Source: a virus. Taken from it: a stretch of DNA of 64,000 nt. Position 1 is the stretch's first letter; the number at the start of each line of letters is the position of its first letter. The notes below the pieces were generated by a model. It worked only from the letters and a program-made list of their open reading frames with translations. It made no database searches and was not told the DNA's origin. Shown here piece after piece: positions 1 to 64,000 of the stretch. The stretch lies in the IMG/VR virus record IMGVR_UViG_3300044712_000336, positions 1-64,000 of that record; one strand, given 5' to 3'. The position numbers were made by a program, and so were the translations under genes.

Positions 1-589
1 AAGGTGCTTTCTTTTCTTTCAATTCGAATAATACTTCTAAACATTCATCTTCAACTTTATTTTTATCAGTTTCAGCTTGTGTAGTGTATTCTTCATCATC
101 AATATAGAATATTTGATCTGCTGTGTACATTCCCATTGGATTTTTACTATTAGCAACCTCATCTGAATTTAAACAGATTAAGTACTTCAAATAATCATCA
201 GCATTACCTAAATCTAACTCTGTATAAACATCATCAATATCTTCATTCGATTTAGTGATTGTAATACGTAGTTTAGTTAAATAATTATTCTCAAACTTAT
301 TAGGATCTAATTCTATACCTAATTTCTTTTCAAACCATATACGTTCAGCATCACTATTAAATATATTTTTTAATCTACCTGTACGTGGATAAATTTTAAG
401 TAATATACTTTTAGATGATCCAGTTAGCATAATTGATTCAGATCTAACTTTCCTTGAATCATTACCTACAATTAGATTATTCTTTCTTACTGGTACTGGT
501 TTAATTCTTACTATTTTACCAGGTATTAGTGGTGATTTAAAAGAAGGGGTAGTTACCGAAGTAACTTCCCCCATATCAACATTGGCCAT
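1..589 (-). CDS. Putative virion protein, 3' end outside window
   Basis: The reading frame runs from an ATG (residues MANVDMGEVTS) to the window edge with no stop, so about 196 residues are visible and the C-terminus is missing. It lies directly downstream of the major capsid gene in the same direction with a 33-nt gap, where crAss-like phages carry further head and tail genes. The visible part is soluble, without a membrane segment or signal peptide, rich in Asp, Glu and Lys, and has a basic stretch near residues 25-45. I do not recognise a fold. A head-associated structural role is inferred from position only. Confidence 0.8.
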   Translation of the reverse strand, partial: MANVDMGEVTSVTTPSFKSPLIPGKIVRIKPVPVRKNNLIVGNDSRKVRSESIMLTGSSKSILLKIYPRTGRLKNIFNSDAERIWFEKKLGIELDPNKFENNYLTKLRITITKSNEDIDDVYTELDLGNADDYLKYLICLNSDEVANSKNPMGMYTADQIFYIDDEEYTTQAETDKNKVEDECLEVLFELKEKKAP

Positions 590-622
590 GTTTTACTTTG
601 TTTTACTTATTAATAATTATTA

Positions 623-2158
623 TTAGTATAGTACTGCTGGTACTAATCTAACATTTTTAGTAGGATTCCATACTACACTACCAATACGTGATACATAGTG
701 GAATACATCTACATCAGTAGGAGTACCAGTTACAACTGGTGCAAACTCAGTACCATTACCTAAAAACTTAGAACCTATACCGGGTTGTACTGCATAAATA
801 TCAGGTTTACCAGCAAGTTCTACTTTCTGAATATTAGGACGACCATTGGTAGTACCAAAGTCCATAATATCAAATTCGTGTGAACTAACACGTCCACCAC
901 CAACATAAAGTTTCTTGTTACGAATAGGATCATCTTTATGTGCAGCTTTCATAAATTTAACACGAATACCATTTACACTAGCAAAACCAACTACTTGTCC
1001 AAGATTAGCTTCTACTTGATTAGTTCCAGTCCATTTGAAAGCCCTACCAGACTGATCACCCATAAATGCAGGAAGATAAGTAGGAATAAGTTCTTTCCTC
1101 ATCATCTTATTTAATTCAACCAAACCATATTCACCACCCATCATAGTAACATCACGTTGATCTTCTGGAACTCTACCTACAGCAGCATCCAAAATAATCT
1201 GTGTTAAGAAATCACTTGATAGTGAACCAGGATAGTATGGATGTACATTACCTGCATCTAACAGTTCATATAGTCCACTTCCTTCATCAGCAGCTTGACC
1301 AGTTGTAGGATCAAAGTTAAGAGTACTACCATCTGCTAATTTATTATTCTTATCAAACAAGAATTTACGTGCCCTATCCAAACGATTCTGCAACAAGAAA
1401 TTCTTCCAATAACTATCAAACCATACTTTATGTTCTTTACCTTCATTATCTAGGAATTTGAATGTATATACATTACCAAATTGTCCTTCACGATACAATG
1501 ATGTAGGAACACTAACCATAGTTCTAAATTGACTCATCCTATTTTCAAATTCAAAGGGTGCAGTAAACGTAGTACCATAACCTTCTTTTGAAAACATATT
1601 AGCCATTAAACCACCATCAGCAGACCAACGAGTACCTAGTTTTAATTCTTCTTTAGGAATGTAAACACCATCACTACCTACTAACTGTAATTTATAACGG
1701 AATAATGAAGATGAAATCATTACTGGTTGTTCTACAATCCATAATCTATATTTATTAGGATTTTCACCAGCAATGTGTTGCCCTACACCAAACCATTTTT
1801 CATTAAAGTCCATATAGAAATGACTAGCATTAGCACCAACATATTGGTTATTTGTACCTACTGGAATAGTACCAGCAGCATCTTCCCATGCACCAGCAAG
1901 AGGGATATTCTTATCAGTCATACCAATACCTAACCAACGATATACTGGTTGTTCAGATACAAATGTACTATACTTATTTACTTCACTGATAATATCAGTT
2001 CCATAAGTAGTAGAGAACATTTTTTCCACTAATTGAGAAGCATAATAAGGGTTCTCACGATACATGTTTGCCAAGTTATATTTCATTGGAAAACGTTGAT
2101 CATGGAACTTCTGTTCATATAATTGGAAAGGTCTTACTTTCCCATAATTAACTGCCAT
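623..2158 (-). CDS. Putative major capsid protein
   Basis: A 511-residue protein, close to the usual size of crAss-like major capsid proteins, in the expected order TerL, portal, scaffold, capsid. It begins MAVNYGKVRPFQLYEQKF, has no signal peptide or membrane segment, and is rich in Gly, Asn, Phe and Tyr, as expected for a HK97-type shell protein. It should build the icosahedral capsid. Base composition is less AT-extreme than in its neighbours, with more C-ending codons, which fits a highly expressed gene. The ATG is preceded by an AT-rich leader and no Shine-Dalgarno site. Identity rests on size, composition and synteny, not on a diagnostic motif. Confidence 0.8.
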   Translation of the reverse strand: MAVNYGKVRPFQLYEQKFHDQRFPMKYNLANMYRENPYYASQLVEKMFSTTYGTDIISEVNKYSTFVSEQPVYRWLGIGMTDKNIPLAGAWEDAAGTIPVGTNNQYVGANASHFYMDFNEKWFGVGQHIAGENPNKYRLWIVEQPVMISSSLFRYKLQLVGSDGVYIPKEELKLGTRWSADGGLMANMFSKEGYGTTFTAPFEFENRMSQFRTMVSVPTSLYREGQFGNVYTFKFLDNEGKEHKVWFDSYWKNFLLQNRLDRARKFLFDKNNKLADGSTLNFDPTTGQAADEGSGLYELLDAGNVHPYYPGSLSSDFLTQIILDAAVGRVPEDQRDVTMMGGEYGLVELNKMMRKELIPTYLPAFMGDQSGRAFKWTGTNQVEANLGQVVGFASVNGIRVKFMKAAHKDDPIRNKKLYVGGGRVSSHEFDIMDFGTTNGRPNIQKVELAGKPDIYAVQPGIGSKFLGNGTEFAPVVTGTPTDVDVFHYVSRIGSVVWNPTKNVRLVPAVLY

Positions 2159-2180
2159 AATTTATTATTATTTTATTAGT

Positions 2181-3356
2181 TTACTTTTTCTTTTGCATCT
2201 TTTCAAATGCAGCTACAGGTGATGAATAATCAGTATCACTACTACTATATGTAGCGTTATAACCACCATCACCGCCTACAGGTTTACTACCACTAAAATA
2301 TCTTGATTTAGTTTCACTCGTTACTTTAGTTTTAATATCATTGATGATACTATCCCATTTTCCATCAAGGATACCATAATAGTCCAATGTTGCAAGTAAT
2401 GTCCTTGCTTTAATAGGATCTTTACTTAACTTTGAGAATATATCATCTGATTTAGCAAGTTCTTTAATCTTAGTTTTATCCTTTACTGATAAAGACTTAT
2501 TAGGTACTATCTCAGTAAGTGAATCAATATGTTTTTCAATATTAGATTTAAACTCATTAATTTGTTTTACTTGCTCATCATATTTTAACTTTTGTTCCTC
2601 TACAAGTTTAGTTTTAATTTTAACGTCATCTTCTTTCAATGCGGGAAGAATTTCTTTTACTTCATCATTAAATTCATCAAGATCTTGTGCTCTTTTCATA
2701 TTACGACTTATCATTGAATCCGATAAACCTTTTCTCTTATAATAATCAATATATGCTTTTTCCTTCATTGAAGGATTAGATAGTACATCTTCTTCGTTAA
2801 TACTATCGTAAGTATGTTCCTGTTTTACTTTAATAAAGTCTTCAAGTTTACCACCTTTTTCAAGGAATGAAAGTAGTCCATTATGTTTCTCATCCATATA
2901 GGAAACTAATTCATCCCTATCTTTCTTTAATTGATCTGTCCAAATCTTTCTGAAGTTATCGTCAGTTTGTTCAAAATCTTCTGGAATATCAATAGTAAGT
3001 AATTCACTATCTTTTAAATCTTGAAGTAATGCTTTACCATCAAATTGTAATCCTTTAGCTTTTGGATTTTTATCCTCTACTTTAGTATTACTTTCTTTCT
3101 TTTCTTCCTTTTCCTCAATCTCTACAGGAACATCATCTTCATTTAATAATACTTGTTCTTCTTCATCATTATTTAATAATGATGGATCTAAATCAAGATT
3201 ATTACCATTTTGATTTTGTTTACCTTTTTTCTCTGGTTGTTTGGATTCATGTACAGTTCCATCATCTTCCATATTAAAGAATATTTCAGATTCATTATTA
3301 CCCATATCTTGCATAAACTCAACAAGTTGAGTATCATTAAAATCAGTATTTGCCAT
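2181..3356 (-). CDS. Acidic coiled-coil protein, putative scaffold
   Basis: A 391-residue protein dominated by Asp, Glu and Lys. Residues 1-100 are strongly acidic, with runs such as NNDEEEQVLLNEDDVP, and long helical heptad-like stretches follow at about 200-300. The C-terminus (about 355-391) is rich in Gly, Ser and Tyr. The position between portal and major capsid genes, the charge and the predicted helices match scaffolding or head-assembly proteins of tailed phages, which organise the procapsid and then leave or are cleaved. No protease motif is visible, so processing would need another enzyme. The function is inferred from context. Confidence 0.65.
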   Translation of the reverse strand: MANTDFNDTQLVEFMQDMGNNESEIFFNMEDDGTVHESKQPEKKGKQNQNGNNLDLDPSLLNNDEEEQVLLNEDDVPVEIEEKEEKKESNTKVEDKNPKAKGLQFDGKALLQDLKDSELLTIDIPEDFEQTDDNFRKIWTDQLKKDRDELVSYMDEKHNGLLSFLEKGGKLEDFIKVKQEHTYDSINEEDVLSNPSMKEKAYIDYYKRKGLSDSMISRNMKRAQDLDEFNDEVKEILPALKEDDVKIKTKLVEEQKLKYDEQVKQINEFKSNIEKHIDSLTEIVPNKSLSVKDKTKIKELAKSDDIFSKLSKDPIKARTLLATLDYYGILDGKWDSIINDIKTKVTSETKSRYFSGSKPVGGDGGYNATYSSSDTDYSSPVAAFEKMQKKK

Positions 3357-3422
3357 AACAAAATTAGTTATAATTTATATTTATTTTTGTGTTTTTAAGT
3401 TTTATGTACTTTCAGGTATGAC

Positions 3423-5849
3423 TTAACTCTGTTTTTTCTTAGTTTTAGCCAATTCATTTTGTCTATCCAACTCATTTTGTTTTGCTTCAAAATCACGTTG
3501 TTTATCTGCCTCTTGTTGGTCAAATTTACGTTGTGCTTCTTTATCAGCATTAACAAGTTGTTGTTTTTCTAATTCTATATTATCTTCTATTCCATTATTA
3601 TTAGCATCTGTATAGAATTGTTTAAATGCTTCAGATTTGGCTTTATCTTGTAAATCCATTTGTTTAAGTTGCATATCATATTCAGCTTTAACTTTAATTT
3701 CTTCAAGTTTGAATTGATGTTCCATTTGTTTCATTTGTACTTGAACTCGTAATGCTTGCTGTTGTATTTGTACTTTCTGTTGTTCTATCTGTATACTTTC
3801 TTGACGTTTCCTTTCTTCAGCACTTTTTAATCCTTCTATCATAGAAGTAGGACTATGTGATAACATTAACATTGCAACATCGCTCAGATTAACAGTACCA
3901 CCTTGTACAGCTCTACTGATAATATCGGTTTTTAATAATGATTCAAGTTCAGCAACTTTAGTACTATTAGTTATCTGTACATCATAATCAGCTTCATTAA
4001 ATGTAGCACCATCAAACTCTAATAATGCTATTTGTGCATCATCTAATATTGCTTGTCTTAACTCTTTTTTATCCTTTAAACAATATTTAGCTACTTCTAA
4101 GAATCCCCGTAAAAACTCTATTTGAAATTCATCATGTAATCTAAATAACCATTCAGTTTGAGTTGCACTATATGATACAGCTTGTTGAGCATTACCTACT
4201 TGTTCATTAGGTGATATATTTCCTTGACGTTGTGGTGATATACCTGATAATCTACTAATCATATTTTCAAGATAATTTAGATATGTTAATATCTGTTCTA
4301 TCTCTTGTGCAGCAGACATATCAATATATGAATTACTACCTTGCATATTACCCGCTATATGACCTCTTCCGTCTTCTTGGAAAGAATTACGTAATGCTAC
4401 TCTATGTTTTCTTATGAAATTAAACCATCTTCTTACATCCCATTTTTCACCATCATCCATCATTCCATTAGGTATTGATGCTAAATCAATATTAGCTACT
4501 CTACCATAATTAGTAAGCCATAGATGTTTTAGTTTTTTAGCATATACAACATATTCATAAGCAAATGATTTAACTGTATCAATAATGGAAAATGCTTTAC
4601 CGTTATTTATATTACTAACTATTCCACGATACATAGGTTTACATTCTGCTGGATTAGTCATACTTCTAAATTGTACTGGATTAGGTTTAATATCAGTATA
4701 TATATTAGCACCTATCTTAACGCCAGACCACCATTCAGGTATCCATATCCATTCAATACTTTCACCTTTAGATTCATCTGCTTTATAAAACTCATGTACA
4801 TATTGCTGTTGTTCATTACCAAACTCATCAATATATTTTAATATACCAATTTTACGTTGGGACATCCATTGTACACGCAATACTAATATATTACCATTCT
4901 TATCAAACCATCCGAATCCAAATTGAGGAACGTCTAAATCATCAATAGGTAATAATACATTAGGTAAATCTTCATAATTAGCAATCATAGTACCTCTCGA
5001 TCTAACAATATAATTACTATATTCTTCCAACTCTTTAATTTGAGTAAAGGTTAGATTCCTAAACTCTCTTAATATAGTACCCATATTATAATATTCCCAA
5101 TGTAATATCATAGTGGAATCTTCTATTCTATTACTTTGACCATTACCTTTATATAATACTTGCATAGGATTACATTTTAACCAATAAGGCTCACCATTAG
5201 CAATTCCTAACATTGCTATTTCTTCAGCACCAATAACTAAATCTTTATAACAATTACTACTAAAGTTTTTCCATCTCAATCTTTCCATATAATGTTGAAG
5301 AACATTATTAGCTAATTTCTCATGGACAGTTTGTACACCATATTGTTTCCATTTAATTAACTCTTCGATTTCTTTTTGTAACTCTTCATCATTGATTTGT
5401 TCTGCTTGCATTTTCTGTATAAGAAATTGAGATATTCTTTCCCGTATAATTCTTTCCTTCATGGAAACAGCTTCAGCATTTGTTACATAAGCACGTGGAT
5501 CAAAACTACGTTTTAATTGTTCACCTACTAATGTATCTAATACATTCTTTAATACAGCTAATCCATCAGTTTCATCAAATAAATCCTTAACATCATTATC
5601 ATAATCATCATCATCTAATAACATTGGATTTAGTTGCCTTGCTATTTTCTTTGGATCATACTTCCCTAATACTATATTATAATTCTCTATCTTATCTTGT
5701 TTAGATTTTCTTATTAAATCATGCGAGAATAATACACGATTAATAGTACCATCTATACTATCCTTCTGCCATTTCAAACCACGTTTAGTGTTATCACTAA
5801 CTAACTGTGATGGAAATTCAGCATCTACCCTGAATGGATAATTGTCCAT
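3423..5849 (-). CDS. Portal protein
   Basis: An 808-residue protein between TerL and the scaffold-like gene, the place and length of the crAss-like portal. The portal ring sits at one capsid vertex and is the channel for DNA packaging and exit. The N-terminal two thirds are mixed alpha/beta with many Trp and Tyr. Residues from about 690 to the end are almost uninterrupted Gln/Lys/Glu-rich helix (for example QIEQQKVQIQQQALRVQVQM), probably a coiled-coil barrel or crown. A promoter-like element and hairpin in the 165-nt leader suggest the portal-scaffold-capsid genes can be transcribed separately from TerL. Confidence 0.82.
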   Translation of the reverse strand: MDNYPFRVDAEFPSQLVSDNTKRGLKWQKDSIDGTINRVLFSHDLIRKSKQDKIENYNIVLGKYDPKKIARQLNPMLLDDDDYDNDVKDLFDETDGLAVLKNVLDTLVGEQLKRSFDPRAYVTNAEAVSMKERIIRERISQFLIQKMQAEQINDEELQKEIEELIKWKQYGVQTVHEKLANNVLQHYMERLRWKNFSSNCYKDLVIGAEEIAMLGIANGEPYWLKCNPMQVLYKGNGQSNRIEDSTMILHWEYYNMGTILREFRNLTFTQIKELEEYSNYIVRSRGTMIANYEDLPNVLLPIDDLDVPQFGFGWFDKNGNILVLRVQWMSQRKIGILKYIDEFGNEQQQYVHEFYKADESKGESIEWIWIPEWWSGVKIGANIYTDIKPNPVQFRSMTNPAECKPMYRGIVSNINNGKAFSIIDTVKSFAYEYVVYAKKLKHLWLTNYGRVANIDLASIPNGMMDDGEKWDVRRWFNFIRKHRVALRNSFQEDGRGHIAGNMQGSNSYIDMSAAQEIEQILTYLNYLENMISRLSGISPQRQGNISPNEQVGNAQQAVSYSATQTEWLFRLHDEFQIEFLRGFLEVAKYCLKDKKELRQAILDDAQIALLEFDGATFNEADYDVQITNSTKVAELESLLKTDIISRAVQGGTVNLSDVAMLMLSHSPTSMIEGLKSAEERKRQESIQIEQQKVQIQQQALRVQVQMKQMEHQFKLEEIKVKAEYDMQLKQMDLQDKAKSEAFKQFYTDANNNGIEDNIELEKQQLVNADKEAQRKFDQQEADKQRDFEAKQNELDRQNELAKTKKKQS

Positions 5850-5887
5850 ACTTCTATATCTTGTTTTAAAGTTTGCTTAAATTAAAA

Positions 5888-5923
5888 ATGGATAACTAAG
5901 TATAATGATACTTAATCATCCAT
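5888..5923 (-). other. Hairpin in portal leader
   Basis: ATGGAT pairs with ATCCAT and, inside, AAGTAT pairs with ATACTT around an AATG loop, with an internal loop between the helices. It lies between the promoter-like element and the portal start, so it would form in the 5' leader of a portal transcript. There is no U-run, so it is not a typical terminator. Confidence 0.5.
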
Positions 5924-5935
5924 TTTGATTATGCG

Positions 5936-5967
5936 CAAAATTAGTTATAATATTAACTAAATACAAG
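5936..5967 (-). promoter_or_regulatory. Bacteroides-type promoter for portal genes
   Basis: On the minus strand the sequence reads ACTTG, 20 nt, TAATTTTG. This matches the Bacteroidetes primary sigma consensus TTTG, 19-21 nt, TAnnTTTG, except that the upstream box is CTTG. It lies about 90 nt upstream of the portal start, in the only gap in the TerL-to-capsid run longer than 70 nt. Confidence 0.5.
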
Positions 5968-6014
5968 TTTATTTTATAACTAATAAAAATATATTCCATC
6001 ACTAGTATAAATGA

Positions 6015-8198
6015 TTAATCCAATGAAATTCTATGACGTTTTCTTCCCTTACCTAACATTCTTACCCATTCCATATCACTTACAATTGGATTAATTCTAC
6101 TAGTATCTTTTGTTACCTCTACTTTTATACATTCTTCCATGTATAATAGTGTATAACCAAAAGCATCAACACGGTCAAAGTTACCTTCCTTAATCCAATC
6201 TTTTAATTCCTGTAGTAATGCAATTCCTCTTATCCTATGAGTTCTTGTTAAATTTTCCTTTACATTATTTTTATCATCTTCGTCTGTTTCATCTTCTATT
6301 ATATCCAATGGTTCGGCCATATATGATTGTATTAACTTCCTACACCACGCTTTAACTTGTCCTTGACTATCTGATTTAATACCTTTATTATTAGCTAATC
6401 CTTTATAGTTAAATTTATCTTTCCATAACTCTGGTGTATTAGCTAATAAATGCACACTATTCATACGTTCAAAGTATCGGAATAAACCTACTAAGTTTGC
6501 TTCAAATAATGTTTGGCATTTATAATATAATAATAACCTACGTAATTGTTCATAGTATGTATTAACATCAGAAGGTCTTCCTGTATATTCAGCTACAATA
6601 CGTTTTGTTACTCTATTCATAACAAATGTACTTGCTAATGAGAATGTATCACCAACATCATCTCTTCCCAAATCTACAGGGTCAGTACCAGCTACATATA
6701 ACATATCAGGTATTTTACCATTTTTATCCATATATACATCTTCATATAATATAATACAACCGTCTGGTTTCTTATCTTTTGTTGGAAAATCTAATAATGG
6801 AATAGCATTATCATCTTCTTTAAAGAAGACATTTCCTTTACCATCTATATTCATAAAACCATATCTTTCTGTATTCCTATACATAGGATTGGTTTTAAGT
6901 TCTGCTAATTGTTCACCTATTAATTTAATATCAAATGGGGATCCTTCAACTTTCATAACAGCTTCCTCTATATTTAGAGGATGTTCTGCCATTTGTTGTC
7001 TTAGCATTGATGGATCTCGTTTTAAAACTTCTCTATTTATTACTTCTGTTTGTATTGCAGGAATAATATTAGTATTACCATTTATATCAGTAAATCCTTT
7101 TTTATTTACATAATCTGGTACTACATAACATACTTTTTGGTTTATCCTACCTTTTTCCCATATATTAGGGATACCATATATATTAAATAATTCAGGATCT
7201 CTTGTTAATTTTTCTAAACCAGCAAATCCTTCACCTATTTCACCACCTGTTCCAAAGGTAATCATAGTACCAAATACCTCACCGTCTTCTTCAACTGAAG
7301 ATCTAGCAATTTGCCAAGATTCTTTTAATATTGGGTTACTACCAGATTCTTCCCATACTATTAATTTACCTCTAATACCACGAGATTTATTAGGATCACC
7401 ACCTAATGATATACCTATTATTTCACTCTTATAACCACTTTCTATTACTTTTCCACCGTCTAAATATTCTTTAAATGATGCTCTCCTATTTTCAGCAATA
7501 TCTTTATATTGTCTTCTTTTAAACCATTCAGTATGTTCATCAACAAAAGACATGTGATCACTAACTTTTGTCAATATAGCATCTTTCTTAGTTAAGAACC
7601 CCCAATCATTAGCTATTGCATAACTTTTACTTTCTGGTATTAAATAAAAATTACGTGTCATCATACTAGCAGCTTTAAATGAATATCCCTTACCACGGGA
7701 TTTAATACATCCACAATGTTGCCCCCTTTTTTCTGCTTCTTCTACATAATGAAACCAATAATAATCACCATCATAAATTAATGGAAAATCGGATCTTCTT
7801 TCTGCTCTAACTTTTCCAGTTATACTATTTTTAGAGATTTCTTTAGATTGTAAAATAGGTGTATAGTTCCAATACCAGTATAAATAACCAGGTATATAAT
7901 CATATCCAGTATGATAACCATTAACACATCTATCTTGTTCTCTCTGCCAAAATTTAATATATGATGAACTACTATTTAAGTTTACAGTAGCTTGTGTGTA
8001 TTTACCTAATTCTTGAAACTCTTGTCTTACTGCTATAAATTCATCCATATTAGTTAATAGTTTTCCATTACAGAAATGATCTATTAACTTATACTCATAA
8101 GTATCACTTGTATATTCTAATCCTGTATTATTATCAAGTGGTATATCTACATTAAATTGTATTATATTCTCAGGAAGTTGTATTAGTTTTTGTTCCAT
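6015..8198 (-). CDS. terL: Terminase large subunit
   Basis: The packaging motor that pumps DNA into the procapsid and cuts concatemers. At 727 residues it has the large size seen in crAss-like phages. The ATPase domain has a terminase-type Walker A, KSRGKGYS (166-173), a Walker B, LIVWEES (279-285), and a coupling motif near MITFGTGGE (312-320). The RNase H-like nuclease half shows acidic residues in suitable order: D506 (GTDPVD), E566 (FEANLVG) and D675/D678 (FDRVDAFGY). Its start is 7 nt from the stop of the upstream 189-aa gene, so they are probably cotranscribed. No intein or insertion is apparent. Confidence 0.95.
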   Translation of the reverse strand: MEQKLIQLPENIIQFNVDIPLDNNTGLEYTSDTYEYKLIDHFCNGKLLTNMDEFIAVRQEFQELGKYTQATVNLNSSSSYIKFWQREQDRCVNGYHTGYDYIPGYLYWYWNYTPILQSKEISKNSITGKVRAERRSDFPLIYDGDYYWFHYVEEAEKRGQHCGCIKSRGKGYSFKAASMMTRNFYLIPESKSYAIANDWGFLTKKDAILTKVSDHMSFVDEHTEWFKRRQYKDIAENRRASFKEYLDGGKVIESGYKSEIIGISLGGDPNKSRGIRGKLIVWEESGSNPILKESWQIARSSVEEDGEVFGTMITFGTGGEIGEGFAGLEKLTRDPELFNIYGIPNIWEKGRINQKVCYVVPDYVNKKGFTDINGNTNIIPAIQTEVINREVLKRDPSMLRQQMAEHPLNIEEAVMKVEGSPFDIKLIGEQLAELKTNPMYRNTERYGFMNIDGKGNVFFKEDDNAIPLLDFPTKDKKPDGCIILYEDVYMDKNGKIPDMLYVAGTDPVDLGRDDVGDTFSLASTFVMNRVTKRIVAEYTGRPSDVNTYYEQLRRLLLYYKCQTLFEANLVGLFRYFERMNSVHLLANTPELWKDKFNYKGLANNKGIKSDSQGQVKAWCRKLIQSYMAEPLDIIEDETDEDDKNNVKENLTRTHRIRGIALLQELKDWIKEGNFDRVDAFGYTLLYMEECIKVEVTKDTSRINPIVSDMEWVRMLGKGRKRHRISLD

Positions 8199-8205
8199 AT
8201 ATTAA

Positions 8206-8775
8206 TTATTTTGGTCGTTCAAATCCACCTATTCTTCCTTCACCTCTAATACGATTATTAGTCTTACCAGTATCTTCTGTTTCTAGTAAATCTCGCAATT
8301 CATTCAATTCTTTAATTATATTACTTGTTTCCTTTAATGCAGATATTACTTCTTTTACTTTATATTTATATGTTCCTGTAGGTGATACTTCATCATAATC
8401 TACATTATCAAAATAACCTTTAGTCTTCTCTGCTGCACTTAATGCTGATTTAAGGTATTCTGCATTAAATGTATAATTATTTTTAATGAATTGATTTTTT
8501 GCTAATACTAATAACTTATCAGGTTTCCATAATGTTCCTTCACCAAATACATCAACAATAATTCTTAATTCTCTATCTTTAGGGTCAACATATTCTTTAT
8601 ATGGATTTCTTTTATCCATACTACATAAGTACCAGATATAAGATAATTCCTTTATTGCAATATGTTTTCCTTTAGTATTATCACGTTCCCATATATCAGA
8701 GTATGCTTTAATACCTGCTATTTCTGGATGTATTGTTATTGTTCCTTCATTAGTGATTTCAATTAATCTTTCCAT
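8206..8775 (-). CDS. Conserved phage protein next to terminase
   Basis: A 189-residue soluble protein immediately upstream of TerL. It opens with a short beta-rich stretch (MERLIEITNEGTITIHPE), then a Tyr/Trp-rich middle and a helical C-terminal half (about 125-170), and ends in a basic Gly/Arg tail (GEGRIGGFERPK). Position beside TerL makes a packaging role possible. The start overlaps the upstream gene by 13 nt, a sign of translational coupling. I do not recognise the family. Confidence 0.75.
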   Translation of the reverse strand: MERLIEITNEGTITIHPEIAGIKAYSDIWERDNTKGKHIAIKELSYIWYLCSMDKRNPYKEYVDPKDRELRIIVDVFGEGTLWKPDKLLVLAKNQFIKNNYTFNAEYLKSALSAAEKTKGYFDNVDYDEVSPTGTYKYKVKEVISALKETSNIIKELNELRDLLETEDTGKTNNRIRGEGRIGGFERPK

Positions 8776-9185
8776 ATACCTAATTGTTTCATTAGTTTTT
8801 TAAGTTCAGATTTGTTTTTAATAGTGCCTGAAAAATAATATATATATTCATTTCCAAATTCCCCACAATAAAAATTCTTTTTATATATTCCTATTTCATT
8901 ATAGGAATATAATCTAATTGTTATATTATCTTTTATAAAATATTCTTGTATATATTTATTTTCTGCTGGTACATATTTAAATCCTAAACTTTCTATATCT
9001 TCTCTATCTAAATATTTAACTCTAGTTCTTATTTCAAGTAAATGTCTAAATGTAAATTCTCCTAATTTATCAAAATCATTTATACTACAAATTTGATAGT
9101 TCCAAATACCTTCTTTTACTTGCTCCTCATACTCAAATCCAACACAAAACTCTTCTATTGAAGGAACATAATATTTATTTTCCAT
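8763..9185 (-). CDS. Hypothetical protein, 140 aa
   Basis: Acidic at the N-terminus and rich in Tyr, Phe and Ile. It has no signal peptide, membrane segment or metal-binding motif. It sits 2 nt from its upstream neighbour and overlaps its downstream neighbour by 13 nt, so it is part of the same transcript as TerL. Function unknown. Confidence 0.65.
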   Translation of the reverse strand: MENKYYVPSIEEFCVGFEYEEQVKEGIWNYQICSINDFDKLGEFTFRHLLEIRTRVKYLDREDIESLGFKYVPAENKYIQEYFIKDNITIRLYSYNEIGIYKKNFYCGEFGNEYIYYFSGTIKNKSELKKLMKQLGIWKD

Positions 9186-9187
9186 TA

Positions 9188-9721
9188 TTAAATACTTTTA
9201 ATATTATCACTATTCTTTGCTAGAAATTCATGGTCTATATCATTTCTATCCCATATAGGAATATATTCTTCTGGATGTGTTAATTCTCTATCATCTAATG
9301 ATGGTTCACCATGTGTTCCTACACTAGATATTCCTTTACCAAAATAAGGTACACCTGTATTCCAATTATGTTGTAACACTATAGGAATACTTTCTAATTT
9401 ATCCTGACAATATGGACATACTTGTAAATGTTCTACAGATATTCCTACATTGGATATATTCATTACTACATATTTATCACACTTTTCACAATAGTATAAT
9501 AAATCATTTTTTTCCTTTGCAATATCTTCCGATATTTCTAAAGTATATCCACTACTATTAAGTACAACCTGTTTATACTTTAAAAATCCAGCACTACTTG
9601 TATCTGATAATAATTGTAACTCTACTTCTTTTGAAAGATTACATTTTCCTTTAATATAATGTAATCTTATATATCCATTATTTCTTGGTCTGTCTTTCCA
9701 GATTTTCTCTTTGTTTATCAT
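9188..9721 (-). CDS. Zinc-ribbon protein
   Basis: A 177-residue protein with two CxxC knuckles in the middle, YCEKCDKY and VCPYCQDKL, spaced about 24 residues apart: a classic zinc ribbon that could bind nucleic acid or a protein partner. The start is the internal ATG (MINKEKIWK); a frame extension would need TTG. Its 5' end overlaps the next upstream gene by 44 nt. The C-terminal part is rich in Asp, His and Pro. A packaging or late regulatory role is possible from location, but no specific family is recognised. Confidence 0.7.
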   Translation of the reverse strand: MINKEKIWKDRPRNNGYIRLHYIKGKCNLSKEVELQLLSDTSSAGFLKYKQVVLNSSGYTLEISEDIAKEKNDLLYYCEKCDKYVVMNISNVGISVEHLQVCPYCQDKLESIPIVLQHNWNTGVPYFGKGISSVGTHGEPSLDDRELTHPEEYIPIWDRNDIDHEFLAKNSDNIKSI

Positions 9722-10058
9722 CTTCAATTATTTTTTCAATTTTCTTTAATGTTTTACCACTTAGTTTAATAAACCCTAACCCAGGAATAGATATATTATA
9801 TTTATGGTCTAATATATCACTACCATCTCTATGTACATCAATTGCTCTCATTATTTCTCTTATAAAGAGATATTGTGATAAATGTATCTTTGCCACATCT
9901 TTCCAATGTAAGTTATATTTATCACCTATTTGTTTATATAAATCTTCTATCTTATTTTGAATTGATCCTTGATGTACTAATATATCTTCTATTCCTTCAA
10001 GTTCTGGAAACTTAATCTGTCTTGGCCGACCTGCTTTCTTAGGTTCAGTATTTTTCAT
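9678..10058 (-). CDS. Small basic DNA-binding candidate
   Basis: A 126-residue helical protein starting with KKAGRPRQIKFPE, where GRPR is an AT-hook-like minor-groove motif. It ends with a charged helix (KIIEDDKQRENLERQTKK). Small size, a DNA-binding-like N-terminus and location a few genes upstream of TerL would fit a small terminase subunit or a late transcription factor, but neither can be shown. Its start touches the stop of the upstream 88-aa gene. Confidence 0.6.
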   Translation of the reverse strand: MKNTEPKKAGRPRQIKFPELEGIEDILVHQGSIQNKIEDLYKQIGDKYNLHWKDVAKIHLSQYLFIREIMRAIDVHRDGSDILDHKYNISIPGLGFIKLSGKTLKKIEKIIEDDKQRENLERQTKK

Positions 10059-10324
10059 TATTTACCAAATCCTTTAATTCTTACTCTTTCCATTAGTGAT
10101 TGTATATATTCAGGTCTATGATTTACTAAATATGTTTTATCCATAATATCTACATAACATCTTGTTTTATATACATAATTTCCTTTATATAGATAGGATA
10201 CATTAGTAATATCAGACTTCCTCACTATAAACTTCCTCTTTGCGTTCTTCTTGTATATTACTGTTTTGTCCGTCTTTGTTTGGTATGATAGATCGCACAG
10301 AACTGTTAGTTGTACTGTTTCCAT
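10058..10324 (-). CDS. Hypothetical protein, 88 aa
   Basis: A compact basic, beta-rich protein with many Tyr and Lys residues and a C-terminal helix (RPEYIQSLMERVRIKGFGK). The first 113 nt overlap the 3' end of the 169-aa gene in another frame, which is unusually long for this genome. The overlapped part of the partner is low-complexity, so both may be real. A shorter start at an internal ATG (MDKTYLVN) is the alternative. Function unknown. Confidence 0.55.
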   Translation of the reverse strand: METVQLTVLCDLSYQTKTDKTVIYKKNAKRKFIVRKSDITNVSYLYKGNYVYKTRCYVDIMDKTYLVNHRPEYIQSLMERVRIKGFGK

Positions 10325-10721
10325 TTTTAACTAAAAATTTAAAGAGTAACATATTTATGTTATCATCAGTATTAAGTTTAAATAAGAATTTATCATTAAT
10401 CTTATTATCAATTAATAATTTACCATAAGATGATTCTATTTTCCTTAATGATGATATGATATTATTCAATGTTGGTGTATTAACTGCTAGTATATTACAC
10501 ATATCTTTCCTTGATGACGTTGATAGTATTATTTCCCATATTACTGAATCATCAACACCTTTATCTACATAATCATTATATAGTAATAGTAAATGTGCTA
10601 ATAGTTCTATTTGTTTATTTGCAAGTTTAAGATTATACATTATATCAATAACTCTTGTATATACATCATAGAATTTCTTAGCACTTACTTGTACAGGAAT
10701 AACTAGTTTTCCATTATTCAT
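10212..10721 (-). CDS. Helical protein, possible HTH regulator
   Basis: A 169-residue protein with an all-helical N-terminal 125 residues. The segment around residues 60-105 (SRKDMCNILAVNTPTLNNII) reads like a helix-turn-helix, with a following SSLRKIES helix. The last 40 residues are Asn/Ser/Glu-rich and look disordered. A transcriptional or packaging regulator is plausible, but no family is identified. Confidence 0.6.
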   Translation of the reverse strand: MNNGKLVIPVQVSAKKFYDVYTRVIDIMYNLKLANKQIELLAHLLLLYNDYVDKGVDDSVIWEIILSTSSRKDMCNILAVNTPTLNNIISSLRKIESSYGKLLIDNKINDKFLFKLNTDDNINMLLFKFLVKNGNSTTNSSVRSIIPNKDGQNSNIQEERKEEVYSEEV

Positions 10722-10725
10722 ATTA

Positions 10726-10899
10726 TTATTTTAATTTTGTTGTATATACAACTTGTTTATTTTTTGGTGTTTTATCAAATGTGGATAAGTCATACGTTGT
10801 TATTCCATCTTTAGTACAACATACCCACACTTGATATATTTTATTTGTATTGAATGATAGTTTATTAGCAAGTTGTATAATATCATCCAGATTGTTCAT
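10726..10899 (-). CDS. Small hypothetical protein, 57 aa
   Basis: Reads MNNLDDIIQLANKLS onward to KLK-stop. It is a short helix followed by a beta hairpin (IYQVWVCCTKDG, then TTYDLSTF). It fills the gap between the exonuclease gene and the 169-aa gene with 1-4 nt spacing, which supports translation. Function unknown. Confidence 0.5.
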   Translation of the reverse strand: MNNLDDIIQLANKLSFNTNKIYQVWVCCTKDGITTYDLSTFDKTPKNKQVVYTTKLK

Positions 10900-10900
10900 A

Positions 10901-11782
10901 CTATAACGTATTTAAAAATTTATACAATTCATAATTCCATTTAGCATCGGCTAAAGCGTTATGTTCATTAGTCTGTTTTGGGTAATTAGGTAATTTTTCT
11001 ATTTCAAATTTAGGAGGATTAATACTACCTTCTTTAATACCCTTTTTAACATAATCTTCTTCAATATCATGTTTATACTGTTGTAGGTCTAAGCAGTACA
11101 TAGGAAACCCTTTAGGTAAATCCATCATAGTTCCAAACAACTGACAAAATACTACCCAGTCGTAATCACTGTAATATCCATAAAATTCTATATTATGTCC
11201 TTCTGCTAAATCTATTCTTTCTTGTATAAATGTAGTTTCACTTACTTCTTCTTTAAACTTAATTATGTTTTCTATACGTAAAGGATTAACAAATTCAGTA
11301 ATCTCTTTAGCAATTTGTTTATTGGATTTACCGTATTTATTAAGTAATCTTTCTAAACTATTAATACAAAAATCTTTGCTAAGATATTCTATAACTTTAT
11401 TACTTGTTCCTATATAATCTGAATCTGTTTCACACAAATTGTGATGATATTCTTTAGTATGTTTACTTTTTAATTCCTTCCAAATAGGTTTCAATACATT
11501 CTCCCTAACCCATTCATTCTTCCATGCAGCTTTTAAGTTAAAGTCTTTTGATATTGCATAGTATTCTTTTGTTACTTGTGGTTTATTTGTAAATTTCATA
11601 CCATATTCTTTCATGTATTCAAATTGTTTTTCTAATGGTATCTTAGTTTCAGATTGTAACTCACCAACTATCCCTATACTAATTAAATCAACAGTAGGTT
11701 TAGTTTCACCATATTTAATTCCTAAGAAGGTTTTATCTTGTTTACCTTCAATGAACTCGCAATCCATGAAATATTTGCTCAT
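10901..11782 (-). CDS. DEDDh 3'-5' exonuclease
   Basis: A 293-residue RNase H-fold exonuclease. Exo I is MDCEF (D7, E9); a middle Asp lies in GYYSDYDWVVF (about 205-216); Exo III is H274-N-A-L-A-D279, the DEDDh signature. Such enzymes remove nucleotides from DNA or RNA 3' ends using two metal ions. Its separation from the polymerase (far away, opposite strand) suggests nucleic-acid turnover rather than proofreading. The start overlaps the stop of the upstream GIY-YIG gene by 4 nt (ATGA type), implying coupled translation. The substrate cannot be read from sequence. Confidence 0.85.
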   Translation of the reverse strand: MSKYFMDCEFIEGKQDKTFLGIKYGETKPTVDLISIGIVGELQSETKIPLEKQFEYMKEYGMKFTNKPQVTKEYYAISKDFNLKAAWKNEWVRENVLKPIWKELKSKHTKEYHHNLCETDSDYIGTSNKVIEYLSKDFCINSLERLLNKYGKSNKQIAKEITEFVNPLRIENIIKFKEEVSETTFIQERIDLAEGHNIEFYGYYSDYDWVVFCQLFGTMMDLPKGFPMYCLDLQQYKHDIEEDYVKKGIKEGSINPPKFEIEKLPNYPKQTNEHNALADAKWNYELYKFLNTL

Positions 11783-12525
11783 ATTTTCTTTATATTAAAA
11801 TTATAAACTTTTATGTTATTTTTTAAAGCTCTGTTAATTAATCCTTGATTACAGTTTGTATTACCTATTGATTTTAAATATTCACAACACTCTACTTGAG
11901 AATGAAATTCTTTATAAAAGTCATCTTTTAATAGAGCGACTTTAACTGTGCCAAACTCCCTTTTTCTTCTATCTTTTAATGGTTCATTTGCATAACTCCA
12001 TCTATATCCTCCAGCACTAAAAACTTTACCTTTACAACATTGACTTATATTGCTTTTAGATTTTATATTAGTATAGTCTTGTGCTTCTGTAATAGAAGTA
12101 AAATCCTTAATAAATTCATTATTCAAAGAATACATATTAATTTTAATAGCACAATGATGGTTACCTTTTATAATCGTTCTAGTTTTAGAATCTTCAGGGT
12201 GTTTATAGCCTTGTAAGCTTCCTGCTATTAAACAACTATTATAATCAGTTCCTTTATTAATATAAAATTGTTCCATTAATAAAACATTTTCTTGATTGCA
12301 AATACATACTATTTCAAAAGTAAAATTCTCAAAACCATATTTTTTAAATGCTCTATGCAAAACTGGTTGAGTATTTAATTCTTTTTTAACAGCCGAACAA
12401 TATTGTATATATCTATGTCTAAAATTACTAGTAGTACTTCCGATATAAATTTTATTATTTATATTATTAGTAATAGAGTAAACTCCTATTTTCCTCCAAT
12501 TATCATTTTCTACTTTGAATATCAT
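11779..12525 (-). CDS. GIY-YIG homing endonuclease
   Basis: A 248-residue free-standing endonuclease. The catalytic domain is at residues 10-95: GVYSITNNINNKIYIGST, then a conserved Arg (FRHRYIQ) and a Glu near 90 (LMEQFYIN). A NUMOD-type DNA-recognition region follows (about 125-180; FTSITEAQDY and GGYRWSYAN are typical). It is likely a selfish mobile gene cutting phage alleles that lack it. It is joined to the exonuclease gene by a 4-nt overlap, so insertion did not visibly disrupt that gene. Confidence 0.88.
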   Translation of the reverse strand: MIFKVENDNWRKIGVYSITNNINNKIYIGSTTSNFRHRYIQYCSAVKKELNTQPVLHRAFKKYGFENFTFEIVCICNQENVLLMEQFYINKGTDYNSCLIAGSLQGYKHPEDSKTRTIIKGNHHCAIKINMYSLNNEFIKDFTSITEAQDYTNIKSKSNISQCCKGKVFSAGGYRWSYANEPLKDRRKREFGTVKVALLKDDFYKEFHSQVECCEYLKSIGNTNCNQGLINRALKNNIKVYNFNIKKI

Positions 12526-12586
12526 ATTAAATTGTTTTATCTACTTAAAATAGTACCGTTAAATGTATCTATAAAATATTTCATAA

Positions 12587-12772
12587 TTATTCTAGTATTT
12601 TACTTTTAAGATTATTATACTCTTGTTCACTTAATTTATCTTTATATTCTTCCAATTCGTCTAACATTGTTCTTTCTTGGTTTTTATCTTTTACATAATA
12701 CTCACATCCTTTTTCTACACTCATATAACAAGACTGATTTATTGGATTTTCACATATACAAAAGTTTTCCAT
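12587..12772 (-). CDS. Small Cys-rich protein, 61 aa
   Basis: The first 25 residues carry four Cys (CICENPINQSCY, then GCEYY), possibly a small metal site. The rest is one charged helix (LDELEEYKDKLSEQEYNNLK). Its start overlaps the stop of the ferritin gene by one base, indicating cotranslation with it. An iron-related partner role is possible but speculative. Confidence 0.55.
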   Translation of the reverse strand: MENFCICENPINQSCYMSVEKGCEYYVKDKNQERTMLDELEEYKDKLSEQEYNNLKSKILE

Positions 12773-13275
12773 TATAATAATTCCTCAAATTTAAGTAATT
12801 CAATTCCTGTATTAGTATCAGTAATACCTAATCTCTTAGCAGTAATTAATGGATCACCAAACTTAGCTTCTTCTTCTACTTGTTCATGTACAAACCATTG
12901 TAGGAAATCATAAGTTACTTCATCCTTTTCTTCCTTTATTATTGGAAGTATAGTATTATATGATGTAGTGATGGAACATTCGTGTTGGTATGCTTTATTA
13001 ACTACATCTAATAATGACATATATTCAGATGGTACTTCTGTAATTGCAGGTGTTTTTGCATTACCATTTCTATCTAAAATATAATCAATTAATTTTCTAG
13101 CATGTTTTAATTCTTCATCAGCATATTGTCTAAACTTATCTTTAGCTTTATAAAAGCCATAACAATCACACCAATTACTCATAGCATTGTAAATATGAAA
13201 TGATTGATATTCACCTTGAACTCTTATGTTAAGTAAGTTCTCTGTACGATCTGAAATACGTTTTGTTAATTCCAT
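12772..13275 (-). CDS. ftnA: Ferritin (non-heme, FtnA type)
   Basis: A full-length 167-residue ferritin. All six ferroxidase-centre ligands of E. coli FtnA are present with a constant offset of five: E22, E55, H58, E99, Q132 and E135. Flanking sequence is typical (ADEELKHARKL, FVHEQVEEEA). The family assembles a 24-mer cage that oxidises Fe(II) and stores ferric mineral. There is no Cys-bound heme site or N-terminal extension. It sits 2 nt downstream of a glycosyltransferase gene in a tight cluster. A phage copy could manage host iron or oxidative stress, or be a virion cargo; both are inferences. Confidence 0.92.
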   Translation of the reverse strand: MELTKRISDRTENLLNIRVQGEYQSFHIYNAMSNWCDCYGFYKAKDKFRQYADEELKHARKLIDYILDRNGNAKTPAITEVPSEYMSLLDVVNKAYQHECSITTSYNTILPIIKEEKDEVTYDFLQWFVHEQVEEEAKFGDPLITAKRLGITDTNTGIELLKFEELL

Positions 13276-13276
13276 T

Positions 13277-14293
13277 TTATTTTAATATTAATTGTGTTAT
13301 TATTTGTTTATTCAATTCTTCTTTATTTTGATTTTGTAACTTAATTTTAGCATTATTTACGATCCTATCTCTTTCATCTTTATCCATTAATATGTCAATG
13401 GATTCTATTAAATCTACTTTATCATCAAATAACCATCCATGTATTCCATCATTTATAGATTGTGAGTATGGATATACATTACTAGCCACTAATGGAACAC
13501 TACATACTGTAGATTCAATAAACTTTAAATTAGATTTACATTTATTAAAACTATCATCTACTAATGGTGCTATTGATATATCTATTCTTTTGTATAGGTT
13601 ATAGTATTCTTCTAACTTCACTAATGGTACTACGTAAAAATTGTTCTTATATTTCCCATTAGTAGTTAAGATATTGTACATGTTTAGATAATCTTTATTA
13701 GTCTGCCCACCAAATAAGTAAAACTCATACTTATCTTTAAAATTCTTCTGTAAGAAATAGTTTAATCCTTTAAGTAGATTAATATCATGTCTATGACATA
13801 TCCCACCAAGATAACCTATTCTTACTTTCCCATTAGTTGATGGAACATGTGGTATTTTGTTTATATCTTCTTGTATATATGATGGAATAAAATTAGGCAA
13901 TACTATTACATTATTATTATATTGTAGCAATTCTTCCTGTAATGGAATAGTAGAACATGTTATTGTGTCTGAGTTTTCAATACAATATATTAATTCTTTT
14001 GTACGTGATTTTGCATAATCTTTATATAATATGTGATATGATGGAAGATTAATACTATCATCAATATCTAATACTATATGTATTTTAAGTTCATTTAATC
14101 TATCAATTATTTGTTTTGTTGCTAAACTATAATGGAATATTACTATTTGTATATCTGTGAAGTCTATATTCATAGACTCATATACAGGAATAAACTTTAT
14201 ATTATTTCCATTAATTAGTTGTTTATATTGATAATATATACGATATAACCCTGTAGCATCAAATGGTTGTGATATTAGTATTAATATATTCAT
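13277..14293 (-). CDS. Glycosyltransferase, GT-B (group 1 like)
   Basis: A 338-residue protein with the two-domain GT-B pattern. The N-terminus MNILILISQPFDATGLYR is a Rossmann opening with a sugar-acceptor loop. The C-terminal half has a GYLGG nucleotide-loop region, then KFIESTVCSVPLVAS with the family Glu, and GIHGWLFDD near the end. It would transfer a nucleotide-activated sugar. The adjoining methyltransferase suggests both act on glycans, perhaps decorating the virion, host surface polysaccharide or modified DNA bases. The substrate is unknown. Confidence 0.8.
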   Translation of the reverse strand: MNILILISQPFDATGLYRIYYQYKQLINGNNIKFIPVYESMNIDFTDIQIVIFHYSLATKQIIDRLNELKIHIVLDIDDSINLPSYHILYKDYAKSRTKELIYCIENSDTITCSTIPLQEELLQYNNNVIVLPNFIPSYIQEDINKIPHVPSTNGKVRIGYLGGICHRHDINLLKGLNYFLQKNFKDKYEFYLFGGQTNKDYLNMYNILTTNGKYKNNFYVVPLVKLEEYYNLYKRIDISIAPLVDDSFNKCKSNLKFIESTVCSVPLVASNVYPYSQSINDGIHGWLFDDKVDLIESIDILMDKDERDRIVNNAKIKLQNQNKEELNKQIITQLILK

Positions 14294-14294
14294 G

Positions 14295-14933
14295 TTATTT
14301 TTGAATTACTACTGTAAATCCATTACCTACTTTATCATCTTGTATTTGAACATGTGTTACTTTATAATTTAAGTATTCACAAATTTGTATAAATAAGTTT
14401 AAATCGAATACAGTCCAATGACCATGTTTAGTATCATATAGTATTCCTTCAATTATTGCTGAGCCTAATATTCCATCATTATCCTCAACTACTTTTTTTA
14501 ATATAATATCTTCAGATATTATTCCATCATGTCGTTGTAATAATTCCTTTAATGTTGTAGTTGGTCTTGTTTCATTAGGTACAAATTCTGTAATTGGTGC
14601 AATTGTATAAATATACCCACCTTTCTTTATAATTCTATACCATTCTTTTAACGCTTTAATGGGATCAAATATATGTTCTATTACATGAGACGATATAATA
14701 AAATCGTATGATTCATCTTGTACAGGAATATTATCACCATTTGCAACTATATCTACTTTCATTGCTTCACCACATAATTTATATTCTGCTTGTTTAAATA
14801 CTGTATTCATATCATCTGAATAATCTACATTTAATGTATTTAATCCAAATGAATTATGTGCAGATCCACCTATCTCTAATCCTATTAGATTATCTAATAG
14901 TTTATGTGCTAATTTTGATTCTTTAAATTTCAT
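14295..14933 (-). CDS. SAM-dependent methyltransferase (class I)
   Basis: A 212-residue methyltransferase of the Methyltransf_11 type. Motif I is degenerate (LIGLEIGGSAHNSFG, about 17-31). The acidic residue binding ribose is in NVDYSD, and the post-motif region ISSHVIEHIFDPIKALKEW is characteristic of small-molecule or glycan methyltransferases, followed by KKGGYIYTIAP. The DPPY or NPPY motif of DNA adenine methylases is absent, so it is probably not a DNA methylase. It is 1 nt from the glycosyltransferase gene, and glycan methylation is the likeliest role. Confidence 0.82.
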   Translation of the reverse strand: MKFKESKLAHKLLDNLIGLEIGGSAHNSFGLNTLNVDYSDDMNTVFKQAEYKLCGEAMKVDIVANGDNIPVQDESYDFIISSHVIEHIFDPIKALKEWYRIIKKGGYIYTIAPITEFVPNETRPTTTLKELLQRHDGIISEDIILKKVVEDNDGILGSAIIEGILYDTKHGHWTVFDLNLFIQICEYLNYKVTHVQIQDDKVGNGFTVVIQK

Positions 14934-15014
14934 GTTTATCTGACCCGAAGGATACCTTTATCAATTACCCTACTATTAATAACATATTTTAATATATAAC
15001 TATCCACATAATAT

Positions 15015-15656
15015 TTAATCCTTAAATTCACTAAAATCATCCCATCCTTTAGATACACATAGTAAGGTTAAATACCCCATAATGTCAGATATATCATTCT
15101 TACGTAATGTATCACTATTCTTAATACGACTTAATTTATCATCTAGTCTTATTAAAATAGACCCTTCTGATGATTCTTTACTGAATACATTAATAGGTTG
15201 TAATGCTGAATTACCATATTTTTGATTCTTATATTGTAGTAATATATTCATAGCATTTAATACTTTTGTTATGTTATTGTTTTCTATATTTACTTTATAA
15301 GTGTTTGTTGATTTATCAAAAGTTCTATCTATTCCATCAATAGTTGTTTTATCTATACCGTCTTCTGGATCTAATAAAACTTCAGTTGAAGTATTTAATA
15401 ATCTTATTATATTTTCTAATCTTATATTTGTTATACCAGTACATTCATAAGTTTTATTTGTCAGAACTGTGATTAAATCATCTATATTTTTTATATCATA
15501 ACCTATGATATACCTTGTTAGTAGATTTACTAATACTTCCAAATCTGTATTTAGTTTAGATTGTATATCCTTTGGTTCAGTAGTATCAACTACATATTCA
15601 TCATCACCTTTACCATTAGTTGTTGATAATGATTCTTTATATTCTTTATAATCCAT
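15015..15656 (-). CDS. DUF1599/Nmad1-like nucleotide-modification protein
   Basis: A 213-residue protein. The first 120 residues are helical and unrecognised. The last 75 have the pattern of the DUF1599 (nucleotide modification associated domain 1) family: YKNQKYGNSALQPINVF, then LIRLDDKLSRIK, then DISDIMGYLTLL. That family is found in phages near nucleotide-processing genes and resembles MazG-like helical pyrophosphatase folds. A role in nucleotide pools or base modification is inferred. The long N-terminal extension is unusual. Confidence 0.6.
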   Translation of the reverse strand: MDYKEYKESLSTTNGKGDDEYVVDTTEPKDIQSKLNTDLEVLVNLLTRYIIGYDIKNIDDLITVLTNKTYECTGITNIRLENIIRLLNTSTEVLLDPEDGIDKTTIDGIDRTFDKSTNTYKVNIENNNITKVLNAMNILLQYKNQKYGNSALQPINVFSKESSEGSILIRLDDKLSRIKNSDTLRKNDISDIMGYLTLLCVSKGWDDFSEFKD

Positions 15657-15782
15657 GTTGTTTTTAGTTATTGTTTAATAGTTATTAAGATTGTAGGTAG
15701 GACGTCGGCATAGGTGTGCCTCCGCTTAGTGGACAGGTATTCTTATTTATATACGCAGTATATTCCTTCACATAGATACTAT
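15657..15782 (-). other. Structured, GC-richer intergenic segment
   Basis: No open frame. The stretch at 15700-15723 is much richer in G+C than its surroundings and can fold (GGA/TCC and GGCA/TGCC helices), and a 6-bp hairpin ATATAC-GCA-GTATAT lies at 15749-15763. It sits between the nuclease gene and the DUF1599-like gene, so it is a leader or processing element in that transcript. No U-run follows. Confidence 0.4.
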
Positions 15783-16610
15783 CTATATTCCAATTAATAT
15801 CTCCTCCGAAGGATCAACTCTCTCATCAAGTGCAATCTGTATATCTGATAATGATATAGTATTACACATTTCTATATTATAAGATCTATCTTCCTTCAGG
15901 ATAATTATCCTCGATTCTTCAAACATATCTGGTTGTATATGAAGTATTCTTCCATTATCTAATATAATATTACCTAATAAACGATATGTTCCAAGTTGTA
16001 TCTCATAATGAGATCGTTTACATTGTGGATACTTCTTGAATGGATCTTTTGGATATTTATTATATGTTTTATCTATGTCGGAAGATGTCTTCCAATCCAT
16101 TATACAATACTTACCTGTATGTATATTTTGTATTAACCTATCAATAGTACCTGCAAGTTTATATCGTTTACTATATACTTTAAGTTCATTACCGATTAGT
16201 CGGTATGTTTTAGATGAATCTTTGATAAATTTTACTACTGCATATTCCTTATTAAACATTGGTATAGTTGATGTAGGATCTAAGTCATACATCTCTGAGA
16301 ATATATGTAATCCTGTTCCATAGGATGTAGCCCTATTACTATTAAGGTTCCAGTAATGTACCCTCTGTTGTGGTGTTAATGTGTTTACTATACCTTTCTT
16401 ATTATTAGATGAGGTTAATCCTACTGACACACCTAATGGATTAAATGGTTTCTCAAATGTATTTATCCATGATGTTACACGATCTAAATATGTGTTATCA
16501 ATTTTATATTTGTTTACCGTAGGATCAAGGATTATTTTATCTTCTCTTATTGTAGGAACATGTTTATACTTACTATCACTTGTAGATACACCTTTCGTAA
16601 TTTTTGCCAT
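15783..16610 (-). CDS. PD-(D/E)XK nuclease, RecB/Cas4-like
   Basis: A 275-residue nuclease, first gene of the minus arm. Core motifs are in order: H102 (GLHIFSE, the RecB-type His), D157 in LAGTIDRL, D172-W-K174 in YCIMDWKTS, and a Gln-Tyr helix (YEIQLGTYRLL, about 203-213). The four-Cys iron-sulfur cluster of Cas4 is absent. Such enzymes trim DNA ends during recombination or replication, and crAss-like phages commonly carry one. A good promoter about 45 nt upstream suggests it is among the first minus-strand genes transcribed. Confidence 0.88.
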   Translation of the reverse strand: MAKITKGVSTSDSKYKHVPTIREDKIILDPTVNKYKIDNTYLDRVTSWINTFEKPFNPLGVSVGLTSSNNKKGIVNTLTPQQRVHYWNLNSNRATSYGTGLHIFSEMYDLDPTSTIPMFNKEYAVVKFIKDSSKTYRLIGNELKVYSKRYKLAGTIDRLIQNIHTGKYCIMDWKTSSDIDKTYNKYPKDPFKKYPQCKRSHYEIQLGTYRLLGNIILDNGRILHIQPDMFEESRIIILKEDRSYNIEMCNTISLSDIQIALDERVDPSEEILIGI

Positions 16611-17002
16611 ATTTTAATTTATTATTGTTTCTAATTTTTTTAGTTATAATTAACGATGCAAAAATATATCATTAAATTTAGTTATGCAAATTCATTGATG
16701 GGAATTATGGTTTGTAATTTTTTAGTATAGTTGGTATGATGTATAATGTACTATATTAAGTAGTATAGGTAGTAAAAAATAATTTTTCCAAAATTTTTAT
16801 ATATTGAATAAATATAGTAAAATTTTTAATTTTTTTATATAAAACAAATATGTAGTACCATCCACACTCAAAACCACCTATACCTTTAGCATTGACACAT
16901 AGGGGGAGTACTGAATTGTGGTACATTATCATAAAACATATTACCCCTTTATATTGTCAAGCAAAATATGTGTTTAGTATTAATCCATTAAAAATAGAAA
17001 CA
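16611..17002. promoter_or_regulatory. Divergent AT-rich control region
   Basis: The only place where the two arms point away from each other. It is almost pure A/T from about 16,740 to 16,850 with homopolymer runs. The segment 16,854-16,990 holds inverted pairs: TATAGGT near 16,765 against ACCTATA near 16,875, and AGGGG against CCCCT around 16,902-16,951. Features expected of a replication origin or early control region are present, but no iterons or DnaA boxes are seen. The frame that extends the first plus gene upstream to 16,892 is ignored, because the ATG at 17,003 has the better A-rich leader. Confidence 0.55.
16659..16690 (-). promoter_or_regulatory. Bacteroides-type promoter, minus arm
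   Basis: On the minus strand: TTTG, exactly 20 nt, TATTTTTG. Both boxes fit the Bacteroidetes sigma consensus TTTG, N19-21, TAnnTTTG. Transcription would start near 16,652, about 40 nt before the nuclease start codon. Confidence 0.7.
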
Positions 17003-17662
17003 ATGGAATATTTACAAGATTTAAAAAATGTAGTGTTACCAAGTAACGCTATTTTCCAAGGTGTAATAGATAGTAACACTGGGAAATCTTTATCAAGTAA
17101 ATTGGCGTTTTTGCCAAGACTTGATGCTGAAAGTGTATTGTGTTTAGTAACAATTAACGGTGTTATCAGTGCGCCTGTTGATGTTAATACCCAAATGATG
17201 AACTGGTTATCAAAGGTAAAAAACAAACTTAATAACAAGTTTGCTAATATGATACCTGAGTATATTAAGGGTTCTGGTAGTGCTGTTTGGGCTCAATATT
17301 GCAGTAAAATTGAAGACGGTTATAATGGCTTACTTTCACAAAGTGAGAAAGACCAGTTGCCAAAACCAAGTGTAATCCGTGAAAGTATTTCTATACTTGG
17401 TGAACTTAAAAATGTACCGGAACCTGTAAAGATTTTAGGTATCACAAAAGTAGATGGACAAACTCTCTTACCAGTTCCTAAAACTCTTATTGAGGTAAAA
17501 GAGAGTGGCTGCACCCTTAAATTTGAAGTAGGTCAAACATTCAACATTCTTATTAAGAAAGTTGACAGTACAACCTATTTACAAATGGATTGTGTGCCGT
17601 TGACACCTGAACAAGTAACCAGTTTTAAAACTGTGAAAGTTCCTGAGAAAGTGGAAGCATAG
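17003..17662 (+). CDS. First plus-arm gene, unknown function
   Basis: A 219-residue soluble protein starting MEYLQDLKNVVLPSNAIFQG. It has an alpha/beta N-terminal part, a central helical segment (residues 65-130) and a beta-rich C-terminus (VKESGCTLKFEVGQTFNILI). Codon use is less AT-biased than in the replication block, which suggests strong early expression. The start is chosen because the ATG follows an A-rich leader typical of this genome. It ends in a TAG stop and is followed by a 12-bp hairpin. No family is recognised; an early host-takeover role is only suggested by location. Confidence 0.75.
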   Translation: MEYLQDLKNVVLPSNAIFQGVIDSNTGKSLSSKLAFLPRLDAESVLCLVTINGVISAPVDVNTQMMNWLSKVKNKLNNKFANMIPEYIKGSGSAVWAQYCSKIEDGYNGLLSQSEKDQLPKPSVIRESISILGELKNVPEPVKILGITKVDGQTLLPVPKTLIEVKESGCTLKFEVGQTFNILIKKVDSTTYLQMDCVPLTPEQVTSFKTVKVPEKVEA

Positions 17663-17675
17663 TTTGTGTTAAGTT

Positions 17676-17718
17676 TAGATAGTGATAATGGGTAGTAACA
17701 TCCACCTATCACTATCTA
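17676..17718 (+). other. 12-bp stem downstream of first early gene
   Basis: TAGATAGTGATA pairs perfectly with TATCACTATCTA around a 19-nt loop. It starts 14 nt after the stop codon. There is no U-run, so it more likely stabilises the mRNA 3' end or marks processing than terminates. Confidence 0.55.
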
Positions 17719-18166
17719 CTCTTAATATTTTATCTTATTATATTCACATACAACTAAGGCGAACTATAATTTTATATCCTTCGGAAATTCTGAGATTCTG
17801 ATAATTAGAATTGACATTAACTATAAATATCATTAAACATTTTTGTTTAGTATTATTTATCTTTCGGGAATAGTTATGGTTATCCTATGGATCAGTAATT
17901 TATCAAATTTCGGATATACAGGTCTTTTATTCTTTTATTATTTAATGCAGCTATATCCAAAAAGATATAAGAGTTACAAGCCTCTATAAATGCAGAGTAA
18001 GTAATAATAAGCACCTACTATTCCATACAGCATGATGGAGTATTATAAGCCTTTTCCCAGATTACAAGAGTAATTACTTGTAATGTAAGAATAGATTATC
18101 TAAATAAGAGAGTAATTAACTCAAATAGGATAATTGATGGATAATACGTGATTGTTCTACACATAG

Positions 18167-18187
18167 TAGTTGTTTTTAAAACAACTA
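18167..18187 (+). other. 9-bp hairpin
   Basis: TAGTTGTTT pairs with AAACAACTA around a three-base loop. It lies 120 nt before the next start codon in non-coding DNA. Confidence 0.45.
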
Positions 18188-18309
18188 AATGAAGTTGTAC
18201 CATTGGTTTGTATATTAAACTAAGCAGAAAATCTTAGTATAAATTAAAGTATCAAAGAACCTGAACTACAACAGTAAATGTAGTGTATTGTACTTACCCG
18301 AAGTATAAT

Positions 18310-18816
18310 ATGAGTAAAAATAGTGGTTTAAGGACTGCAAGGGATGATATTATGGCTAATATGTCAGCACAAATAGTACGTGAAATAGTTGCTTCTTCAC
18401 TTAAAATAAAAGCAACTAATGTTATTCTTAGCAGTGTATTACCTGAAAACTTCTGCGTTGAAGCAGTAAGTACATCAGGTTGTATGTATTCAAACTCTAA
18501 CGATTGTAGAGTTTGGGCATTTAATCCACAACAAGGATTGGTATTATTGCAGCAATCTGTTATTACAGAAAATGCTGCAAGTAATGCTAATGGTACTTGG
18601 GAAAACTCTTATGGATATACTTTTGAAATGCTTGCAGAACAAGCACCAGAAGCTATCTTCTTTGTAGTTATGGAAAGTTCAGATTACTCAGATTGTAATG
18701 GTAGAGATGAACATTCTATAAGTTATACATTATACAAAGCTCCAGACTTTAAAAGTCATTGGGCTAAAATCCAACAAGAAGCCATTGCTCGTTGGGAGCA
18801 ATGGTTGAACTCATAA
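18310..18816 (+). CDS. Hypothetical protein, 168 aa
   Basis: A soluble protein starting MSKNSGLRTARDDIMANMS. The N-terminal 45 residues are helical; a beta-rich core follows with two close Cys pairs (STSGCMYSNSNDCRVW) and many Asn/Ser. The C-terminus is an amphipathic helix with Trp (SHWAKIQQEAIARWEQWLNS). An upstream in-frame ATG at 18,283 would add nine residues but has a poor leader. It is isolated in the structured non-coding region and followed 2 nt later by a hairpin. Function unknown. Confidence 0.7.
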   Translation: MSKNSGLRTARDDIMANMSAQIVREIVASSLKIKATNVILSSVLPENFCVEAVSTSGCMYSNSNDCRVWAFNPQQGLVLLQQSVITENAASNANGTWENSYGYTFEMLAEQAPEAIFFVVMESSDYSDCNGRDEHSISYTLYKAPDFKSHWAKIQQEAIARWEQWLNS

Positions 18817-18817
18817 T

Positions 18818-18853
18818 CTAACAGGCATTTCTTAGGAATGTAAGACCTGTTAG
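18818..18853 (+). other. Hairpin after the 168-aa gene
   Basis: CTAACAGG pairs with CCTGTTAG, and CATTTC/GGAATG continues inside. It begins one base after the stop codon. There is no U-run. Confidence 0.5.
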
Positions 18854-18880
18854 TTTATAGTTAATATCATATATAATATC

Positions 18881-18913
18881 TTATAACAAAGTTGTATCTA
18901 ATCTTTGTTATAA
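18881..18913 (+). ncRNA. Candidate RNA hairpin, 11 bp
   Basis: TTATAACAAAG pairs perfectly with CTTTGTTATAA around an 11-nt loop. It abuts the next branched element, so the two may be parts of one transcript. Confidence 0.45.
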
Positions 18914-18971
18914 CTATCAGTAGATGTACTGATGTAGGCTATTTGGGTCAATAGCTGAAATGAATAGATAG
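18914..18971 (+). ncRNA. Candidate three-way-junction RNA
   Basis: CTATC/GATAG closes two hairpins: CAGTA-GATG-TACTG and GCTATT-TGGGTC-AATAGC. Perfect helices in tandem without an open frame support a folded RNA of unknown role. Confidence 0.4.
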
Positions 18972-19011
18972 TGGTGCATGACTGCTCAAACCAATTAAAC
19001 TTAAAAATAAA

Positions 19012-19092
19012 ATGATAATAGCATTTGTACTGTGTGCAGTAGGATTTGGTATAATAGTTATATCTAAATCTTCAAAAGTAAGAAATTACTAA
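19012..19092 (+). CDS. Tiny single-pass membrane peptide, 26 aa
   Basis: Reads MIIAFVLCAVGFGIIVIS followed by a basic Lys/Arg tail (KSSKVRNY). It is one hydrophobic helix with positive charges after it. The ATG follows the A-rich leader TTAAAAATAAA used by other genes here. It is one of several tiny membrane peptides in this phage; it could act on the host envelope. Confidence 0.5.
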   Translation: MIIAFVLCAVGFGIIVISKSSKVRNY

Positions 19093-19209
19093 TGTCTTAG
19101 GTATATACACATTTATTGGATAAATACCAATCATGTGTATGTCTTAAGGATAAACTAAAAGATGTTTAATTGAAAACAATATAAGTATTACAATATAAGA
19201 GGAAGAAGT

Positions 19210-19269
19210 CTATTGTTACATGCCGTGATAGGGCAAAAATACTATAATACTATCAAACCAAACTCAATA
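19210..19269 (+). ncRNA. Candidate structured RNA, nested stems
   Basis: CTATTG/CAATAG encloses TGATAG/CTATCA with a 9-10 nt internal loop on each side. Non-coding on both strands. Confidence 0.4.
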
Positions 19270-19306
19270 GAGCAACTCACAAATCTTTGAGTAATACTAA
19301 ACTTAT

Positions 19307-19421
19307 AGTAACAAGTAATAGAGTAATAAAGCAGAGGCAAAATGAATAAGTCCTAAAATGGTTGCCCGGAATAGTTGCTCAACTCGTGAGCCGACCACTG
19401 AGACTACAATTACTTGTTACT
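19307..19421 (+). ncRNA. Candidate structured RNA, 13-bp closing helix
   Basis: AGTAACAAGTAAT pairs perfectly with ATTACTTGTTACT across 89 nt. Inside are GGCAA/TTGCC and the stable hairpin GCTCA-ACTCG-TGAGC, giving a multibranch fold with a G+C-rich core in an otherwise A/T-rich region. That contrast argues for selection on RNA structure. Confidence 0.55.
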
Positions 19422-19427
19422 TACTTT

Positions 19428-19518
19428 TAATGATTGATACTACTTCTAATATGTACAATCTGGTATGGATGTAGTGCTTTAATTAGCCATCATAATCAAG
19501 TCAGATTATTAATCATTA
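19428..19518 (+). ncRNA. Candidate structured RNA
   Basis: TAATGATT/AATCATTA is the outer helix, AATCTG/CAGATT (19,457-19,462 with 19,502-19,507) the middle one, and GATG/CATC lies inside. Three coaxial helices are separated by internal loops. Confidence 0.45.
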
Positions 19519-19529
19519 TTTAATACGAT

Positions 19530-19603
19530 GATTGATATACAAACCCCCACTAAGTCCGTTTGGCGGTTTTAATACCCATGAATTGTCATGGAGTATATCA
19601 ATC
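19530..19603 (+). ncRNA. Candidate structured RNA, branched
   Basis: GATTGATATAC pairs with GTATATCAATC (11 bp). Inside are AAACC/GGTTT holding CCG-TTTGG-CGG, and the hairpin CCATGA-ATTG-TCATGG. A clear three-way junction. Confidence 0.55.
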
Positions 19604-19612
19604 GTTACATAT

Positions 19613-19696
19613 AAAACAGTTAATAAAAGTGTCGGCATATATCAAGATCATACTTGTACCTAACTTGATATAGTATTATTAGGTGTTAACTGTTTT
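19613..19696 (+). ncRNA. Candidate structured RNA, 11-bp closing helix
   Basis: AAAACAGTTAA pairs with TTAACTGTTTT, enclosing an 8-bp helix ATATCAAG/CTTGATAT. No coding potential. Confidence 0.5.
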
Positions 19697-19711
19697 TAAC
19701 TTGAATTAATT

Positions 19712-19810
19712 ACATCCTTAAAGGTTAAGAGCTTTACTTAATAAAAACTACATTAAATATTAGTAGTAATAAAAAAGTTCTGTATAGACTAAGAAATACA
19801 GTAAGGATGT
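19712..19810 (+). ncRNA. Candidate structured RNA upstream of tRNA-like element
   Basis: ACATCCTTA pairs with TAAGGATGT (9 bp) around at least two hairpins, ACTAC/GTAGT and CTGTAT/ATACAG. It ends 14 nt before the tRNA-like acceptor stem. Confidence 0.5.
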
Positions 19811-19824
19811 TTAAGATATAAAAT

Positions 19825-19890
19825 GGACTATATCATAAGATTGATCACTTATGATATTGGAGAATATTGGTTCGAATCCAATTATAGTCC
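19825..19890 (+). tRNA. tRNA-like element lacking a D-arm
   Basis: GGACTATA pairs with TATAGTCC (8-bp acceptor) and a perfect T-arm, ATTGG-TTCGAAT-CCAAT, is present. Between them is one arm only: a 7-bp stem TCATAAG/CTTATGA with the 8-nt loop ATTGATCA, then an 11-nt linker. A normal D-arm does not fit. If the loop is an anticodon loop, GAT after TT would be the anticodon, but position 37 would be an odd C. The 3' end reads CCCAAT, with no encoded CCA tail. It may be a minimal tRNA, a decayed tRNA or a tRNA mimic. Confidence 0.5.
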
Positions 19891-19929
19891 CAATAATAAA
19901 TCTAAAAGTAATAATTAAAACTTAAAGAA

Positions 19930-20550
19930 ATGAAAAAGAAATGTAAAGTAGTGAGGCTTCCTACAGAAAAAGCAACGTGGTCTAATTGTATTTGGTTAAG
20001 TAGAATTAATAATCAATTAAGATTAGATAAATCTTATAATATGTTACCCCAACATCTTTATATTATTTCAGACGATGAAGTTAAAGAAGGTGATTGGTTT
20101 ATCAATGAACAAATTGATGGAGATAAAGTTATTTGGCAACATAATGGAAATATTATACCTAATAGCAACCCTAAAAAGATTATCGCTACAACTGATAATA
20201 GTATTGGTATAAAACCATTTACCGTATTTCCTCAACCATCACCACAATTCATTCAAAAGTATATTGATGAATGGAATAAAGGTAATAAGATTGAATGGGT
20301 TAATTTGGAATATGAAGCTATTCCTAATGAATTTGATAATCCTTTTACTAATCCTAAAGGATTGGATAATTTTGAAGATGCTAAATGGGAACTCAAAGTT
20401 GACAAAAACAATTACATAACCCTTACTAAGATTAAGGATAACTGGAATAGAGAAGAAGTAATTCAATTACTTCAATCTTATAGAGAGTTTGTATGGGGAA
20501 ATGGTGCAACTCTATTTGATTGTACTAAATGGATTGAAGAAAATTTATAA
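19930..20550 (+). CDS. Hypothetical protein with KIIATTD motif
   Basis: A 206-residue protein of a type common in Bacteroides phages. It has an N-terminal beta-rich part with YIISDDEVKEGDWFIN, then KKIIATTDNSIGIKPF, an amphipathic helix (PQFIQKYIDEWNKGN), and an acidic beta segment (IEWVNLEYEAIP). The 146-aa product two genes downstream carries the related NKIIATTNPSLPLPQI, so the two are paralogous at least in this core. The C-terminal helix is WGNGATLFDCTKWIEENL. Function unknown. Confidence 0.75.
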   Translation: MKKKCKVVRLPTEKATWSNCIWLSRINNQLRLDKSYNMLPQHLYIISDDEVKEGDWFINEQIDGDKVIWQHNGNIIPNSNPKKIIATTDNSIGIKPFTVFPQPSPQFIQKYIDEWNKGNKIEWVNLEYEAIPNEFDNPFTNPKGLDNFEDAKWELKVDKNNYITLTKIKDNWNREEVIQLLQSYREFVWGNGATLFDCTKWIEENL

Positions 20551-20555
20551 AATAT

Positions 20556-20673
20556 AAAGAATAACTAATGAGGTTATGGGTATTCTCTAAAGCGTGTACA
20601 AGAGAATCAAGGCTATTGGGGATAAACTGAACAAGGCATGATATGTCAGTAATCCGGTAATTAGTTATTCTTT
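20556..20673 (+). ncRNA. Candidate structured RNA, 14-bp closing helix
   Basis: AAAGAATAACTAAT pairs perfectly with ATTAGTTATTCTTT. Inside, ATTCTCT/AGAGAAT forms a 7-bp hairpin, followed by a G-rich linker (CTATTGGGGATAAAC) that could make further contacts. It starts 6 nt after a stop codon. Confidence 0.6.
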
Positions 20674-20680
20674 ACAATAT

Positions 20681-20779
20681 AACAACTTAATGAAGAACAC
20701 ACTTACCTTAAATAAGTAAGAGAAGTTAGTGCAAGATACTTTAAGTATAAGCATGATAGTGAAATGTAATTAAGTTGTT
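20681..20779 (+). ncRNA. Candidate structured RNA, 11-bp closing helix
   Basis: AACAACTTAAT pairs with ATTAAGTTGTT. Inside are CTTAC/GTAAG and ATACTT/AGTAT hairpins. It follows the previous element with a 7-nt spacer. Confidence 0.55.
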
Positions 20780-20784
20780 TATTT

Positions 20785-20964
20785 ATACGATATAGGACAG
20801 TATATATAATATACAATATTAAATTATACACAATATATCAAAGTATAGTTAATTTAATATAGGACAATTTATTTTGAATGATTATTTTAAGACATTTAGG
20901 TTGTGAAATCGAAGCGGATATGTAATACATTCAATAGAATGTTCCATTATTGGTTATATCGTAT
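20785..20964 (+). ncRNA. Candidate structured RNA, leader of next gene
   Basis: ATACGATATA pairs with TATATCGTAT across 160 nt, and inside ATATTAAATTA pairs with TAATTTAATAT. TATAGGACA occurs twice, just inside the outer helix and just after the inner one. It ends 23 nt before a start codon, so it may be a 5' regulatory leader. Confidence 0.45.
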
Positions 20965-20987
20965 GTCAAATTTAAAAACTAATTGAA

Positions 20988-21221
20988 ATGCAAATTCTAA
21001 AAAATAAACAAAGAAACTCATTTATTATCATAGATAATTATATGGTAGTATTACACGCAGAATGTCATAGAGATGAAGGATTTATTGAATATTACCATAA
21101 AGATAGTGTTCATAATTGTCTTGAGGATATTAATGACTATGAAGAATGTAATAATACATTTGGAATAAGTCAAGTAATAGATACTATTATTACATTATTA
21201 ATTATTACTAATAAGATTTAA
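20988..21221 (+). CDS. Hypothetical protein, 77 aa
   Basis: The N-terminus is basic (MQILKNKQRNSF), then a beta hairpin and a His/Asp/Glu-rich middle with three Cys, ending with a hydrophobic helix (VIDTIITLLIITNKI) that might be a membrane tail. It sits 12 nt upstream of the next gene and is probably cotranscribed. Function unknown. Confidence 0.55.
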   Translation: MQILKNKQRNSFIIIDNYMVVLHAECHRDEGFIEYYHKDSVHNCLEDINDYEECNNTFGISQVIDTIITLLIITNKI

Positions 21222-21233
21222 AAATTAAAAACA

Positions 21234-21674
21234 ATGCAAAAACTAATTAAAATATCAGACTATTACTATGTAGTAGATAATAAAGCTGAAATAGTACCAG
21301 AGATTACATGGTGTATTAATAAAAATGAAGATACATTATATATACCTAATTGTGGTACAAGCTCTACTGCTGAGTATTGGAATAAAATAATAGCAACAAC
21401 TAATCCTTCATTACCATTACCACAAATCACTAATGCAAGTGATGATATGGTAGGTAAAGAAGTTGAAGTTGAGTTTAAACCCCTAACATTAATAGATAGT
21501 TATATTTCTGAAATTGCTATTCTAAAACCTATTTCAAAAGGTTTAAGATTACCAGATGATGATATATTTGGAGTAGAAACTTCAATTAATGGAACATTAG
21601 AAGAAGTTGATAAAGAGTATAGTGAAGATGAAGTATTAGCGTTATGGAAACTTGTGATAACAAATCTTGTGTAA
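21234..21674 (+). CDS. Hypothetical protein with KIIATTN motif
   Basis: A 146-residue Bacteroides-phage type protein. The signature WNKIIATTNPSLPLPQI lies at about residues 50-66; a beta-rich EVEVEFKPL segment and an acidic C-terminus (EEVDKEYSEDEVLALWKLVI) follow. It shares the KIIATT core with the 206-aa product upstream, indicating duplication. Function unknown. Confidence 0.72.
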   Translation: MQKLIKISDYYYVVDNKAEIVPEITWCINKNEDTLYIPNCGTSSTAEYWNKIIATTNPSLPLPQITNASDDMVGKEVEVEFKPLTLIDSYISEIAILKPISKGLRLPDDDIFGVETSINGTLEEVDKEYSEDEVLALWKLVITNLV

Positions 21675-21693
21675 CATGTACACTACGAGGTAT

Positions 21694-21712
21694 ATGTTTA
21701 GTTCGTAAACAT
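21694..21712 (+). other. 7-bp hairpin before small membrane gene
   Basis: ATGTTTA-GTTCG-TAAACAT, 15 nt upstream of the ATG of the 43-aa gene. A possible translation or stability element. Confidence 0.4.
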
Positions 21713-21726
21713 TAAAACTAAATAAT

Positions 21727-21858
21727 ATGATAGCACCATCATTAACAGGAATAGTAATAATTACTATAATAGTAATAATTACTAAGAAGATAAGAAAAGT
21801 AAGTAAAAGTATTACAGGTGTAACAAGCATTTGTAAAATGTTGGATAACAAAAACTAA
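21727..21858 (+). CDS. Small membrane protein, 43 aa
   Basis: MIAPSLTGIVIITIIVIIT is a single membrane helix, followed by a basic stretch (KKIRKVSKS) and a short polar tail. Positive charges after the helix predict a cytoplasmic C-terminus. The ATG has an AATAAT leader. Its role could be host membrane modification or superinfection exclusion; unknown. Confidence 0.5.
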   Translation: MIAPSLTGIVIITIIVIITKKIRKVSKSITGVTSICKMLDNKN

Positions 21859-22130
21859 ACATAATAAATAGTTGGGTATGTGATGAGTAATTGGATAACC
21901 TTAATACGAAAGTATTGATATTGGTTCGAGGCTAAACCTATTCACTAACAGTCATAATATTGAAAGATTTATGAGCTATTTATTATTATAAGATAAATTA
22001 TTCTATAATCCAATGAAGGAAATTGTAGAAATACAAGAAGGATACTCAAAAGGGATGCAGATAACCAAAGTCTTAGAAAGGTCTGTATAGAGTAATTTAA
22101 TATCATTCCATCATGGAAGAGATATATAAA

Positions 22131-22193
22131 ACTAACTTGAAATAAACTAAAGACAAAGTGTTCTAAAGTTTAAACAATCTAAGTAAAGTTAGT
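22131..22193 (+). ncRNA. Candidate structured RNA, 8-bp closing helix
   Basis: ACTAACTT pairs with AAGTTAGT, and AAACT/AGTTT lies inside. Non-coding. Confidence 0.35.
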
Positions 22194-22200
22194 GGTGGCA

Positions 22201-22276
22201 GCATATATTATAAAGAAATAAGTGAAATAATCATTAGATTTTTCATAGAGAACTTATCATTTTTATAATACTATGC
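22201..22276 (+). ncRNA. Candidate long hairpin RNA
   Basis: GCATATATTATAAA pairs with TTTATAATACTATGC except for a one-base bulge, and ATAAGT/ACTTAT continues the helix inside. Twenty pairs in total over 76 nt. Confidence 0.5.
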
Positions 22277-22303
22277 CTTATTACTAGTAATAGTAATATA
22301 GTA

Positions 22304-22320
22304 GTTGTTATTATAACAAC
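22304..22320 (+). other. 7-bp hairpin
   Basis: GTTGTTA-TTA-TAACAAC, 50 nt upstream of the start of the 52-aa membrane gene. Confidence 0.4.
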
Positions 22321-22369
22321 ATTGTGCAGCGAGTTGATGACTTCGCAATATTAACTAATATCTGAACTC

Positions 22370-22528
22370 ATGGAAATATCATTTGCAATTCTGTTCATAT
22401 TGTTATGTGGACAGATATACTTCTATAAAGGAAGTAAAAGAGATAAACTTATTATTGGTGGATGTATAATAGGATTGATTATAATAACAATATTAAAGTC
22501 AATCTTAACATTCCATTATGTAATATAA
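22370..22528 (+). CDS. Two-helix membrane protein, 52 aa
   Basis: Two hydrophobic segments, ISFAILFILLCGQIYFY and LIIGGCIIGLIIITILKSI, are separated by a basic loop (KGSKRDK). This hairpin topology has both ends on the outer side by the positive-inside rule. It resembles small phage envelope proteins in size. The loss of A-rich leader quality makes the start slightly uncertain. Confidence 0.55.
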   Translation: MEISFAILFILLCGQIYFYKGSKRDKLIIGGCIIGLIIITILKSILTFHYVI

Positions 22529-22530
22529 TA

Positions 22531-22600
22531 TAAAGACTACCTGTAGGAACATTATAAATTAGTTTAACATCGTTTTTACACTTACAGGTAGAATCTTTTA
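22531..22600 (+). ncRNA. Stem-closed element after membrane gene
   Basis: CTACCTGTA pairs with TACAGGTAG, extended by AAAGA/TCTTT. It begins 2 nt after the stop codon; the downstream side is TCTTTTA, so it could act as a weak terminator. Confidence 0.5.
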
Positions 22601-22612
22601 ATATCATTATTG

Positions 22613-22645
22613 TAGGAATATGTTATTAAGTAATAAGTATTCCTA
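22613..22645 (+). ncRNA. Hairpin element, 8 bp plus inner stem
   Basis: TAGGAATA pairs with TATTCCTA, with TTATTA/TAATAA continuing inside. Confidence 0.4.
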
Positions 22646-22734
22646 TATTGGAAAAGTTATATATCAATGCTGGAATATAAGATAAATAATAATATCTGAT
22701 TATCAAGTAAAAGCATTTTTGCCAGTTATTATTA

Positions 22735-22786
22735 ATTATAAAGTGTTGATAAACACTCCGTTTTGTAAAAACGGTGTCTTTATAAT
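22735..22786 (+). ncRNA. Compact three-way-junction RNA candidate
   Basis: ATTATAAAG pairs with CTTTATAAT and encloses GTGTT-GATA-AACAC and the 7-bp, G+C-containing hairpin CCGTTTT-GTA-AAAACGG. All three helices are perfect within 52 nt, one of the most convincing RNA folds in the window. Confidence 0.6.
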
Positions 22787-22978
22787 AAATAAATGATTTC
22801 TTAATATGCAAATTCTATGTATAATTATTTTTGTTATATATTTATACTCGATTTAAGACACTCAATTTTAATCTGGATAACTAATACTAATCCTTAAAAA
22901 TAATGTCTAAAATCAAACCAGACGATATAAAAATGGGTATTCTAATGTCCAGAAATTATCCATAAATTATCCATAAAT

Positions 22979-22999
22979 GAAGGTTCAATCTTAACCTTC
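22979..22999 (+). other. 7-bp hairpin
   Basis: GAAGGTT-CAATCTT-AACCTTC followed by an A/T-rich stretch; a possible weak terminator. Confidence 0.4.
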
Positions 23000-23119
23000 A
23001 CATTTTCAACATTTTAAACTCGAAGCCTAATATTAATAGTTAATATGATGGTCTGCAATCCTAAGCCAATTGCACTGATGATGATAGCTTAAAGTTAATA
23101 ACAATTAAAACATAATAAA

Positions 23120-23434
23120 ATGAATATAACTAATGTAAAAAGTGAATTATTAGAATTTCTAAAAGGTTTACCAAAAGTGAAATGTGCTACTATTTCCTAT
23201 AACATTGGTAATGGTATAAACCCAAAAGAAATTCTTTTAAAAGTAGGATATTCTGAATCTGAATATTCTGAATTTTTAAAGAATTTAGATTTTACTTATA
23301 ATGCAAGTCTTACTGGTGATTTATCCGGAACAATTTGGTTTGTAGATAATACCTGGTGTGAAAGAGAAGAATGTGATTATTCAGAGTGGTGGGAACATAA
23401 ATATTGCCCAGAAATACCAAAAGAGTTACAATAA
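23120..23434 (+). CDS. Hypothetical protein, 104 aa
   Basis: A small soluble acidic protein. The N-terminus is helical (VKSELLEFLKGLPKVKC), the middle resembles a helix-turn-helix turn (PKEILLKVGYSESEYSEFLKNL), and the C-terminus is rich in Trp, Cys and acidic residues (WCEREECDYSEWWEHKYCPEI). The Cys and His there could bind metal. The function is unknown; a small regulator is conceivable. Confidence 0.65.
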   Translation: MNITNVKSELLEFLKGLPKVKCATISYNIGNGINPKEILLKVGYSESEYSEFLKNLDFTYNASLTGDLSGTIWFVDNTWCEREECDYSEWWEHKYCPEIPKELQ

Positions 23435-23505
23435 ACACATAAGTAAATTTGTTATGCTGAATTATGGTGAAATACATTTGAGATAATTTGTTTATTACTT
23501 GTGTT
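23434..23505 (+). other. Stem-closed segment after 104-aa gene
   Basis: AACACATAAGTAA pairs with TTACTTGTGTT with a two-base bulge, starting at the stop codon. An A-run follows, so on the minus strand it would look like a terminator. Confidence 0.4.
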
Positions 23506-23747
23506 AAAAAAGAAAAAAAATCAAAACTACTGAAATGTTATTAATATGCCTCCTTTCTTAATTAATTATAGTTATCACAATATCTTAAATATTTGTGATA
23601 ACCTCCCATTATCTGTTGTGATAATATATAATGGGAATTTCTTATAAACATAATCAAATTTAATGATAATTAAAATTAATGATAAAAATAATCAAAAATA
23701 ATTTAAAACATAATCAAAATGAAGTATAAACTAAAAACTTAAAAGAT
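23435..23747 (+). other. 313-nt leader of the 545-aa gene
   Basis: Contains the two structured elements listed and a repetitive A/T tail with three copies of ATAATCAAA within 70 nt (near 23,648, 23,689 and 23,710). No gene seen. Confidence 0.4.
23571..23636 (+). promoter_or_regulatory. Switch-like double hairpin in mRNA leader
   Basis: GTTATCACAA pairs with TTGTGATAAC; next, TCCCATTAT pairs with ATAATGGGA. The loop of the second hairpin contains another copy, TTGTGATAAT, able to replace the first partner. Two mutually exclusive folds are therefore possible upstream of the 545-aa gene. Confidence 0.4.
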
Positions 23748-25385
23748 ATGAAAATATTAAAAGTTGGTGAAAACATTGAAATATGTGGATTGAAATATAT
23801 TGTATATGATAGTCTATATTGTATGGCTTATAGCGGACATAATAATGAATGTTTTAAAATTATTGATGTAGATAAAAAAAAGTTTACAACAAATATTTTA
23901 GGATATTATAAATCTGGTGATTTTCCATATTGTAATTCATTAGAAGATTTAACCAAACTTGTCAATGCTCTTAATGAAGAGTATGATAGACAACAGGGTA
24001 AAACAGTGGAAAAATTAGTCCAAACAAATATGAATCAAGAGGAAGCTTGCTTTAGTTGTAAATATATAGATAATTGTAATGAAGCACCTCATATAGGAAT
24101 TTGTCCTGCAAGCGATGGGCAACATTATCCAAAAGTTATAGAAGAAACTAAAAAATATGATTTTTCAACAACAATTACTAGAGCTGTAGAAAATAATGAT
24201 CCAAATATTATTGCTATAGAAACTGGTAAAAGTATTAAAGAGTTATGTAAATTAGTAGAAGCTGGTGATAATAAGTGTTTACGTTATAAATTAGACAATA
24301 ATCATTTATATAATTGTGATAATTTAATGTGCTTTCATTGCCCTTTATCTGAATTAACAAGAAATCTGTCAAAATCAGAAATTATATCATGGTTAAAAAG
24401 TAATTCTTTAGAAGTAAAAACACCAGAATTTAAAGTAGGTGATTGGGTAACAATGATACGAAATTATAGTGTTTTACAACCTGGAGAAATATATCAACTT
24501 GTAGAATGTCAAGATATAGAGCATACTTGGTGGTATGTTAATCATCCTACTATTGTTGTAGCTCCTAGAGCTAATAAAGATTTCAGACATGCAACTAAAG
24601 AAGAAATAGAATCTGTAACTAAAACAAATAAACCATTTGAATATAATAAATGGTATAAACAAGGAAATATATTAGAATATTTTTCATCTGAAGATTTATA
24701 TTATGGGTTTGATGTATATGGTAATTGGTTTAGTGGTAAAAGATTAAAAGATGGTTATACTAATGACTATTTACAAATAAATCAATCAAATTTTATTCCT
24801 GTATCAGATGAAGAAGCTAAAGAAAGATTACTTGAATATGCTATAAAGAAACACCCTATTGGCACTAAATTAAAAGAATGTTTACATGGTTGGGTAAGAG
24901 ATACTAAAATAGGTATAATAAAAGGTAAACCATATTGGGATCCTAATGGTATTTGGGCAATGGGATCTATTTATGAATTATGTATTTATCTCGATGGTAA
25001 ATGGGCTGAAATAGAATCTAAACCTATACAAAAAAATTGGGTTAAATGCAATACTCAAGAAGAATGGGATTTTGTATCTAAGAAATTAGGTAGAACTGAC
25101 CCAACTAAGTTTAAAATTTATGGTGATTGTATTAACTTATTATCACCTAATACCGCTAGGTTTAATAAACCAGACGAGTATTATACATTCGAAGAATGGT
25201 TAGAATTAAGTGGTATATCAATAGGTACAGTTGAGTTAGTGGATAATGGAACGATTGAAAGTACCACTATTGAATATATTAAACAACAAGAAGGTACTAA
25301 CAGAAATATTCCTATAGTAGATAATATACAAAACAGGTTCAAAGTTTCACCTGTGAGAAAAAGAAACTTACCAGAAATTTATTAA
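23748..25385 (+). CDS. Large early protein, paralogue of the 657-aa protein
   Basis: A 545-residue modular protein of unknown function. Residues 95-120 hold a Cys cluster (CFSCKYIDNCNEAPHIGICP) that may bind zinc, and a second Cys-rich stretch lies near 175-205 (NCDNLMCFHCPLSE). A module of about 130 residues starting at about 300 (FEYNKWYKQG, then KKHPIGTKLKE and GKWAEIES) matches a module in the 657-aa product encoded at 37.7 kb (FEVDKWYSSK, KKRFPIGTKVR, GKFAEI). The C-terminus is acidic and flexible. It is probably intracellular. Confidence 0.75.
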   Translation: MKILKVGENIEICGLKYIVYDSLYCMAYSGHNNECFKIIDVDKKKFTTNILGYYKSGDFPYCNSLEDLTKLVNALNEEYDRQQGKTVEKLVQTNMNQEEACFSCKYIDNCNEAPHIGICPASDGQHYPKVIEETKKYDFSTTITRAVENNDPNIIAIETGKSIKELCKLVEAGDNKCLRYKLDNNHLYNCDNLMCFHCPLSELTRNLSKSEIISWLKSNSLEVKTPEFKVGDWVTMIRNYSVLQPGEIYQLVECQDIEHTWWYVNHPTIVVAPRANKDFRHATKEEIESVTKTNKPFEYNKWYKQGNILEYFSSEDLYYGFDVYGNWFSGKRLKDGYTNDYLQINQSNFIPVSDEEAKERLLEYAIKKHPIGTKLKECLHGWVRDTKIGIIKGKPYWDPNGIWAMGSIYELCIYLDGKWAEIESKPIQKNWVKCNTQEEWDFVSKKLGRTDPTKFKIYGDCINLLSPNTARFNKPDEYYTFEEWLELSGISIGTVELVDNGTIESTTIEYIKQQEGTNRNIPIVDNIQNRFKVSPVRKRNLPEIY

Positions 25386-25406
25386 TAATTATTAAAAATT
25401 AAAGTT

Positions 25407-25727
25407 ATGTCAAAGTACAAAGAATTAGCTAAAAAAGCAAATGTAGAAGAAAATATTGATCTACAGATTGAGAATAATGAACCTATTTTAAAAGCTGAAA
25501 TTGAGGCTATGGTTCAATCTCAAAAAGCAACAGTTATTCGTGCAAAGAATACATATGATCAAGCTGAAAAAGCTGTAGATAAAGCACGTGGTTATATCAC
25601 TGATAAAGGTAGTGTTTATATTTCCAAAGTAAATGCAGCTAAAGATGCAAGAGATCAAGCAGCAGAAGCATTAAAAATTGCTGAAGAAAATCTTGAGGAT
25701 CTTGAAGAAGAATTAAAATTATTTTAA
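25407..25727 (+). CDS. Small coiled-coil protein, 106 aa
   Basis: Nearly all helix with Ala/Lys/Glu heptads (TYDQAEKAVDKARGY, then AAKDARDQAAEALKIAEENLEDLEEELKLF, shown as two pieces). No Cys, Trp or membrane segment. It follows a 21-nt gap and ends 3 nt before the next gene, so the two are probably coupled. A dimerising or adaptor role is inferred only from the coiled coil. Confidence 0.7.
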   Translation: MSKYKELAKKANVEENIDLQIENNEPILKAEIEAMVQSQKATVIRAKNTYDQAEKAVDKARGYITDKGSVYISKVNAAKDARDQAAEALKIAEENLEDLEEELKLF

Positions 25728-25730
25728 TAA

Positions 25731-26108
25731 ATGAAGAAATTCAAATCTTATTCATTAGTACTCGATATGGGTACTAATGAAATTACCACACAGATTAGTA
25801 ATGGGGTAATGACTATTACTATTACACCATTAATGGAACAAGAAGTAGTTGACGTTCCTTTAGTAGAAAAAGAGCAAGTAAAACCATTAGTAATACCACA
25901 AAAGAAAGGTAGAAATAGGTATTCTTACGAAGTTCTATTAAAAGATGATAAAAACTTTAAAAGAATTGCAAGTAGCTTAAATAGTGTTTCAAGAATTACA
26001 GGAATTATTGCACATAATTTAAACTCAAAATTTGTTTCTACTAAACTTAACAATATAACTGTTAGTAATGGTATATATACATATACTATACTAAGAGTTA
26101 AAGTTTAA
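25731..26108 (+). CDS. Hypothetical protein, 125 aa
   Basis: A beta-rich N-terminus (MKKFKSYSLVLDMGTNEITT), a Pro/Lys linker (VKPLVIPQKKGRNRYSYE), then a helical region (KNFKRIASSLNSVSRITG) and a final beta hairpin. The basic linker with KKGRNR could contact nucleic acid. The family is not recognised. It begins 3 nt after the coiled-coil gene. Confidence 0.65.
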   Translation: MKKFKSYSLVLDMGTNEITTQISNGVMTITITPLMEQEVVDVPLVEKEQVKPLVIPQKKGRNRYSYEVLLKDDKNFKRIASSLNSVSRITGIIAHNLNSKFVSTKLNNITVSNGIYTYTILRVKV

Positions 26109-26184
26109 ACGATTGTTTTCTAGGAATAACACTTGTCGTGAGATAACTGTTATTTTGTTATTTATAAATTTAATTTTAAATAAA

Positions 26185-26391
26185 ATGAATAATATACAAA
26201 AGGTAATTGACAGTACAAATGGTAAGTTCACAACTGCTAAATGTGAACATATCTTTACAGAAGATAAACCAGAATCAGATATTATTAATAATGGATCATC
26301 AGTATCAATTGTTGTTGATAAGTTTATTGATGATGATTCTGGTGAAGATACTTGGGAAGTATTAAAATTTAAAAATGAAGATTTAGCATAA
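26185..26391 (+). CDS. Small acidic protein, 68 aa
   Basis: Starts MNNIQKVIDSTNGKFTTAK. The ATG at 26,185 has the usual TAAATAAA leader, while a longer frame from 26,113 would need a non-ATG start in a structured stretch. The rest is acidic and beta-rich (FIDDDSGEDTWEVLKF). Function unknown. It ends 8 nt before a tRNA 5' half. Confidence 0.55.
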   Translation: MNNIQKVIDSTNGKFTTAKCEHIFTEDKPESDIINNGSSVSIVVDKFIDDDSGEDTWEVLKFKNEDLA

Positions 26392-26399
26392 AGAAATTA

Positions 26400-26431
26400 G
26401 GAGATTTAGCTCAGTTGGTTAGAGCATTTAC
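26400..26431 (+). pseudogene. 5' half of an interrupted tRNA gene
   Basis: GGAGATT-TA-GCTC, an AGTTGGTTA loop and GAGC-A form a perfect acceptor strand and D-arm with a canonical A-box, then TTTAC begins an anticodon stem. The sequence then runs into the leader of an HNH gene. The 3' half lies 590 nt downstream. Acceptor pairing with that half has two mismatches (positions 3-70 and 6-67), so this is either an intron-split tRNA or two remnants. Confidence 0.7.
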
Positions 26432-26457
26432 AATTTTTTATAAATAATAATTATTAT

Positions 26458-26533
26458 TTTATTTGCTTTTACTATTAAAATTTGGTAATTTTGTAAAAAA
26501 ACTAATAATTAATTAATATTAAAAGCAAATAAA
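26458..26533 (+). repeat. 13-bp inverted repeat ending at HNH start codon
   Basis: TTTATTTGCTTTT pairs with AAAAGCAAATAAA, whose last base is followed immediately by the ATG of the HNH gene. In the mRNA this hairpin would abut the start codon and could limit translation, a control known for phage homing endonucleases such as I-TevI. Confidence 0.55.
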
Positions 26534-27016
26534 ATGAAAATTGAATTACAATTACCTTTTAGTAATGACTATAAAGTTGGTTATATTGTTACAAATAAAG
26601 AAAATAGAAAAATGATTATACTTGTTGATAATTCTAATAGGAAAACATCTACCGCTTATGCAAGATATTTATTATCAGTTAAATTAGGTAGATATTTAGA
26701 AAGTAATGAACAAGCTGATCATATAGATGGAAATAAATGTAATGATTTTATAGATAATTTACAAGTATTAACTGCTATTGAAAACACTAGAAAATATAGA
26801 GTACAATCAAATACTTCTAGGAAAATGATAGAGTTAATATGTCCTATTTGTGGAGTTGTTTTCATAAAAGAACATAATTTATCACATTTAGTAAAAAATA
26901 GTAACTTTACAGTATGTTCAAAAGAATGTCTATATAAAATGTCTTCTTTAAAAAAATCTAAAGAAGAATTAATAGACATAGGTAATAAACAAGTAATTCG
27001 TATATTTAGAAAATAA
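26534..27016 (+). CDS. HNH homing endonuclease inside a tRNA gene
   Basis: A 160-residue HNH endonuclease. The catalytic region at about 58-90 reads RYLESNEQADHIDGNKCNDF and continues IDNLQVLT, the HNH pattern of phage homing enzymes. A C-terminal zinc module follows (LICPICGVVF, then TVCSKECLYK). The gene lies between two halves of a tRNA gene, and its stop codon is 4 nt before the T-stem. Only about 100 nt of non-coding DNA accompany it, too little for a normal group I intron core unless the core overlaps the frame. Nicking of tRNA-bearing alleles would spread it. Confidence 0.85.
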   Translation: MKIELQLPFSNDYKVGYIVTNKENRKMIILVDNSNRKTSTAYARYLLSVKLGRYLESNEQADHIDGNKCNDFIDNLQVLTAIENTRKYRVQSNTSRKMIELICPICGVVFIKEHNLSHLVKNSNFTVCSKECLYKMSSLKKSKEELIDIGNKQVIRIFRK

Positions 27017-27020
27017 AGTC

Positions 27021-27044
27021 GTAGGTTCGATTCCTACATTCCCC
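27021..27044 (+). pseudogene. 3' half of an interrupted tRNA gene
   Basis: GTAGG-TTCGATT-CCTAC is a perfect T-arm with a canonical B-box, followed by the acceptor strand ATTCCCC and discriminator A; no CCA is encoded (ACT follows). A clear partner for the TTTAC anticodon strand of the 5' half is not present upstream; GAAAA offers four of five pairs. Confidence 0.65.
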
Positions 27045-27079
27045 ACTAAACAATTATTAACAATTAAAAACAAATTAAA

Positions 27080-27220
27080 ATGATAGAAATAACATGTATT
27101 GGAAATATAACTCATAATGAGTTAGTATATTGTTGGGGTAAATTATTATCATTAGATATGATGTATCCATGTGCTATAGGAACACTTAATAATATTGAAA
27201 TATGCGTACCATTAAATTAG
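27080..27220 (+). CDS. Small hypothetical protein, 46 aa
   Basis: MIEITCIGNITHNELVYCWG and onward to CVPLN-stop, with an ideal A-rich leader (CAAATTAAA). Three Cys and no strong membrane segment. The 3' end overlaps the next gene's signal peptide by 19 nt in another frame. Function unknown. Confidence 0.5.
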   Translation: MIEITCIGNITHNELVYCWGKLLSLDMMYPCAIGTLNNIEICVPLN

Positions 27221-27624
27221 TACTAATATTGATGTTATTAACATCAGTAGTACAAGCACAAATTGTTCCATCATTAGAATTAGGTTATATTAATCAAAAT
27301 TTTAGTGTAATTAATGGATTAAACAGATGGACTACTTATGATACAAAAAGAAGTCCATTGTATTCCATTATTGGATTAGAATATTCTACTCATGGAATAA
27401 ATATTAATACATCTGTAGAAACATGGATGTGTTATAGTGGTAATAAGTATTTCACACCAAAACAAGTTCAATTTAATATAGGTATAAATTATACTTATAA
27501 AATGATTGAATTTGGTTATAAACATTATTGTAATCATGCTATACGTGATTATATTAGTGAAGAGTTTCCATATTACCATGCAGGTGGTGATAAAGTATAT
27601 ATTAAAGTTAAATTTAAAAAATAA
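27202..27624 (+). CDS. Secreted beta-rich protein, possible outer-membrane barrel
   Basis: A 140-residue protein with a clear signal peptide, MRTIKLVLILMLLTSVVQA, cleaved before QIVPS. The mature 121 residues alternate polar and aromatic/hydrophobic residues (SLELGYINQNFSV, GLEYSTHGININTSVET, NIGINYTYKMIEFGYKHY) and end in KVYIKVKFKK, as in small beta-barrels of Bacteroidetes. A phage-encoded surface or periplasmic protein could block superinfection or mask a receptor; this is inference. The lack of a C-terminal aromatic residue is a caveat. Confidence 0.7.
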   Translation: MRTIKLVLILMLLTSVVQAQIVPSLELGYINQNFSVINGLNRWTTYDTKRSPLYSIIGLEYSTHGININTSVETWMCYSGNKYFTPKQVQFNIGINYTYKMIEFGYKHYCNHAIRDYISEEFPYYHAGGDKVYIKVKFKK

Positions 27625-27629
27625 AAGTT

Positions 27630-27851
27630 ATGAGTTGGTTTAGTAAAGAACTTCCGCAGATTCCACAAAGTGAGATTCCAAGTGAATCTTACAAACAAGT
27701 TGTAGTTAATAATGAAATTGTTTGGATGGGTACTTATGAAAATGAGAATCCAAAACAACCCGATTACACTAACCATCCTGAATTGGATTGGCATAAACAA
27801 GTAACAAATCCAATTGGTGTTTATAGTACTGATCATAAATTAAGGAAATAA
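27630..27851 (+). CDS. Hypothetical protein, 73 aa
   Basis: A small polar protein rich in Pro, Trp, Glu and His (MSWFSKELPQIPQSEIPSES, then VNNEIVWMGTYENENPKQPD). It seems partly disordered and has no membrane segment. Its stop overlaps the next start by one base. Function unknown. Confidence 0.62.
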   Translation: MSWFSKELPQIPQSEIPSESYKQVVVNNEIVWMGTYENENPKQPDYTNHPELDWHKQVTNPIGVYSTDHKLRK

Positions 27852-28108
27852 TGGAAAAATCATGGCGTATTAAAATAGAAGATAAGGTAGAAACACCTAT
27901 CTTTTATCCAGTTACTAAATTAGTAACACTTGAAGAAATTGAAAACAATGTTCCTACAGGAATAATTAAGCAATCTATTTTAAAATTACAAGGTGTTCCT
28001 TCCTTTAAAGGAACATGTAATGATGTAAGAAAGCGTAAAGAGTTTAAATGGAAGTATAAACATACTAAACTTCCAGAATTAGTTGAAGAACCTGAAATTG
28101 TCCAATAA
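27851..28108 (+). CDS. Hypothetical protein, 85 aa
   Basis: Begins MEKSWRIKIEDKVETPIFYP. Mixed alpha/beta with a basic patch (CNDVRKRKEFKWKYKHTKLP) that could bind nucleic acid. Translationally coupled to the 73-aa gene before it. Function unknown. Confidence 0.62.
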   Translation: MEKSWRIKIEDKVETPIFYPVTKLVTLEEIENNVPTGIIKQSILKLQGVPSFKGTCNDVRKRKEFKWKYKHTKLPELVEEPEIVQ

Positions 28109-28109
28109 T

Positions 28110-28286
28110 ATGGGAAAAGGGTTATTGTTACTATCATTGCTATTAGTAATGATAGTAACTTCTTATATTATATTAAAAGTATTAGCAGGATTATTACTAA
28201 TATTATTTTTAATACTCTTTTTATATGGTACACCTAAACCTTTAAAGTTTAAGAAAGATAGTAAATATCAGACAAACTTTCATTGA
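28110..28286 (+). CDS. Small membrane protein, 58 aa
   Basis: MGKGLLLLSLLLVMIVTSYI then LKVLAGLLLILFLILFLYG form two membrane helices or one long hydrophobic hairpin, followed by a basic tail (KPLKFKKDSKYQTNFH). The ATG is preferred over an upstream in-frame TTG. Function unknown. Confidence 0.6.
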   Translation: MGKGLLLLSLLLVMIVTSYIILKVLAGLLLILFLILFLYGTPKPLKFKKDSKYQTNFH

Positions 28287-28375
28287 ATTGTCCTATTGTC
28301 GTGCGAGGTTAAGTTATTGAAACTTAATATTTTACAATTTTATAAAATCGAAAATGTCCTATTAAATTAAAGTAT
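28287..28375 (+). promoter_or_regulatory. Short leader with repeated TGTCCTATT
   Basis: TGTCCTATT occurs near 28,289 and again near 28,355, about 65 nt apart, with a small TAAGT-ACTTA hairpin between. The inverse, AATAGGACA or TATAGGACA, also occurs twice at about 20,792 and 20,859. It could be a protein-binding site in early control regions; no promoter consensus is seen. Confidence 0.35.
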
Positions 28376-29155
28376 ATGAATTTAGAACAAGTTAAAACCA
28401 ATGTCTTAAATGATATTGAAAACGAGATTAGGCGAGTAAGCCCAAATCTCAATTATGAGTATAATCAGTTAGAAGATCTACTTAGAGTAGCATATCGTTA
28501 TTGGGATAAACAAAGTAAAATTCCGAGTGATATACCAAAACAAATGCTAGAGGATTCGGTAGATGAATTTATAGCAAAATATGGTAATATTATCGATAAT
28601 ACCATTGTGTTTAATTGGTTAGTTAAAAACATGAATGCTAGATCTTCCATGATATATAGTAATATACAAAACAGTATTGCTGTAAAGGAAGATAATCATG
28701 TAAGGATTCACAAGATATGTGATAAATTCAATACCCAATTTACTACATTTGAACAATTAAGTAAATATATCAAAAGACTTGAAAAGGAGTACGATGATAT
28801 ATTACTTAATGGTATTACTGTAGTAACTACAGAATCATTAGAAGAGTTATCTAATAAGTTTGGTTTTGTTGAAGATAATACTACTGAGAGGTTTAGTGAA
28901 CTTGTTTCATCACTAAAGGAACAAGAAAAACTAAACAATCAAGTAGAATTACATGATTTTAGTGGTATTATTGTTACTGAAATGAAGGAAAAAAAGTGGT
29001 TTAATGATATTAAACAATTTCCTTCAAATCAAAAACAATTGGAAAAAGTTCATGTTGTTCCTACATATATGAAGTATAAAGGAACACATATTCCTGTATT
29101 CAAGAAGAATAAAATCCAGTATGATTGGAAAGATGTACTTTCGATGTTAAAATAA
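28376..29155 (+). CDS. Hypothetical helical protein, 259 aa
   Basis: Mostly helical and acidic. The N-terminal 110 residues form a globular helical part (MNLEQVKTNVLNDIENEIRR); residues 125-205 are a probable coiled coil (KRLEKEYDDILLNG, SSLKEQEKLNNQVEL). The C-terminus is basic (THIPVFKKNKIQYDWKDVLS). Codon use is less A/T-extreme than in the block downstream, like the next gene, so the pair may be well expressed. Function unknown. Confidence 0.7.
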   Translation: MNLEQVKTNVLNDIENEIRRVSPNLNYEYNQLEDLLRVAYRYWDKQSKIPSDIPKQMLEDSVDEFIAKYGNIIDNTIVFNWLVKNMNARSSMIYSNIQNSIAVKEDNHVRIHKICDKFNTQFTTFEQLSKYIKRLEKEYDDILLNGITVVTTESLEELSNKFGFVEDNTTERFSELVSSLKEQEKLNNQVELHDFSGIIVTEMKEKKWFNDIKQFPSNQKQLEKVHVVPTYMKYKGTHIPVFKKNKIQYDWKDVLSMLK

Positions 29156-29181
29156 TTATTAATATTTAAAACTATAAGAAG

Positions 29182-29880
29182 ATGAAAAAAGGAAATATTC
29201 CAACAGTAGAAGAGGTAGAAGCAGCTCGTATTATTATTAAAAATGCAGCAGCAAATAAAGGTAAAAAAAGTAATACAAAGCCAAAATATACCAATCATCG
29301 TGGTATTGATTACGATGAACTATTCCAACAGATTGTTGAAGCTGATACTAAAGCTAAAACATATAAGTTTATTACTTCAATATTGAAAGCATGTACTCAA
29401 CCAAATTCAATTATAAAGTTGGTTAAAATGTTGCAAGAAGAGTATTCTTCTATTGCTGAAGGAAGATATGATGAACTTCCAATTACAACAGAAAACATTA
29501 GTTCATATATTGATGAACTATTTACTAATCAAATTGATAATAAAGACAATACTGATCTTTATAATATTGAATTTGCATTATCTTTAACAAAAGCAGTTAA
29601 GGATAATTCAGTAAATGATCCTGCATTTGGATCAAATTTATATCGTACTGTAGTTGCAGAAAAACTACGTTATGAATTCTCATTAGTATTGTTAGAAGGG
29701 AAAGAAGAAGAGCTAGGTAAATACATTGTAACCAAAGATGGTCAATTATTTACAGATTATAAAGATAGCGATTTCACTAAGTATATTAATACCGGTGAAG
29801 GAACATATAAAATTGATGAAGCTCGATATTATAACCGGGTTCATAGACAAAAACCTGTACTTATTAAGAAAGTACAATAA
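29182..29880 (+). CDS. Hypothetical protein, 232 aa
   Basis: Starts with a basic helix (MKKGNIPTVEEVEAARIIIK, then NKGKKSNTKPKY) that may contact nucleic acid. The body is helical and acidic, and the C-terminus is basic (NRVHRQKPVLIKKVQ). The gene ends just before a long hairpin that probably ends the transcript. No family is recognised. A structural or DNA-associated role is possible. Confidence 0.7.
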   Translation: MKKGNIPTVEEVEAARIIIKNAAANKGKKSNTKPKYTNHRGIDYDELFQQIVEADTKAKTYKFITSILKACTQPNSIIKLVKMLQEEYSSIAEGRYDELPITTENISSYIDELFTNQIDNKDNTDLYNIEFALSLTKAVKDNSVNDPAFGSNLYRTVVAEKLRYEFSLVLLEGKEEELGKYIVTKDGQLFTDYKDSDFTKYINTGEGTYKIDEARYYNRVHRQKPVLIKKVQ

Positions 29881-29886
29881 ATAAAC

Positions 29887-29992
29887 AGTCCTGAGTTAAT
29901 ACTTATAATTAAACTCTACATTTAAAGTGATCTTCGTATATAGAAGTAACTTTATATATAGTTTTTTAATTATATGGTATTGACTCAGGACT
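29887..29992 (+). terminator. Long hairpin followed by T-run
   Basis: AGTCCTGAGT pairs with ACTCAGGACT, then AATAC/GTATT and ATAATTAAA/TTTAATTAT extend the helix to about 24 pairs. ATTCTTTTTT follows. It lies between the 232-aa gene and the packed block starting at 30,012, so it probably separates two transcription units, as a terminator or RNase III-type processing site. Confidence 0.55.
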
Positions 29993-30011
29993 ATTCTTTT
30001 TTCACTCAATT

Positions 30012-30209
30012 ATGGAAACATTTGAAAATAAATTAGAATTATTTGATGAGTATAAAGCATTAAAAAGAGATTTAGAATATATAAATGACCATAGTGAATT
30101 AATTATATACGATATAAGAAAAAGAACATCTACTCCAATGAATAGTAGTAAATATACAATACAACTAATAAATAAAAGAATTAAACAACTTGAAAATATA
30201 TTAAAATGA
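30012..30209 (+). CDS. Small helical protein, 65 aa
   Basis: Two charged helices: ENKLELFDEYKALKRDLEYI and TIQLINKRIKQLENILK. It is first in a dense operon and overlaps the next gene by 4 nt. Probably a dimerising protein; function unknown. Confidence 0.6.
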   Translation: METFENKLELFDEYKALKRDLEYINDHSELIIYDIRKRTSTPMNSSKYTIQLINKRIKQLENILK

Positions 30210-30754
30210 AATCAAAAGAAATATTACCAGATAATTTAAGATTAAATAAATCACACATAGATAGATATGAAGATCCAAAAGAATGGAAATCTATGAAAAT
30301 ACCAGATTGGATATATAAATATCATAAAGCACTTGAAACAGCTGAATTAGAAATACTCGATTATATGAGTAGATTAAATTCTGCACATCAAGAATTAGTA
30401 ATATGGCAACAAGATTATAAAACATTAAATGATGAATATAATCAACTTAAACAGACTTTAACTGATTATGTAGAAACCCATAATACCAGATTTAAAGATT
30501 TGTGTGATAAATATGCTGAAATATCTTGGAATATAGAGTCATTAGCAGCTAAAAATCAAGAAAATGATGGAATATCTAATGGATTATTTAGAGAAATGGT
30601 AAGAGAGTTATTAGACAGAGATGCTAATGAAAGATATGAAAAAGCATTAAATTATTTAACAGACAATTGTACTACTAATTATTTATTATCTTTAAATGAA
30701 GAAGTGAAACAAGCATTTAAAATAGCAGCTTATGGAAATAGTGCATTGGATTAA
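30206..30754 (+). CDS. Coiled-coil protein, 182 aa
   Basis: Residues 45-120 are long amphipathic helices (YHKALETAELEILDYMSRLN, NDEYNQLKQTLTDYVETHN). The N-terminus has basic and Trp-containing polar segments. No membrane or metal motif. The start overlaps the preceding stop (ATGA) and the end overlaps the following gene by 23 nt. Function unknown. Confidence 0.65.
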   Translation: MKSKEILPDNLRLNKSHIDRYEDPKEWKSMKIPDWIYKYHKALETAELEILDYMSRLNSAHQELVIWQQDYKTLNDEYNQLKQTLTDYVETHNTRFKDLCDKYAEISWNIESLAAKNQENDGISNGLFREMVRELLDRDANERYEKALNYLTDNCTTNYLLSLNEEVKQAFKIAAYGNSALD

Positions 30755-31091
30755 TGGTAGTAATTCTAATTCTAATTCTAATTTAACTGAATGTGGTGTT
30801 GAACTAATAATACATATATTGTATAAGGATAGTAAGTTAATTAAGAAAGATGAAAATTATGTAAATTGGACTATATTTGAAAGTAAAAATAATATTCAAT
30901 TCCTATATAGTTTCTTTCATCAACCAGAAATATTAGAATTAATAACTTGTCCTAAATGTAAAGAAATAGCTAAACAATGGTTAATTAAAACTAGATATTA
31001 TTGCCTTGTACATGGATTTCTAAAAAGAGAGGAAGTTACTTTTAATGAAAGATGTACTTATTGTGGACAAAATGTAAATTATCAAAAATAA
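30732..31091 (+). CDS. Zinc-ribbon protein, 119 aa
   Basis: The N-terminus has a Ser-Asn repeat (GSNSNSNSN) encoded by tandem TAATTC units. Two Cys pairs, LITCPKCKEIAK and ERCTYCGQN, separated by about 45 residues with an extra Cys/His between (YYCLVHGF), form a likely zinc ribbon. It starts inside the previous gene. A nucleic-acid or protein-interaction role is likely. Confidence 0.62.
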   Translation: MEIVHWINGSNSNSNSNLTECGVELIIHILYKDSKLIKKDENYVNWTIFESKNNIQFLYSFFHQPEILELITCPKCKEIAKQWLIKTRYYCLVHGFLKREEVTFNERCTYCGQNVNYQK

Positions 31092-31097
31092 CAACTC

Positions 31098-31391
31098 ATG
31101 GAAAATGTGAATAAAAAAGAATTAGCTAAATGGAGGAATAGTAATAAATGGTTATTATCAGGTATGTGTAAACACATAAAACTTGAATATTTAACTGATG
31201 AAGAAAAAACGCTATTAAATACTATATACTCAATACATAAAGCACTAATGGAAGAATGGGATGATAATTCTATTAAATTAGGATTAACAGTAAGACCAAA
31301 ATGTTGGTGTGGAAAAATTGGAAAATATATTGCTAAATACGAAATGTTACATAAAGATAAATTAGTCTGTAAAAAACATATCGAACAATAA
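31098..31391 (+). CDS. Hypothetical protein, 97 aa
   Basis: Helical N-terminus, then PKCWCGKIGKYIAKYE and LVCKKHIEQ, giving four metal-binding candidates (C, C, C, H) near the C-terminus that could form a small zinc finger. It is next to another Cys-rich gene. Function unknown. Confidence 0.6.
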   Translation: MENVNKKELAKWRNSNKWLLSGMCKHIKLEYLTDEEKTLLNTIYSIHKALMEEWDDNSIKLGLTVRPKCWCGKIGKYIAKYEMLHKDKLVCKKHIEQ

Positions 31392-31393
31392 GT

Positions 31394-31753
31394 ATGGAAA
31401 CAAAACAACTTAATGGATATAAGATAGAGTTTTATAGTAAGGAACCTACTTGTCATATACATGGAGAAAGTGATTGCGTTTGGTGGCAAGAAGATATTGA
31501 TAAAGGTGATGGATTAATAGGATATTTAGATTGCAAAAAAGCAATGGAACAAAAACTATGTGAATATGCAGGACTTGTATCAGATATAAATGAAGAATTA
31601 GCTGAAAAGATTGTTGATTGGGGCGAGTTTGATAAAGGAATTAAACAATATTTCAATGATAAAGATGATTGTTGGAATTGTATAACAGCCAAACAATCAT
31701 TTCAAACATTAAGTGATTTAGAATATTGTGTAATAATCTTAAATATTGAATAA
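31394..31753 (+). CDS. Hypothetical protein, 119 aa
   Basis: An acidic protein with five Cys in total, including HIHGESDCVWW, GYLDCKKAMEQ and DDCWNCITAKQS. His and Cys positions would allow a metal site. It starts 2 nt after the previous stop and ends next to another start. Function unknown. Confidence 0.6.
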   Translation: METKQLNGYKIEFYSKEPTCHIHGESDCVWWQEDIDKGDGLIGYLDCKKAMEQKLCEYAGLVSDINEELAEKIVDWGEFDKGIKQYFNDKDDCWNCITAKQSFQTLSDLEYCVIILNIE

Positions 31754-31754
31754 T

Positions 31755-31982
31755 ATGTTTCAACATGAAATTCTTTATCATAAAAATGGTATAATAGAAT
31801 ATTATCTTACATTTACAAGTTACAAAAGTAAACGTACTTTAATTCAAAAACAAATTGATAAAATAGAATTAATGGAATTATTGAGAACATTTATATTTCT
31901 TAAAAGACATAATAGTGTACATGTAATTAAAGGAAATTTACTTAGTGGTGGTAGTTGGTATGAAGTAAGAATATTTAGTTAA
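31755..31982 (+). CDS. Hypothetical protein, 75 aa
   Basis: Begins MFQHEILYHKNGIIEYYLTF. A small beta-rich basic protein (SYKSKRTLIQKQIDKI, then FLKRHNSVHVIKGNLL). The ATG start is preferred over an upstream TTG. Function unknown. Confidence 0.58.
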   Translation: MFQHEILYHKNGIIEYYLTFTSYKSKRTLIQKQIDKIELMELLRTFIFLKRHNSVHVIKGNLLSGGSWYEVRIFS

Positions 31983-31998
31983 TTAAAATTAAAACAAT

Positions 31999-32523
31999 AT
32001 GTACGTATCAAAAGAATTAGCTCTGATATTGAAAAAGAAAGGATTACCTCAAGGTAGTAAAAATAAATACCATGAAGTTAAAGATGGACAACCATGCAAT
32101 AAAACATGTTTTAATCATATAACTCACCCTTGTGAACATTGTGGTAGATTAAATGGTATATATTATCCACAAAATGAAGAAGTAATAGATTGGGTATTTG
32201 AATGGGCTAATACAATGGAGTGTGATTTGAAAGATAATACAGAATGGTTACAATTCTGGTATACTATATTACTTGAACATAAATTCAGTTTAATGTATGA
32301 GTTTATTGGAAGATTAGAAGAATGGTTTGAAAATAATGATGTAATAGTTTATCCTGTTATAGCGCATAGAGAAACTATTGGTAATTATTGGGGGTATTAT
32401 ATAAATACTAATGCAAAATTCGTAGGTAAATTTAATTATGATGATGAATTTCCCACTAAAAAACAAGCTAAACATGAAGCAATACGTAAATGTTTTGAAT
32501 TATTAAAAATAAAACATGATTAA
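31999..32523 (+). CDS. Hypothetical protein, 174 aa
   Basis: Resembles a family common in Bacteroides phages and Bacteroidetes: an N-terminal SKELALILKKKGLP helix, a Cys/His cluster (CNKTCFNHITHPCEHCGRLNG), and a C-terminal half like NYWGYYINTNAKFVGKF followed by PTKKQAKHEAIRKCFELLK. The CxxxC and CxxC in the cluster may bind zinc. It overlaps no neighbour and abuts the 86-aa gene. Function unknown. Confidence 0.68.
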   Translation: MYVSKELALILKKKGLPQGSKNKYHEVKDGQPCNKTCFNHITHPCEHCGRLNGIYYPQNEEVIDWVFEWANTMECDLKDNTEWLQFWYTILLEHKFSLMYEFIGRLEEWFENNDVIVYPVIAHRETIGNYWGYYINTNAKFVGKFNYDDEFPTKKQAKHEAIRKCFELLKIKHD

Positions 32524-32784
32524 ATGGATACATTTAAAAAATTAAAAGCAGAACTAGAACCATTTAAAAATACATTAGTAATAGATGACTTTGATAAAAT
32601 TGTACGATTAGTTGATGTTATTGATGGTGAAGATGATTATTATTGGGTATATGATTCACGTAAAGGAATATATCATTCTTCTTGTGTAGGAGGATGGACA
32701 CCTTTGAAAGGGTTTATTAAACAAGAAGATTATGATAGAATGGTTCGTATATGGAATCTAAATAATATAGAAAAAGCTATATAA
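32524..32784 (+). CDS. Hypothetical protein, 86 aa
   Basis: Begins MDTFKKLKAELEPFKNTLVI. A small acidic protein with aromatic beta strands (EDDYYWVYDSRKGIYHSS) and a Gly-Trp-Thr-Pro-Leu-Lys-Gly segment. It is directly coupled to the genes on both sides (0-1 nt gaps). Function unknown. Confidence 0.6.
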   Translation: MDTFKKLKAELEPFKNTLVIDDFDKIVRLVDVIDGEDDYYWVYDSRKGIYHSSCVGGWTPLKGFIKQEDYDRMVRIWNLNNIEKAI

Positions 32785-32785
32785 T

Positions 32786-33430
32786 ATGTGGCAAGAACTA
32801 GAACCTATTAATACTATATTATTAGATAGATTATATAAAAAAGGTAATGTATTACCACCAAAAGAAGATGTATTTAAAGTATTTGATTACGTATGTCTTT
32901 CAGAAGTTAAGATTATAGTCATTTCCCAAGATCCATACCCTACTATTGGTGATGCACATGGTATTGCATTTAGTACTCTTAATCCTAAACCACCAAAATC
33001 ATTAGTTAATATATTCAATAAATTAAAAGAATATAACCCAGATGTAAAGCTTAAAAGTAATAACTTAACTGAATGGGTTAAACAAGGTATATTCTTATAT
33101 AACACATCATTAACTATTGAACCAGGTAAGATAGGACATTTCCTTCATTGGAAAAACTTTACTAATCTAGTATTATCTCTACTTAACCAACAAGATAGGC
33201 CTATATTATGGGTATTAATGGGTAATCATGCAATAGAATTTGAACATATAATCACAAATCCTAAACATGAGATATTACGAACTACACATCCATCACCATT
33301 AGGTTATAAGAAAGTACATACTCGTAATGATGTATTAACATTTAATAAAATTAATATCTTTAAAATTATGGATGAATTTGATAGAAAACATTATAAACAA
33401 CATATTCCTATATCATGGAACACGTATTAA
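32786..33430 (+). CDS. ung: Uracil-DNA glycosylase, family 1
   Basis: Removes uracil from DNA, leaving an abasic site. The 214-residue length is normal. The water-activating motif is SQDPYPTIGDAHGIAFS (D49), close to the canonical GQDPYH with Ser and Pro replacements; the DNA-intercalation motif THPSPLGY is near residue 178, and NTSLTIEPG and WVLMGNHA are also family-like. With the dUTPase and ThyX of this phage it keeps the genome uracil-free. crAss-like phages commonly encode it. The 3' end overlaps the next gene by 16 nt. Confidence 0.94.
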   Translation: MWQELEPINTILLDRLYKKGNVLPPKEDVFKVFDYVCLSEVKIIVISQDPYPTIGDAHGIAFSTLNPKPPKSLVNIFNKLKEYNPDVKLKSNNLTEWVKQGIFLYNTSLTIEPGKIGHFLHWKNFTNLVLSLLNQQDRPILWVLMGNHAIEFEHIITNPKHEILRTTHPSPLGYKKVHTRNDVLTFNKINIFKIMDEFDRKHYKQHIPISWNTY

Positions 33431-34050
33431 ATCCTGTTTCAGATAATGTTGAAAGATTAATTAAGATATATACTAATAATGTAAAAGTAGTAACTGTTAC
33501 TAAGAAAGATGATTTAGGTATATCTTACGAAGAAAAGGAAATAACAGATGTTCCTTTATTAAGAAGAGATGAGGAATTAATGGATAGATATTTACTTAAA
33601 TCTTATTCAGAATACCAAGAGTATATATCAAAATTCTCTCGAAATAATAAAAGAGATATATTAATAAGATTAGATATACTATCAATAGATGGTGATAAAT
33701 TCCAAATTGAGTATATTAATATTAGATCACCTAAAGATATACTAGAAAAAGTATATCAAGACTTTGATATGAATGGTATTCCAGTAAAGGAAATATTCAT
33801 ACGTTCAGTAACAGATATAACATCAAGATTTAGTATTAAAGATATAATTGATATTTTTACTAAATATAATGAATATAAACTTACTCATAGTAATAATGAA
33901 GTAAGATTATATATACAAAAGTTATCTAAAAATATTGCAGATTTAGTTATGTTCCTTGAAGGTGTTATAACTAATAGACAGCTTGATAATATTAAAAGTG
34001 TAGATAAAGATGATGAATCATTAATTGAAGATGATAATGAACTTTTCTGA
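33415..34050 (+). CDS. Hypothetical protein, 211 aa
   Basis: Lies between Ung and DNA polymerase and overlaps both by about 15 nt, so it is coupled to them. It is helical, basic in the middle (YISKFSRNNKRDILIRLDIL), and ends in an acidic tail (DKDDESLIEDDNELF) like those of ssDNA-binding proteins. A replication accessory role is inferred from place and tail only. Confidence 0.65.
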   Translation: MEHVLNPVSDNVERLIKIYTNNVKVVTVTKKDDLGISYEEKEITDVPLLRRDEELMDRYLLKSYSEYQEYISKFSRNNKRDILIRLDILSIDGDKFQIEYINIRSPKDILEKVYQDFDMNGIPVKEIFIRSVTDITSRFSIKDIIDIFTKYNEYKLTHSNNEVRLYIQKLSKNIADLVMFLEGVITNRQLDNIKSVDKDDESLIEDDNELF

Positions 34051-36157
34051 TTATAATTATTATACATTTGATTGGGAAATTAAACCAAATTATGCTTGTG
34101 TAGTATTTAAAAGTAAAGCAGATACTTATGCAACATTTAGAATATATAATTCAAGTAATCCAGATAGTTCCTATAGTAGAAATGATATTAAGAAAATATT
34201 AGGATTACTTCAACATATAATAAGAACAGAAAGTATAATAATTTCCTATAATGGAATAGAATATGATAATCTTATTAATAATTATCTTATAAATAATCAG
34301 AATAAATTACGTGATGCTAATGCTGATTATATAACTAAATTATTATGGGAATACAATAATAAGATTATAAATACAGAAAGACATTATAGTAAAGATAAAT
34401 ATTTCAAATTTATAGATATATATAAAATGAGTGGTTTACATAAGAAGTATAAATCACTAAAAGAAGCACTAATTAATATAAAATGGCATAAAATACAAGA
34501 TTTTCCATTATCATTTAATACACCAATGGAAGATGAACATATAGATATGTTTGAATTATATTGTAAAAATGATGTTGATGGATTAGATGCTTTACGTATA
34601 TTTCTACAAAAACAAATTGATGATAGATTTGCAATATATAAACATACAGGAAATGTTAATGTAATAACTGCTGATGAAAGTAAGTTAGGTGATATAGAAT
34701 TTGAACGTATGTATTGTGAAGAATTAGGTGTATTACCTGACGATATAAAATCATTACGTACAAATAGAGGAATAATAAAATTATCAGAAGTAATTCAATC
34801 TAATGTTAAATTTAATAGTAAAAAAATGAATTTAATATTAGAACAATTACAAAATATAGAAGTGAATTGTGATATGAATATAACTAAACTTACATATGAT
34901 ATACCAACTTTTGAATATGGTGGAATTGCAATACAACTAGGTGCCGGAGGTATCCATTCCGTAGATAAAGGTAATATATTCATTACGACTGATATTTATA
35001 AGATAAAAGATATTGATGTAGCATCTGAATATCCAAATGCTATAGTAAAAATGAATGTTATTCCAGAACATATAAAACAATTAGAGAAAGAGTTAGGTAA
35101 GAATGTATTTATTCCATTAATGGAAAGAATTATAAAAGAGAGAATTGAGTTTAAACATGCTGGAATAGATAGTAAAGCATATTTATATAAAATTATGCTT
35201 AATTCAAGATATGGTAAGTTAGGAAGTATAGATAGTTGGTTATATGATAGAAAATGTGTGCTACAAGTTACTATTAACTGTCAATTATATATGTTAATGT
35301 TAGTTGAAATGTTAGTAGATGCAGGAATACAGGTAATATCTATGAATACTGATGGAATAACTTGTAAATTACATATTGATCAAATTGATAAGTATAGAGA
35401 AATATATCATAATTGGGAAAAATATACAGGATTTCAATTAGAGGAAAATGAGTATATCAAATATATAAGAATGGATATTAATGCTTATATTGCTACATAT
35501 ATAGATAAAGGAAAACTTAAAATAAAACGTAAAGGTAGATTAAATAAAGATTTAGCTACTGATGATTTACGTAAAGCATTTGATATGCCAGTTATTCCAT
35601 TAGCAGTAGAACAATATTTTCTAAATAATATTCCTGTAGTAGAAACAATTACCAATCATAAAGATATATATGATTTTTGTACATCTCAAAAGATTGATAA
35701 AAAGTTTCAAAATAAGATAAGATATATAAATCTTAATGGAACTAATAAAGAAGAAAATATACAAAGATCTGTTAGATTTTATGTAAGTAAAAATGGATAT
35801 AAGTTATATAAAGTTGATTTAGTAAAAAAGAAAGAGTTAGATACTCAAGAAGATGTTATATTACATACTAATGGAAATAGTATGAGTATTAGTAATAGAA
35901 AACTTTTAGTAGGTAAAAAAGAAAAAATACTACATAAAAGAGATACATTTAATACTAATGGTTATACTGATCATTGTGCAGGACAATTTGTTACATTACT
36001 TAATGATTATATTGAATATGATGAATTTAAGAAATATAATATTAATTATGATTATTATATAAATGAAGCAAATAAACTTATACAACAGATAAAACATGAG
36101 AATAATATAACTAAACAAATGTCAATTGAAATACCAACACAATTAAGATTATTTTAA
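34037..36157 (+). CDS. DNA polymerase, family B, with 3'-5' exonuclease
   Basis: The replicative polymerase. Numbering from an in-frame ATG-proximal TTG four codons upstream: exonuclease motifs are F15-D16-W-E18, SYNGIEYDN (about 74-82) and Y179-x3-D183; polymerase motif A is D331-VAS-E-Y336-P, motif B K389-IMLNS-R-Y396-G, motif C N441-T-D443-G. The first Asp of the usual DTD is Asn, while the catalytic Asp is kept. At about 706 residues it is short, like phage polymerases. crAss-like phages carry either family A or B; this one has B. An ATG at 34,031 is an equally possible start. Confidence 0.93.
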   Translation: MNFSDYNYYTFDWEIKPNYACVVFKSKADTYATFRIYNSSNPDSSYSRNDIKKILGLLQHIIRTESIIISYNGIEYDNLINNYLINNQNKLRDANADYITKLLWEYNNKIINTERHYSKDKYFKFIDIYKMSGLHKKYKSLKEALINIKWHKIQDFPLSFNTPMEDEHIDMFELYCKNDVDGLDALRIFLQKQIDDRFAIYKHTGNVNVITADESKLGDIEFERMYCEELGVLPDDIKSLRTNRGIIKLSEVIQSNVKFNSKKMNLILEQLQNIEVNCDMNITKLTYDIPTFEYGGIAIQLGAGGIHSVDKGNIFITTDIYKIKDIDVASEYPNAIVKMNVIPEHIKQLEKELGKNVFIPLMERIIKERIEFKHAGIDSKAYLYKIMLNSRYGKLGSIDSWLYDRKCVLQVTINCQLYMLMLVEMLVDAGIQVISMNTDGITCKLHIDQIDKYREIYHNWEKYTGFQLEENEYIKYIRMDINAYIATYIDKGKLKIKRKGRLNKDLATDDLRKAFDMPVIPLAVEQYFLNNIPVVETITNHKDIYDFCTSQKIDKKFQNKIRYINLNGTNKEENIQRSVRFYVSKNGYKLYKVDLVKKKELDTQEDVILHTNGNSMSISNRKLLVGKKEKILHKRDTFNTNGYTDHCAGQFVTLLNDYIEYDEFKKYNINYDYYINEANKLIQQIKHENNITKQMSIEIPTQLRLF

Positions 36158-36160
36158 ATT

Positions 36161-36349
36161 ATGAAAAATATATTAAAAAACATATTTAATACAATAACTA
36201 TTCCTATATTATTGTATTTATCTATAGCATTTGTTAATTATAGTATAGATCCATATTGCTGGGGGATAGGGGGTAGATATATATTTGTATGTATAGCTTT
36301 AATATGGGCTATAGGATATCAAATATTAACTAAAATAAATAATGATTAA
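36161..36349 (+). CDS. Two-helix membrane protein, 62 aa
   Basis: IPILLYLSIAFVNYSI and IFVCIALIWAIGYQIL are two membrane helices separated by a Gly/Trp loop (DPYCWGIGGRY). Basic N-terminus (MKNILKN). Translation is probably coupled to the polymerase gene 3 nt upstream. Function unknown. Confidence 0.6.
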   Translation: MKNILKNIFNTITIPILLYLSIAFVNYSIDPYCWGIGGRYIFVCIALIWAIGYQILTKINND

Positions 36350-36352
36350 ATT

Positions 36353-36565
36353 ATGAGATTAAAATCAGCAAAGAGAAGTGAACCTAAATGTGAAATTCCC
36401 TTATTAGTGGAATATAAAGGTCATTTATGGTTAGGTAGAAGATATTATCCTAGATATTATCATCCTTTAGATAAAAAGTATAAAGGTAGATATAAATTAT
36501 ACAATAATTATGGTGAATCAAGAACTGTATGGAAACATGATAATATAAAATATAAATATGTATAG
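36353..36565 (+). CDS. Small basic protein, 70 aa
   Basis: Rich in Arg, Lys and Tyr (MRLKSAKRSEPKCEIPL, WLGRRYYPRYYHPL, KYKGRYKLYNNYGESR), probably a nucleic-acid binder. TAG stop. Overlaps the next gene by 8 nt. Function unknown. Confidence 0.55.
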   Translation: MRLKSAKRSEPKCEIPLLVEYKGHLWLGRRYYPRYYHPLDKKYKGRYKLYNNYGESRTVWKHDNIKYKYV

Positions 36566-36776
36566 TTCACCAGAAAATGAACATGAGTTAGAAGTAATGG
36601 CTACTATTAATATACAATGTTGTATTACATGTATTGTTGATAGAAATACTTTAAAAGATGAGGAACTAGTATTATCAATAAAGGAACAAGCATTACTCCA
36701 AACTAAACAATATATAGAAGAATCATTAAATAAAAGAAATATTTATGTATCTAACATAATAATTGAAAATGAGTAA
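36558..36776 (+). CDS. Hypothetical protein, 72 aa
   Basis: MYSSPENEHELEVMATINIQ, then a Cys pair (CCITCIV) and a helical middle (ALLQTKQYIEESLNKRN). Overlaps neighbours at both ends. Similar short alpha/beta proteins occur in Bacteroides phages. Function unknown. Confidence 0.58.
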   Translation: MYSSPENEHELEVMATINIQCCITCIVDRNTLKDEELVLSIKEQALLQTKQYIEESLNKRNIYVSNIIIENE

Positions 36777-37041
36777 AATATCAATAGAAGTAGAAGAAAA
36801 AGTAATATCTACAAAAGAAGTAGAATTACCATTATATTTAAAACAAGATTGTCATTATTATAAAGTATTAGATAATGTGCATTCTTTATATATAACATAT
36901 TTAGAAGATTGTTTTTGTGATATAGGGAAATGTAGTACTAAATTAGCATTAAACAACTCTGAAGATAAAGAAATTATTACTAAAGAAGAGTTTGATAGTA
37001 TGTTCCATGAAGTAGTAAGTAAATTAACTACGTTATTATAA
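36769..37041 (+). CDS. Hypothetical protein, 90 aa
   Basis: Starts MSKISIEVEEKVISTKEVEL, chosen over an upstream TTG. Beta-rich N-terminus, Cys/Asp middle (LEDCFCDIGKCSTK) and an acidic C-terminal helix (ITKEEFDSMFHEVVSKLTTLL, 21 residues, given here as the span 70-90 region). Function unknown. Confidence 0.55.
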   Translation: MSKISIEVEEKVISTKEVELPLYLKQDCHYYKVLDNVHSLYITYLEDCFCDIGKCSTKLALNNSEDKEIITKEEFDSMFHEVVSKLTTLL

Positions 37042-37063
37042 GTATTAACATAATTAAACAATA

Positions 37064-37531
37064 ATGAAGAAATGGATAATATTAATTTTAATAACAATTC
37101 TATCATCAAATAAAGGAACACAGTATAACCAAGATATTATAATATACTATCCAGAAAGTGTATCAATTTATGATATAATATCCACACATATAAAGGAATA
37201 TGAAGGATTACATATTAATAATAAGTATTATATTGGATATGGTCATAGAATATTAAACAAAAATGATCATAATATAACTAATTTCGATAGTTTACTTATT
37301 ATTGATTTAAAGAAGAATATAAGTGAATTTAATATGTATAAAGATAGTATTCCATTAGGTATATTATCATATAACATAGGATGTACAAAATTACGTAATT
37401 CTGGTATACTTAAAGTATTACATATTCCATTAATGAGAGATAGTATATGGTTATCTTATATATACTATAATGGAAAACTTAATAAAAAAATGTTAGAAAG
37501 AAGAAAGTTTGAATTAAACTTAATTAAATAA
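37064..37531 (+). CDS. Secreted lysozyme, GH24 (T4 type)
   Basis: Cleaves the N-acetylmuramic acid to N-acetylglucosamine bond of peptidoglycan. The 155-residue protein begins with a hydrophobic signal (MKKWIILILITILSS), so the enzyme exports itself without needing a holin. The catalytic Glu is E47 in IKEYEGL, followed by YIGYGHRI (about 55-63); LSYNIGCTKLRNSGI and WLSYIYYNGK then ERRKFELNLI are family landmarks. It lies inside the replication block rather than among late genes, and no holin or spanin is seen nearby. Confidence 0.85.
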   Translation: MKKWIILILITILSSNKGTQYNQDIIIYYPESVSIYDIISTHIKEYEGLHINNKYYIGYGHRILNKNDHNITNFDSLLIIDLKKNISEFNMYKDSIPLGILSYNIGCTKLRNSGILKVLHIPLMRDSIWLSYIYYNGKLNKKMLERRKFELNLIK

Positions 37532-37532
37532 T

Positions 37533-37685
37533 ATGATAGCAAAAATAAAAATTGAATTAGATATTACAGATTGGGAAGAATATAATCTTACTATTCTTGA
37601 AATGGAGGATATATTAGATAATGAGTTAAGTGTTATATGTGAAAAGTATGGTTATATTAATAATATAAAAATAAATATAGAATAA
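37533..37685 (+). CDS. Small hypothetical protein, 50 aa
   Basis: MIAKIKIELDITDWEEYNLT, then a helix (LEMEDILDNELSVICEKYG) and KINIE-stop. Beta-alpha-beta pattern. It starts 1 nt after the lysozyme stop and ends 1 nt before the next start, the tight packing of real genes here. Function unknown. Confidence 0.5.
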   Translation: MIAKIKIELDITDWEEYNLTILEMEDILDNELSVICEKYGYINNIKINIE

Positions 37686-37686
37686 T

Positions 37687-39660
37687 ATGAAAAAAGCAAG
37701 ATTAAAAATTAATTATTATTGTGATAATGAACCTACTTGTTATAAACAAGGTGATATTATAGAGTTTTCAGATAAACATAATATGTATTGTTATCTAAGA
37801 TATATGAATAAATCAGGATTAAGTAAAGAATTTGTAGAATCAAATCCTGATATATTTGAAGTATTTGAAGAAAAAAGTGCTGAAGAATTAGCTAATGAAC
37901 TGGGATTCAAAATTAGTGATAAATGTTATTACAAATTATGTTACTTTGGAGAAATTTTATCATTTGATATTGATGCTGGTAATGTATATGCAAATTTCAA
38001 AAATAAACAAGATTGTGCATATTTACGTAATATTACTAATAAAGTAGCAATATATTGTCCTACTAAAGAAGATTTTGAATTTACGATTAAACAATTAAAT
38101 AGAAGTAAGGGATTAATATATGACAATGATTATAAATATTTTCCAATAAATAGTAGTTTAATGTTAAATGAGAATAATATTGATGATTATTTGATTCTAT
38201 CAATAGATGAATATTGTAAATCACAAGGAATTGAACCATTATTTGTAACTGAAGATAAAATTAATATTTGGTATAAAAAAGAATTATGGGTAATAGATGA
38301 TAATAGTATAAGAAAAGTAGATTTACATTATGCTACAATTCCATATTTACAAGAGTATAAAGTATTTAGTACAGAACAAGCAGCTAAAGACTATTTAGAA
38401 TCTATTAAACCTAAATTTGAAGTAGATAAATGGTATAGTAGTAAAATATATGGTTATATGTGTTATATGTATTATAATAAGCATAATAATTTAGATGGAT
38501 ATCCAGGGTATATTGACGCAATATGGAATGATCATTTAATTTATATAAAAGGTTTAAAGGATTTTAATTGGAAACCTGCTGATATAGACAAAGTAAAAGA
38601 ATTATTACTTAATGAGTGTAAAAAGAGATTTCCTATTGGAACTAAAGTAAGATGTTTATGCGATGATAGAGAATATATAATTAAAACACATAGTTATGAC
38701 CCTTTAATTGAAAGAAATAAAATGAAATTTTGGGGAACAGATATAAGGAGAAATATTGTACTTTTATATAAAGAAGGTAAATTTGCTGAAATTATATCAC
38801 CATCTTGTATAAAATGGTTAGCAGACAAATTTCAAGTATTAAAACTTGAACCTTATTTAGATGAAAAACCAACTAGTTTAAAAGGTAAATTCTTTGATAC
38901 TGAAAAAGAAGCTATTGAATACCATAAAAGTTTACAACCTAAGAATGTAGTAGAAGTTGAGATACCAAAGGGATATAAATATTCACATCAAACATTTGCA
39001 ATAGTACACGATGGTTCAAGACCTATTACTGATGATAGTATAGTAGTTAAATCTACATATTTTAAAAAACAATCTATTAAATCATGTAAAACTTGTTTAT
39101 TTGAATTACATAATTTAGGACAAACTGCAAATAGACCTTGTGATGCTTGTAATAATTTCCTAAAATCTAATAAAACTTCATACTGGCAATCTAAACAAGA
39201 TTTATCTAACACTAAAATATTTATTGGTGATAATCATAAATTAAGTGAATTAGTACAAAAGAAAGCATTTGAATTAGGTTGGGAAGGATATTATACTAAT
39301 CAAATTAAATTTGATAGAAATAATTTATGGTTATTTTTTGATAATAATAAAATGATTAGTTGGGAATTTACAAATAAACCTAGTAATTTATATATAGAAA
39401 TAACACCACAAGATTTAGGTATAAAAGAAAAAGATTATAAAGTAATATTAACTACTGAAGATAGTTTAAATATTTATTATAAATGTCATCCTGATATTTA
39501 CTATGTAAATATAAATACTTTAACTTCTGGTATAGATAAAGCTAATACTTTATATAGCCCTAATAAAATAAATTTTAAATATTTTTCTACTAAACAAGCA
39601 GCAGAAAAATATATCTTTGGTAAAAAACTTGAAGAATTAAAACAACAATACAATCAATAA
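37687..39660 (+). CDS. Large modular protein, paralogue of the 545-aa protein
   Basis: A 657-residue protein of unknown function made of repeated small alpha/beta modules. Residues 240-360 (FEVDKWYSSKIYG, ADIDKVKELLLNECKKRFPIGTK as its core, GKFAEI) match a module of the 545-aa protein at 23.7 kb. The STKQAAEKYI and STEQAAKDYLES phrases each end a module, showing internal repetition. A Cys cluster lies at about 460-480 (SCKTCLFELHN, RPCDACNNF), likely zinc. The final part repeats KVILTTEDSLNIYYKC. One-base overlap with the next gene. Confidence 0.72.
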   Translation: MKKARLKINYYCDNEPTCYKQGDIIEFSDKHNMYCYLRYMNKSGLSKEFVESNPDIFEVFEEKSAEELANELGFKISDKCYYKLCYFGEILSFDIDAGNVYANFKNKQDCAYLRNITNKVAIYCPTKEDFEFTIKQLNRSKGLIYDNDYKYFPINSSLMLNENNIDDYLILSIDEYCKSQGIEPLFVTEDKINIWYKKELWVIDDNSIRKVDLHYATIPYLQEYKVFSTEQAAKDYLESIKPKFEVDKWYSSKIYGYMCYMYYNKHNNLDGYPGYIDAIWNDHLIYIKGLKDFNWKPADIDKVKELLLNECKKRFPIGTKVRCLCDDREYIIKTHSYDPLIERNKMKFWGTDIRRNIVLLYKEGKFAEIISPSCIKWLADKFQVLKLEPYLDEKPTSLKGKFFDTEKEAIEYHKSLQPKNVVEVEIPKGYKYSHQTFAIVHDGSRPITDDSIVVKSTYFKKQSIKSCKTCLFELHNLGQTANRPCDACNNFLKSNKTSYWQSKQDLSNTKIFIGDNHKLSELVQKKAFELGWEGYYTNQIKFDRNNLWLFFDNNKMISWEFTNKPSNLYIEITPQDLGIKEKDYKVILTTEDSLNIYYKCHPDIYYVNINTLTSGIDKANTLYSPNKINFKYFSTKQAAEKYIFGKKLEELKQQYNQ

Positions 39661-40313
39661 TGGTTTATATTGATAGTATCCCATTAATTTCACAAAGTAA
39701 TGGTTTAACATCATTAGAAACAATTTTCCTTTATAGTATATATAATGGTAATATCAAATTTAAAAATGAGATTATAGAAGAATTAACTCAAGCAAGTTTA
39801 ACTAAATTAGCTAAACAAGGATATTTATTATCAGATGTTCCTGTAGTACATGATATGAGTAAAATTAGATCATTATTCCTACAATATGAAGATAATAATA
39901 AAAATGTTCCTGTACTAGATAATAATGTATATAATGTTGACAACTGGATAGATACATATCGTAAATTATTCAAAGGTAAATGTTTTAAAGCAGTACCAAT
40001 GGGTAATAGGCAAACATGTATAGTAAGAATGAAATGGTTCTTAAATAAATATCCAGATTATGCAGATATTGAATTAATTAAACAAGCTACTGAATTAGGA
40101 ATATCTACAATTACATCTAAATATGGTAAAGATTATGTACCACAAGCAGATAACTTTATAGTCGTAGATGAATATAAAACTAGTGGTGGATTTGGTATTG
40201 CTAGTAAATTATATAAAGCAGGTAAAGAATATTTAGTTAATTATTGTGAGATGATCACTGAAGGAAATATTGTTGAAGATAATAATAGACCAATATCTAG
40301 TATTGATTTATGA
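39660..40313 (+). CDS. Hypothetical protein upstream of helicase
   Basis: A 217-residue protein overlapping the DnaB-like helicase gene by 4 nt and so coupled to it. The N-terminus resembles a winged-helix (LISQSNGLTSLETIFLYS, LTQASLTKLAKQGYL); the C-terminal half has several helices with conserved-looking Tyr and Phe. A helicase loader or accessory factor is a reasonable guess from context, but no AAA motif or known family is seen. Confidence 0.65.
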   Translation: MVYIDSIPLISQSNGLTSLETIFLYSIYNGNIKFKNEIIEELTQASLTKLAKQGYLLSDVPVVHDMSKIRSLFLQYEDNNKNVPVLDNNVYNVDNWIDTYRKLFKGKCFKAVPMGNRQTCIVRMKWFLNKYPDYADIELIKQATELGISTITSKYGKDYVPQADNFIVVDEYKTSGGFGIASKLYKAGKEYLVNYCEMITEGNIVEDNNRPISSIDL

Positions 40314-41398
40314 TATATGATAGAGTAAAAGAGTTAGCAATTAAGAATAAGAAATTAAGAGAAGCTGATAAATTAGTATGTATTCCATTTAATAAAGTAT
40401 TACCAAGATTTAGTACTTTAATCCCTGGAATTATAAAAGAAAGATATATAATTGTTACAGCCAACAGTAAAGTAGGTAAAAGTAAATTAACTGATTTCTT
40501 ATTCCTTTACACACCATATAAAGTATTATATGAGCAATATAAAGGTAAATCTAATATTAAATTAAAGATATTTTATTTTACATTAGAATTATCTAAAGAA
40601 AAAAAGATAGCTGAATTATTAGCATATAAATTATATGAGGATAAAAAGTTAAATTTAGATATACAACGTATTAATAGTATGTTTGATGATTACATACTTA
40701 CTGATGAAGTTGTTGGTTATATGGAGGAATATAATGAATGGTTTAAACAATTTGAAACTATAGTAGAATTTATAGATGATATAAGAAATCCTTTTGGTAT
40801 ATACAATCATGTCCGTAGTTATGCTGAATCTCATGGAAAATATGTAAAAAAGACTATAAAGATAGATAAAAAAGATGTAGAAGTAGAAGATTATTATATA
40901 CCAGATGATCCAGATGAACATGTTATAATAATAACAGACCATGTTGGATTATTAACACCTGAAGCTAAGGATAATAATGATGTAAGGACTGCTATAGGAA
41001 GATTTAGTAAAGAATATTGTTTAAAGATGAGAGATAGATGGAAATATACAGTAGTTAATGTACAACAACAAACCTTAGCACAAGAAGGTGTTGATAATAT
41101 AAAATTAAATAAATTACAACCATCTGCTGCTGGATTAGGTGTAAATAAAGAAACAAGTCAAGATGCTAATTTAATATTAGGATTATTTAGTCCAGCTAGA
41201 CATGATATTTCATCATATAAAGGTATAGATATTACTAGATTAGGTGATTCATATAGAGAATTATCTGTAATATATAATAGAGATGGTAGTATGGCTGAAG
41301 TAGGGTTGTTTTTTAATGGTGCAGTTAATTACTTTGAAGAATTACCAAAAAATATAAAAGATACAGATTATCCAAGATATTTAAAAATGTTAAAATAA
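40310..41398 (+). CDS. DnaB-like replicative helicase (SF4)
   Basis: A RecA-fold helicase of 362 residues, lacking the N-terminal primase-interaction domain of full DnaB. Walker A is A51-NSKV-G56-K57-S58; FYFTLELSKEKKIAELLAYK follows, equivalent to the SLEMS region; the Walker B Asp lies in VIIITDHVGLL; the Gln sensor is VVNVQQQTLAQE; a C-terminal ITRLGDSYRE region may hold the arginine finger. It unwinds DNA at the fork together with the primase at 50.3 kb. The insert between residues 120 and 200 is longer than usual. Confidence 0.88.
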   Translation: MIYDRVKELAIKNKKLREADKLVCIPFNKVLPRFSTLIPGIIKERYIIVTANSKVGKSKLTDFLFLYTPYKVLYEQYKGKSNIKLKIFYFTLELSKEKKIAELLAYKLYEDKKLNLDIQRINSMFDDYILTDEVVGYMEEYNEWFKQFETIVEFIDDIRNPFGIYNHVRSYAESHGKYVKKTIKIDKKDVEVEDYYIPDDPDEHVIIITDHVGLLTPEAKDNNDVRTAIGRFSKEYCLKMRDRWKYTVVNVQQQTLAQEGVDNIKLNKLQPSAAGLGVNKETSQDANLILGLFSPARHDISSYKGIDITRLGDSYRELSVIYNRDGSMAEVGLFFNGAVNYFEELPKNIKDTDYPRYLKMLK

Positions 41399-41404
41399 TA
41401 AAAA

Positions 41405-42502
41405 ATGAAAGTATTACAACAAGGTAGTATATATGATTTTATTGACAATTCTATTAATGTTAATTTATTAAATGAATTACCAATAGGTATTTATGATGTA
41501 GTTTCTACAATAAGAGGATTAATGCTTCAAAAAAGAGAAATTTCTATATTTGAAGATATAACTAAAAGTTATGGAAAATTACCATTATTACGAGAAAAAT
41601 TTAAAACTGAAATTAGTTATTATGATAAATTGGGTATATTATTACTAGGTGAAAAAGGCTCTGGTAAAAGTTTATTAGCTAAACAAATATGTAATGATAG
41701 TAATTTACCTATTGTAATAGTTAAAGAGTCTTTTGAAGGTTCTGAATTAAGTGATATATTAAATAATATACCTAATAAATTTATTTTATTTATAGATGAA
41801 TTTGAGAAGCTATTTTCTACAAATAGTAAAGAAAAGAATAATCCACAAGATAAATTTTTATCTATTTTAGATGGAAATGATACTTCTAAATTTATTACGT
41901 TATTAACAGCTAATGATGAAAATAAAATTAATTCTTATTTCAAGAACAGAACTAAAAGAATTAAATATTTTATTGAATTTGAAGTACTGAATAAACAAGA
42001 TGTAGAAGAAGTTCTTATAGATATGAATATTGATAAAGAAATACAAAGTAAGATTATTAATATTCATAGAATTGTTGGAGAATTAAATTATGATGTATTA
42101 ATGGAAGTTATTAACGAATTTAAACGTTACCCTAATTATTCATTAAATGATATTTTATATTTTCTAAATATAGAAATAAAGGAAAGTGAGTATAATTTAA
42201 CAGTTTATTCAGATATTAACGGTAAAGAAGAACCAATTGCAATAGATAAAATTGTATGTAACCCTTATTTAGATATAAATATAGACATATACCCTAGATC
42301 AAAAGGGGATTATATTGTAAATTCTAAGGATAATACTATTAATATTGATGAAACGTTTGATAATAGTAAATATTCAATTATAACAGATAATAATTGTGTT
42401 AGACTTACTTTAAAAGAAGAGTATAGTAAACAAGGAGTTGATTTTGGTAAATTAGAATTTATACTAACACCTTATTTCCCAAACATAAAATTAGCAATTT
42501 AA
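41405..42502 (+). CDS. AAA+ ATPase
   Basis: A 365-residue ATPase with Walker A G82-EKGSG-K88-S89, Walker B FILFIDEFEKL (D131, E132), a sensor-1 Asn in LLTANDENK and an arginine region FKNRTKRIKYF. The C-terminal 110 residues form an extra beta-rich domain. Type and position (after the helicase) fit a helicase or clamp loader-like factor or a chaperone-type remodeller; crAss-like phages regularly encode AAA ATPases in this region. The exact substrate is unknown. Confidence 0.85.
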   Translation: MKVLQQGSIYDFIDNSINVNLLNELPIGIYDVVSTIRGLMLQKREISIFEDITKSYGKLPLLREKFKTEISYYDKLGILLLGEKGSGKSLLAKQICNDSNLPIVIVKESFEGSELSDILNNIPNKFILFIDEFEKLFSTNSKEKNNPQDKFLSILDGNDTSKFITLLTANDENKINSYFKNRTKRIKYFIEFEVLNKQDVEEVLIDMNIDKEIQSKIINIHRIVGELNYDVLMEVINEFKRYPNYSLNDILYFLNIEIKESEYNLTVYSDINGKEEPIAIDKIVCNPYLDINIDIYPRSKGDYIVNSKDNTINIDETFDNSKYSIITDNNCVRLTLKEEYSKQGVDFGKLEFILTPYFPNIKLAI

Positions 42503-42516
42503 TAATAAATAATAAC

Positions 42517-42741
42517 ATGGAAGAAAAACAATATTGTGAAGAATGTGGTGAAGAACTAATTAATGGTATATGTTTTAATGATGAATGTGCATCATCACCG
42601 TATTATATAAGTGAAGATGAAGAAAATGATGAAGATTGGTGTGAATTATGTGGTGATGAGATGATTGATGGATATTGTAGTAATCCATCATGTGAAAATT
42701 CAGAAGAATACAATGAAGATAACGAAAATACAGAAGAATAA
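42517..42741 (+). CDS. Acidic double zinc-ribbon protein, 74 aa
   Basis: Two near-repeats, CEECGEELINGICFNDEC and CELCGDEMIDGYCSNPSC, each with four Cys in zinc-ribbon spacing, separated and followed by very acidic linkers (EDEENDEDW, EEYNEDNENTEE). The internal duplication is clear. It ends by a one-base overlap with the next start. It probably binds protein partners through acidic and zinc modules. Confidence 0.7.
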   Translation: MEEKQYCEECGEELINGICFNDECASSPYYISEDEENDEDWCELCGDEMIDGYCSNPSCENSEEYNEDNENTEE

Positions 42742-42908
42742 TGGCTAAAGAAGTAACAACAACAGTAAAGAATCCATCAGGAGCAGTAGTTAAACAATGT
42801 TCTTGTAAACATGAATTTCAAGATGAAATACATGGTAAAGGAATGAGAGTTCATAATGTAACAACTAAAGGTAATAAATGTACTGTATGTGGAAATATTA
42901 ATCGTTAA
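42741..42908 (+). CDS. Small zinc-binding protein, 55 aa
   Basis: Reads MAKEVTTTVKNPSGAVVKQC and has CSCKHEF plus KCTVCGNINR, four Cys and a His that could bind zinc. It overlaps the previous stop by one base (TAATG). It lies directly before the FETNSSSTHS triplet and may belong to that unit. Function unknown. Confidence 0.55.
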   Translation: MAKEVTTTVKNPSGAVVKQCSCKHEFQDEIHGKGMRVHNVTTKGNKCTVCGNINR

Positions 42909-42918
42909 AATAAGTAAA

Positions 42919-43353
42919 ATGATACAAGTAAGGCAAAATGTATTTGAAACTAATAGTTCAAGTACACATAGTGTTAGTATTTCTTATGAAGGTGATTTAA
43001 CAGATATTCCAATACCAGATGATAATGGAATAGTTCATGTAGATACAGATGAATATGGGTGGGAAGAATGTGAATATAATGATTTATATAGTAGATTATC
43101 TTATGCAGCTACTTATGCTTTAAATTATGGAAGTGAAGAAAATAAAGAGTTATTAACTGAAGTTATTAAACAATACAGTGGTGCAAAAGAAGTATTATAT
43201 GATCATAATAATAATCCAGTTTATTGGAAACATGGTTATATAGACCATCAAAGTACAGACACAGTGGCTGATATATTTGAATCAAGAGAAAGTTTAGTTA
43301 ATTTTCTATTTAATCCAAATTCATATTTTATTACAGATAACGATAATCATTAA
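42919..43353 (+). CDS. FETNSSSTHS-motif protein 1
   Basis: A 144-residue protein whose N-terminus MIQVRQNVFETNSSSTHSVS is shared with the two following genes. The start is set by aligning all three at the motif; an upstream GTG is ignored. The remainder is acidic and Tyr-rich and not alignable to its neighbours. The motif recurs at the N-terminus of many phage and Firmicutes proteins of unknown function as I recall it. Adjacency to a radical SAM enzyme suggests the Ser/Thr/His stretch is a modification site or leader; this is a hypothesis. Confidence 0.72.
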   Translation: MIQVRQNVFETNSSSTHSVSISYEGDLTDIPIPDDNGIVHVDTDEYGWEECEYNDLYSRLSYAATYALNYGSEENKELLTEVIKQYSGAKEVLYDHNNNPVYWKHGYIDHQSTDTVADIFESRESLVNFLFNPNSYFITDNDNH

Positions 43354-43357
43354 AATT

Positions 43358-43600
43358 ATGATACAAATAAGAAATTCAATTTTCGAAACTAATTCCATTA
43401 GCACACATAGTATTACTATTTGTACACCAGAAGAATGGAGTAAATTAGAGTCTGGTGACTATGATGGATTAGATGAAAGATTAATAGAGAAGTTTGAAAA
43501 TAATTATAGAGATTCATATATGGAAACATATAGTTATGAAACTACTACTCCGGGTGGTGAAAAAATAAGATTATTTGGAGATTATGGAAGGGATGGTTAA
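43358..43600 (+). CDS. FETNSSSTHS-motif protein 2
   Basis: An 80-residue member: MIQIRNSIFETNSISTHSIT, then CTPEEWSKLESGDYDG, which resembles the longer CTxEEW continuation seen in relatives. The second Ser of the motif is Ile. The C-terminus ends RLFGDYGRDG. It starts 4 nt after protein 1 and overlaps protein 3 by 8 nt. Confidence 0.7.
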   Translation: MIQIRNSIFETNSISTHSITICTPEEWSKLESGDYDGLDERLIEKFENNYRDSYMETYSYETTTPGGEKIRLFGDYGRDG

Positions 43601-44063
43601 TATAAGAAAAAATGTGTTTGAAACAAATAGTAGTTCAACACACTCCATTACTATTGGCAATATAAATTCAAAACCATTAGAATTATTAAAAGATGGTATA
43701 TTAAATCCACAACTACTAATTGATAAATATGTTGCTTATAATTATGAATATAAAATAGTATGTTATAATTTAGAAGAGAAATTAGCGTTAGTAACATTAT
43801 GGATTTTGTGTGATAGATGGAATGTTACTGATGAAATTAGAGAAGAATTATTAAATATAATTAAAGAAGAGTTTAATATAGTTAAAATATTAGATTTAAA
43901 AGAGTTAAGATTTTCTTCACAAGATGATGACGATGATATATTATTTGATTATGGTTATGAAGAAGAAATTGATATTATTTCAACAAAAAAGAAGTTATAT
44001 GAATTAATAAATATTATAAAAGATGACAGTAGATTCATTAGTGATATCAAAGAAGAAAGATAA
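43593..44063 (+). CDS. FETNSSSTHS-motif protein 3
   Basis: A 156-residue protein with MVNIRKNVFETNSSSTHSIT at the start, chosen from three in-frame ATGs by alignment with its paralogues. The body is helical and acidic (EEKLALVTLWILCDRWN, SSQDDDDDILFDYGYEEE). The last 41 nt overlap the radical SAM gene, so translation is coupled. Confidence 0.7.
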   Translation: MVNIRKNVFETNSSSTHSITIGNINSKPLELLKDGILNPQLLIDKYVAYNYEYKIVCYNLEEKLALVTLWILCDRWNVTDEIREELLNIIKEEFNIVKILDLKELRFSSQDDDDDILFDYGYEEEIDIISTKKKLYELINIIKDDSRFISDIKEER

Positions 44064-44937
44064 ATTAGTAGAATATAAAAATGGTAATACTACAGTTACT
44101 ATATATAAAGATGGTACAAAAGTAAGAGAGTTTGAAGGTATTCCAGTAGTGGAACATCCTGAAAGTATGGATATTAAAATTACTAATTATTGTGATTTAG
44201 GATGTCCATATTGCCATGAAAATTCTACTATTAAAGGAAAACATTCAGATTTATTCTTACTAAAGGAAAAATTGGATATACTTCCAGCAGGTATTGAATT
44301 AGCATTAGGTGGTGGTAATCCATTATCTCATCCAAATTTAGTACAATTTTTAGAATGGTGTAAAACTAAGGGATTTATAGCTAATATAACTATTAATGAA
44401 AAACATATAAATAAGTATAATGAATTAATTATAGATTTAATAACAAGAGATTTAGTCAAAGGTATTGGTATATCTGTTACTGAAGGAAATATTAATCTTA
44501 TTAAATCATTATATAAATTATCATCAAATATAGTATTACATTTAATTGTGGGAATAAATACTATTGAACAAATTGAAGAATTATGTACTATAAAAGGTAT
44601 AAAAGTATTATTACTTGGGTACAAAACATTTGGTAGAGGAATATCATACTACTCTCAAGATATAACAGATAATATTAATAAATGGTATAAACATCTTCCT
44701 ACATTAGTAGGAAAGTTAGTATTAAGTTTTGATAATCTGGCTATTGAACAATTAAATGTAAAGAGATTATTTACATCAAAAGGATGGGATAGATTTTATA
44801 TGGGGGATGATTTTACTTTTACTATGTATATTGATGCAGTAGAACAACAATATGCTCCTACAAGTAGATCTGATGATAGACAATCTTTTAAAGATTATAA
44901 TGTAATACAATATTTCAAAACATTTAAAAATAAATAA
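44023..44937 (+). CDS. Radical SAM enzyme
   Basis: A 304-residue radical SAM protein. The 4Fe-4S site is C57-DLG-C61-PY-C64 (CxxxCxxC), followed by the GGE-type element LALGGGNPLSHPNL, which binds SAM. No SPASM or other C-terminal Cys cluster is visible, so there is one cluster only. It would generate a 5'-deoxyadenosyl radical for a difficult modification. It overlaps the third FETNSSSTHS protein and is 1 nt from a P-loop ATPase gene. The substrate is unknown: the upstream motif proteins, tRNA or nucleotides are candidates. Confidence 0.85.
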   Translation: MTVDSLVISKKKDKLVEYKNGNTTVTIYKDGTKVREFEGIPVVEHPESMDIKITNYCDLGCPYCHENSTIKGKHSDLFLLKEKLDILPAGIELALGGGNPLSHPNLVQFLEWCKTKGFIANITINEKHINKYNELIIDLITRDLVKGIGISVTEGNINLIKSLYKLSSNIVLHLIVGINTIEQIEELCTIKGIKVLLLGYKTFGRGISYYSQDITDNINKWYKHLPTLVGKLVLSFDNLAIEQLNVKRLFTSKGWDRFYMGDDFTFTMYIDAVEQQYAPTSRSDDRQSFKDYNVIQYFKTFKNK

Positions 44938-45758
44938 TGGCACAAAGGATAGCAATATTAGGTGAACCAAATTCAGGGAAATCTTATAGTAGATCTTTTA
45001 TAACAAATTCAGATAGTGTATTTGTACTAGCTCCTTCAGATAAGAAGTTATATTTAAAGAAATCTGATGGAAATAGATTAGATTATTTTAATATAAGTAC
45101 ACAAAAATTAAAAACTACTGAAGAAGTAGCAAAAGTATGTAATAAAAATACTGATGATATTTGTGGAATAATTGATGTACTTACTAAAAAAGGTATAGAG
45201 TTTTCCTGTACTGGAAATTATATAGTTAATTATCGTATAGAAGATGCAGGAACAATACTTAATATAATTAGTAGTAAAATGATACATATAAATACAGTAA
45301 TAATTCCAGATTTTACACATTTTATTAGTGCAGAAATAAGTGAAATAGATTTTATTAAACGTAAGTCTGGTGGTGATGCTTTTGCTAAATATTTAGAACT
45401 AGCAGCAAACTCATTAAATTCCTTTATTAAGAGTGTAGATTTATTACGTAAAGATTTAATTGTAGTTACAGAGTATCATATAGAGTATGATGAAATTGAT
45501 GGAAATTATCATATATTTGTTCCTGGAGGCAAGATGATGGTAGAGAAGTTTAAATTAGATAGTTATTATGATTATATATTATATACTAAATATATAGATG
45601 ATAATAATGTAAAATTCAATGATAGGTTTAAATTTGTAGTTAGACGTGATGGAAAATATAATGCACGTTCTTCTGGTATATTCGGTGAACAAATACTAGT
45701 TCCAAACAATTTACAAATTGTATTAGAGAAGGTTAGAGAAGATAATGGTATAAAATAA
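44937..45758 (+). CDS. P-loop ATPase
   Basis: A 273-residue NTPase with Walker A G9-EPNSG-K15-S16 at the extreme N-terminus, an early beta strand (SVFVLAPSDKK), a hydrophobic strand with Asp (NTVIIPDFTHFI) as Walker B, and VVTEYH as a possible sensor. It resembles the small ATPases found in crAss-like replication clusters and T4 UvsX/Rad-like folds only loosely. It overlaps the radical SAM stop by one base. It is the last gene before a promoter and could act in DNA metabolism or with the radical SAM unit. Confidence 0.78.
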   Translation: MAQRIAILGEPNSGKSYSRSFITNSDSVFVLAPSDKKLYLKKSDGNRLDYFNISTQKLKTTEEVAKVCNKNTDDICGIIDVLTKKGIEFSCTGNYIVNYRIEDAGTILNIISSKMIHINTVIIPDFTHFISAEISEIDFIKRKSGGDAFAKYLELAANSLNSFIKSVDLLRKDLIVVTEYHIEYDEIDGNYHIFVPGGKMMVEKFKLDSYYDYILYTKYIDDNNVKFNDRFKFVVRRDGKYNARSSGIFGEQILVPNNLQIVLEKVREDNGIK

Positions 45759-45775
45759 AAGTTTTATACATATAA

Positions 45776-45807
45776 TTTGCGTATTTAAAATAATACATGT
45801 ACTTTTG
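45776..45807 (+). promoter_or_regulatory. Bacteroides-type promoter
   Basis: TTTG, exactly 20 nt, TACTTTTG: both boxes match the Bacteroidetes sigma consensus TTTG, N19-21, TAnnTTTG. It lies just after the P-loop ATPase stop and would give a leader of about 135 nt for the 271-aa acidic-tail gene. Confidence 0.75.
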
Positions 45808-45809
45808 TA

Positions 45810-45869
45810 TCATCAATCAGGGAATACTTAACCAATTAAGGGTTGATGACTTACAAAGGTCGAATTGGT
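45810..45869 (+). promoter_or_regulatory. H-type pseudoknot in 5' UTR
   Basis: Stem 1: TCATCAATC with GGTTGATGA (9 pairs, one G-U). Stem 2: ACCAATT, inside the stem 1 loop, with AATTGGT downstream (7 pairs). The two stems interleave as an H-type pseudoknot within the first 65 nt of the transcript. Protein autoregulation through a leader pseudoknot is known for T4 gene 32, which makes this noteworthy before a putative ssDNA-binding gene. Confidence 0.5.
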
Positions 45870-45950
45870 CAAAAACATTGAAAGTTATTAAAAATAAGTA
45901 TAAGGTAATTCATAAACAACATTAAAAATTAAATTAAAAAGTTAAAAATC

Positions 45951-46766
45951 ATGGCTATTTCAAAAAACAATTTGTCAAAAGCATTAGAAGTTAAAGAACG
46001 TAAAGTACGTGAATCTAAAGGTACAGTTAAACCTGAATATAAACCAATTGATAATACAAATAGGTTTGTAATTTCAGCTCAAACAATGAGGGGTTCTGAT
46101 AATATCAAACTTAATGGTCGTATTTATGATCCAACTGTAGCAGAACTTGCTAAATCTAAAGGTAAATTGAAAGATAACTTTGCTTTCCTTCATGGTGAAG
46201 CTGGTAAACTATTCTTAGTTGTAGTTGATGCTGATAAAATGGCACATATTCAAGGTTTGAATGGTAAGAATGCAGTATGTGGGCAAGAATTTGCTGAAAC
46301 TAAAGTAATTAAAGGTGAACGTGCAGGTGAAGTAATGGTAGTTGATCGCAGACGTCAGTTAAACATGGCTAAATTTGGTATGCCTGTATCAGATTCAAGG
46401 AACTGTCAGAAATTTGAAATACCAACAACTGGTAAATTGATTGCTAATACTGTTGCTACAATTGGTAAAGATAATGTAGAACGTATTCTTGATGGTAAGA
46501 ATCTACGTTATGTAATTGGAACTAAAGTAGAACTTAGTATTCCAGTTGATACTAATAAGTTGATTGATCCTTCATTGGAAGGTAAAACTAATGCTCGTTA
46601 TGCTAAAGAAGATGTAACATTTGTAGCATTTGAACTTACACCAAAGTTTAAAACTGAAGTTAAAGGTGAAGAAGTAGTATCGACTACTGAAATTGAAAGT
46701 GAAGAAGTTGAAGTTGAAGTTGAAGTTGAAGTTGAAATTGAAAGTGAAGAAGAAGTAGAAATCTAG
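45951..46766 (+). CDS. Abundant protein with acidic tail, putative ssDNA-binding
   Basis: A 271-residue protein. The N-terminal 35 residues are basic (LEVKERKVRESKGTVKPEYK); the body is mixed alpha/beta; the last 30 residues are an acidic repeat (EEVEVEVEVEVEIESEEE) encoded by tandem GAAGTT units. Acidic tails with a basic core are typical of phage ssDNA-binding and recombination-mediator proteins. It has its own promoter and terminator and less A/T-biased codons, consistent with high expression. TAG stop. No OB-fold motif is certain. Confidence 0.72.
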   Translation: MAISKNNLSKALEVKERKVRESKGTVKPEYKPIDNTNRFVISAQTMRGSDNIKLNGRIYDPTVAELAKSKGKLKDNFAFLHGEAGKLFLVVVDADKMAHIQGLNGKNAVCGQEFAETKVIKGERAGEVMVVDRRRQLNMAKFGMPVSDSRNCQKFEIPTTGKLIANTVATIGKDNVERILDGKNLRYVIGTKVELSIPVDTNKLIDPSLEGKTNARYAKEDVTFVAFELTPKFKTEVKGEEVVSTTEIESEEVEVEVEVEVEIESEEEVEI

Positions 46767-46780
46767 GTTAAACCAACCTA
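46764..46780 (+). other. Hairpin just after stop codon
   Basis: TAGGTT-AAACC-AACCTA, whose first bases are the stop codon. It precedes the terminator by 12 nt and may protect the mRNA end. Confidence 0.45.
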
Positions 46781-46791
46781 TATAACGATGA

Positions 46792-46827
46792 GGGTATTAT
46801 CTTAATTGGTAATACCCTTTTTTATTT
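46792..46827 (+). terminator. Intrinsic terminator
   Basis: GGGTATTA pairs with TAATACCC around a 10-nt loop and is followed by TTTTTTATTT. A textbook rho-independent terminator after the acidic-tail gene. Confidence 0.85.
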
Positions 46828-46877
46828 GATACAAGTGAAGAATTGATAAATTAATTAAACAAAAATAAATAATAAAC

Positions 46878-47687
46878 ATGGCAAAGATTAAAGAAGGTAC
46901 TGGTAATGGTAAATTTGTTGGTTATGTTCCTGCACAGATTCAAGTAGTAAACCCAACTGTTCAACAAAAGAAAGAAGTATTAGGATTTGAACAAGATCCT
47001 ACTAAAGAAGTAAAAGGGTATACTGGTATTAATAGTAATAGTAATGCTAAATATCTAATGTTACAATTTTGGTTTAGTATTAAATCACCAGAGGTAAGTC
47101 CTAAATATAAGGATTCATTTACAATATTCTTATCCGATGAACAGGATTCAATGGGTAGTCCTGAGAATGGTTTATTAGGATGGATTGATGATGATGGAAA
47201 TATTGATTATGCCCAATCACCAGCAGAAGCAGAAGAAAAAACTAGTGAAAGAGGGTATAAATTCTCAGCAAAAACAGCAAGGAAATTATATAAAGGTGAA
47301 TCTGTTATGATGTCTTTATATAAAGCTATTCATGGTAAAGGAAGTTCTTTTGTATTAGATCAAGAATTAATTGATACTTTATTGAATGATGCAGAAGAAA
47401 GTAATGTATTATTGAATACTTGGTTTATCAGTAAAGGGAAAGATGGTAAAATCAACAAGACTATAGGTATCCTTCTTGGAATGGATGAAAAAGGTAATAC
47501 TAAATTATATGATAAAGCATTTGGTACTTTAGATTGGATTAAAAAGAAATTGGAAAAGAATAATTATTTTAAAGCACAATTTCCGTCTGATTTTGCTCTT
47601 ACATCATGGACTAAAGATGATTTAGTTGGTGATGATGTAGATGAGTTCTTTGAAGAAGATGATGCTGTAAATGAAGATCAATTTTAA
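46878..47687 (+). CDS. Putative single-stranded DNA-binding protein
   Basis: A 269-residue protein with a Gly/aromatic-rich, beta-rich core (FVGYVPAQIQVVNPT, YLMLQFWFSIKSPEVSP, NTWFISKGKDGK) and an acidic tail ending in Phe (DEFFEEDDAVNEDQF). The tail matches the functional logic of SSB and T7 gp2.5, where a terminal Phe after acidic residues binds the polymerase. It follows a terminator, and its own promoter is not obvious. crAss-like phages encode an SSB in the replication region. The assignment rests on tail, core composition and context. Confidence 0.75.
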   Translation: MAKIKEGTGNGKFVGYVPAQIQVVNPTVQQKKEVLGFEQDPTKEVKGYTGINSNSNAKYLMLQFWFSIKSPEVSPKYKDSFTIFLSDEQDSMGSPENGLLGWIDDDGNIDYAQSPAEAEEKTSERGYKFSAKTARKLYKGESVMMSLYKAIHGKGSSFVLDQELIDTLLNDAEESNVLLNTWFISKGKDGKINKTIGILLGMDEKGNTKLYDKAFGTLDWIKKKLEKNNYFKAQFPSDFALTSWTKDDLVGDDVDEFFEEDDAVNEDQF

Positions 47688-47711
47688 TAATAATTAAATA
47701 AATATAACAAT

Positions 47712-47969
47712 ATGAATTTTGGACAAGCAATTGAAGCCTTAAAAGAAGGTAAAAAATTACAAAGATCTGGATGGAATGGTAAAGGAATGTTTGTATATTA
47801 TGTTCCTGATAATACTTTTAAAACTTTAACAGAAGTAGCTAAAACACATTTTGGTGATGAATTAAAATTTAATGCTTATTTTGCTATAAGGAATGTAAAT
47901 AATACAGTAAGTATGTGGGTTCCATCAATTAATGATTGTTTAGCAGAAGACTGGACAATTATAGAATAA
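47712..47969 (+). CDS. tad2: Tad2-like anti-Thoeris protein (DUF2829)
   Basis: An 85-residue DUF2829 protein. Landmarks: MNFGQAIEALKEGKKLQRSG then WNGKGMFVYYV, a central variable part, AYFAIRNVNNTVSMWVPS, and CLAEDWTIIE at the end. DUF2829 was shown to be Tad2, a tetrameric sponge that captures glycocyclic ADP-ribose signals made by Thoeris ThsB and so blocks this bacterial defence. Length and motifs are complete. It lies downstream of the SSB gene and before a terminator, an accessory slot. Which signal this variant binds cannot be told. Confidence 0.85.
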   Translation: MNFGQAIEALKEGKKLQRSGWNGKGMFVYYVPDNTFKTLTEVAKTHFGDELKFNAYFAIRNVNNTVSMWVPSINDCLAEDWTIIE

Positions 47970-47980
47970 TTAAACATAAC

Positions 47981-48018
47981 AAGGGTAATTAAGGTAATAC
48001 TTAGTTACCCTTTTTTAT
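47981..48018 (+). terminator. Intrinsic terminator
   Basis: AAGGGTAA pairs with TTACCCTT and is followed by TTTTATT. It closes the SSB-Tad2 unit 12 nt after the Tad2 stop. Confidence 0.8.
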
Positions 48019-48115
48019 TGGTGCAAGTAGACAAATCTTGCTTAATACTAAGTCGAAGAGGATAGTGAAAACTATAATAAGACATACCAATATTAACAAT
48101 TAAAATTAAATAATT

Positions 48116-48346
48116 ATGTTACCAACACAAGAAGAACAAGATAAGAAATGGACTGAATTAGAAAAAGTATATTGTGAAAAAGATAGTATTTTACATAATC
48201 ATGGATTATTTGCAGAAGAATATGCTAAATGGTTATGCACTGAAGTAATTAAACATTGTGCTGAAGTTGCTAAAATTAAAATGATTGAAGATGGCTTTAT
48301 TGTAGTAGATAAACAAAGTATTTTAAATGTAATAAATGAATTATAA
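48116..48346 (+). CDS. Hypothetical protein, 76 aa
   Basis: Starts MLPTQEEQDKKWTELEKVYC. All helical, acidic, with Cys in AKWLCTEVIKHCAEVA. Similar small helical proteins are frequent in Bacteroides phages. It opens a new run of genes after the terminator. Function unknown. Confidence 0.62.
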   Translation: MLPTQEEQDKKWTELEKVYCEKDSILHNHGLFAEEYAKWLCTEVIKHCAEVAKIKMIEDGFIVVDKQSILNVINEL

Positions 48347-48366
48347 TAACAAAATAAAACAAAATT

Positions 48367-48768
48367 ATGGAAGAATACATCTTAGTAAAATGGCCAGAAG
48401 TTCAAGAACTAATGGAAAAAGAATGGTTTCAAGAAGAAGCTATATTAGCTTTAGGTAATAAAGAAATAACAGGTGATTCTGCTTATTTTATACCTAAAGA
48501 AAGAATGGATAAATTGCAAAAACAATATATGCAAGATTCATTAAAAGAATTTGATATTATACTTTCTAAAATAACAGATGAACAAATTGAAAAATTAAGG
48601 AAAGAATTTAATATATTTGAAAAAACTGAGAGTGAAGAAGAAATAACTGATACTATGAGGTTAGATTGGTTAGAACAAACTTATTCAGATGATGAGTGGT
48701 TACATGAAGTACCGTTAAATAATTTAACTATAAGAGAATTTATTGATAAACAATTAAAACAAAAATAA
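48367..48768 (+). CDS. Hypothetical protein, 133 aa
   Basis: The N-terminal MEEYILVKWPEVQELMEKEW and the phrase DSAYFIPKERMDKLQ recall a small family common in Bacteroides phages (wild-type name unknown). The C-terminus has ITDTMRLDWLEQTYSDDE and ends in a basic helix. Overlaps the next start by one base. Function unknown. Confidence 0.65.
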   Translation: MEEYILVKWPEVQELMEKEWFQEEAILALGNKEITGDSAYFIPKERMDKLQKQYMQDSLKEFDIILSKITDEQIEKLRKEFNIFEKTESEEEITDTMRLDWLEQTYSDDEWLHEVPLNNLTIREFIDKQLKQK

Positions 48769-49013
48769 TGGAAGAACAATTAGAACCATACTTAGATTTC
48801 CAATATCATGGAAATAAAGAAGATATAACAGCAGTTAATAGTTCTTTACAAGTATTAGAGAAGATAATGGATCGTAAATATTTTGAGATAATAAGAAATA
48901 CATTCTCATTACAAAATGAGTACTGGCGTATAAGTAATAAATGTGGTGAATCATTAGAAGCTATGATAAGATTAACTGAGTATGTATCAAATTTAACATC
49001 AAAACAAGAATAG
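48768..49013 (+). CDS. Hypothetical protein, 81 aa
   Basis: An acidic helical protein (MEEQLEPYLDFQYHGNKEDI, then KIMDRKYFEIIRNTFSLQN). TAG stop. Coupled to the genes on both sides by 1-nt overlap or gap. Function unknown. Confidence 0.58.
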   Translation: MEEQLEPYLDFQYHGNKEDITAVNSSLQVLEKIMDRKYFEIIRNTFSLQNEYWRISNKCGESLEAMIRLTEYVSNLTSKQE

Positions 49014-49014
49014 T

Positions 49015-49239
49015 ATGGATATAACAATGTGTACAGGAATAGAATGTCCAATAAAGGAAACCTGTTTAAGGTATAAAGGTGAAGTTAATAAACGTTATCA
49101 AAGTTTCTTTAAATATATTCCAGTAAAAGATGGTAAATGTGAATATTATTGGGAAATAAAAGAACATACACCATTAACAGAAAAAGAAGAAATGGATCAA
49201 TATTTTGATAAATTAATACAATTAGGGTTATGGGAATAA
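49015..49239 (+). CDS. Small Cys protein, 74 aa
   Basis: MCTGIECPIKETCLRYKGEV at the start (residues 5-24) is a Cys-x4-Cys-x5-Cys arrangement common in small Bacteroides-phage proteins; a fourth Cys is in VKDGKCEYYWEI, so a zinc site is likely. The C-terminus is an acidic helix. Overlaps the next gene by 10 nt. Function unknown. Confidence 0.65.
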   Translation: MDITMCTGIECPIKETCLRYKGEVNKRYQSFFKYIPVKDGKCEYYWEIKEHTPLTEKEEMDQYFDKLIQLGLWE

Positions 49240-49781
49240 AATCAAAATTAGTAGATTTGTATTATGATACAAAGAATTTCTTTATAAATGTATGGTTGTA
49301 CAGGAAAACATTAGCTAAAGATAGACATTGGGATTATGTGTATATATTATATATGTTAAAACGTAAGTTAGAATTAACTAGAGATGTTATATTAAAAGAC
49401 GAATATACATGCTCAGAAAGAACTACACAAGATTTAAGATATATTAATATTTGTATAAAATTAATAGATTATTTAGAAAATAGTTATTACTTATCAGAAA
49501 GAGTACGTTACTATAATTTTGATATAAACTGGGAAGACATAAAATACAAATATGGAAGAATACAATTATGTAAAAGTACTGAAATAATAGTAACTTTAGA
49601 TAAATCAGATGAATATATTAAAAAATATAAACATGTTTATAAAGAAGTACTTAAAAATTATCCAGAAGAAAAACATGATACACATTTTATAATGTTATAT
49701 ATGGATGATGCTTTAGAAGATAAAGCATATAAATTATTATTTAACATATTGTATAACAAAATGAGATTTTGGTGGAGGTAA
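49230..49781 (+). CDS. Hypothetical protein, 183 aa
   Basis: Basic helical N-terminus (MGIKSKLVDLYYDTKNFFIN, WLYRKTLAKDRHWDYVYIL), a central helical segment, and a C-terminus rich in aromatic residues that ends FWWR. It resembles a Bacteroides-phage family of unknown role. No membrane helix long enough. Starts inside the previous gene. Confidence 0.62.
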   Translation: MGIKSKLVDLYYDTKNFFINVWLYRKTLAKDRHWDYVYILYMLKRKLELTRDVILKDEYTCSERTTQDLRYINICIKLIDYLENSYYLSERVRYYNFDINWEDIKYKYGRIQLCKSTEIIVTLDKSDEYIKKYKHVYKEVLKNYPEEKHDTHFIMLYMDDALEDKAYKLLFNILYNKMRFWWR

Positions 49782-49785
49782 TAAT

Positions 49786-50337
49786 ATGGATAAACAGATA
49801 AATAAAGCGTTTGGTAAAAAAATATATTTATTAGGCATTGACCAAGAAGGTACAAAATATTGGTTAGAAGAACCAAAATGGGATTGTGGTTGGTATTGGG
49901 GATTTGGGTATATTGAATCATATACAAATAATGATAATCCATCATTAAGTAGGGATATAAATTCCCATCAACATTGGGAAGGAACATTGCAAGAATTAAA
50001 TATTCCCATGATGTTGGTAGGATATAAAGGAGTAAGTTATATTAACTGGAATAAAGAAGTATTAGAAAGGAAAGAATATGTACATAATCCTTATGATAAT
50101 CCATATTTAGTAGAAAAAACATTTAATGAGAAGGAAGGTTGGGAATTGGGTGAATTATTTGCACAATTTTATTTTCTAAAACAAGCTGCTGAAATGTTTA
50201 ATAGAGGTAAAGCTTATATAAGTAATACAATTATTCCTTTATGGAAAGATGATAATAAAGTTAAAGAAATTAATGAAATTATTATACCAAATGTAACTAA
50301 AAGAATATTAGAAATATTAACCCCAAAGAGTGAGTGA
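49786..50337 (+). CDS. Hypothetical protein, 183 aa
   Basis: A family frequent in Bacteroides phages. The N-terminus reads KIYLLGIDQEGTKYWLEEP, then CGWYWGFGYIES and QHWEGTLQELN, with a C-terminal helix (GWELGELFAQFYFLKQAAEM) and an IIPLWKDDNKVKEIN tail. No known domain. It overlaps the primase start by 8 nt, so translation is linked. Confidence 0.68.
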   Translation: MDKQINKAFGKKIYLLGIDQEGTKYWLEEPKWDCGWYWGFGYIESYTNNDNPSLSRDINSHQHWEGTLQELNIPMMLVGYKGVSYINWNKEVLERKEYVHNPYDNPYLVEKTFNEKEGWELGELFAQFYFLKQAAEMFNRGKAYISNTIIPLWKDDNKVKEINEIIIPNVTKRILEILTPKSE

Positions 50338-51349
50338 ATACTTATCAACGGATAAAATATTATCATCTGTACAGGAAGAATCATTATATTTCCATTACTT
50401 TGGAATAGATGTAAGTAAAAAGAAATGTAAATCTTTAATACGTGCAGATGATAGTAATGCTTCAATGAAATTTAGAAGGATCAATAATAGAATAAAATGG
50501 TCAGATTTTGGTTCAACATATAGAGATGCTGATATATTTGACTTATTATATATATCTAAAGGTTGGTCTTTCTATGAATCATTAATACATATAAATAATG
50601 ATTTTAATTTAGGATTTAAGTATAGTGATAAATATAACATTGATATTGTTGCAAGTAATCCTGTAAATACAGATTTTCTTATTCCTTCATTAAAGGAAAA
50701 TGAATCAATTGATATACAAGTAGTACTGAATAAATTTAATAACAAACATGTATTTACAAAAGATGACTTAAAATATTGGATTCAAGGTTATATTAATAAG
50801 ACTATACTAATGAAGGAACATGTATTTTCAGTTAATACTGTACTATTAAATAGTGTTCCTATAATGAGGTATCATAAGAAAGACCCTATTTTCCTGTATG
50901 TAGAAATGGTAGATAATATAAAATTCTACAAGATATATCGTCCATTACATATAGGAAAACAAGGTAAATGGTTATCTAATATACAAAATGCAAGTAAAGC
51001 AATTGGTGGATTAAAACATTTACAAGATACTAATTATATAATTATAACTAAATCTAAGAAAGATTACATGGTATTACGATGGGTATTAGGATATAATGTA
51101 GTATATATTCAGTCAGAAAGTACACCAATTGATGTTGATATAATGAGTATGTTATGGAATAAATATGAAACTATATATAGTTTATTTGATAATGATGATG
51201 CAGGATATACTTTAAATGAGAAATTTGCAGAAGTAAATGAAACAATACCTATATTTTATAACACCAATGATGGAAAAGATAGTTGGGATGTTATATTAAA
51301 ATACGGTATGGAAAAAACAAGAACAATAATTAATAAGTTAATGATATGA
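50330..51349 (+). CDS. DnaG-type primase (Toprim)
   Basis: Makes RNA primers for lagging-strand synthesis. The 339-residue protein starts at GTG, with no ATG nearby. The N-terminal part (CKSLIRADDSNASMKF, IKWSDFG, ADIFDLLY) resembles the zinc-binding CHC2 domain of phage primases but has lost the metal ligands. The Toprim core has NYIIITKSKKDYMVLRW and YSLFDNDDAGY (DxD type). The C-terminal helicase-binding domain is short. It overlaps the next gene by 4 nt. Confidence 0.82.
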   Translation: MSEYLSTDKILSSVQEESLYFHYFGIDVSKKKCKSLIRADDSNASMKFRRINNRIKWSDFGSTYRDADIFDLLYISKGWSFYESLIHINNDFNLGFKYSDKYNIDIVASNPVNTDFLIPSLKENESIDIQVVLNKFNNKHVFTKDDLKYWIQGYINKTILMKEHVFSVNTVLLNSVPIMRYHKKDPIFLYVEMVDNIKFYKIYRPLHIGKQGKWLSNIQNASKAIGGLKHLQDTNYIIITKSKKDYMVLRWVLGYNVVYIQSESTPIDVDIMSMLWNKYETIYSLFDNDDAGYTLNEKFAEVNETIPIFYNTNDGKDSWDVILKYGMEKTRTIINKLMI

Positions 51350-51840
51350 CACAAAAAGAACAAAATACAGTAGATAGTTTATTACAAGCTATAAAAGATT
51401 TAAGAACTGATAATACACAATATAGAGAGTATATAAATAAACAAGTAGAAAATTTATCTAAATTAGTTGAACATAAGCATGTTCCTTTATCATTAGAAGA
51501 AAATATATTACAAGTTAGTAAGAATGCTATACAAAAGAGTATTAATGATGCTTTATCAGCATATGATAGTCCTTTAAAAAGATATATAACTGTTTCAATT
51601 AGTAAGTATGAAACTGACATTATTAGAGTATTTCAAGATGTGTTTAAAGAGGAAATACATACAGAGCAGTTTAAAGAAGTAGCAAAAGAAGAAATATTGC
51701 GTAAAGTTGTCAAAAGTATTATTTCTGGAATTGATGGTTCTGTAGACAAAGTAGTAAATCAAATGAAACAAGATAGTATATTTAGAAGTAAATTAACTCT
51801 AACAGTTAATACATTAGTAGAGGAATTTTTAAATAAATAA
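51346..51840 (+). CDS. Coiled-coil protein, 164 aa
   Basis: Almost entirely helical: VDSLLQAIKDLRTDNTQYR, then YINKQVENLSKLVEH and later NQMKQDSIFRSKLTLTVN. It is coupled to the primase gene by ATGA overlap, so a replication-complex or structural partner is possible. No known family. Confidence 0.65.
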   Translation: MTQKEQNTVDSLLQAIKDLRTDNTQYREYINKQVENLSKLVEHKHVPLSLEENILQVSKNAIQKSINDALSAYDSPLKRYITVSISKYETDIIRVFQDVFKEEIHTEQFKEVAKEEILRKVVKSIISGIDGSVDKVVNQMKQDSIFRSKLTLTVNTLVEEFLNK

Positions 51841-51841
51841 T

Positions 51842-52021
51842 ATGATACCACTAAGATTAAACTCAGATAATGGTATAGTTATAGTTACTAAAGGTAAAGA
51901 TAGACTATATTATAATTTACCATCAGGAATGACTGGTACTGATTTTATAAAGTTTAAAAGAAAACATAAAAAAGAATTAAAAGAATATCAAGAAAATGAT
52001 ATTGAGATTATTAATAATTAA
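51842..52021 (+). CDS. Small basic protein, 59 aa
   Basis: MIPLRLNSDNGIVIVTKGKD, then a Lys-rich helix (FIKFKRKHKKELKEYQEND). It begins 1 nt after the previous stop, and the leader and frame are good. The basic C-terminal helix could bind nucleic acid. Confidence 0.52.
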   Translation: MIPLRLNSDNGIVIVTKGKDRLYYNLPSGMTGTDFIKFKRKHKKELKEYQENDIEIINN

Positions 52022-52033
52022 TATATTAAAATT

Positions 52034-52156
52034 ATGCCAAAATGTTATGATTGTGGTGATCCACTAGATGATGATATAGTAACATGTACTAATTATGGGA
52101 ATTGTGATGCAGCAGATTTACAAATAGATCAAAGTAATAATACAGATAATGAGTAA
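52034..52156 (+). CDS. Tiny zinc-ribbon-like protein, 40 aa
   Basis: MPKCYDCGDPLDDDIVTCTN then YGNCDAADLQ: a CxxC plus a C-x4-C arrangement in an acidic background. It overlaps the decarboxylase start by 8 nt. A small metal-binding protein, role unknown. Confidence 0.5.
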   Translation: MPKCYDCGDPLDDDIVTCTNYGNCDAADLQIDQSNNTDNE

Positions 52157-52679
52157 TATTAAACATGGTATGAGAATACCTAAATCATTCTTTATTACAT
52201 CTGGATATGGTGAAAGTGATAATACATTACATGCAGGATCATATCATATAATGTTAAATATGATGGGTATTGCAGGACAAAATATTATGAATTATAGTAG
52301 TGTATTACCAGCTAATTGTATAGAAATAGAAAAACCTAACTGGTTGTATAAATCAGAAGTAAGAGGTGCTGTAATGGAAGTTATAATGAGCTCCTGTAAT
52401 GGAAGAGCAGAAGAATTACTATCAGCAGGAATTATATATGCTTATACTTATGAAGATGAAGAAATGACAAAATGTACAGGTGGATTAGTATGTGAAATTA
52501 ATGGTAGTTATAGTGATGAATCTCTTGAATATAAATTACAAGAAGCATTGAAGGAAATATATAATAATGGATTTTCACATGAATACTTAGGTAGTCCTAC
52601 TATTATTAAGAAATCATTTACACCTGAATTACAATATGGTAGTGTAGGTGTAGCTTTATGTTTTATTGATTATGAATAA
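52149..52679 (+). CDS. Pyruvoyl-dependent arginine decarboxylase
   Basis: Converts arginine to agmatine and CO2, a route to polyamines. The 176-residue proenzyme has the family signature PKSFFITSGYGESDNTLHAG, then the self-cleavage pair S50-S51 in NYSSVLPANCIE: cleavage makes the new Ser51 end a pyruvoyl cofactor, so no PLP is needed. GGLVCEINGSYSDESLE carries the Glu of the active site. The length matches archaeal and bacterial PvlArgDC. It stands alone among unknown small genes with no agmatinase nearby, so the product would feed host enzymes or the virion DNA counter-ion pool. Confidence 0.9.
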   Translation: MSNIKHGMRIPKSFFITSGYGESDNTLHAGSYHIMLNMMGIAGQNIMNYSSVLPANCIEIEKPNWLYKSEVRGAVMEVIMSSCNGRAEELLSAGIIYAYTYEDEEMTKCTGGLVCEINGSYSDESLEYKLQEALKEIYNNGFSHEYLGSPTIIKKSFTPELQYGSVGVALCFIDYE

Positions 52680-52694
52680 TAAATTATTATAATA

Positions 52695-53051
52695 ATGGAA
52701 AATCAAAGTTTAGATGAACGTAAGTTAGAAATACAAGAAGATATAAATGATTTAAAATCTAAATTATTAAAATTAGAACAAGAGTTAAAACAACTTCAAG
52801 ATATAGTTGAAGTAACTACTAAAGATTTATATTCTAATATAGAACAATATTTTACTGTAGAAGTGTTTTATAAATCTTATGAACGTATATTAGGCGGTGA
52901 TGGAAGATCTAGTCCTTGGAGTGAAACAGTAAAAGGAAATGTTGCTATAGTTAAATTAAATAATAAATATTATATAACAGAACAACAAAAAGAAATTATA
53001 AAAGAGTACATTTATAATGTATATAAACCAAATAGGATTAGCTTTGAATAA
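52695..53051 (+). CDS. Coiled-coil protein, 118 aa
   Basis: The first 50 residues are a charged coiled coil (RKLEIQEDINDLKSKLLKLE, then QELKQLQDIVEV). The rest is basic and mixed (VEVFYKSYERILGGDGRS). It starts 15 nt after the decarboxylase stop. Function unknown. Confidence 0.62.
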   Translation: MENQSLDERKLEIQEDINDLKSKLLKLEQELKQLQDIVEVTTKDLYSNIEQYFTVEVFYKSYERILGGDGRSSPWSETVKGNVAIVKLNNKYYITEQQKEIIKEYIYNVYKPNRISFE

Positions 53052-53069
53052 TAATACAATAATACAATA

Positions 53070-53252
53070 ATGGAAGAAGAACTACAAAATGAACCAATTA
53101 TTATTGATGGGTATGAATTAGAAGATTGGCCAGATGATGAACCGTCTTGTGAACCAGAGTGTCCAGAATCAACAGAAGATGATGGTATAGAATGTGAATT
53201 TGAAAATAGAGATGGTAGTTGGTGGTGTACTACACATAATTGTTATGCGTAA
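53070..53252 (+). CDS. Small acidic Cys protein, 60 aa
   Basis: About one third Asp and Glu (PIIIDGYELEDWPDDEPSCE), with Cys in CEPECPES, IECEFEN and a C-terminal WWCTTHNCYA. Several Cys and one His could bind zinc. It overlaps the next start by one base. Function unknown. Confidence 0.6.
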   Translation: MEEELQNEPIIIDGYELEDWPDDEPSCEPECPESTEDDGIECEFENRDGSWWCTTHNCYA

Positions 53253-53812
53253 TGAATAATATTGAATTAATTAAACCATTGCTTTCCTTTAATAGCGAAG
53301 ATGATTTCTATCATTTACAAATATTAAAGAGAAAAAAAGAACATCCAGAATTAGGAAGTAATAGTTATGTAGTTAAAACATACTATATAAGATCTATTCA
53401 ACATTTAGAAAATATAATGAATGAAGTTATATGTATATGTGATTTTCATAATGCTAGAGCTTGTATAAACTTGAATAAACGAAGTTTTGAGAAGTTAGCC
53501 TATCAAATGTTAAAGAAAGTTACAGATTGTATATTAAATAAAGATTTTAAATCTGTAAGAAAATCTTATGAAAGTGTATGTGGTAGTTTTAGTAATGAGA
53601 AAGATAATAAGAAATGGATTATTGATGTTGATGATAAAACTACACATAAAGTATTAGAAGAGCATTTTAAATGGATTAATGTTCCTATATTAGCTAATAT
53701 TCCTACTAAGAATGGTTGTCATTTAATAGTAAATCCATTTGATATTAAATTATTTATTACTAAAAGTGATATACATAAGAATAATCCAACATTATTATAC
53801 TTTAAAGATTAA
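53252..53812 (+). CDS. Conserved phage protein, possible primase-like fold
   Basis: A 186-residue family widespread in phages. Landmarks: LQILKRKKEHPELGSN, ICDFHNARACINLNKRSFEK, LKKVTDCILNKDFKSVRKSY, KKWIIDVDDKTTHK and NIPTKNGCHLIVNPFD. WIIDVDD followed by PTKNGCH is reminiscent of archaeo-eukaryotic primase-like or ligase-D polymerase cores (acidic pair, then His), but this is a weak resemblance. The start is the ATG overlapping the previous stop; an upstream TTG is ignored. Confidence 0.72.
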   Translation: MNNIELIKPLLSFNSEDDFYHLQILKRKKEHPELGSNSYVVKTYYIRSIQHLENIMNEVICICDFHNARACINLNKRSFEKLAYQMLKKVTDCILNKDFKSVRKSYESVCGSFSNEKDNKKWIIDVDDKTTHKVLEEHFKWINVPILANIPTKNGCHLIVNPFDIKLFITKSDIHKNNPTLLYFKD

Positions 53813-53818
53813 TTAGTA

Positions 53819-54082
53819 ATGCAACATATAACCAAAGAAGAATTTATCAAACGACTGAAAGAAAATAAAGAAGATTTTCAAAGTTTTGATGAAAAGATTG
53901 ATTATAGATTACCAGTAATACAATATTATATCACCAATTATAGTGATATAACTATAGTAAATAATGGAAAACAATTAAACACTAAGAATATAATAATAAC
54001 TATATCAGATAGAGATTTATCATATCCATTAGTAAATTTAGCATTTGAAGGATTAGTAAAACGATTAAATGAATTTGAATAA
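53819..54082 (+). CDS. Hypothetical protein, 87 aa
   Basis: MQHITKEEFIKRLKENKEDF is a charged helix, then a beta-rich middle (YDIRLP-like, NYSDITIVNNGKQL) and a helical end. The pattern recalls small phage proteins of unknown role. One-base overlap with the next start. Confidence 0.58.
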   Translation: MQHITKEEFIKRLKENKEDFQSFDEKIDYRLPVIQYYITNYSDITIVNNGKQLNTKNIIITISDRDLSYPLVNLAFEGLVKRLNEFE

Positions 54083-54507
54083 TGCAAGAACAATTAATAT
54101 CAATAGAAACAGCTAAATTAGCTAAAAAGGCTAACTTCTATTTAGAAAGAACTTTACTTTTTAGTAAAGAAGATGGTAATGGTACAATATATTTTGGTAA
54201 TAATACTATTGATTCAGATGAAGAAGTAAAAAGAAAATATTTATCTGGTGAATTTACTGATTTTGAAGGTAATCCAGTATATTTAATAGTAACCCAATCA
54301 TTATTACAAAAATGGTTAAGAGAAGTACATAATATTATTATAGCAGTTGATATAAATTGTTTAGAAAATAGTGGATTTACTTATAATATAGGTAATATTT
54401 TAACTAGAGAAACAATACAAGAAGGTGATGATTTTAATATTTATGAAGAAGCATTAGAAGATGGACTACAAGAAGTATTAAAATTAATTGATAATAATGG
54501 AAAATAA
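54082..54507 (+). CDS. Hypothetical protein, 141 aa
   Basis: Resembles a Bacteroides-phage family: ISIETAKLAKKANFYLERTL, a beta segment (TIYFGNNTIDSDEEVKRK), then TQSLLQKWLREVHNIIIAVD with an N-terminal-helix-like turn, and an acidic EALEDGLQEVLKLID end. The QSLLQKWLREVH phrase is characteristic. Function unknown. Confidence 0.65.
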   Translation: MQEQLISIETAKLAKKANFYLERTLLFSKEDGNGTIYFGNNTIDSDEEVKRKYLSGEFTDFEGNPVYLIVTQSLLQKWLREVHNIIIAVDINCLENSGFTYNIGNILTRETIQEGDDFNIYEEALEDGLQEVLKLIDNNGK

Positions 54508-54688
54508 CTATAACACACCAATGACACTTACTATTCAAGTTATTAAAGATAAACTCTTTATTAATGGAATAGAAATAGTAAGAATGGAACAAACTGATGG
54601 AGATATTATATACGTATCTAATATTGTAAATGGTAATACTACTATTGTTAATTTAGGTAGTAGTGCAGGAAAGGGTTATACAACATGA
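54497..54688 (+). CDS. Small beta-rich protein, 63 aa
   Basis: MENNYNTPMTLTIQVIKDKL then alternating strands (FINGIEIVRMEQTDGDIIYV). The ATG is preferred over an upstream TTG. Overlaps neighbours at both ends, as real genes here do. Function unknown. Confidence 0.55.
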   Translation: MENNYNTPMTLTIQVIKDKLFINGIEIVRMEQTDGDIIYVSNIVNGNTTIVNLGSSAGKGYTT

Positions 54689-54846
54689 TAATAGCTGCAA
54701 TAATAATGTATCTTATAGGAATACCAATTGGATATTGGGGGATTGTTGCAATTAATAATATGATTAATATTAATTTTCCAAAATGGTTATGTATATTTAG
54801 TTTATTTATTATAATTTATATACTAATTAAATACACAAAATTATGA
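54685..54846 (+). CDS. Two-helix membrane protein, 53 aa
   Basis: Two hydrophobic segments: MIIAAIIMYLIGIPIGYWGI and LCIFSLFIIIYILI, joined by an Asn/Ile-rich loop (NNMININFPKW). The end is KYTKL. It overlaps the previous and next genes by 4 nt (ATGA). Function unknown; another of the phage's tiny membrane proteins. Confidence 0.58.
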   Translation: MIIAAIIMYLIGIPIGYWGIVAINNMININFPKWLCIFSLFIIIYILIKYTKL

Positions 54847-55667
54847 GTAAAGAACTTATGCAATTAAATACAGAAAATTTACTATGGCAAATCCAAACTA
54901 CTACTGATACAAGTAGTGATGATTATAGTAAACTGTATAAACTATATGACAGTGTTACACCTAAAGGAAAATTATCATATTTTCCTGTATCATATAAACA
55001 TTTACATGAACTTACAACTAATTTAATACATAAACATGGTTATATAATATTAGATGTTAAAGTTAAATTAGGTAAATGTAATAAAGATGGCATTATAAAT
55101 ACGTTTATTACTACATTTTCCTTGAGTGGTAAAGGAAATCCATCAGAAGAATATACTAAGATGATAGCAATACAATCATCACATGATAAATCTACAAGTA
55201 TTAGAATTGTTGGTGGGTCTTATGTTAATATATGTACTAATGGAAATATATTTGGTGAAATTATTGAAGTACGTAAACATACTAAAAATGTATTACAGGA
55301 TATAAATGATAAATTTGAATCATGTATTAAAGGATTAGAAAAGAATTATAGTGATTTTGTAATTCTTGCTGATGATTTACGTAAATGTAAAATTACAGCA
55401 AATAGTAGTTACGGTTTAGTAGGTATTATATATTGTTCCTTGAGAGATAATGGGATTGAATTACCATTGAAGATATTAGATAATATTTATAAGAATATGA
55501 CTAAAACTAAACCTACAAATGCTTGGCTACTATATAATATTTATACAGATTGTTTTAAAGAAGTAAATGTAGAATATTATATTAAAGCACATTCAGTATT
55601 ATTAAATGTATTTAAAGACTATGTTGAATTAATTAAAAATAGAAGTAATGGAAGAAAAGAAGGTTAA
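54843..55667 (+). CDS. DUF932-like protein
   Basis: A 274-residue soluble protein with a central phrase SYVNICTNGNIFGEIIEVRK followed by HT, which fits the cTNgm...RxRHT pattern of the DUF932/phage-plasmid protein family. Those proteins are common on plasmids and phages and have no proven function. The N-terminal part is beta-rich (GYIILDVKVKLGKC), the C-terminal part helical. Overlaps the next gene by 20 nt. Confidence 0.6.
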   Translation: MSKELMQLNTENLLWQIQTTTDTSSDDYSKLYKLYDSVTPKGKLSYFPVSYKHLHELTTNLIHKHGYIILDVKVKLGKCNKDGIINTFITTFSLSGKGNPSEEYTKMIAIQSSHDKSTSIRIVGGSYVNICTNGNIFGEIIEVRKHTKNVLQDINDKFESCIKGLEKNYSDFVILADDLRKCKITANSSYGLVGIIYCSLRDNGIELPLKILDNIYKNMTKTKPTNAWLLYNIYTDCFKEVNVEYYIKAHSVLLNVFKDYVELIKNRSNGRKEG

Positions 55668-56127
55668 AATAATACCACCAGAAGGTTGGGAAATTGATAT
55701 TGAAAAATCAAATTTAAGTACTGGTGATATAGTATATCAAGAAATTGTTAAAAATAAACTACCTAAAAGTTGGGGGGAATTAAAAACAATACAAGGATGT
55801 TGGATCGCTAAGGGCTCTAAAATAGGATATGATTATAATATAACATGTACTAATGATAATAAAAACATATTCCCAACTAAAGAATATGCAGAAGCAGTAT
55901 TAGCATTAGCCCAATTATTACAATTAAGAGAAAGATATATAGGTGATTGGAAACCTGATTGGACAAATCCTACTATAAAACATGGTATAAGTAATATTAG
56001 TAATAAATTAGATGAATGTTCATCTTATTATACTAATAAAGTATTATCATTTCCTACACAAGAATTAAGAGATGAATTTTATAATAATTTCCAAGAATTG
56101 TTAGAAACAGCTAAACCATTGTTATAA
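55648..56127 (+). CDS. Bacteroidetes phage conserved protein, 159 aa
   Basis: A family very common in Bacteroides phages and genomes: EGWEIDIEKSNLSTGDIVYQ, LPKSWGELKTIQGCWI, FPTKEYAEAVLALAQLLQLR then ERYIGDWKPDWTN, and LSFPTQELRDEFYNNFQELL at the end. The WxPDWT and ALAQLxQLR phrases are diagnostic of the family as I know it. No function is assigned. Confidence 0.75.
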   Translation: MEEKKVKIIPPEGWEIDIEKSNLSTGDIVYQEIVKNKLPKSWGELKTIQGCWIAKGSKIGYDYNITCTNDNKNIFPTKEYAEAVLALAQLLQLRERYIGDWKPDWTNPTIKHGISNISNKLDECSSYYTNKVLSFPTQELRDEFYNNFQELLETAKPLL

Positions 56128-56807
56128 TGCAGGAAAATAGAATTCCTACATTAACTAGAGATATAGCAGAAAATTGGTTTACTAAAACAGAATTAAAACC
56201 ATTAAAAGATTTAATATCATTTGGTAATAGTAAGTTATCTCGTGATGGTTGGGGTAAAGATATAGCAATATTTAACTTAGGTTCAGCTACTAATTGTTAT
56301 AGTAATTTAACTGGACAATGCACAATTGGTAAAAAATGTTATGCTTTAAAAGCAGAGAGACAATACCCAAGAGTATTAAATTATAGAGAGAATCAATCAG
56401 TATATTGGGATAGTATAGATTACTTACAATTTTATAAAGACTTTATGAATATAGTTCAAAAGAGAATTATTAAAATAAAAGCATTAAGATTTAATGAAAG
56501 TGGTGATATAAGGAATTTGGATGATTTAATTAAAATGAGTAATATTGCTGAATTATTATCATTTGTAGATATTAGAGTATATACTTATACAGCTAATAAG
56601 AATGTAATAGATGAAGCGTTTTCATCTAAATATAAATGGCATAATAATTTGGTTATAAATGGTAGTGGATTTATGGTAGATAATTCATTTACAGCAGTTA
56701 AAGAGTTTCCAAATATACCTAATACAAAACATTGTTTAGGTAATTGTGGAATATGTACATTATGTATGATTAAAGGAAATAGTGATATTTACATTAAATT
56801 ACATTAA
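56127..56807 (+). CDS. GP88-like phage protein
   Basis: A 226-residue protein with the pattern of the phage GP88 family: SKLSRDGWGKDIAIFNLGSA, then a Cys-x8-C region (NCYSNLTGQCTIGKKCYALK), ENQSVYWDS, LRFNESGDIRNLDD and YTYTANKNVID, with a C-terminal Cys cluster (HCLGNCGICTLCM). The Cys residues suggest an iron-sulfur or zinc centre. The family occurs in diverse phages and is functionally uncharacterised; a radical or nucleotide-linked role has been suspected only from the Cys pattern. Confidence 0.75.
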   Translation: MQENRIPTLTRDIAENWFTKTELKPLKDLISFGNSKLSRDGWGKDIAIFNLGSATNCYSNLTGQCTIGKKCYALKAERQYPRVLNYRENQSVYWDSIDYLQFYKDFMNIVQKRIIKIKALRFNESGDIRNLDDLIKMSNIAELLSFVDIRVYTYTANKNVIDEAFSSKYKWHNNLVINGSGFMVDNSFTAVKEFPNIPNTKHCLGNCGICTLCMIKGNSDIYIKLH

Positions 56808-56830
56808 TAACAATTAAAAAATTAAACAAA

Positions 56831-57160
56831 ATGGGTAAAATAGTAATTATTCCTACAGAGGATAACAAAAAGAAAGTAGCATATAAATCTTCTAATAATG
56901 GAAGAGTTGAAGAGTTATCAGAAATGAATTATAAACATTTTCAAAACGCTTTTGATAAATGGAATAAAGATAATAATACAGATCATACTTATAATGCAAT
57001 TAGACAATATCCTGATGAAGCATTAATTTGTTTAGTATTAAGTGGAGAAGCTGCTAAACGAGTACTACTTGAACGTGATTGGTCTAAAAATAAAGAATTA
57101 GAAGAATTACAAGCAAAAGTAGATGAATTACAAAAACAAATTAATGCTTTTAAAGCATAA
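56831..57160 (+). CDS. Hypothetical protein, 109 aa
   Basis: Starts MGKIVIIPTEDNKKKVAYKS. The middle is polar (NYKHFQNAFDKWNKDNNTDH) and the C-terminus a coiled coil (ELEELQAKVDELQKQINAFK). It has its own A-rich leader after a 23-nt gap. Function unknown. Confidence 0.65.
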   Translation: MGKIVIIPTEDNKKKVAYKSSNNGRVEELSEMNYKHFQNAFDKWNKDNNTDHTYNAIRQYPDEALICLVLSGEAAKRVLLERDWSKNKELEELQAKVDELQKQINAFKA

Positions 57161-57181
57161 TAGTTAATTTAAGTAAGCTAT

Positions 57182-58042
57182 ATGTATAATCCAATAATTG
57201 ATGGGGATGGTATAATATATGCCATCTCCTCTACTTTAGATAATCAATATTTAGGATGTATTGATTCCGAAGGTAACTTTCTACCAAAAGTATCAATTGT
57301 AGATAAGTTAGCAAAAGACTATTTACAAAAGAAAATGCGTAGTATATTAAATTTTGTACAAGCAAATAGATATATTATATTATATCATGGCTCAAATGAC
57401 TATAGAACAACTATTGATAAGTCTTATAAATCACATAGAAAAGAAAAACCAATAGGATTAAATAGGGTAAGACAATTATTAATAGATAGATATAAAGCTA
57501 TTAAAGTTGAACATATTGAAACAGATGATGCATGTTGTATTACGTATATTCATTATAATACACCAGAAATGATTAAATTATATGGTATTCCTATATTATG
57601 TCATAGTGATAAAGACTTAAAACAAATTACAGGTAAACACTTAATATTACCAAAAAATCATAATCAAAGTCTTGAAATTCAAGATATTTCTGATAAAGAA
57701 AGTACACATAATTTAATATTACAATTATTAATGGGGGATTCCACAGATACAATACATGGTATTGAAGGAATCGGTGTAGCTAAAGCGTTAGATATTATAA
57801 GGGGTGTAGTTACTAAAGGTATTGATGGAACAATCTATGAGAATGATTTATTTAAATATTTAAAAGATTCAGGAAGAAATGATAGTAAATTATTCCAAAT
57901 AGCATTAGATTGTTATATTAAAAGATATGGTAGTATTAAAGGTACTTATGAATTTGCTACTAACTTTTTACAAGTATTCATGTTAAGAGATACAAGTAAG
58001 AAAGACTTTGAAATCCCTAACTATATAAAGATAAAAAGATGA
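57182..58042 (+). CDS. 5'-3' flap exonuclease
   Basis: A FEN-family nuclease of 286 residues that removes RNA primers and flaps. Metal ligands are visible: D7 and D9 in NPIIDGDGIIY, ETDDACC (about 119-125), CHSDKDLKQI (about 141-150) and MGDSTDTIHGIEGIGVAKAL, the helix-hairpin-helix that grips duplex DNA. The arch-region basic patch YKSHRKEKP lies near residues 83-91. It complements the polymerase, which lacks a 5' exonuclease. It overlaps the next gene by 4 nt. Confidence 0.9.
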   Translation: MYNPIIDGDGIIYAISSTLDNQYLGCIDSEGNFLPKVSIVDKLAKDYLQKKMRSILNFVQANRYIILYHGSNDYRTTIDKSYKSHRKEKPIGLNRVRQLLIDRYKAIKVEHIETDDACCITYIHYNTPEMIKLYGIPILCHSDKDLKQITGKHLILPKNHNQSLEIQDISDKESTHNLILQLLMGDSTDTIHGIEGIGVAKALDIIRGVVTKGIDGTIYENDLFKYLKDSGRNDSKLFQIALDCYIKRYGSIKGTYEFATNFLQVFMLRDTSKKDFEIPNYIKIKR

Positions 58043-58695
58043 TATTCTGCCCTACTTATAATAAAACAACAATGTTAATATTACCATTAACAGGGTTGAG
58101 AATATCTGATTATGAATTTTATTACTATGATGCTTATTTGGGTAATGATAAATTTGAAAGTCTTAATAATAAGAATGTAATATTTTTAAAGTTATCAATT
58201 AATTTACCATTTGAAAGTAGTAATACTTTAAAAGAAATGATAAATTATGTAACAGATTATTCCTACATTGGTAATGATGGAAAAGAGTATCAAATTTATG
58301 TAATGAGAATATTAGATAAATATATAGATTCTTTTAGGATGATATTATTAGGTAATTATTCAGGATTATCAGATGAAGTAAAGATGTTAATACAATCATC
58401 ATTCTCACCAAGTACTTCTAATAATATATATAGAATGTATTTAGCTAAAGTATTATACCCAACACAAAGTGAATTTGAGTATATATTTGAAACATTAATA
58501 AGTAATATAGACCATGTTTCTACTAATTGGCGCAAATATAGAACATTATTAAAACAAGCATTATTAGAAGGAAGACAAGTTGAGTCAAAGATTAACCTTA
58601 CTAAAGAATGGTTAAAATCATATAGTGATATAAATAAACAATTTATTAATAAAGATAATAATTTTAATGATGTATGTACAGCTACTCAAAATTAA
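58039..58695 (+). CDS. Hypothetical protein, 218 aa
   Basis: Follows the flap exonuclease by ATGA overlap and so may be a replication partner. Beta-rich N-terminus (TMLILPLTGLRISDYEFYYY), a helical middle and a C-terminus with RQVESKINLTKEWLKSYSD. No motif is recognised. Not membrane bound. Confidence 0.65.
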   Translation: MIFCPTYNKTTMLILPLTGLRISDYEFYYYDAYLGNDKFESLNNKNVIFLKLSINLPFESSNTLKEMINYVTDYSYIGNDGKEYQIYVMRILDKYIDSFRMILLGNYSGLSDEVKMLIQSSFSPSTSNNIYRMYLAKVLYPTQSEFEYIFETLISNIDHVSTNWRKYRTLLKQALLEGRQVESKINLTKEWLKSYSDINKQFINKDNNFNDVCTATQN

Positions 58696-58706
58696 ATGGG
58701 AAATAT

Positions 58707-58826
58707 ATGTACTTTTTAGATCGCGCAATTGATTGGTTATTAAAAACTAATATAAATGCAACAACAGGTGATGCAATAAAACTAGCTAATAAAAACTATA
58801 ATACATGGCAAAAGATAAAGGGTTAA
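58707..58826 (+). CDS. Tiny hypothetical protein, 39 aa
   Basis: MYFLDRAIDWLLKTNINATT then GDAIKLANKNYNTWQKIKG. Amphipathic helices, basic end. It fills the gap before the 69-aa gene and overlaps it by 22 nt. Weak evidence beyond context. Confidence 0.4.
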   Translation: MYFLDRAIDWLLKTNINATTGDAIKLANKNYNTWQKIKG

Positions 58827-59014
58827 TTGAGGTAATAGATATTATATCAAATTCAAAACATATTATATCAGCAACTATAACTACTGATAAAACTAAAACA
58901 ATTATAAATAAAAGTAATGATAAAATTCCATCAAAACCAAAAGGTAATTATGAGTGGAATGGTAAGAATTGGGAAGAAACAGATGAAGATGGTATTTTCT
59001 TAGATCCACATTAA
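58805..59014 (+). CDS. Small hypothetical protein, 69 aa
   Basis: MAKDKGLIEVIDIISNSKHI, then a Lys/Thr-rich beta part and a polar end (KGNYEWNGKNWEETDEDG). Ends 2 nt before the ThyX gene. Function unknown. Confidence 0.55.
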   Translation: MAKDKGLIEVIDIISNSKHIISATITTDKTKTIINKSNDKIPSKPKGNYEWNGKNWEETDEDGIFLDPH

Positions 59015-59016
59015 CT

Positions 59017-60195
59017 ATGAATAGAATATCAGCACAAATTATAGCAGATTCTATATCACCACAAGGTGATAGGATTACTACTTATATATTAAAATTTCCA
59101 AGAATAATACTTGCAGAAGCTAAAACACATAGAATAATATCAGGATTACATGGTGATATAGAAATATTGGAAGATATTAGTTTAAATGGTTTTAGAGAAG
59201 GTAGTAAAAATTCAGCGAGTAGTAGAGCAATACCATTTGAAAAGATAGTTAAGATGGTAGAGGAAGAACCATTTATTCCTATAGCATGGCAAAAAGACCA
59301 TAAAGGTATGCAAGGAAGTAAATATTTTACTGATATAGATAAAGCAAGTGTAGTAGATGGACATTATCCTGATAGTTTAAGAGAGTTACAAAGAAATTGG
59401 TTAAAAGCTAGAGATGAAGCTATTAAACAAGCTAAAAAATTAAATTCTTTAGGATTAACTAAACAATTATGTAATAGATTACTTGAACCATATATGTACC
59501 ATACTGTACTTGTAACTGCTACAGAATGGAGTAATTTCTTTGATTTGAGATGTCCTAAATATATAGATCCATCTGGTAAATCGTTTAAAAGTAAGAAAGA
59601 TTATAGAAATAATTCTAAATGGTCTTGTTGTGAAGATAATGAAGATGATATTATAGGATGGTTAGAATGTAATAATTCACAAGCTGAAATACATATACAA
59701 GATTTAGCTGAAAAGATGTGGGATGCTTATAATGCAAGTAAACCTAAAGAATTAAAAGAAGATGAATGGCATATACCATTTGGTGATAAAATGGATTCTG
59801 ATCAAATTTACAAAGCTACTTATTATAGAGAAGGGATAAATAAACTTTCCATTAATAGAACTAAAATTAAGATAGCAACCGCGAGATGTGCCAGATTATC
59901 ATATATGACATTTGATGGTGATATTGATTATGAAAAAGATATTAGATTACATGATCAATTATTAGAGAATCATCATTATAGTTGCTTTGAACATTGTGCT
60001 CGTGTAATGACTGAAAAGGAATATGAATCTTTTTATAAAGGTAAATTACATCCTCGTACAATTACAACTTCTGGAACAGGAAGATTGAGTGCTGATGAAG
60101 ATTGGGAAGTCTTTGAAACAGGTGATGGTATAGGTTGGTGTAATAATTTCAAAGGATTTATTTCATATAGATATTTAATTGAAAATAAATTATGA
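59017..60195 (+). CDS. thyX: ThyX-like flavin-dependent thymidylate synthase
   Basis: Makes dTMP from dUMP with FAD and methylenetetrahydrofolate. At 392 residues it is much longer than ordinary ThyX (about 230), as in crAss-like phages. The substrate motif RHRxxSxxxxSxRY is recognisable though stretched: AKTHRIISGLHG, then SKNSASSRAIPFEKIV. YHTVLVTATEWSNFFDLRC is the C-terminal-family helix, and TARCARLSYMTFD with HYSCFEHCARVM fill an extra region. With dUTPase it supplies thymidine. It overlaps the next gene by 4 nt. Confidence 0.85.
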   Translation: MNRISAQIIADSISPQGDRITTYILKFPRIILAEAKTHRIISGLHGDIEILEDISLNGFREGSKNSASSRAIPFEKIVKMVEEEPFIPIAWQKDHKGMQGSKYFTDIDKASVVDGHYPDSLRELQRNWLKARDEAIKQAKKLNSLGLTKQLCNRLLEPYMYHTVLVTATEWSNFFDLRCPKYIDPSGKSFKSKKDYRNNSKWSCCEDNEDDIIGWLECNNSQAEIHIQDLAEKMWDAYNASKPKELKEDEWHIPFGDKMDSDQIYKATYYREGINKLSINRTKIKIATARCARLSYMTFDGDIDYEKDIRLHDQLLENHHYSCFEHCARVMTEKEYESFYKGKLHPRTITTSGTGRLSADEDWEVFETGDGIGWCNNFKGFISYRYLIENKL

Positions 60196-60527
60196 TTAAA
60201 GAAGTAATACAAGGTAAGATTGATTTATTAATAGAATTTTTAGATTTATCACAAGGTACATTTGATAGTAGAAATTTTATTGAAGATAAAATATTAATAC
60301 TACAAGAACAACTACAACAAGCTAAATCTATTGAAAATATTAAACAAGAAGAGTATCAACGTGGATTTACAGATACTATGAATCAATATAAACAAGTTAT
60401 GTTAGATAATATGGAAAAAGCATTTGAAGCAGGCAGAGAAGAAGAATATACTACTAATTTAGGAAGTAGTGAACAATTAAAATATGAAACATTTGAAGAT
60501 TATTTAAAACGAAATGAAATTAAGTAA
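60192..60527 (+). CDS. Coiled-coil protein, 111 aa
   Basis: Charged helices (MIKEVIQGKIDLLIEFLDLS, QEQLQQAKSIENIKQEEYQR) with a Gly-Phe-Thr-Asp-Thr turn. Ends in an acidic then basic stretch. Overlaps its neighbours by 4 and 14 nt. Function unknown. Confidence 0.62.
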   Translation: MIKEVIQGKIDLLIEFLDLSQGTFDSRNFIEDKILILQEQLQQAKSIENIKQEEYQRGFTDTMNQYKQVMLDNMEKAFEAGREEEYTTNLGSSEQLKYETFEDYLKRNEIK

Positions 60528-60825
60528 AACTGAACAATTAATATTAAATAGTTTAGTAGTTAGTGAGGGAAAATCATGTCGTTTTCCTTCATTGATTACA
60601 GAAACATTTTATATTGATACAAAAGGTGCAGAATTATATAAATTAATTCAAAGAATTGAATTAGATATAAGACTATTAAGTAAAGAACAATATGGAGATA
60701 ATATAATACCACAAGTGTATAAACAATATAATATTAAATCATATAAAGGATTAATTAAATTCCTTAATACTTGTAGATATTTATTTATGAAATTATATCC
60801 AGAATTAGCAGAAGAAGTACATTAA
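60514..60825 (+). CDS. Hypothetical protein, 103 aa
   Basis: A basic helical protein: MKLSKTEQLILNSLVVSEGK, then SCRFPSLITETFYIDTKGAE and a C-terminal helix (LIKFLNTCRYLFMKLYPELA). The first 35 residues have a winged-helix-like rhythm. Function unknown. Confidence 0.6.
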   Translation: MKLSKTEQLILNSLVVSEGKSCRFPSLITETFYIDTKGAELYKLIQRIELDIRLLSKEQYGDNIIPQVYKQYNIKSYKGLIKFLNTCRYLFMKLYPELAEEVH

Positions 60826-60843
60826 TAATAAAAATAAATAACA

Positions 60844-61974
60844 ATGAAACTTAAAGAAAAACAAGAATTAGCAAAAAAGTTAAGTAATTTACATAACTAT
60901 ACATTAGAAGAAATAGTTAATTTAGTAAATACAGGAAAAGCCCCTAAATACTTACTTACTGATACAAGAAAAGTTAGTATTACTGGTATAAAGAAATTTG
61001 TAGATAAATATAGTTTTAATAAGAATATAACAGCTAAAGTGGAACCAACTGTTGTAAATAATTATAATGAGTATGTACTATTAATTGATAATAGTGGTAG
61101 TACTAATAGTATTGCTAAACAAATTGAAAATGGTGTAAACTCGTTTGTAACTAATTTAGCAAAACAAGATAAGGATGCTATGGTTAATTTAGTTAAGTTT
61201 AGTAGTGGTAATTATACACAAACAAGATTAACTAATGTCAATAATATTTATTCTTATCACCATAACGCTTGTGGTAGCACACCATTAACTAAAACAATAT
61301 ATGATTTCCTACAAAAAGGTAATATTAATACTACAATTGTAGTGTTTACTGACGGTGAATGTGATGAAGGAAGACATGGTTCAAATAGAATTAAAGATTT
61401 AGTATCTAACTATAAAGGAACAATTGTATTTATTGGAACAGGAGAACATTACGCTAAAAAAGCTGGTATTAAAGATGGTAATATCTTAACATTTGAAGCA
61501 TCTATATCAGGTACTATTAAAGCATATCAAGAATTAGTTGAAGCTAGTGTAGAACATACTAAAGGTATTAAAGAAGGTAAAGATATGAGTAAAGAAGACT
61601 TCTTCAAAACTAAAACGGAATTAGCCACTATGTTAAAGAAGAGTGCTAATATTGATATGACTGTTTGTTATGAAAAGAAGATGAGTAAAGAACAGAAAGA
61701 AAGTAATATTAAAGAAGCAAAAGAATATTTTGATAATATATCAAGACAGAGGTTGTATAGAATTTCTGATATAGATTATAATAAATTATTTAATATTATG
61801 AATAAAGTAGAAGAACGTGTATTATTTGGTAAACATGATGGAACAATTAACGAATTTGGTAGATATAAATTTATTGAATACAATAGTAAGACACCAAAAA
61901 ATCCACATCGAGAAGTTAATCCAGATACAATTCTTTGGATTGAAGTTAAAGGAAAACGTTACAATAAGAAATAA
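60844..61974 (+). CDS. von Willebrand factor A domain protein
   Basis: A 376-residue cytoplasmic vWA protein. The metal-ion-dependent adhesion site is complete: D82-x-S84-x-S86 in LLIDNSGSTNS, T146 in CGSTPLTK and D170 in VVFTDGECDEG. The N-terminal helices (about 1-60) and a C-terminal helical region (about 240-376, basic) flank it. vWA proteins act as metal-dependent protein-binding scaffolds, often with AAA ATPases, and two such ATPases are encoded here. No signal peptide, so it is not an adhesin. Confidence 0.88.
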   Translation: MKLKEKQELAKKLSNLHNYTLEEIVNLVNTGKAPKYLLTDTRKVSITGIKKFVDKYSFNKNITAKVEPTVVNNYNEYVLLIDNSGSTNSIAKQIENGVNSFVTNLAKQDKDAMVNLVKFSSGNYTQTRLTNVNNIYSYHHNACGSTPLTKTIYDFLQKGNINTTIVVFTDGECDEGRHGSNRIKDLVSNYKGTIVFIGTGEHYAKKAGIKDGNILTFEASISGTIKAYQELVEASVEHTKGIKEGKDMSKEDFFKTKTELATMLKKSANIDMTVCYEKKMSKEQKESNIKEAKEYFDNISRQRLYRISDIDYNKLFNIMNKVEERVLFGKHDGTINEFGRYKFIEYNSKTPKNPHREVNPDTILWIEVKGKRYNKK

Positions 61975-61986
61975 TAAAGTATAAAA

Positions 61987-62298
61987 ATGGGTTGGGGAAC
62001 TTCTTTTACAATAGAAATATATCTAAGTAAAAAGATATATAATTCAAAAAGTGAATTAATTGACGAAATAGACCAATTAAAAGATTATATAAATACCAGT
62101 AAGGAAAGAATATTACAATATGCTTCAAGTAATATTAAAGATATATTACCAGAAGAATATAAAAATAATCCTTTAGAATGGGTACATTTAGAAGTTACTG
62201 ATATAATGTCTGATTTAATAGAAAATACAAAAGAGTTACAATTATTAACTTTATACTTAGAGGAATTTGATAATCTAAATAACATAAAGAATGAGTAA
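61987..62298 (+). CDS. Hypothetical protein, 103 aa
   Basis: Begins MGWGTSFTIEIYLSKKIYNS, a phrase common in small phage proteins, followed by coiled-coil helices (LIDEIDQLKDYINTSKERI) and acidic ends. It overlaps the dUTPase start by 8 nt. Function unknown. Confidence 0.62.
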   Translation: MGWGTSFTIEIYLSKKIYNSKSELIDEIDQLKDYINTSKERILQYASSNIKDILPEEYKNNPLEWVHLEVTDIMSDLIENTKELQLLTLYLEEFDNLNNIKNE

Positions 62299-62848
62299 AA
62301 CAAAAGAAATGTTAGATGAGATACAGGAAAATGTAATGATTCCTATTGAAGATATTCCTATAGTAAAATATACAGAATTATTTGAAGATACATTATCATA
62401 TCGTAAACATCCAGGTGATGCTTGTGATGATATTAAATGTAATTGTGATATTAAATTAGAAGGTGATAATATCATATACATATTACACTTCGGTACTGAA
62501 ATACCTAAAGGATATTCCATTAGGTTACATCCAAGAAGTAGTGTTAGAGATTATGATTTAATACTAACTAATTGTGAAGGGGTAATTGATGCTGAATATA
62601 GGGATAGTTATCAAGTATCATTTAAGATATATACAAATGATATATTCAAATTAATTAAACTTAAATTGTTAAAATTAACTAATAGATGGACTATTAATAA
62701 TATATCGAAGGTTATTAAGATATATGATATTGGTGAACGTATAATTCAAGCAGAGTTAGTTAAGAATTTACAGTTTAAATGGGTATTAGTTGATGAACTT
62801 GATATGACTAATGATAGAGGTGGTGGTCATGGAAGTACAGGAAAATAA
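62291..62848 (+). CDS. dut: dUTPase (trimeric type)
   Basis: Hydrolyses dUTP to dUMP and pyrophosphate. All five motifs are present in order: HPGDACDDIK (P41), LHPRSSVRDY (80-89), NCEGVIDAEYRDSYQV (94-109), IYDIGERIIQAELV and the flexible C-terminal RGGGHGSTGK. The 185-residue length is slightly above usual, with an N-terminal helix and a basic insert between motifs 3 and 4. Together with Ung and ThyX it keeps uracil out of the phage DNA. Confidence 0.95.
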   Translation: MSKTKEMLDEIQENVMIPIEDIPIVKYTELFEDTLSYRKHPGDACDDIKCNCDIKLEGDNIIYILHFGTEIPKGYSIRLHPRSSVRDYDLILTNCEGVIDAEYRDSYQVSFKIYTNDIFKLIKLKLLKLTNRWTINNISKVIKIYDIGERIIQAELVKNLQFKWVLVDELDMTNDRGGGHGSTGK

Positions 62849-62857
62849 ATTAATTAT

Positions 62858-63556
62858 ATGAGTAAACATTGCCCAATAATGCAAAGAATGAAATCTAACT
62901 ATGAAGATAGATATAGATTTCATTTAACAAGAAGAACACCAATAATTATAAGATTAGATGGTAAAGCATTTCATACTTATACTAAAAATCTAAATAAACC
63001 ATTTGATATAGGTTTAATTGAGGATATGCAGAATACTACTAAATTTTTATGTGAAAATATACAAGGTACAAAAATAGGTTATACTCAATCTGATGAAATA
63101 AGTATATTAATAACTGATTATGATACTATAGATACAGCAGCGTGGTTTGATTATAACGTACAAAAAATATGTAGTATTAGTAGTAGTTTAGCTACTGCTT
63201 ACTTTAATCAATTAAGGAGAGAAAGAGAAATATATAAATTAGCTTATTTTGATAGTAGAGTATTTAATATTCCAAGAGAAGAAGTATCAAATTATTTTTT
63301 AGCCAGACAAAAAGATGCTGTAAGAAATAGTATATCAATGTTGGCTCAATCATTATATTCACATAAACAATTAGAATATAAGAATATTAATGATATGCAG
63401 GAAATGTGTTTTCAAAAAGGATATAATTGGAATGATTTGGAATATTATAAAAAAAGAGGTAGTACTATTATTAAAAATAATGAATGGATTAATATAGAAA
63501 CACCATTGATATTTACACATGAGTATTTTGAACAATTTGTAAATATTTATATATAA
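62858..63556 (+). CDS. Thg1-like 3'-5' nucleotidyltransferase
   Basis: A tRNA-His guanylyltransferase family protein of 232 residues that adds nucleotides in the 3'-to-5' direction. Metal ligands are D34 in IIIRLDGKAFHTYT and D79-E80 in GYTQSDEISILI; the surrounding YRFHLTRRTPIIIR and CSISSSLATAYFNQL are typical. Bacterial and phage Thg1-like proteins usually repair truncated tRNA 5' ends instead of adding G-1. The phage's own broken or minimal tRNA-like elements, or host tRNAs damaged by defence nucleases, are possible substrates. Confidence 0.88.
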   Translation: MSKHCPIMQRMKSNYEDRYRFHLTRRTPIIIRLDGKAFHTYTKNLNKPFDIGLIEDMQNTTKFLCENIQGTKIGYTQSDEISILITDYDTIDTAAWFDYNVQKICSISSSLATAYFNQLRREREIYKLAYFDSRVFNIPREEVSNYFLARQKDAVRNSISMLAQSLYSHKQLEYKNINDMQEMCFQKGYNWNDLEYYKKRGSTIIKNNEWINIETPLIFTHEYFEQFVNIYI

Positions 63557-63747
63557 TGCCAAAAAAACAACCAAAGTGGATAGAAGATGAAGTAAATACT
63601 TCTAAATCTAATAATATATTATATATGTTATGTAGATGTGGTGAAATGGTACGTATGTATATTAGTGATAAATTTGGATCATGTCATAATTGTGGAAATG
63701 ATGTACCAAATGATGAGTATAAAGAAAGAATTAGTTACGAAGAATAA
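63556..63747 (+). CDS. Small zinc-ribbon protein, 63 aa
   Basis: LCRCGEMVRMYISDKFGSCH then NCGNDVPN: CxC and CxxC knuckles 14 residues apart make a zinc ribbon. Basic N-terminus (MPKKQPKWIEDE). Coupled to the Thg1-like gene by a one-base overlap, so it could help RNA binding. Confidence 0.62.
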   Translation: MPKKQPKWIEDEVNTSKSNNILYMLCRCGEMVRMYISDKFGSCHNCGNDVPNDEYKERISYEE

Positions 63748-63769
63748 ATAATAATTAAATTAAATTAAA

Positions 63770-63985
63770 ATGGATAAAATATTTGAAGGTATTAGTACAA
63801 TATTAGCTTTTATATTGGTCATAATAATATTAGGATTACTATTAGGTTTTCCTATAATGTGGATGTGGAATTATATAATGCCTGCTTTATTTGGGCTTAA
63901 ATGTATAAACTTTTATCAAGCATTAGTACTATATGGTTTAACCAGTATTCTATTTAAAGACGGTATGTCTTCAAAAAAAGAATAA
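63770..63985 (+). CDS. Small membrane protein, 71 aa
   Basis: Two hydrophobic segments, TILAFILVIIILGLLLGFPI and ALVLYGLTSILF, and a Trp-Met-Trp-Asn interface motif between them, with a basic C-terminus (GMSSKKE). No signal-peptide cleavage site. Function unknown. Confidence 0.62.
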   Translation: MDKIFEGISTILAFILVIIILGLLLGFPIMWMWNYIMPALFGLKCINFYQALVLYGLTSILFKDGMSSKKE

Positions 63986-64000
63986 ACAATAAATCCTCAC

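Follow-up and report, generated by a model that had tools for sequence, protein, structure and literature searches.

A radical SAM enzyme paired with a conserved N-terminal peptide points to an undescribed tag-modifying or tag-reading system in bacterial viruses

Many unrelated bacterial viruses encode a radical SAM enzyme (rSAM) along with different proteins, between one and six in number, that start with a near-identical stretch of ten residues. This pairing points to a module by which a common protein tag is chemically modified or, at a minimum, read. We consider it probable that the enzyme is a maturase acting on the short N-terminal tag of folded viral proteins, both together representing a two-component viral maturation module.

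Results

Three genes with a common N-terminus precede a radical SAM gene

The window, i.e. the whole stretch of 64,000 nucleotides analysed here, is part of a virus record of 104,710 bp, the left end of which carries head, portal and terminase genes. In line with the preliminary description of this DNA, three consecutive ORFs on the same strand have only the N-terminal element R-x-x-(V/I)-F-E-T-N-S-(S/I)-S-T-H-S in common (Table 1), their bodies forming three mutually unlinked BLAST clusters. The third motif ORF overlaps the rSAM ORF by 41 nucleotides. The identity of the latter as a radical SAM enzyme was corroborated by the sequence CDLGCPYC and by a match to Pfam Radical_SAM (E = 2.8e-7) above the gathering score, whereas the 'GGE-like loop' that had been claimed for it actually reads GGGNPLSHP. 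The start of motif gene 1 was set at the ATG at position 42919, as compared to a GTG at 42889 in the mechanical ORF list. A strict degenerate DNA motif pattern matched the window twice, with 0.00 matches expected from shuffled sequences; copy 2 contains SIS. Nothing indicates that the neighbouring ATPase belongs to the rSAM/motif system. A larger conserved operon including Sak4-like ATPase or replication genes was considered and rejected, the other gene families each occurring at no more than 13% of the related loci.

Table 1. Features of the motif/rSAM locus in the window
Feature	Position	Strand	Sequence and evidence
Motif protein 1, 144 aa, body family 0 (FGWE..YIDH..DNDN)	42919..43353	+	N-terminus MIQVRQNVFETNSSSTHSVSI; PHROG 28997, 5.9e-14
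Core motif copy 1, FETNSSSTHS	42943..42972	+	DNA motif pattern, codon analysis
Motif protein 2, 80 aa, body family 1, C-terminus LFGDYGRDG	43358..43600	+	N-terminus MIQIRNSIFETNSISTHSITI; 85 family members
Core motif copy 2, FETNSISTHS	43382..43411	+	Sequence
Motif protein 3, 156 aa, body family 4 (rare; relatives L191 and L200 only)	43593..44063	+	N-terminus MVNIRKNVFETNSSSTHSITI
Core motif copy 3, FETNSSSTHS	43617..43646	+	DNA motif pattern, codon analysis
Radical SAM enzyme, 304 aa, CDLGCPYC at residues 57-64	44023..44937	+	Pfam PF04055, PHROG 16999, alignments, AF2 model, fold search
P-loop ATPase	44937-45758		Sak4-like ssDNA annealing family, phrog_2872, 1.2e-16

Motif proteins and the enzyme co-occur in both directions

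A scan of 2.9 million IMG/VR contigs with a degenerate VFETN...TH pattern yielded at least 118 viral stretches. Among the 118 motif loci listed, 88 contain the enzyme family within the same stretch, invariably on the same strand (88/88), within 1 kb in 78 loci, and nearly always 3′ of the motif genes. The other 30 motif loci are often short stretches, and in 21 of them the enzyme is located elsewhere in the record; it is therefore present somewhere in the record for 109 of the 118 listed loci. It is absent from nine motif records, four of which are shorter than 15 kb and five longer than 35 kb. In one of them, the very large 597-kb virus record G011 (comprising locus L049), the tagged ORF is short and possibly truncated, and a match to the enzyme was not found; this record may require another genetic code or be incomplete. 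When the same pattern was applied to 84,980 bacterial and archaeal species genomes, 29 stretches were obtained, mostly on contigs of metagenome-assembled genomes and in 22 cases beside the enzyme, which suggests that the system is mainly viral.

For the reverse scan with an enzyme alignment, 80 of the 247 relatives detected were retained, 79 of which represent new loci. A motif protein is encoded within 6 kb of the enzyme at 78 of these, and at the remaining one (L218) two motif proteins are found elsewhere in the same record. Since many of the enzyme-scan loci lie on contigs already found by the motif scan, the two scans are independent searches and not independent samples. Moreover, among the gene families within 5 kb of the enzyme at 60 well-flanked enzyme-scan loci, the enzyme itself is present in 60/60 and the motif-protein cluster in 58/60, followed by the next family in 8/60. 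As only these two families are conserved within 5 kb, they constitute a two-part module and not a longer conserved operon. The preliminary description had named motif proteins occurring widely without an rSAM neighbour as an observation that would refute its interpretation; the scans from either side found the partner in the record for 109 of 118 motif loci and for 79 of 79 enzyme loci, do not refute it, and rule out that the rSAM is a chance neighbour. The suggestion that the motif recurs in other phages likewise proved correct, as it is present in Microcystis phages, Lak megaphages and rumen phages, and in a variant form in T4-like E. coli phages. For Dulem virus 40, which encodes an rSAM with a partial match, the motif was not seen among the translated flanking genes.

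Phage targeting signals are typically N-terminal stretches common to otherwise different proteins, and the N-terminal-only sharing observed here resembles them. The element could hence be a localisation or packaging signal (cf. capsid-targeting sequence, T4 internal proteins) next to an unrelated rSAM gene. However, the reciprocal pairing with one enzyme family in very diverse phages, the matched enzyme and motif variants and the fusions described below, as well as the lack of any other conserved neighbour, largely exclude this explanation by association, and we regard it as very improbable.

Selection acts on the peptide

In 210 unique motif proteins the core motif starts mostly at residue 9 or 10. 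Arginine is present at position -4 of FETN in all cases (205/205), although this position is outside the search pattern, and valine at position -1 in 89%, a figure that is biased because Val was within the search pattern. Every serine position of the tag is encoded by both AGY and TCN codons, the coding 30-mers are distinct in 246 of 261 motif genes, and paralogues within one locus differ over the motif by a mean of 8.5 of 30 nucleotides. The mixed serine codons and the mostly distinct 30-mers indicate that selection acts on the peptide and not on the DNA. Judged from the arrangement alone, duplication could yield tandem paralogues with identical starts, and the peptide might be a by-product of a conserved DNA or RNA element, such as a recombination site or a regulatory element. 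The codon data, however, refute conservation of the tag at the DNA level, and the Rfam search of the window returned no matches; this explanation is hardly tenable.

The tag precedes unrelated folded bodies

The bodies of the motif proteins form two large families (family 0 with 137 and family 1 with 85 members) and many small ones, window protein 1 being a member of family 0, protein 2 of family 1 and protein 3 of a rare family. As many as six different motif proteins, the bodies of which are unrelated, can be encoded at a single locus, and the partners range from 80 to 318 aa in size. The AlphaFold2 model of motif protein 1 (pLDDT 89), in which the first ten residues have a mean pLDDT of 62 and the body is mostly above 90, predicts a flexible N-terminal tail followed by a confidently folded body. 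No solved structure matched the body with E <0.5, and the one viral model matching its fold is of unknown function. As the bodies match no solved fold, body function lends no support to our reading. Likewise, the motif proteins gave no matches above cut-off in Pfam and none in NCBIfam or PADLOC, and PHROG 28997 matches motif proteins with other bodies at the N-terminus only (E 7e-4 to 2e-3).

The C-termini bear on the question of which residues might be modified. An aromatic-Gly pattern, often YGYDG or a near variant, is present at the end of 40 of the 85 family 1 members as compared to 1.5% of background ORFs; moreover, Lw1 gp111 ends with CGGGYDG and some FVTN proteins (see below) with GEGGY or GGWYDG. 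Given that a conserved leader combined with a variable core is the usual RiPP logic, the tag might merely be a recognition leader, the enzyme modifying body residues elsewhere, for instance the aromatic-Asp-Gly C-terminus YGYDG of family 1. In contrast, the commonest bodies, those of family 0, end otherwise (DNDNH, FYKGN) with the pattern present in 1 of 137, no body feature is common to all motif proteins, and the bodies are folded and family-conserved rather than variable cores. We therefore deem the tag unlikely to be a leader only.

Among short tagged proteins, frequent endings are aromatic-(D/N/E)-Gly (YGYDG, CGGGYDG, GGWYDG) or GEGGY.

The enzyme resembles peptide-modifying radical SAM enzymes

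The window rSAM matches PHROG 16999 (5.9e-76). Its relatives are found in Microcystis phage Ma-LMM01 (54%) and in Lak megaphages (40%) and, at low identity, in phages Arash, RM378 and YS40. An alignment of 53 diverse homologues has a mean column identity of 46% and 27 invariant positions. The invariance of the three cluster cysteines across this alignment, the Pfam match above cut-off and the SuiB-like fold place the enzyme in the radical SAM superfamily. In the FETN branch these three are the only conserved cysteines; with none beyond the cluster trio, the branch does not belong to the SPASM/Twitch type. The AlphaFold2 model (pLDDT 94, pTM 0.90) has SuiB, with and without its precursor peptide, as the closest solved fold (E 9.9e-8), followed by BlsE, AbmM, SpeY, EpeE, PqqE, viperins and TigE. 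Thus, the predicted fold is closest to the peptide-modifying rSAMs SuiB and EpeE. For the N-terminal region of the enzyme, a match to a known peptide-binding domain was not found.

Two peculiarities of individual enzyme genes are worth recording. Intein-like insertions seem to split the rSAM gene at L028:3165-4799, after the first cysteines (ECACLSGN ... WLTHNCGGGN), and at L078:2194-4562, within the cluster motif itself (ENILVSNCHENS); inteins are frequent at conserved sites in important enzymes. In addition, a few jumbo-phage rSAM members have a longer spacing between cluster cysteines 1 and 2, which are widely separated, e.g. CEPTSDNPICAFC, in the rSAM ORFs of L039, L062, L024 and L104, mostly from very large phages.

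Enzyme branches and tag variants go together

Two further enzyme branches are accompanied by tags of their own. One tag, FVTNSSSTSF, goes with SPASM-type enzymes of phages, one plasmid and one bacterium, and the other, FVSNSSSSSF, is found in Lw1, RB16 and Vibrio phage D479. A scan with DFVTNSSSTSF yielded 40 viral stretches with highly varied bodies. A SPASM-type rSAM was detected at E<=1e-20 in 21 of 30 FVTNSSSTSF records as compared to 0 of 30 FETN records, and a search of the FVTN records for the FETN-type enzyme gave weak matches (best 9e-15), which coincide with the location of the SPASM enzyme in all records where the latter was detected. The FVTN-branch enzyme contains conserved C-terminal cysteines, and its Agrobacterium member has a SPASM match. 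On the enzyme tree the motif labels require six changes, which is the minimum. Enzyme branch and motif variant thus go together.

Variants of the tag also adjoin the enzyme in more distant lineages. Single-chain fusions in which a TNSSSSH(S/C) motif domain precedes the rSAM are encoded by Arash, Methylobacterium pVL1_2 and Deferribacter pDF308, the motif domains of the former two carrying the family 0 features GWD, YIDHES and GGNDN. In L080 the order is reversed, with the tag domain C-terminal to the rSAM. RM378 encodes a TNSSSSH(S/C)-type domain as a gene separate from the rSAM, whereas a TNSSSASM protein adjoins the rSAM in YS40 and an FVSNSSSTSF protein in Agrobacterium pAt2.

These fusions could mark the motif domain as a partner subunit. 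Accordingly, the motif proteins might be accessory or regulatory subunits that are docked by the tag, with the rSAM acting on another substrate, such as a nucleotide, an RNA or a host protein; consistent with this idea, family 0 is present in 51 of 59 well-flanked loci, and the enzyme core weakly resembles viperins. Up to six partners with unrelated bodies at one locus would, however, be odd for subunits, T4-like phages encode tagged proteins far from the enzyme, and docking does not usually require an invariant stretch of such length and strictness. This role appears improbable to us, to about the same degree as that of a mere leader.

A run of the FVT-N-SSS-type start pattern on 300 genomes of one phylum gave two matches, L238 and L239. 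In L238, the start lies beside a SPASM rSAM. At L239:397-2913 (Bacillota) a MKIRKDFVTNSSSTSFGTAAATGF... protein with a body of about 475 aa is encoded directly 3′ of a candidate enzyme ORF resembling the second branch. This ORF has extra residues between the cluster cysteines (GHCVHGKSGLCLK...) and looks like a diverged relative; judged by sequence, the pair is possibly a cellular form of the system.

Tagged proteins far from the enzyme in named phages

A search of named phages for the SPASM-branch enzyme returned 173 records, mostly of Klebsiella phages and relatives of the E. coli phage RB43. In phages where the motif gene is not near the SPASM enzyme, FVSNSSSSSF proteins are encoded elsewhere in the genome (Matisse, Lw1, RB16). 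Matisse has no motif gene near its enzyme, and the genome search revealed MKIRSGFVSNSSSSSFIIG at a distance of 24 kb. The tagged protein and the enzyme of Matisse were found in 174 records each, with near-identical host-genus counts; among such close relatives the 174/174 pairing counts as one or few evolutionary events. Two tagged proteins are encoded by each of the E. coli phages Lw1 (gp111 and gp116, N-termini MKIRSGFVSNSSSSSF...) and RB16. In Vibrio phage D479, which is more distant (enzyme 54%), there are five, with unrelated bodies.

Discussion

Maturation of an N-terminal tag, the reading that we favour, would proceed as follows. The rSAM would bind several folded phage proteins, which are otherwise unrelated, at their flexible N-terminal tail R-x-x-V-F-E-T-N-S-S-S-T-H-S, and 5′-deoxyadenosyl-radical chemistry would then alter one residue in this tail. 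The likeliest modified site would be the core T-N-S-S-S (S-N-S-S-S in one branch), because the (T/S)-N-S-S-S core is common to all branches, while features of the bodies are not. The reaction may be an oxidation, an epimerisation or a cross-linking of Ser, Thr or Asn. What the data themselves show is co-occurrence from either side, adjacency on one strand, conservation of the tag as a peptide, enzyme branches matched by motif variants, fusions, and an rSAM with intact cluster motif and fold; binding, the modification with its position and chemistry, and the role of the tagged proteins are inferred. A more far-reaching proposal, which we put forward tentatively and with less confidence, is a general viral protein-tagging chemistry, in which rSAMs would put a novel modification on a portable N-terminal T-N-S-S-S tag that is attached by phages to numerous unrelated proteins. 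Such a chemistry would comprise a minimum of three matched enzyme-tag branches, distributed among jumbo phages, T4-like phages, plasmids and bacteria.

The system works like known rSAM maturases, yet it falls outside the definitions of RiPP, anSME and viperin systems and, for the FETN branch, of SPASM enzymes. SuiB/StrB (streptide), EpeE, PqqE and TigE share the rSAM core and are among the best structural matches. SuiB-type RiPP maturases act on ribosomal peptides with a common leader that are encoded beside the enzyme, and a common N-terminus of proteins encoded next to the enzyme is likewise seen here. In contrast to a short precursor comprising a leader and a small variable core, however, the partners described here (80-318 aa), although adjacent and sharing an N-terminus, are largely folded proteins with unrelated, family-conserved bodies, and the FETN branch is devoid of the SPASM cysteines. 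A conserved leader protease or exporter was not found within 5 kb of the enzyme at 60 loci, other families occurring in at most 8 of the 60. The nearest working analogy is anSME/AtsB, an rSAM that oxidises a Ser or Cys residue located in a short motif of folded proteins of full size. Its target C/S-x-P-x-R lies near the sulfatase active site, whereas TNSSS(T/S) is N-terminal in unrelated proteins; FETNSSSTHS does not contain C/S-x-P-x-R, the partners have no sulfatase match, and family-level sequence kinship of the window enzyme with anSME was not found.

Among the NCBIfam models, the mycofactocin maturase (TIGR03962) is most similar to the second-branch enzyme from Agrobacterium (E 9e-21), at a score far below the curated cut-off (74 vs 265 bits). 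Mycofactocin and PQQ (PqqE) maturases also have short peptide partners beside the enzyme, but these represent one small cofactor precursor, while the system described here has many different partners. The window rSAM is not a prokaryotic viperin by score (21.3 bits vs a cut-off of 180), and the PADLOC pVip match covers about 100 residues of the rSAM core only. Pfam and NCBIfam searches of the three window partners for a glycyl radical domain gave no matches, which does not fit a glycyl radical activase. In the curated families, the enzymes have generic rSAM matches only and the motif proteins none. Both PHROG 16999 (Fe-S oxidoreductase) and PHROG 28997 (unknown function) are existing clusters holding the window enzyme and motif protein 1, respectively, and a functional link between the two was not found.

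A literature search retrieved no papers containing FETNSSSTHS, TNSSSTH, TNSSSTS, NSSSTSF, TNSSSSSF or TNSSSSH; subscription journals were mostly outside its scope, so an earlier report is possible. Nothing was found that combines Lak phages or Ma-LMM01 with such a system, and an overview of jumbo phages (PMC7824862) does not mention radical SAM enzymes. Taken together, the data point to an undescribed viral system that modifies or reads a tag. If this is true, phages carry a mobile post-translational modification module, the targets of which are full-size, unrelated proteins with a ten-residue tag. In hundreds of phage records, enzymes labelled just 'Fe-S oxidoreductase' or 'radical SAM protein' would be assigned a function, and a handle would be gained on many phage protein families of unknown function. 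Moreover, a new rSAM reaction would be likely, along with a portable tag for protein engineering. The system is unusually testable because the E. coli phage Lw1, isolated on BL21(DE3), encodes the enzyme gp161 together with the tagged proteins gp111 and gp116.

Further observations in the window

The A+T-rich region 16600-23750 of the window, which separates the structural genes on the left strand from the genes on the right strand, contains few ORFs and many inverted repeats, and searches for tRNA or Rfam matches within it returned none. At positions 23628-23729, just 5′ of the gene at 23748, four overlapping copies of an A+T-rich repeat are present, partly with a spacing of 22 nucleotides, which are possibly replication or control iterons.

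What the first reader, a model, noticed from the sequence alone, without database searches (positions are those of the whole stretch)
52149..52679. Pyruvoyl-dependent arginine decarboxylase in a crAss-like phage
The family signature and the Ser-Ser self-cleavage site are intact. The enzyme yields agmatine, a polyamine precursor. No agmatine-using enzyme is encoded nearby. A phage could use it for polyamine supply for DNA packaging, acid resistance of the gut host, or interference with host arginine pools.
Basis: partly seen in the sequence, partly recalled or inferred. Interest (0 to 1): 0.75.

Follow-up and report, generated by a model that had tools for sequence, protein, structure and literature searches.

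The report
Agmatine-making enzyme in crAss-like phage
A crAss-like virus of bacteria carries an intact gene for a small self-activating enzyme that should turn the amino acid arginine into agmatine, the first step towards polyamines, and unrelated phages have picked up genes of the same family several separate times, which suggests they gain from making polyamines in infected cells.

Summary
Window 52149-52679 (+) encodes a 176-aa pyruvoyl-dependent arginine decarboxylase (Pfam PF01862, E 1.1e-21, full length) with the Ser50-Ser51 cleavage pair, Asn45 and Glu116 intact. It sits in the early/replication region of a true Crassvirales genome, so it is not host contamination. The closest cellular relatives (about 50% identity, Bacteroidales) lie beside agmatinase and bis-guanidino-azanonane synthase genes, both agmatine users. 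The next clade (Porphyromonas, Parabacteroides) has agmatine deiminase and N-carbamoylputrescine amidase homologues, and in 11 of 12 genomes no PLP-type SpeA. The phage gene falls between these groups, so arginine-to-agmatine is well supported by context, though untested. The phage encodes no agmatine-using enzyme; the likeliest role is feeding the host's own polyamine pathway. Eight further IMG/VR records carry the family, including a second Crassvirales genome; the tree forces at least four changes of the phage label. No match was found in 50,697 annotated phage records, PHROGs, or the held papers; known phage pyruvoyl arginine decarboxylases have the unrelated AdoMetDC fold. One caution: the position of M. 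jannaschii Asp35 is His here and throughout this subfamily. Gut origin, acid resistance and arginine interference are unsupported.

The parts
52149..52679 (+). pyruvoyl-dependent arginine decarboxylase proenzyme gene (P0001, 176 aa)
   Evidence: PF01862 E 1.1e-21; 71% identical phage homologue L006
52149..52298 (+). predicted beta chain, residues 1-50, ending with Ser50
   Evidence: alignment to MJ residues 1-52; PDB chain 1mt1_A is residues 1-52; inferred, cleavage not tested
52299..52676 (+). predicted alpha chain, residues 51-176, Ser51 becoming the pyruvoyl group
   Evidence: alignment to MJ Ser53; PDB chain 1mt1_B carries residues from 54 on after one leading position; inferred
52245..52247 (+). 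codon of His33, at the position of M. jannaschii Asp35 (His in the whole Bacteroidales/phage subclass)
52281..52283 (+). codon of Asn45, equivalent to MJ Asn47
   Evidence: invariant in all groups
52296..52301 (+). codons of Ser50-Ser51, the self-cleavage pair
   Evidence: invariant in all groups
52494..52496 (+). codon of Glu116, equivalent to MJ Glu109
   Evidence: invariant in all groups
52034..52156 (+). small cysteine-containing ORF (40 aa) whose end overlaps the enzyme's start by 8 nt; same co-directional gene run
623..2158 (-). Crassvirales major capsid protein (identity of the genome)
   Evidence: PF23898 Crass_capsid E 2.3e-58; tblastn to crAss001, DAC15, DAC17
34025..36154 (+). family B DNA polymerase, marker of the early/replication region holding the enzyme gene
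   Evidence: tblastn to crAss-like DNA polymerases

Best explanation
The gene makes a functional pyruvoyl-dependent arginine decarboxylase of the histidine-decarboxylase-like PvlArgDC family. The proenzyme cuts itself between Ser50 and Ser51, Ser51 becomes the pyruvoyl cofactor, and the two-chain enzyme decarboxylates L-arginine to agmatine without needing PLP. The phage has no enzyme to use agmatine, so agmatine enters the host's own route (agmatine deiminase plus N-carbamoylputrescine amidase, or agmatinase) to putrescine and spermidine-type polyamines, which raise translation and neutralise nucleic acid charge during replication and packaging. Shown here: intact gene, family membership, conserved catalytic residues, phage location, agmatine-enzyme context of cellular relatives, repeated entry into phages. 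Inferred: self-cleavage, arginine specificity, benefit to the phage.
For: PF01862 over the full length; S50/S51, N45 and E116 aligned with S52/S53, N47 and E109 and invariant across the three cellular subclasses and the first five phage copies, and readable in the four further phage copies. Solved M. jannaschii entries include the cleaved chains and forms altered at residues 53, 47 and 109. Nearest cellular relatives (49-52% identity) are followed by agmatinase (TIGR01230, above cut-off) and/or 1,9-bis(guanidino)-5-aza-nonane synthase (NF002699, above cut-off); NF002699 is present in 14 of 19 such genomes and on the same contig within about 4 kb in 13 of the 14 (coordinates). In the Porphyromonas/Parabacteroides clade 12 of 12 genomes have paired AguA- and AguB-like genes and 11 of 12 lack full-length SpeA. 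The phage protein branches between these two groups. A 71% identical copy exists in another phage contig (L006). In the L007-L009 phage lineage dN is far below dS. The phage label needs 5 changes on the tree, at least 4 forced by supported branches. Phage dependence on spermidine is documented for other phages (PMC9992855).
Against: No expression, cleavage or activity data. The position of MJ Asp35, which I recall (not tested here) as a contact of the substrate side chain, is His33 in the whole subclass, and I know of no characterised enzyme of that type. NCBIfam equivalog models score below their cut-offs, although cellular members do too. AguA/AguB matches in hosts are below the equivalog cut-offs. 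The AlphaFold model was poor (mean pLDDT 44), so the fold was not confirmed. The phage's real host is unknown, so the presence of an agmatine pathway in it is assumed.
Confidence: 0.62

Rival explanations
1. The enzyme is an active pyruvoyl decarboxylase but acts on a different amine-bearing substrate (for example ornithine, lysine or a guanidino compound other than arginine), because the subclass has His in place of Asp35.
For: H33 is invariant in all class-3 and class-3 phage sequences, while class 2 has Asp and class 1 Glu there. AdoMetDC-derived phage decarboxylases have shifted substrate before (PMC9992855, PMC10407285).
Against: Cellular class-3 genes lie beside two different agmatine-consuming enzymes or occur in genomes with AguA/AguB and no SpeA; both facts point to agmatine as the product.
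Confidence: 0.12
2. The enzyme makes agmatine, but its use is pH homeostasis or acid resistance of the infected cell through arginine/agmatine exchange.
For: Some PvlArgDC enzymes are components of arginine/agmatine exchange systems (Chlamydia AaxB, from memory). Decarboxylation consumes a proton.
Against: No antiporter family was seen in the scanned ORFs; cellular relatives sit with biosynthetic enzymes, not antiporters; habitat is unknown.
Confidence: 0.06
3. The gene drains host arginine to disturb host metabolism or a host defence, agmatine being a by-product.
For: No agmatine-using enzyme in the phage. A Tad2-like anti-defence gene lies 4.2 kb upstream, so anti-defence genes are present in the region.
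Against: I know of no defence fuelled by arginine in a way that this would stop; the reported turnover of such enzymes is low (kcat/KM 380 M-1 s-1 for the M. jannaschii enzyme, quoted in PMC9992855), which makes depletion an unlikely aim.
Confidence: 0.06
4. The gene is a passenger or a chance host gene in the assembly without function for the phage.
For: It is rare: nine viral records found in all.
Against: It lies in a co-directional early gene run, overlaps its neighbour, and has phage-like GC3 (10.7% against 12.2 +/- 3.8%). An independent phage contig holds a 71% identical copy with different neighbours, and a second Crassvirales genome holds another copy. Catalytic residues are kept.
Confidence: 0.06

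Closest known systems
PvlArgDC, pyruvoyl-dependent arginine decarboxylase of Methanocaldococcus jannaschii (MJ0316; PDB 1mt1, 1n13, 1n2m, 2qqc, 2qqd; PF01862)
   Same: Family, length, Ser-Ser cleavage pair, Asn47 and Glu109 equivalents
   Different: About 21% identity; Asp35 replaced by His33; encoded by a phage; no experiment on the phage protein
Bacteroidales class-3 PvlArgDC in an operon with agmatinase and 1,9-bis(guanidino)-5-aza-nonane synthase (loci L150-L156)
   Same: Closest cellular relatives (49-52% identity), same His33 subclass, all catalytic residues
   Different: Cellular, with agmatine-using enzymes beside it; the phage copy stands alone and is shorter at the N terminus
Phage AdoMetDC-derived pyruvoyl arginine decarboxylase (pelagiphage HTVC201P SpeD homologue, PMC9992855)
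   Same: Phage-encoded, pyruvoyl-dependent, expected product agmatine, relies on the host for the next steps
   Different: Unrelated fold and family (class 1b AdoMetDC); activity measured there, not here
Chlorovirus PBCV-1 arginine decarboxylase pathway (PMC9992855)
   Same: Virus-encoded arginine-to-agmatine step for polyamines
   Different: PLP enzyme of the ODC fold, with the virus also encoding the downstream enzymes

Membership tests
PvlArgDC (PF01862) | Full-length match above the curated Pfam cut-off | tested here: met
   77.8 bits against 22.7; profile 1-160 of 161
PvlArgDC (PF01862) | Ser-Ser self-cleavage pair with Asn47 and Glu109 equivalents | tested here: met
   S50-S51, N45, E116; invariant across three cellular subclasses
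PvlArgDC (PF01862) | Acidic residue at M. jannaschii position 35 (a trait of other subclasses, not a published family definition) | tested here: not met
   His33 in the phage and in the whole Bacteroidales class 3; Asp in class 2, Glu in class 1. A subclass trait, so it does not exclude family membership
PvlArgDC (PF01862) | NCBIfam equivalog cut-offs (TIGR00286, NF009064) | tested here: inconclusive
   32.2 and 31.2 bits against 106.95 and 207; cellular class-3 members also fall below
PvlArgDC (PF01862) | Trimeric interlocked fold of the PvlArgDC type | tested here: inconclusive
   AlphaFold model of mean pLDDT 43.9, not usable
PvlArgDC (PF01862) | Autocatalytic cleavage and arginine decarboxylation | not testable with these tools
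   Needs purified protein
AdoMetDC-derived phage arginine decarboxylase (SpeD homologues) | Match to the AdoMetDC family | tested here: not met
   Only PF01862 is hit by the protein
Crassvirales (for the genome) | Crassvirus capsid, muzzle and ring proteins, with two divergently oriented gene blocks | tested here: met
   PF23898, PF25731, PF24228, PF25702, PF25710; gene layout
Arginine-dependent acid resistance system | Arginine/agmatine antiporter with the decarboxylase | tested here: not met
   No permease or antiporter family among the scanned ORFs

The most novel reading that the evidence does not exclude
Phages of the Bacteroidota, among them at least two Crassvirales lineages, have repeatedly and independently captured PF01862 arginine decarboxylases, so that agmatine (rather than ornithine or AdoMet steps) is a recurrent point at which these phages boost host polyamine synthesis, with a His-type active site that defines an uncharacterised subfamily.
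Probability: 0.5. Interest if true: 0.62.

Novelty: new variant of a known kind. Interest (0 to 1): 0.52.

Why it matters
Phage-encoded polyamine enzymes are known, and a pyruvoyl arginine decarboxylase of another fold has been shown in pelagiphages. This would add a second, unrelated family doing the same step in phages, place it in the crAss-like phages, whose effect on host metabolism is largely unknown, and make it testable whether such phages draw on host agmatine pathways. The repeated capture by separate phage lineages suggests selection. The subclass with His at the Asp35 position, also found in Porphyromonas and Parabacteroides, appears to be without a characterised member.

Tried and rejected
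Host contamination: rejected by phage neighbours, matching GC3, the 8-nt overlap and independent phage copies. Search for near relatives of the neighbouring primase-like protein (50330-51349) to find sister genomes without the gene: no match. Structure prediction: poor model, no fold search run. Sequence search of PDB with the single protein: no relative found; only the profile touched 1n2m, at E 0.008. One-clade test of the first five phage copies: not rejected with sparse cellular sampling (p 0.395), rejected once closer cellular relatives were added (p 0.0008); long branches remain a caution. The test that the window clade and the second Crassvirales copy form one clade is not decisive (p 0.08). 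The 5116-aa protein in L002 and ORFs under 60 aa were not scanned against Pfam.

Full report
Observation. The ORF at 52149-52679 (+) starts with ATG, encodes 176 aa and has no interruption. Against Pfam it hits one family only, PF01862 PvlArgDC, E 1.1e-21, 77.8 bits (cut-off 22.7), profile 1-160 of 161. Two NCBIfam models for the same enzyme hit at 1e-7 to 1e-8, under their equivalog cut-offs; cellular members of the same subclass also stay under them. PHROGs has no matching family.

Active site. Solved M. jannaschii structures include the cleaved chains 1-52 and 54-165 and proenzyme or mutant forms altered at residues 53, 47 and 109. The phage residues S50, S51, N45 and E116 align with MJ S52, S53, N47 and E109. 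These four are invariant in 81 Bacteroidales class-3 sequences, 30 class-1 and 19 class-2 sequences and the first five phage sequences, and can be read in the four further phage sequences. MJ Asp35 is replaced by His33 in every class-3 sequence, cellular or phage; class 2 has Asp and class 1 has Glu. From memory, Asp35 contacts the substrate side chain; this was not tested here, so the His subclass carries some doubt about substrate.

The genome. The window is part of a 104,710-bp IMG/VR record, linear. Pfam finds the crassvirus capsid, muzzle and ring proteins, tblastn of the capsid matches crAss001, DAC15 and DAC17 end to end at about 25%, and the DNA polymerase matches crAss-like polymerases. 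Structural genes lie on the minus strand and the replication genes on the plus strand, with giant proteins of 1417 and 5116 aa at 64-84 kb. The enzyme gene lies in the plus-strand replication region, overlaps the preceding small ORF by 8 nt and has GC3 of 10.7% against 12.2 +/- 3.8% for the region. Contamination is therefore unlikely. Host and habitat are not known.

No partner in the phage. Pfam scans of about 100 ORFs of the record show no arginase/agmatinase, agmatine deiminase, carbon-nitrogen hydrolase, spermidine synthase, deoxyhypusine-synthase-like or amino-acid permease family (list of the third scan cut at 25 of 35 families, the rest no better than about 1e-3), and a six-frame search for PF00491 finds none.

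Cellular relatives and what they do. In a sample of 395 Bacteroidota genomes, 188 carry PF01862, falling into three score classes. Class 3, to which the phage belongs, includes Porphyromonas, Parabacteroides and Tannerella (41-43% identity) and other Bacteroidales (up to 52%). In the latter, the gene is followed by agmatinase (TIGR01230, 221-233 bits, cut-off 174) and/or 1,9-bis(guanidino)-5-aza-nonane synthase (NF002699, 572 bits in L153, cut-off 500); 14 of 19 genomes have NF002699 above cut-off, 13 of them within about 4 kb of the decarboxylase. In 12 genomes of the Porphyromonas/Parabacteroides group, AguA-like and AguB-like genes lie side by side in all 12, and a full-length PLP SpeA was found in only one. 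Both contexts point to agmatine as the product of class-3 enzymes. The phage protein branches between the two groups.

Other phages. IMG/VR scans found eight further records: L006 (71% identity, 5.6-kb contig), L007-L009 (37-40%, one lineage with terminase, portal and ribonucleotide reductase, pooled over the three records), L161 (45%, 86 kb), L162 (39%, in a 99.7-kb record with a crassvirus capsid, E 2.9e-103), and two class-1 copies, L163 and L164. Scans use short peptide patterns, so these are minimum counts. No class-3 relative was found in 50,697 annotated phage records. On the tree the phage label needs 5 changes, at least 4 forced by supported branches; a single clade of the first five phage copies is rejected (p 0.0008), with long branches as a caution. 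L006 and the window share the enzyme at 71% but polymerase and exonuclease at only 28-29%, with different neighbours, which suggests exchange between phages or unusual constraint. In the L007-L009 lineage dN/dS is 0.04-0.10 (dS near saturation).

Function. The best explanation is an active arginine decarboxylase that feeds agmatine into the host's own putrescine and spermidine route. Shown: intact gene, family, catalytic residues, phage location, agmatine context of relatives, repeated capture. Inferred: cleavage, arginine specificity, expression, benefit. Acid resistance and arginine drain are less likely: no antiporter, biosynthetic context of relatives, and low reported turnover for the family (380 M-1 s-1 for MJ, quoted in PMC9992855).

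Comparison with what is known. A 2023 survey characterised phage polyamine enzymes; its phage pyruvoyl arginine decarboxylases derive from AdoMetDC, and it names the M. jannaschii type only as a non-homologous enzyme (PMC9992855). A follow-up treats only the AdoMetDC family (PMC10407285). No held paper joins 'crAss-like' with 'arginine decarboxylase'. The library is partial, and the supplements of those papers were not read. I file this as a new variant of a known kind: phage polyamine enzymes are known, this enzyme family in phages appears not to be.

Noticed in passing
window 47712-47966 (+): Tad2-like (Thoeris anti-defence 2) protein, PF11195 E 9.2e-28; a similar ORF lies just upstream of the decarboxylase in the second crAss-like phage (L162 6583-6870).
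   Followed up: partly
window 62858-63553 (+): Thg1-type tRNA-His guanylyltransferase, PF04446 E 3.9e-29, in a window without tRNA genes.
   Followed up: no
window 12775-13275 (-): Ferritin-like protein (PF00210, E 1.1e-33) in the structural block.
   Followed up: no
window 42889-44060 (+): Three adjacent ORFs begin with near-identical motifs (R..(V/I)FETNS.STHS), apparently tandem paralogues of unknown function.
   Followed up: no
window 44023-44934 (+): Radical SAM protein (PF04055, E 2.8e-7) of unclear substrate.
   Followed up: no
L006 2874-3398 and window 52149-52679: The decarboxylase is 71% identical between two phages whose polymerase and exonuclease are only 28-29% identical.
   Followed up: partly
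L150-L156: Bacteroidales operon of pyruvoyl arginine decarboxylase, agmatinase and 1,9-bis(guanidino)-5-aza-nonane synthase, with the His33 subclass of decarboxylase.
   Followed up: yes
L158 8364-9482 (record G004): ORF that looks like an IMP dehydrogenase/GMP reductase in a phage of the L007-L009 lineage (by eye).
   Followed up: no
window 11782-12525 (-) and 26534-27013 (+): GIY-YIG/NUMOD1 and HNH homing-type endonucleases.
   Followed up: no
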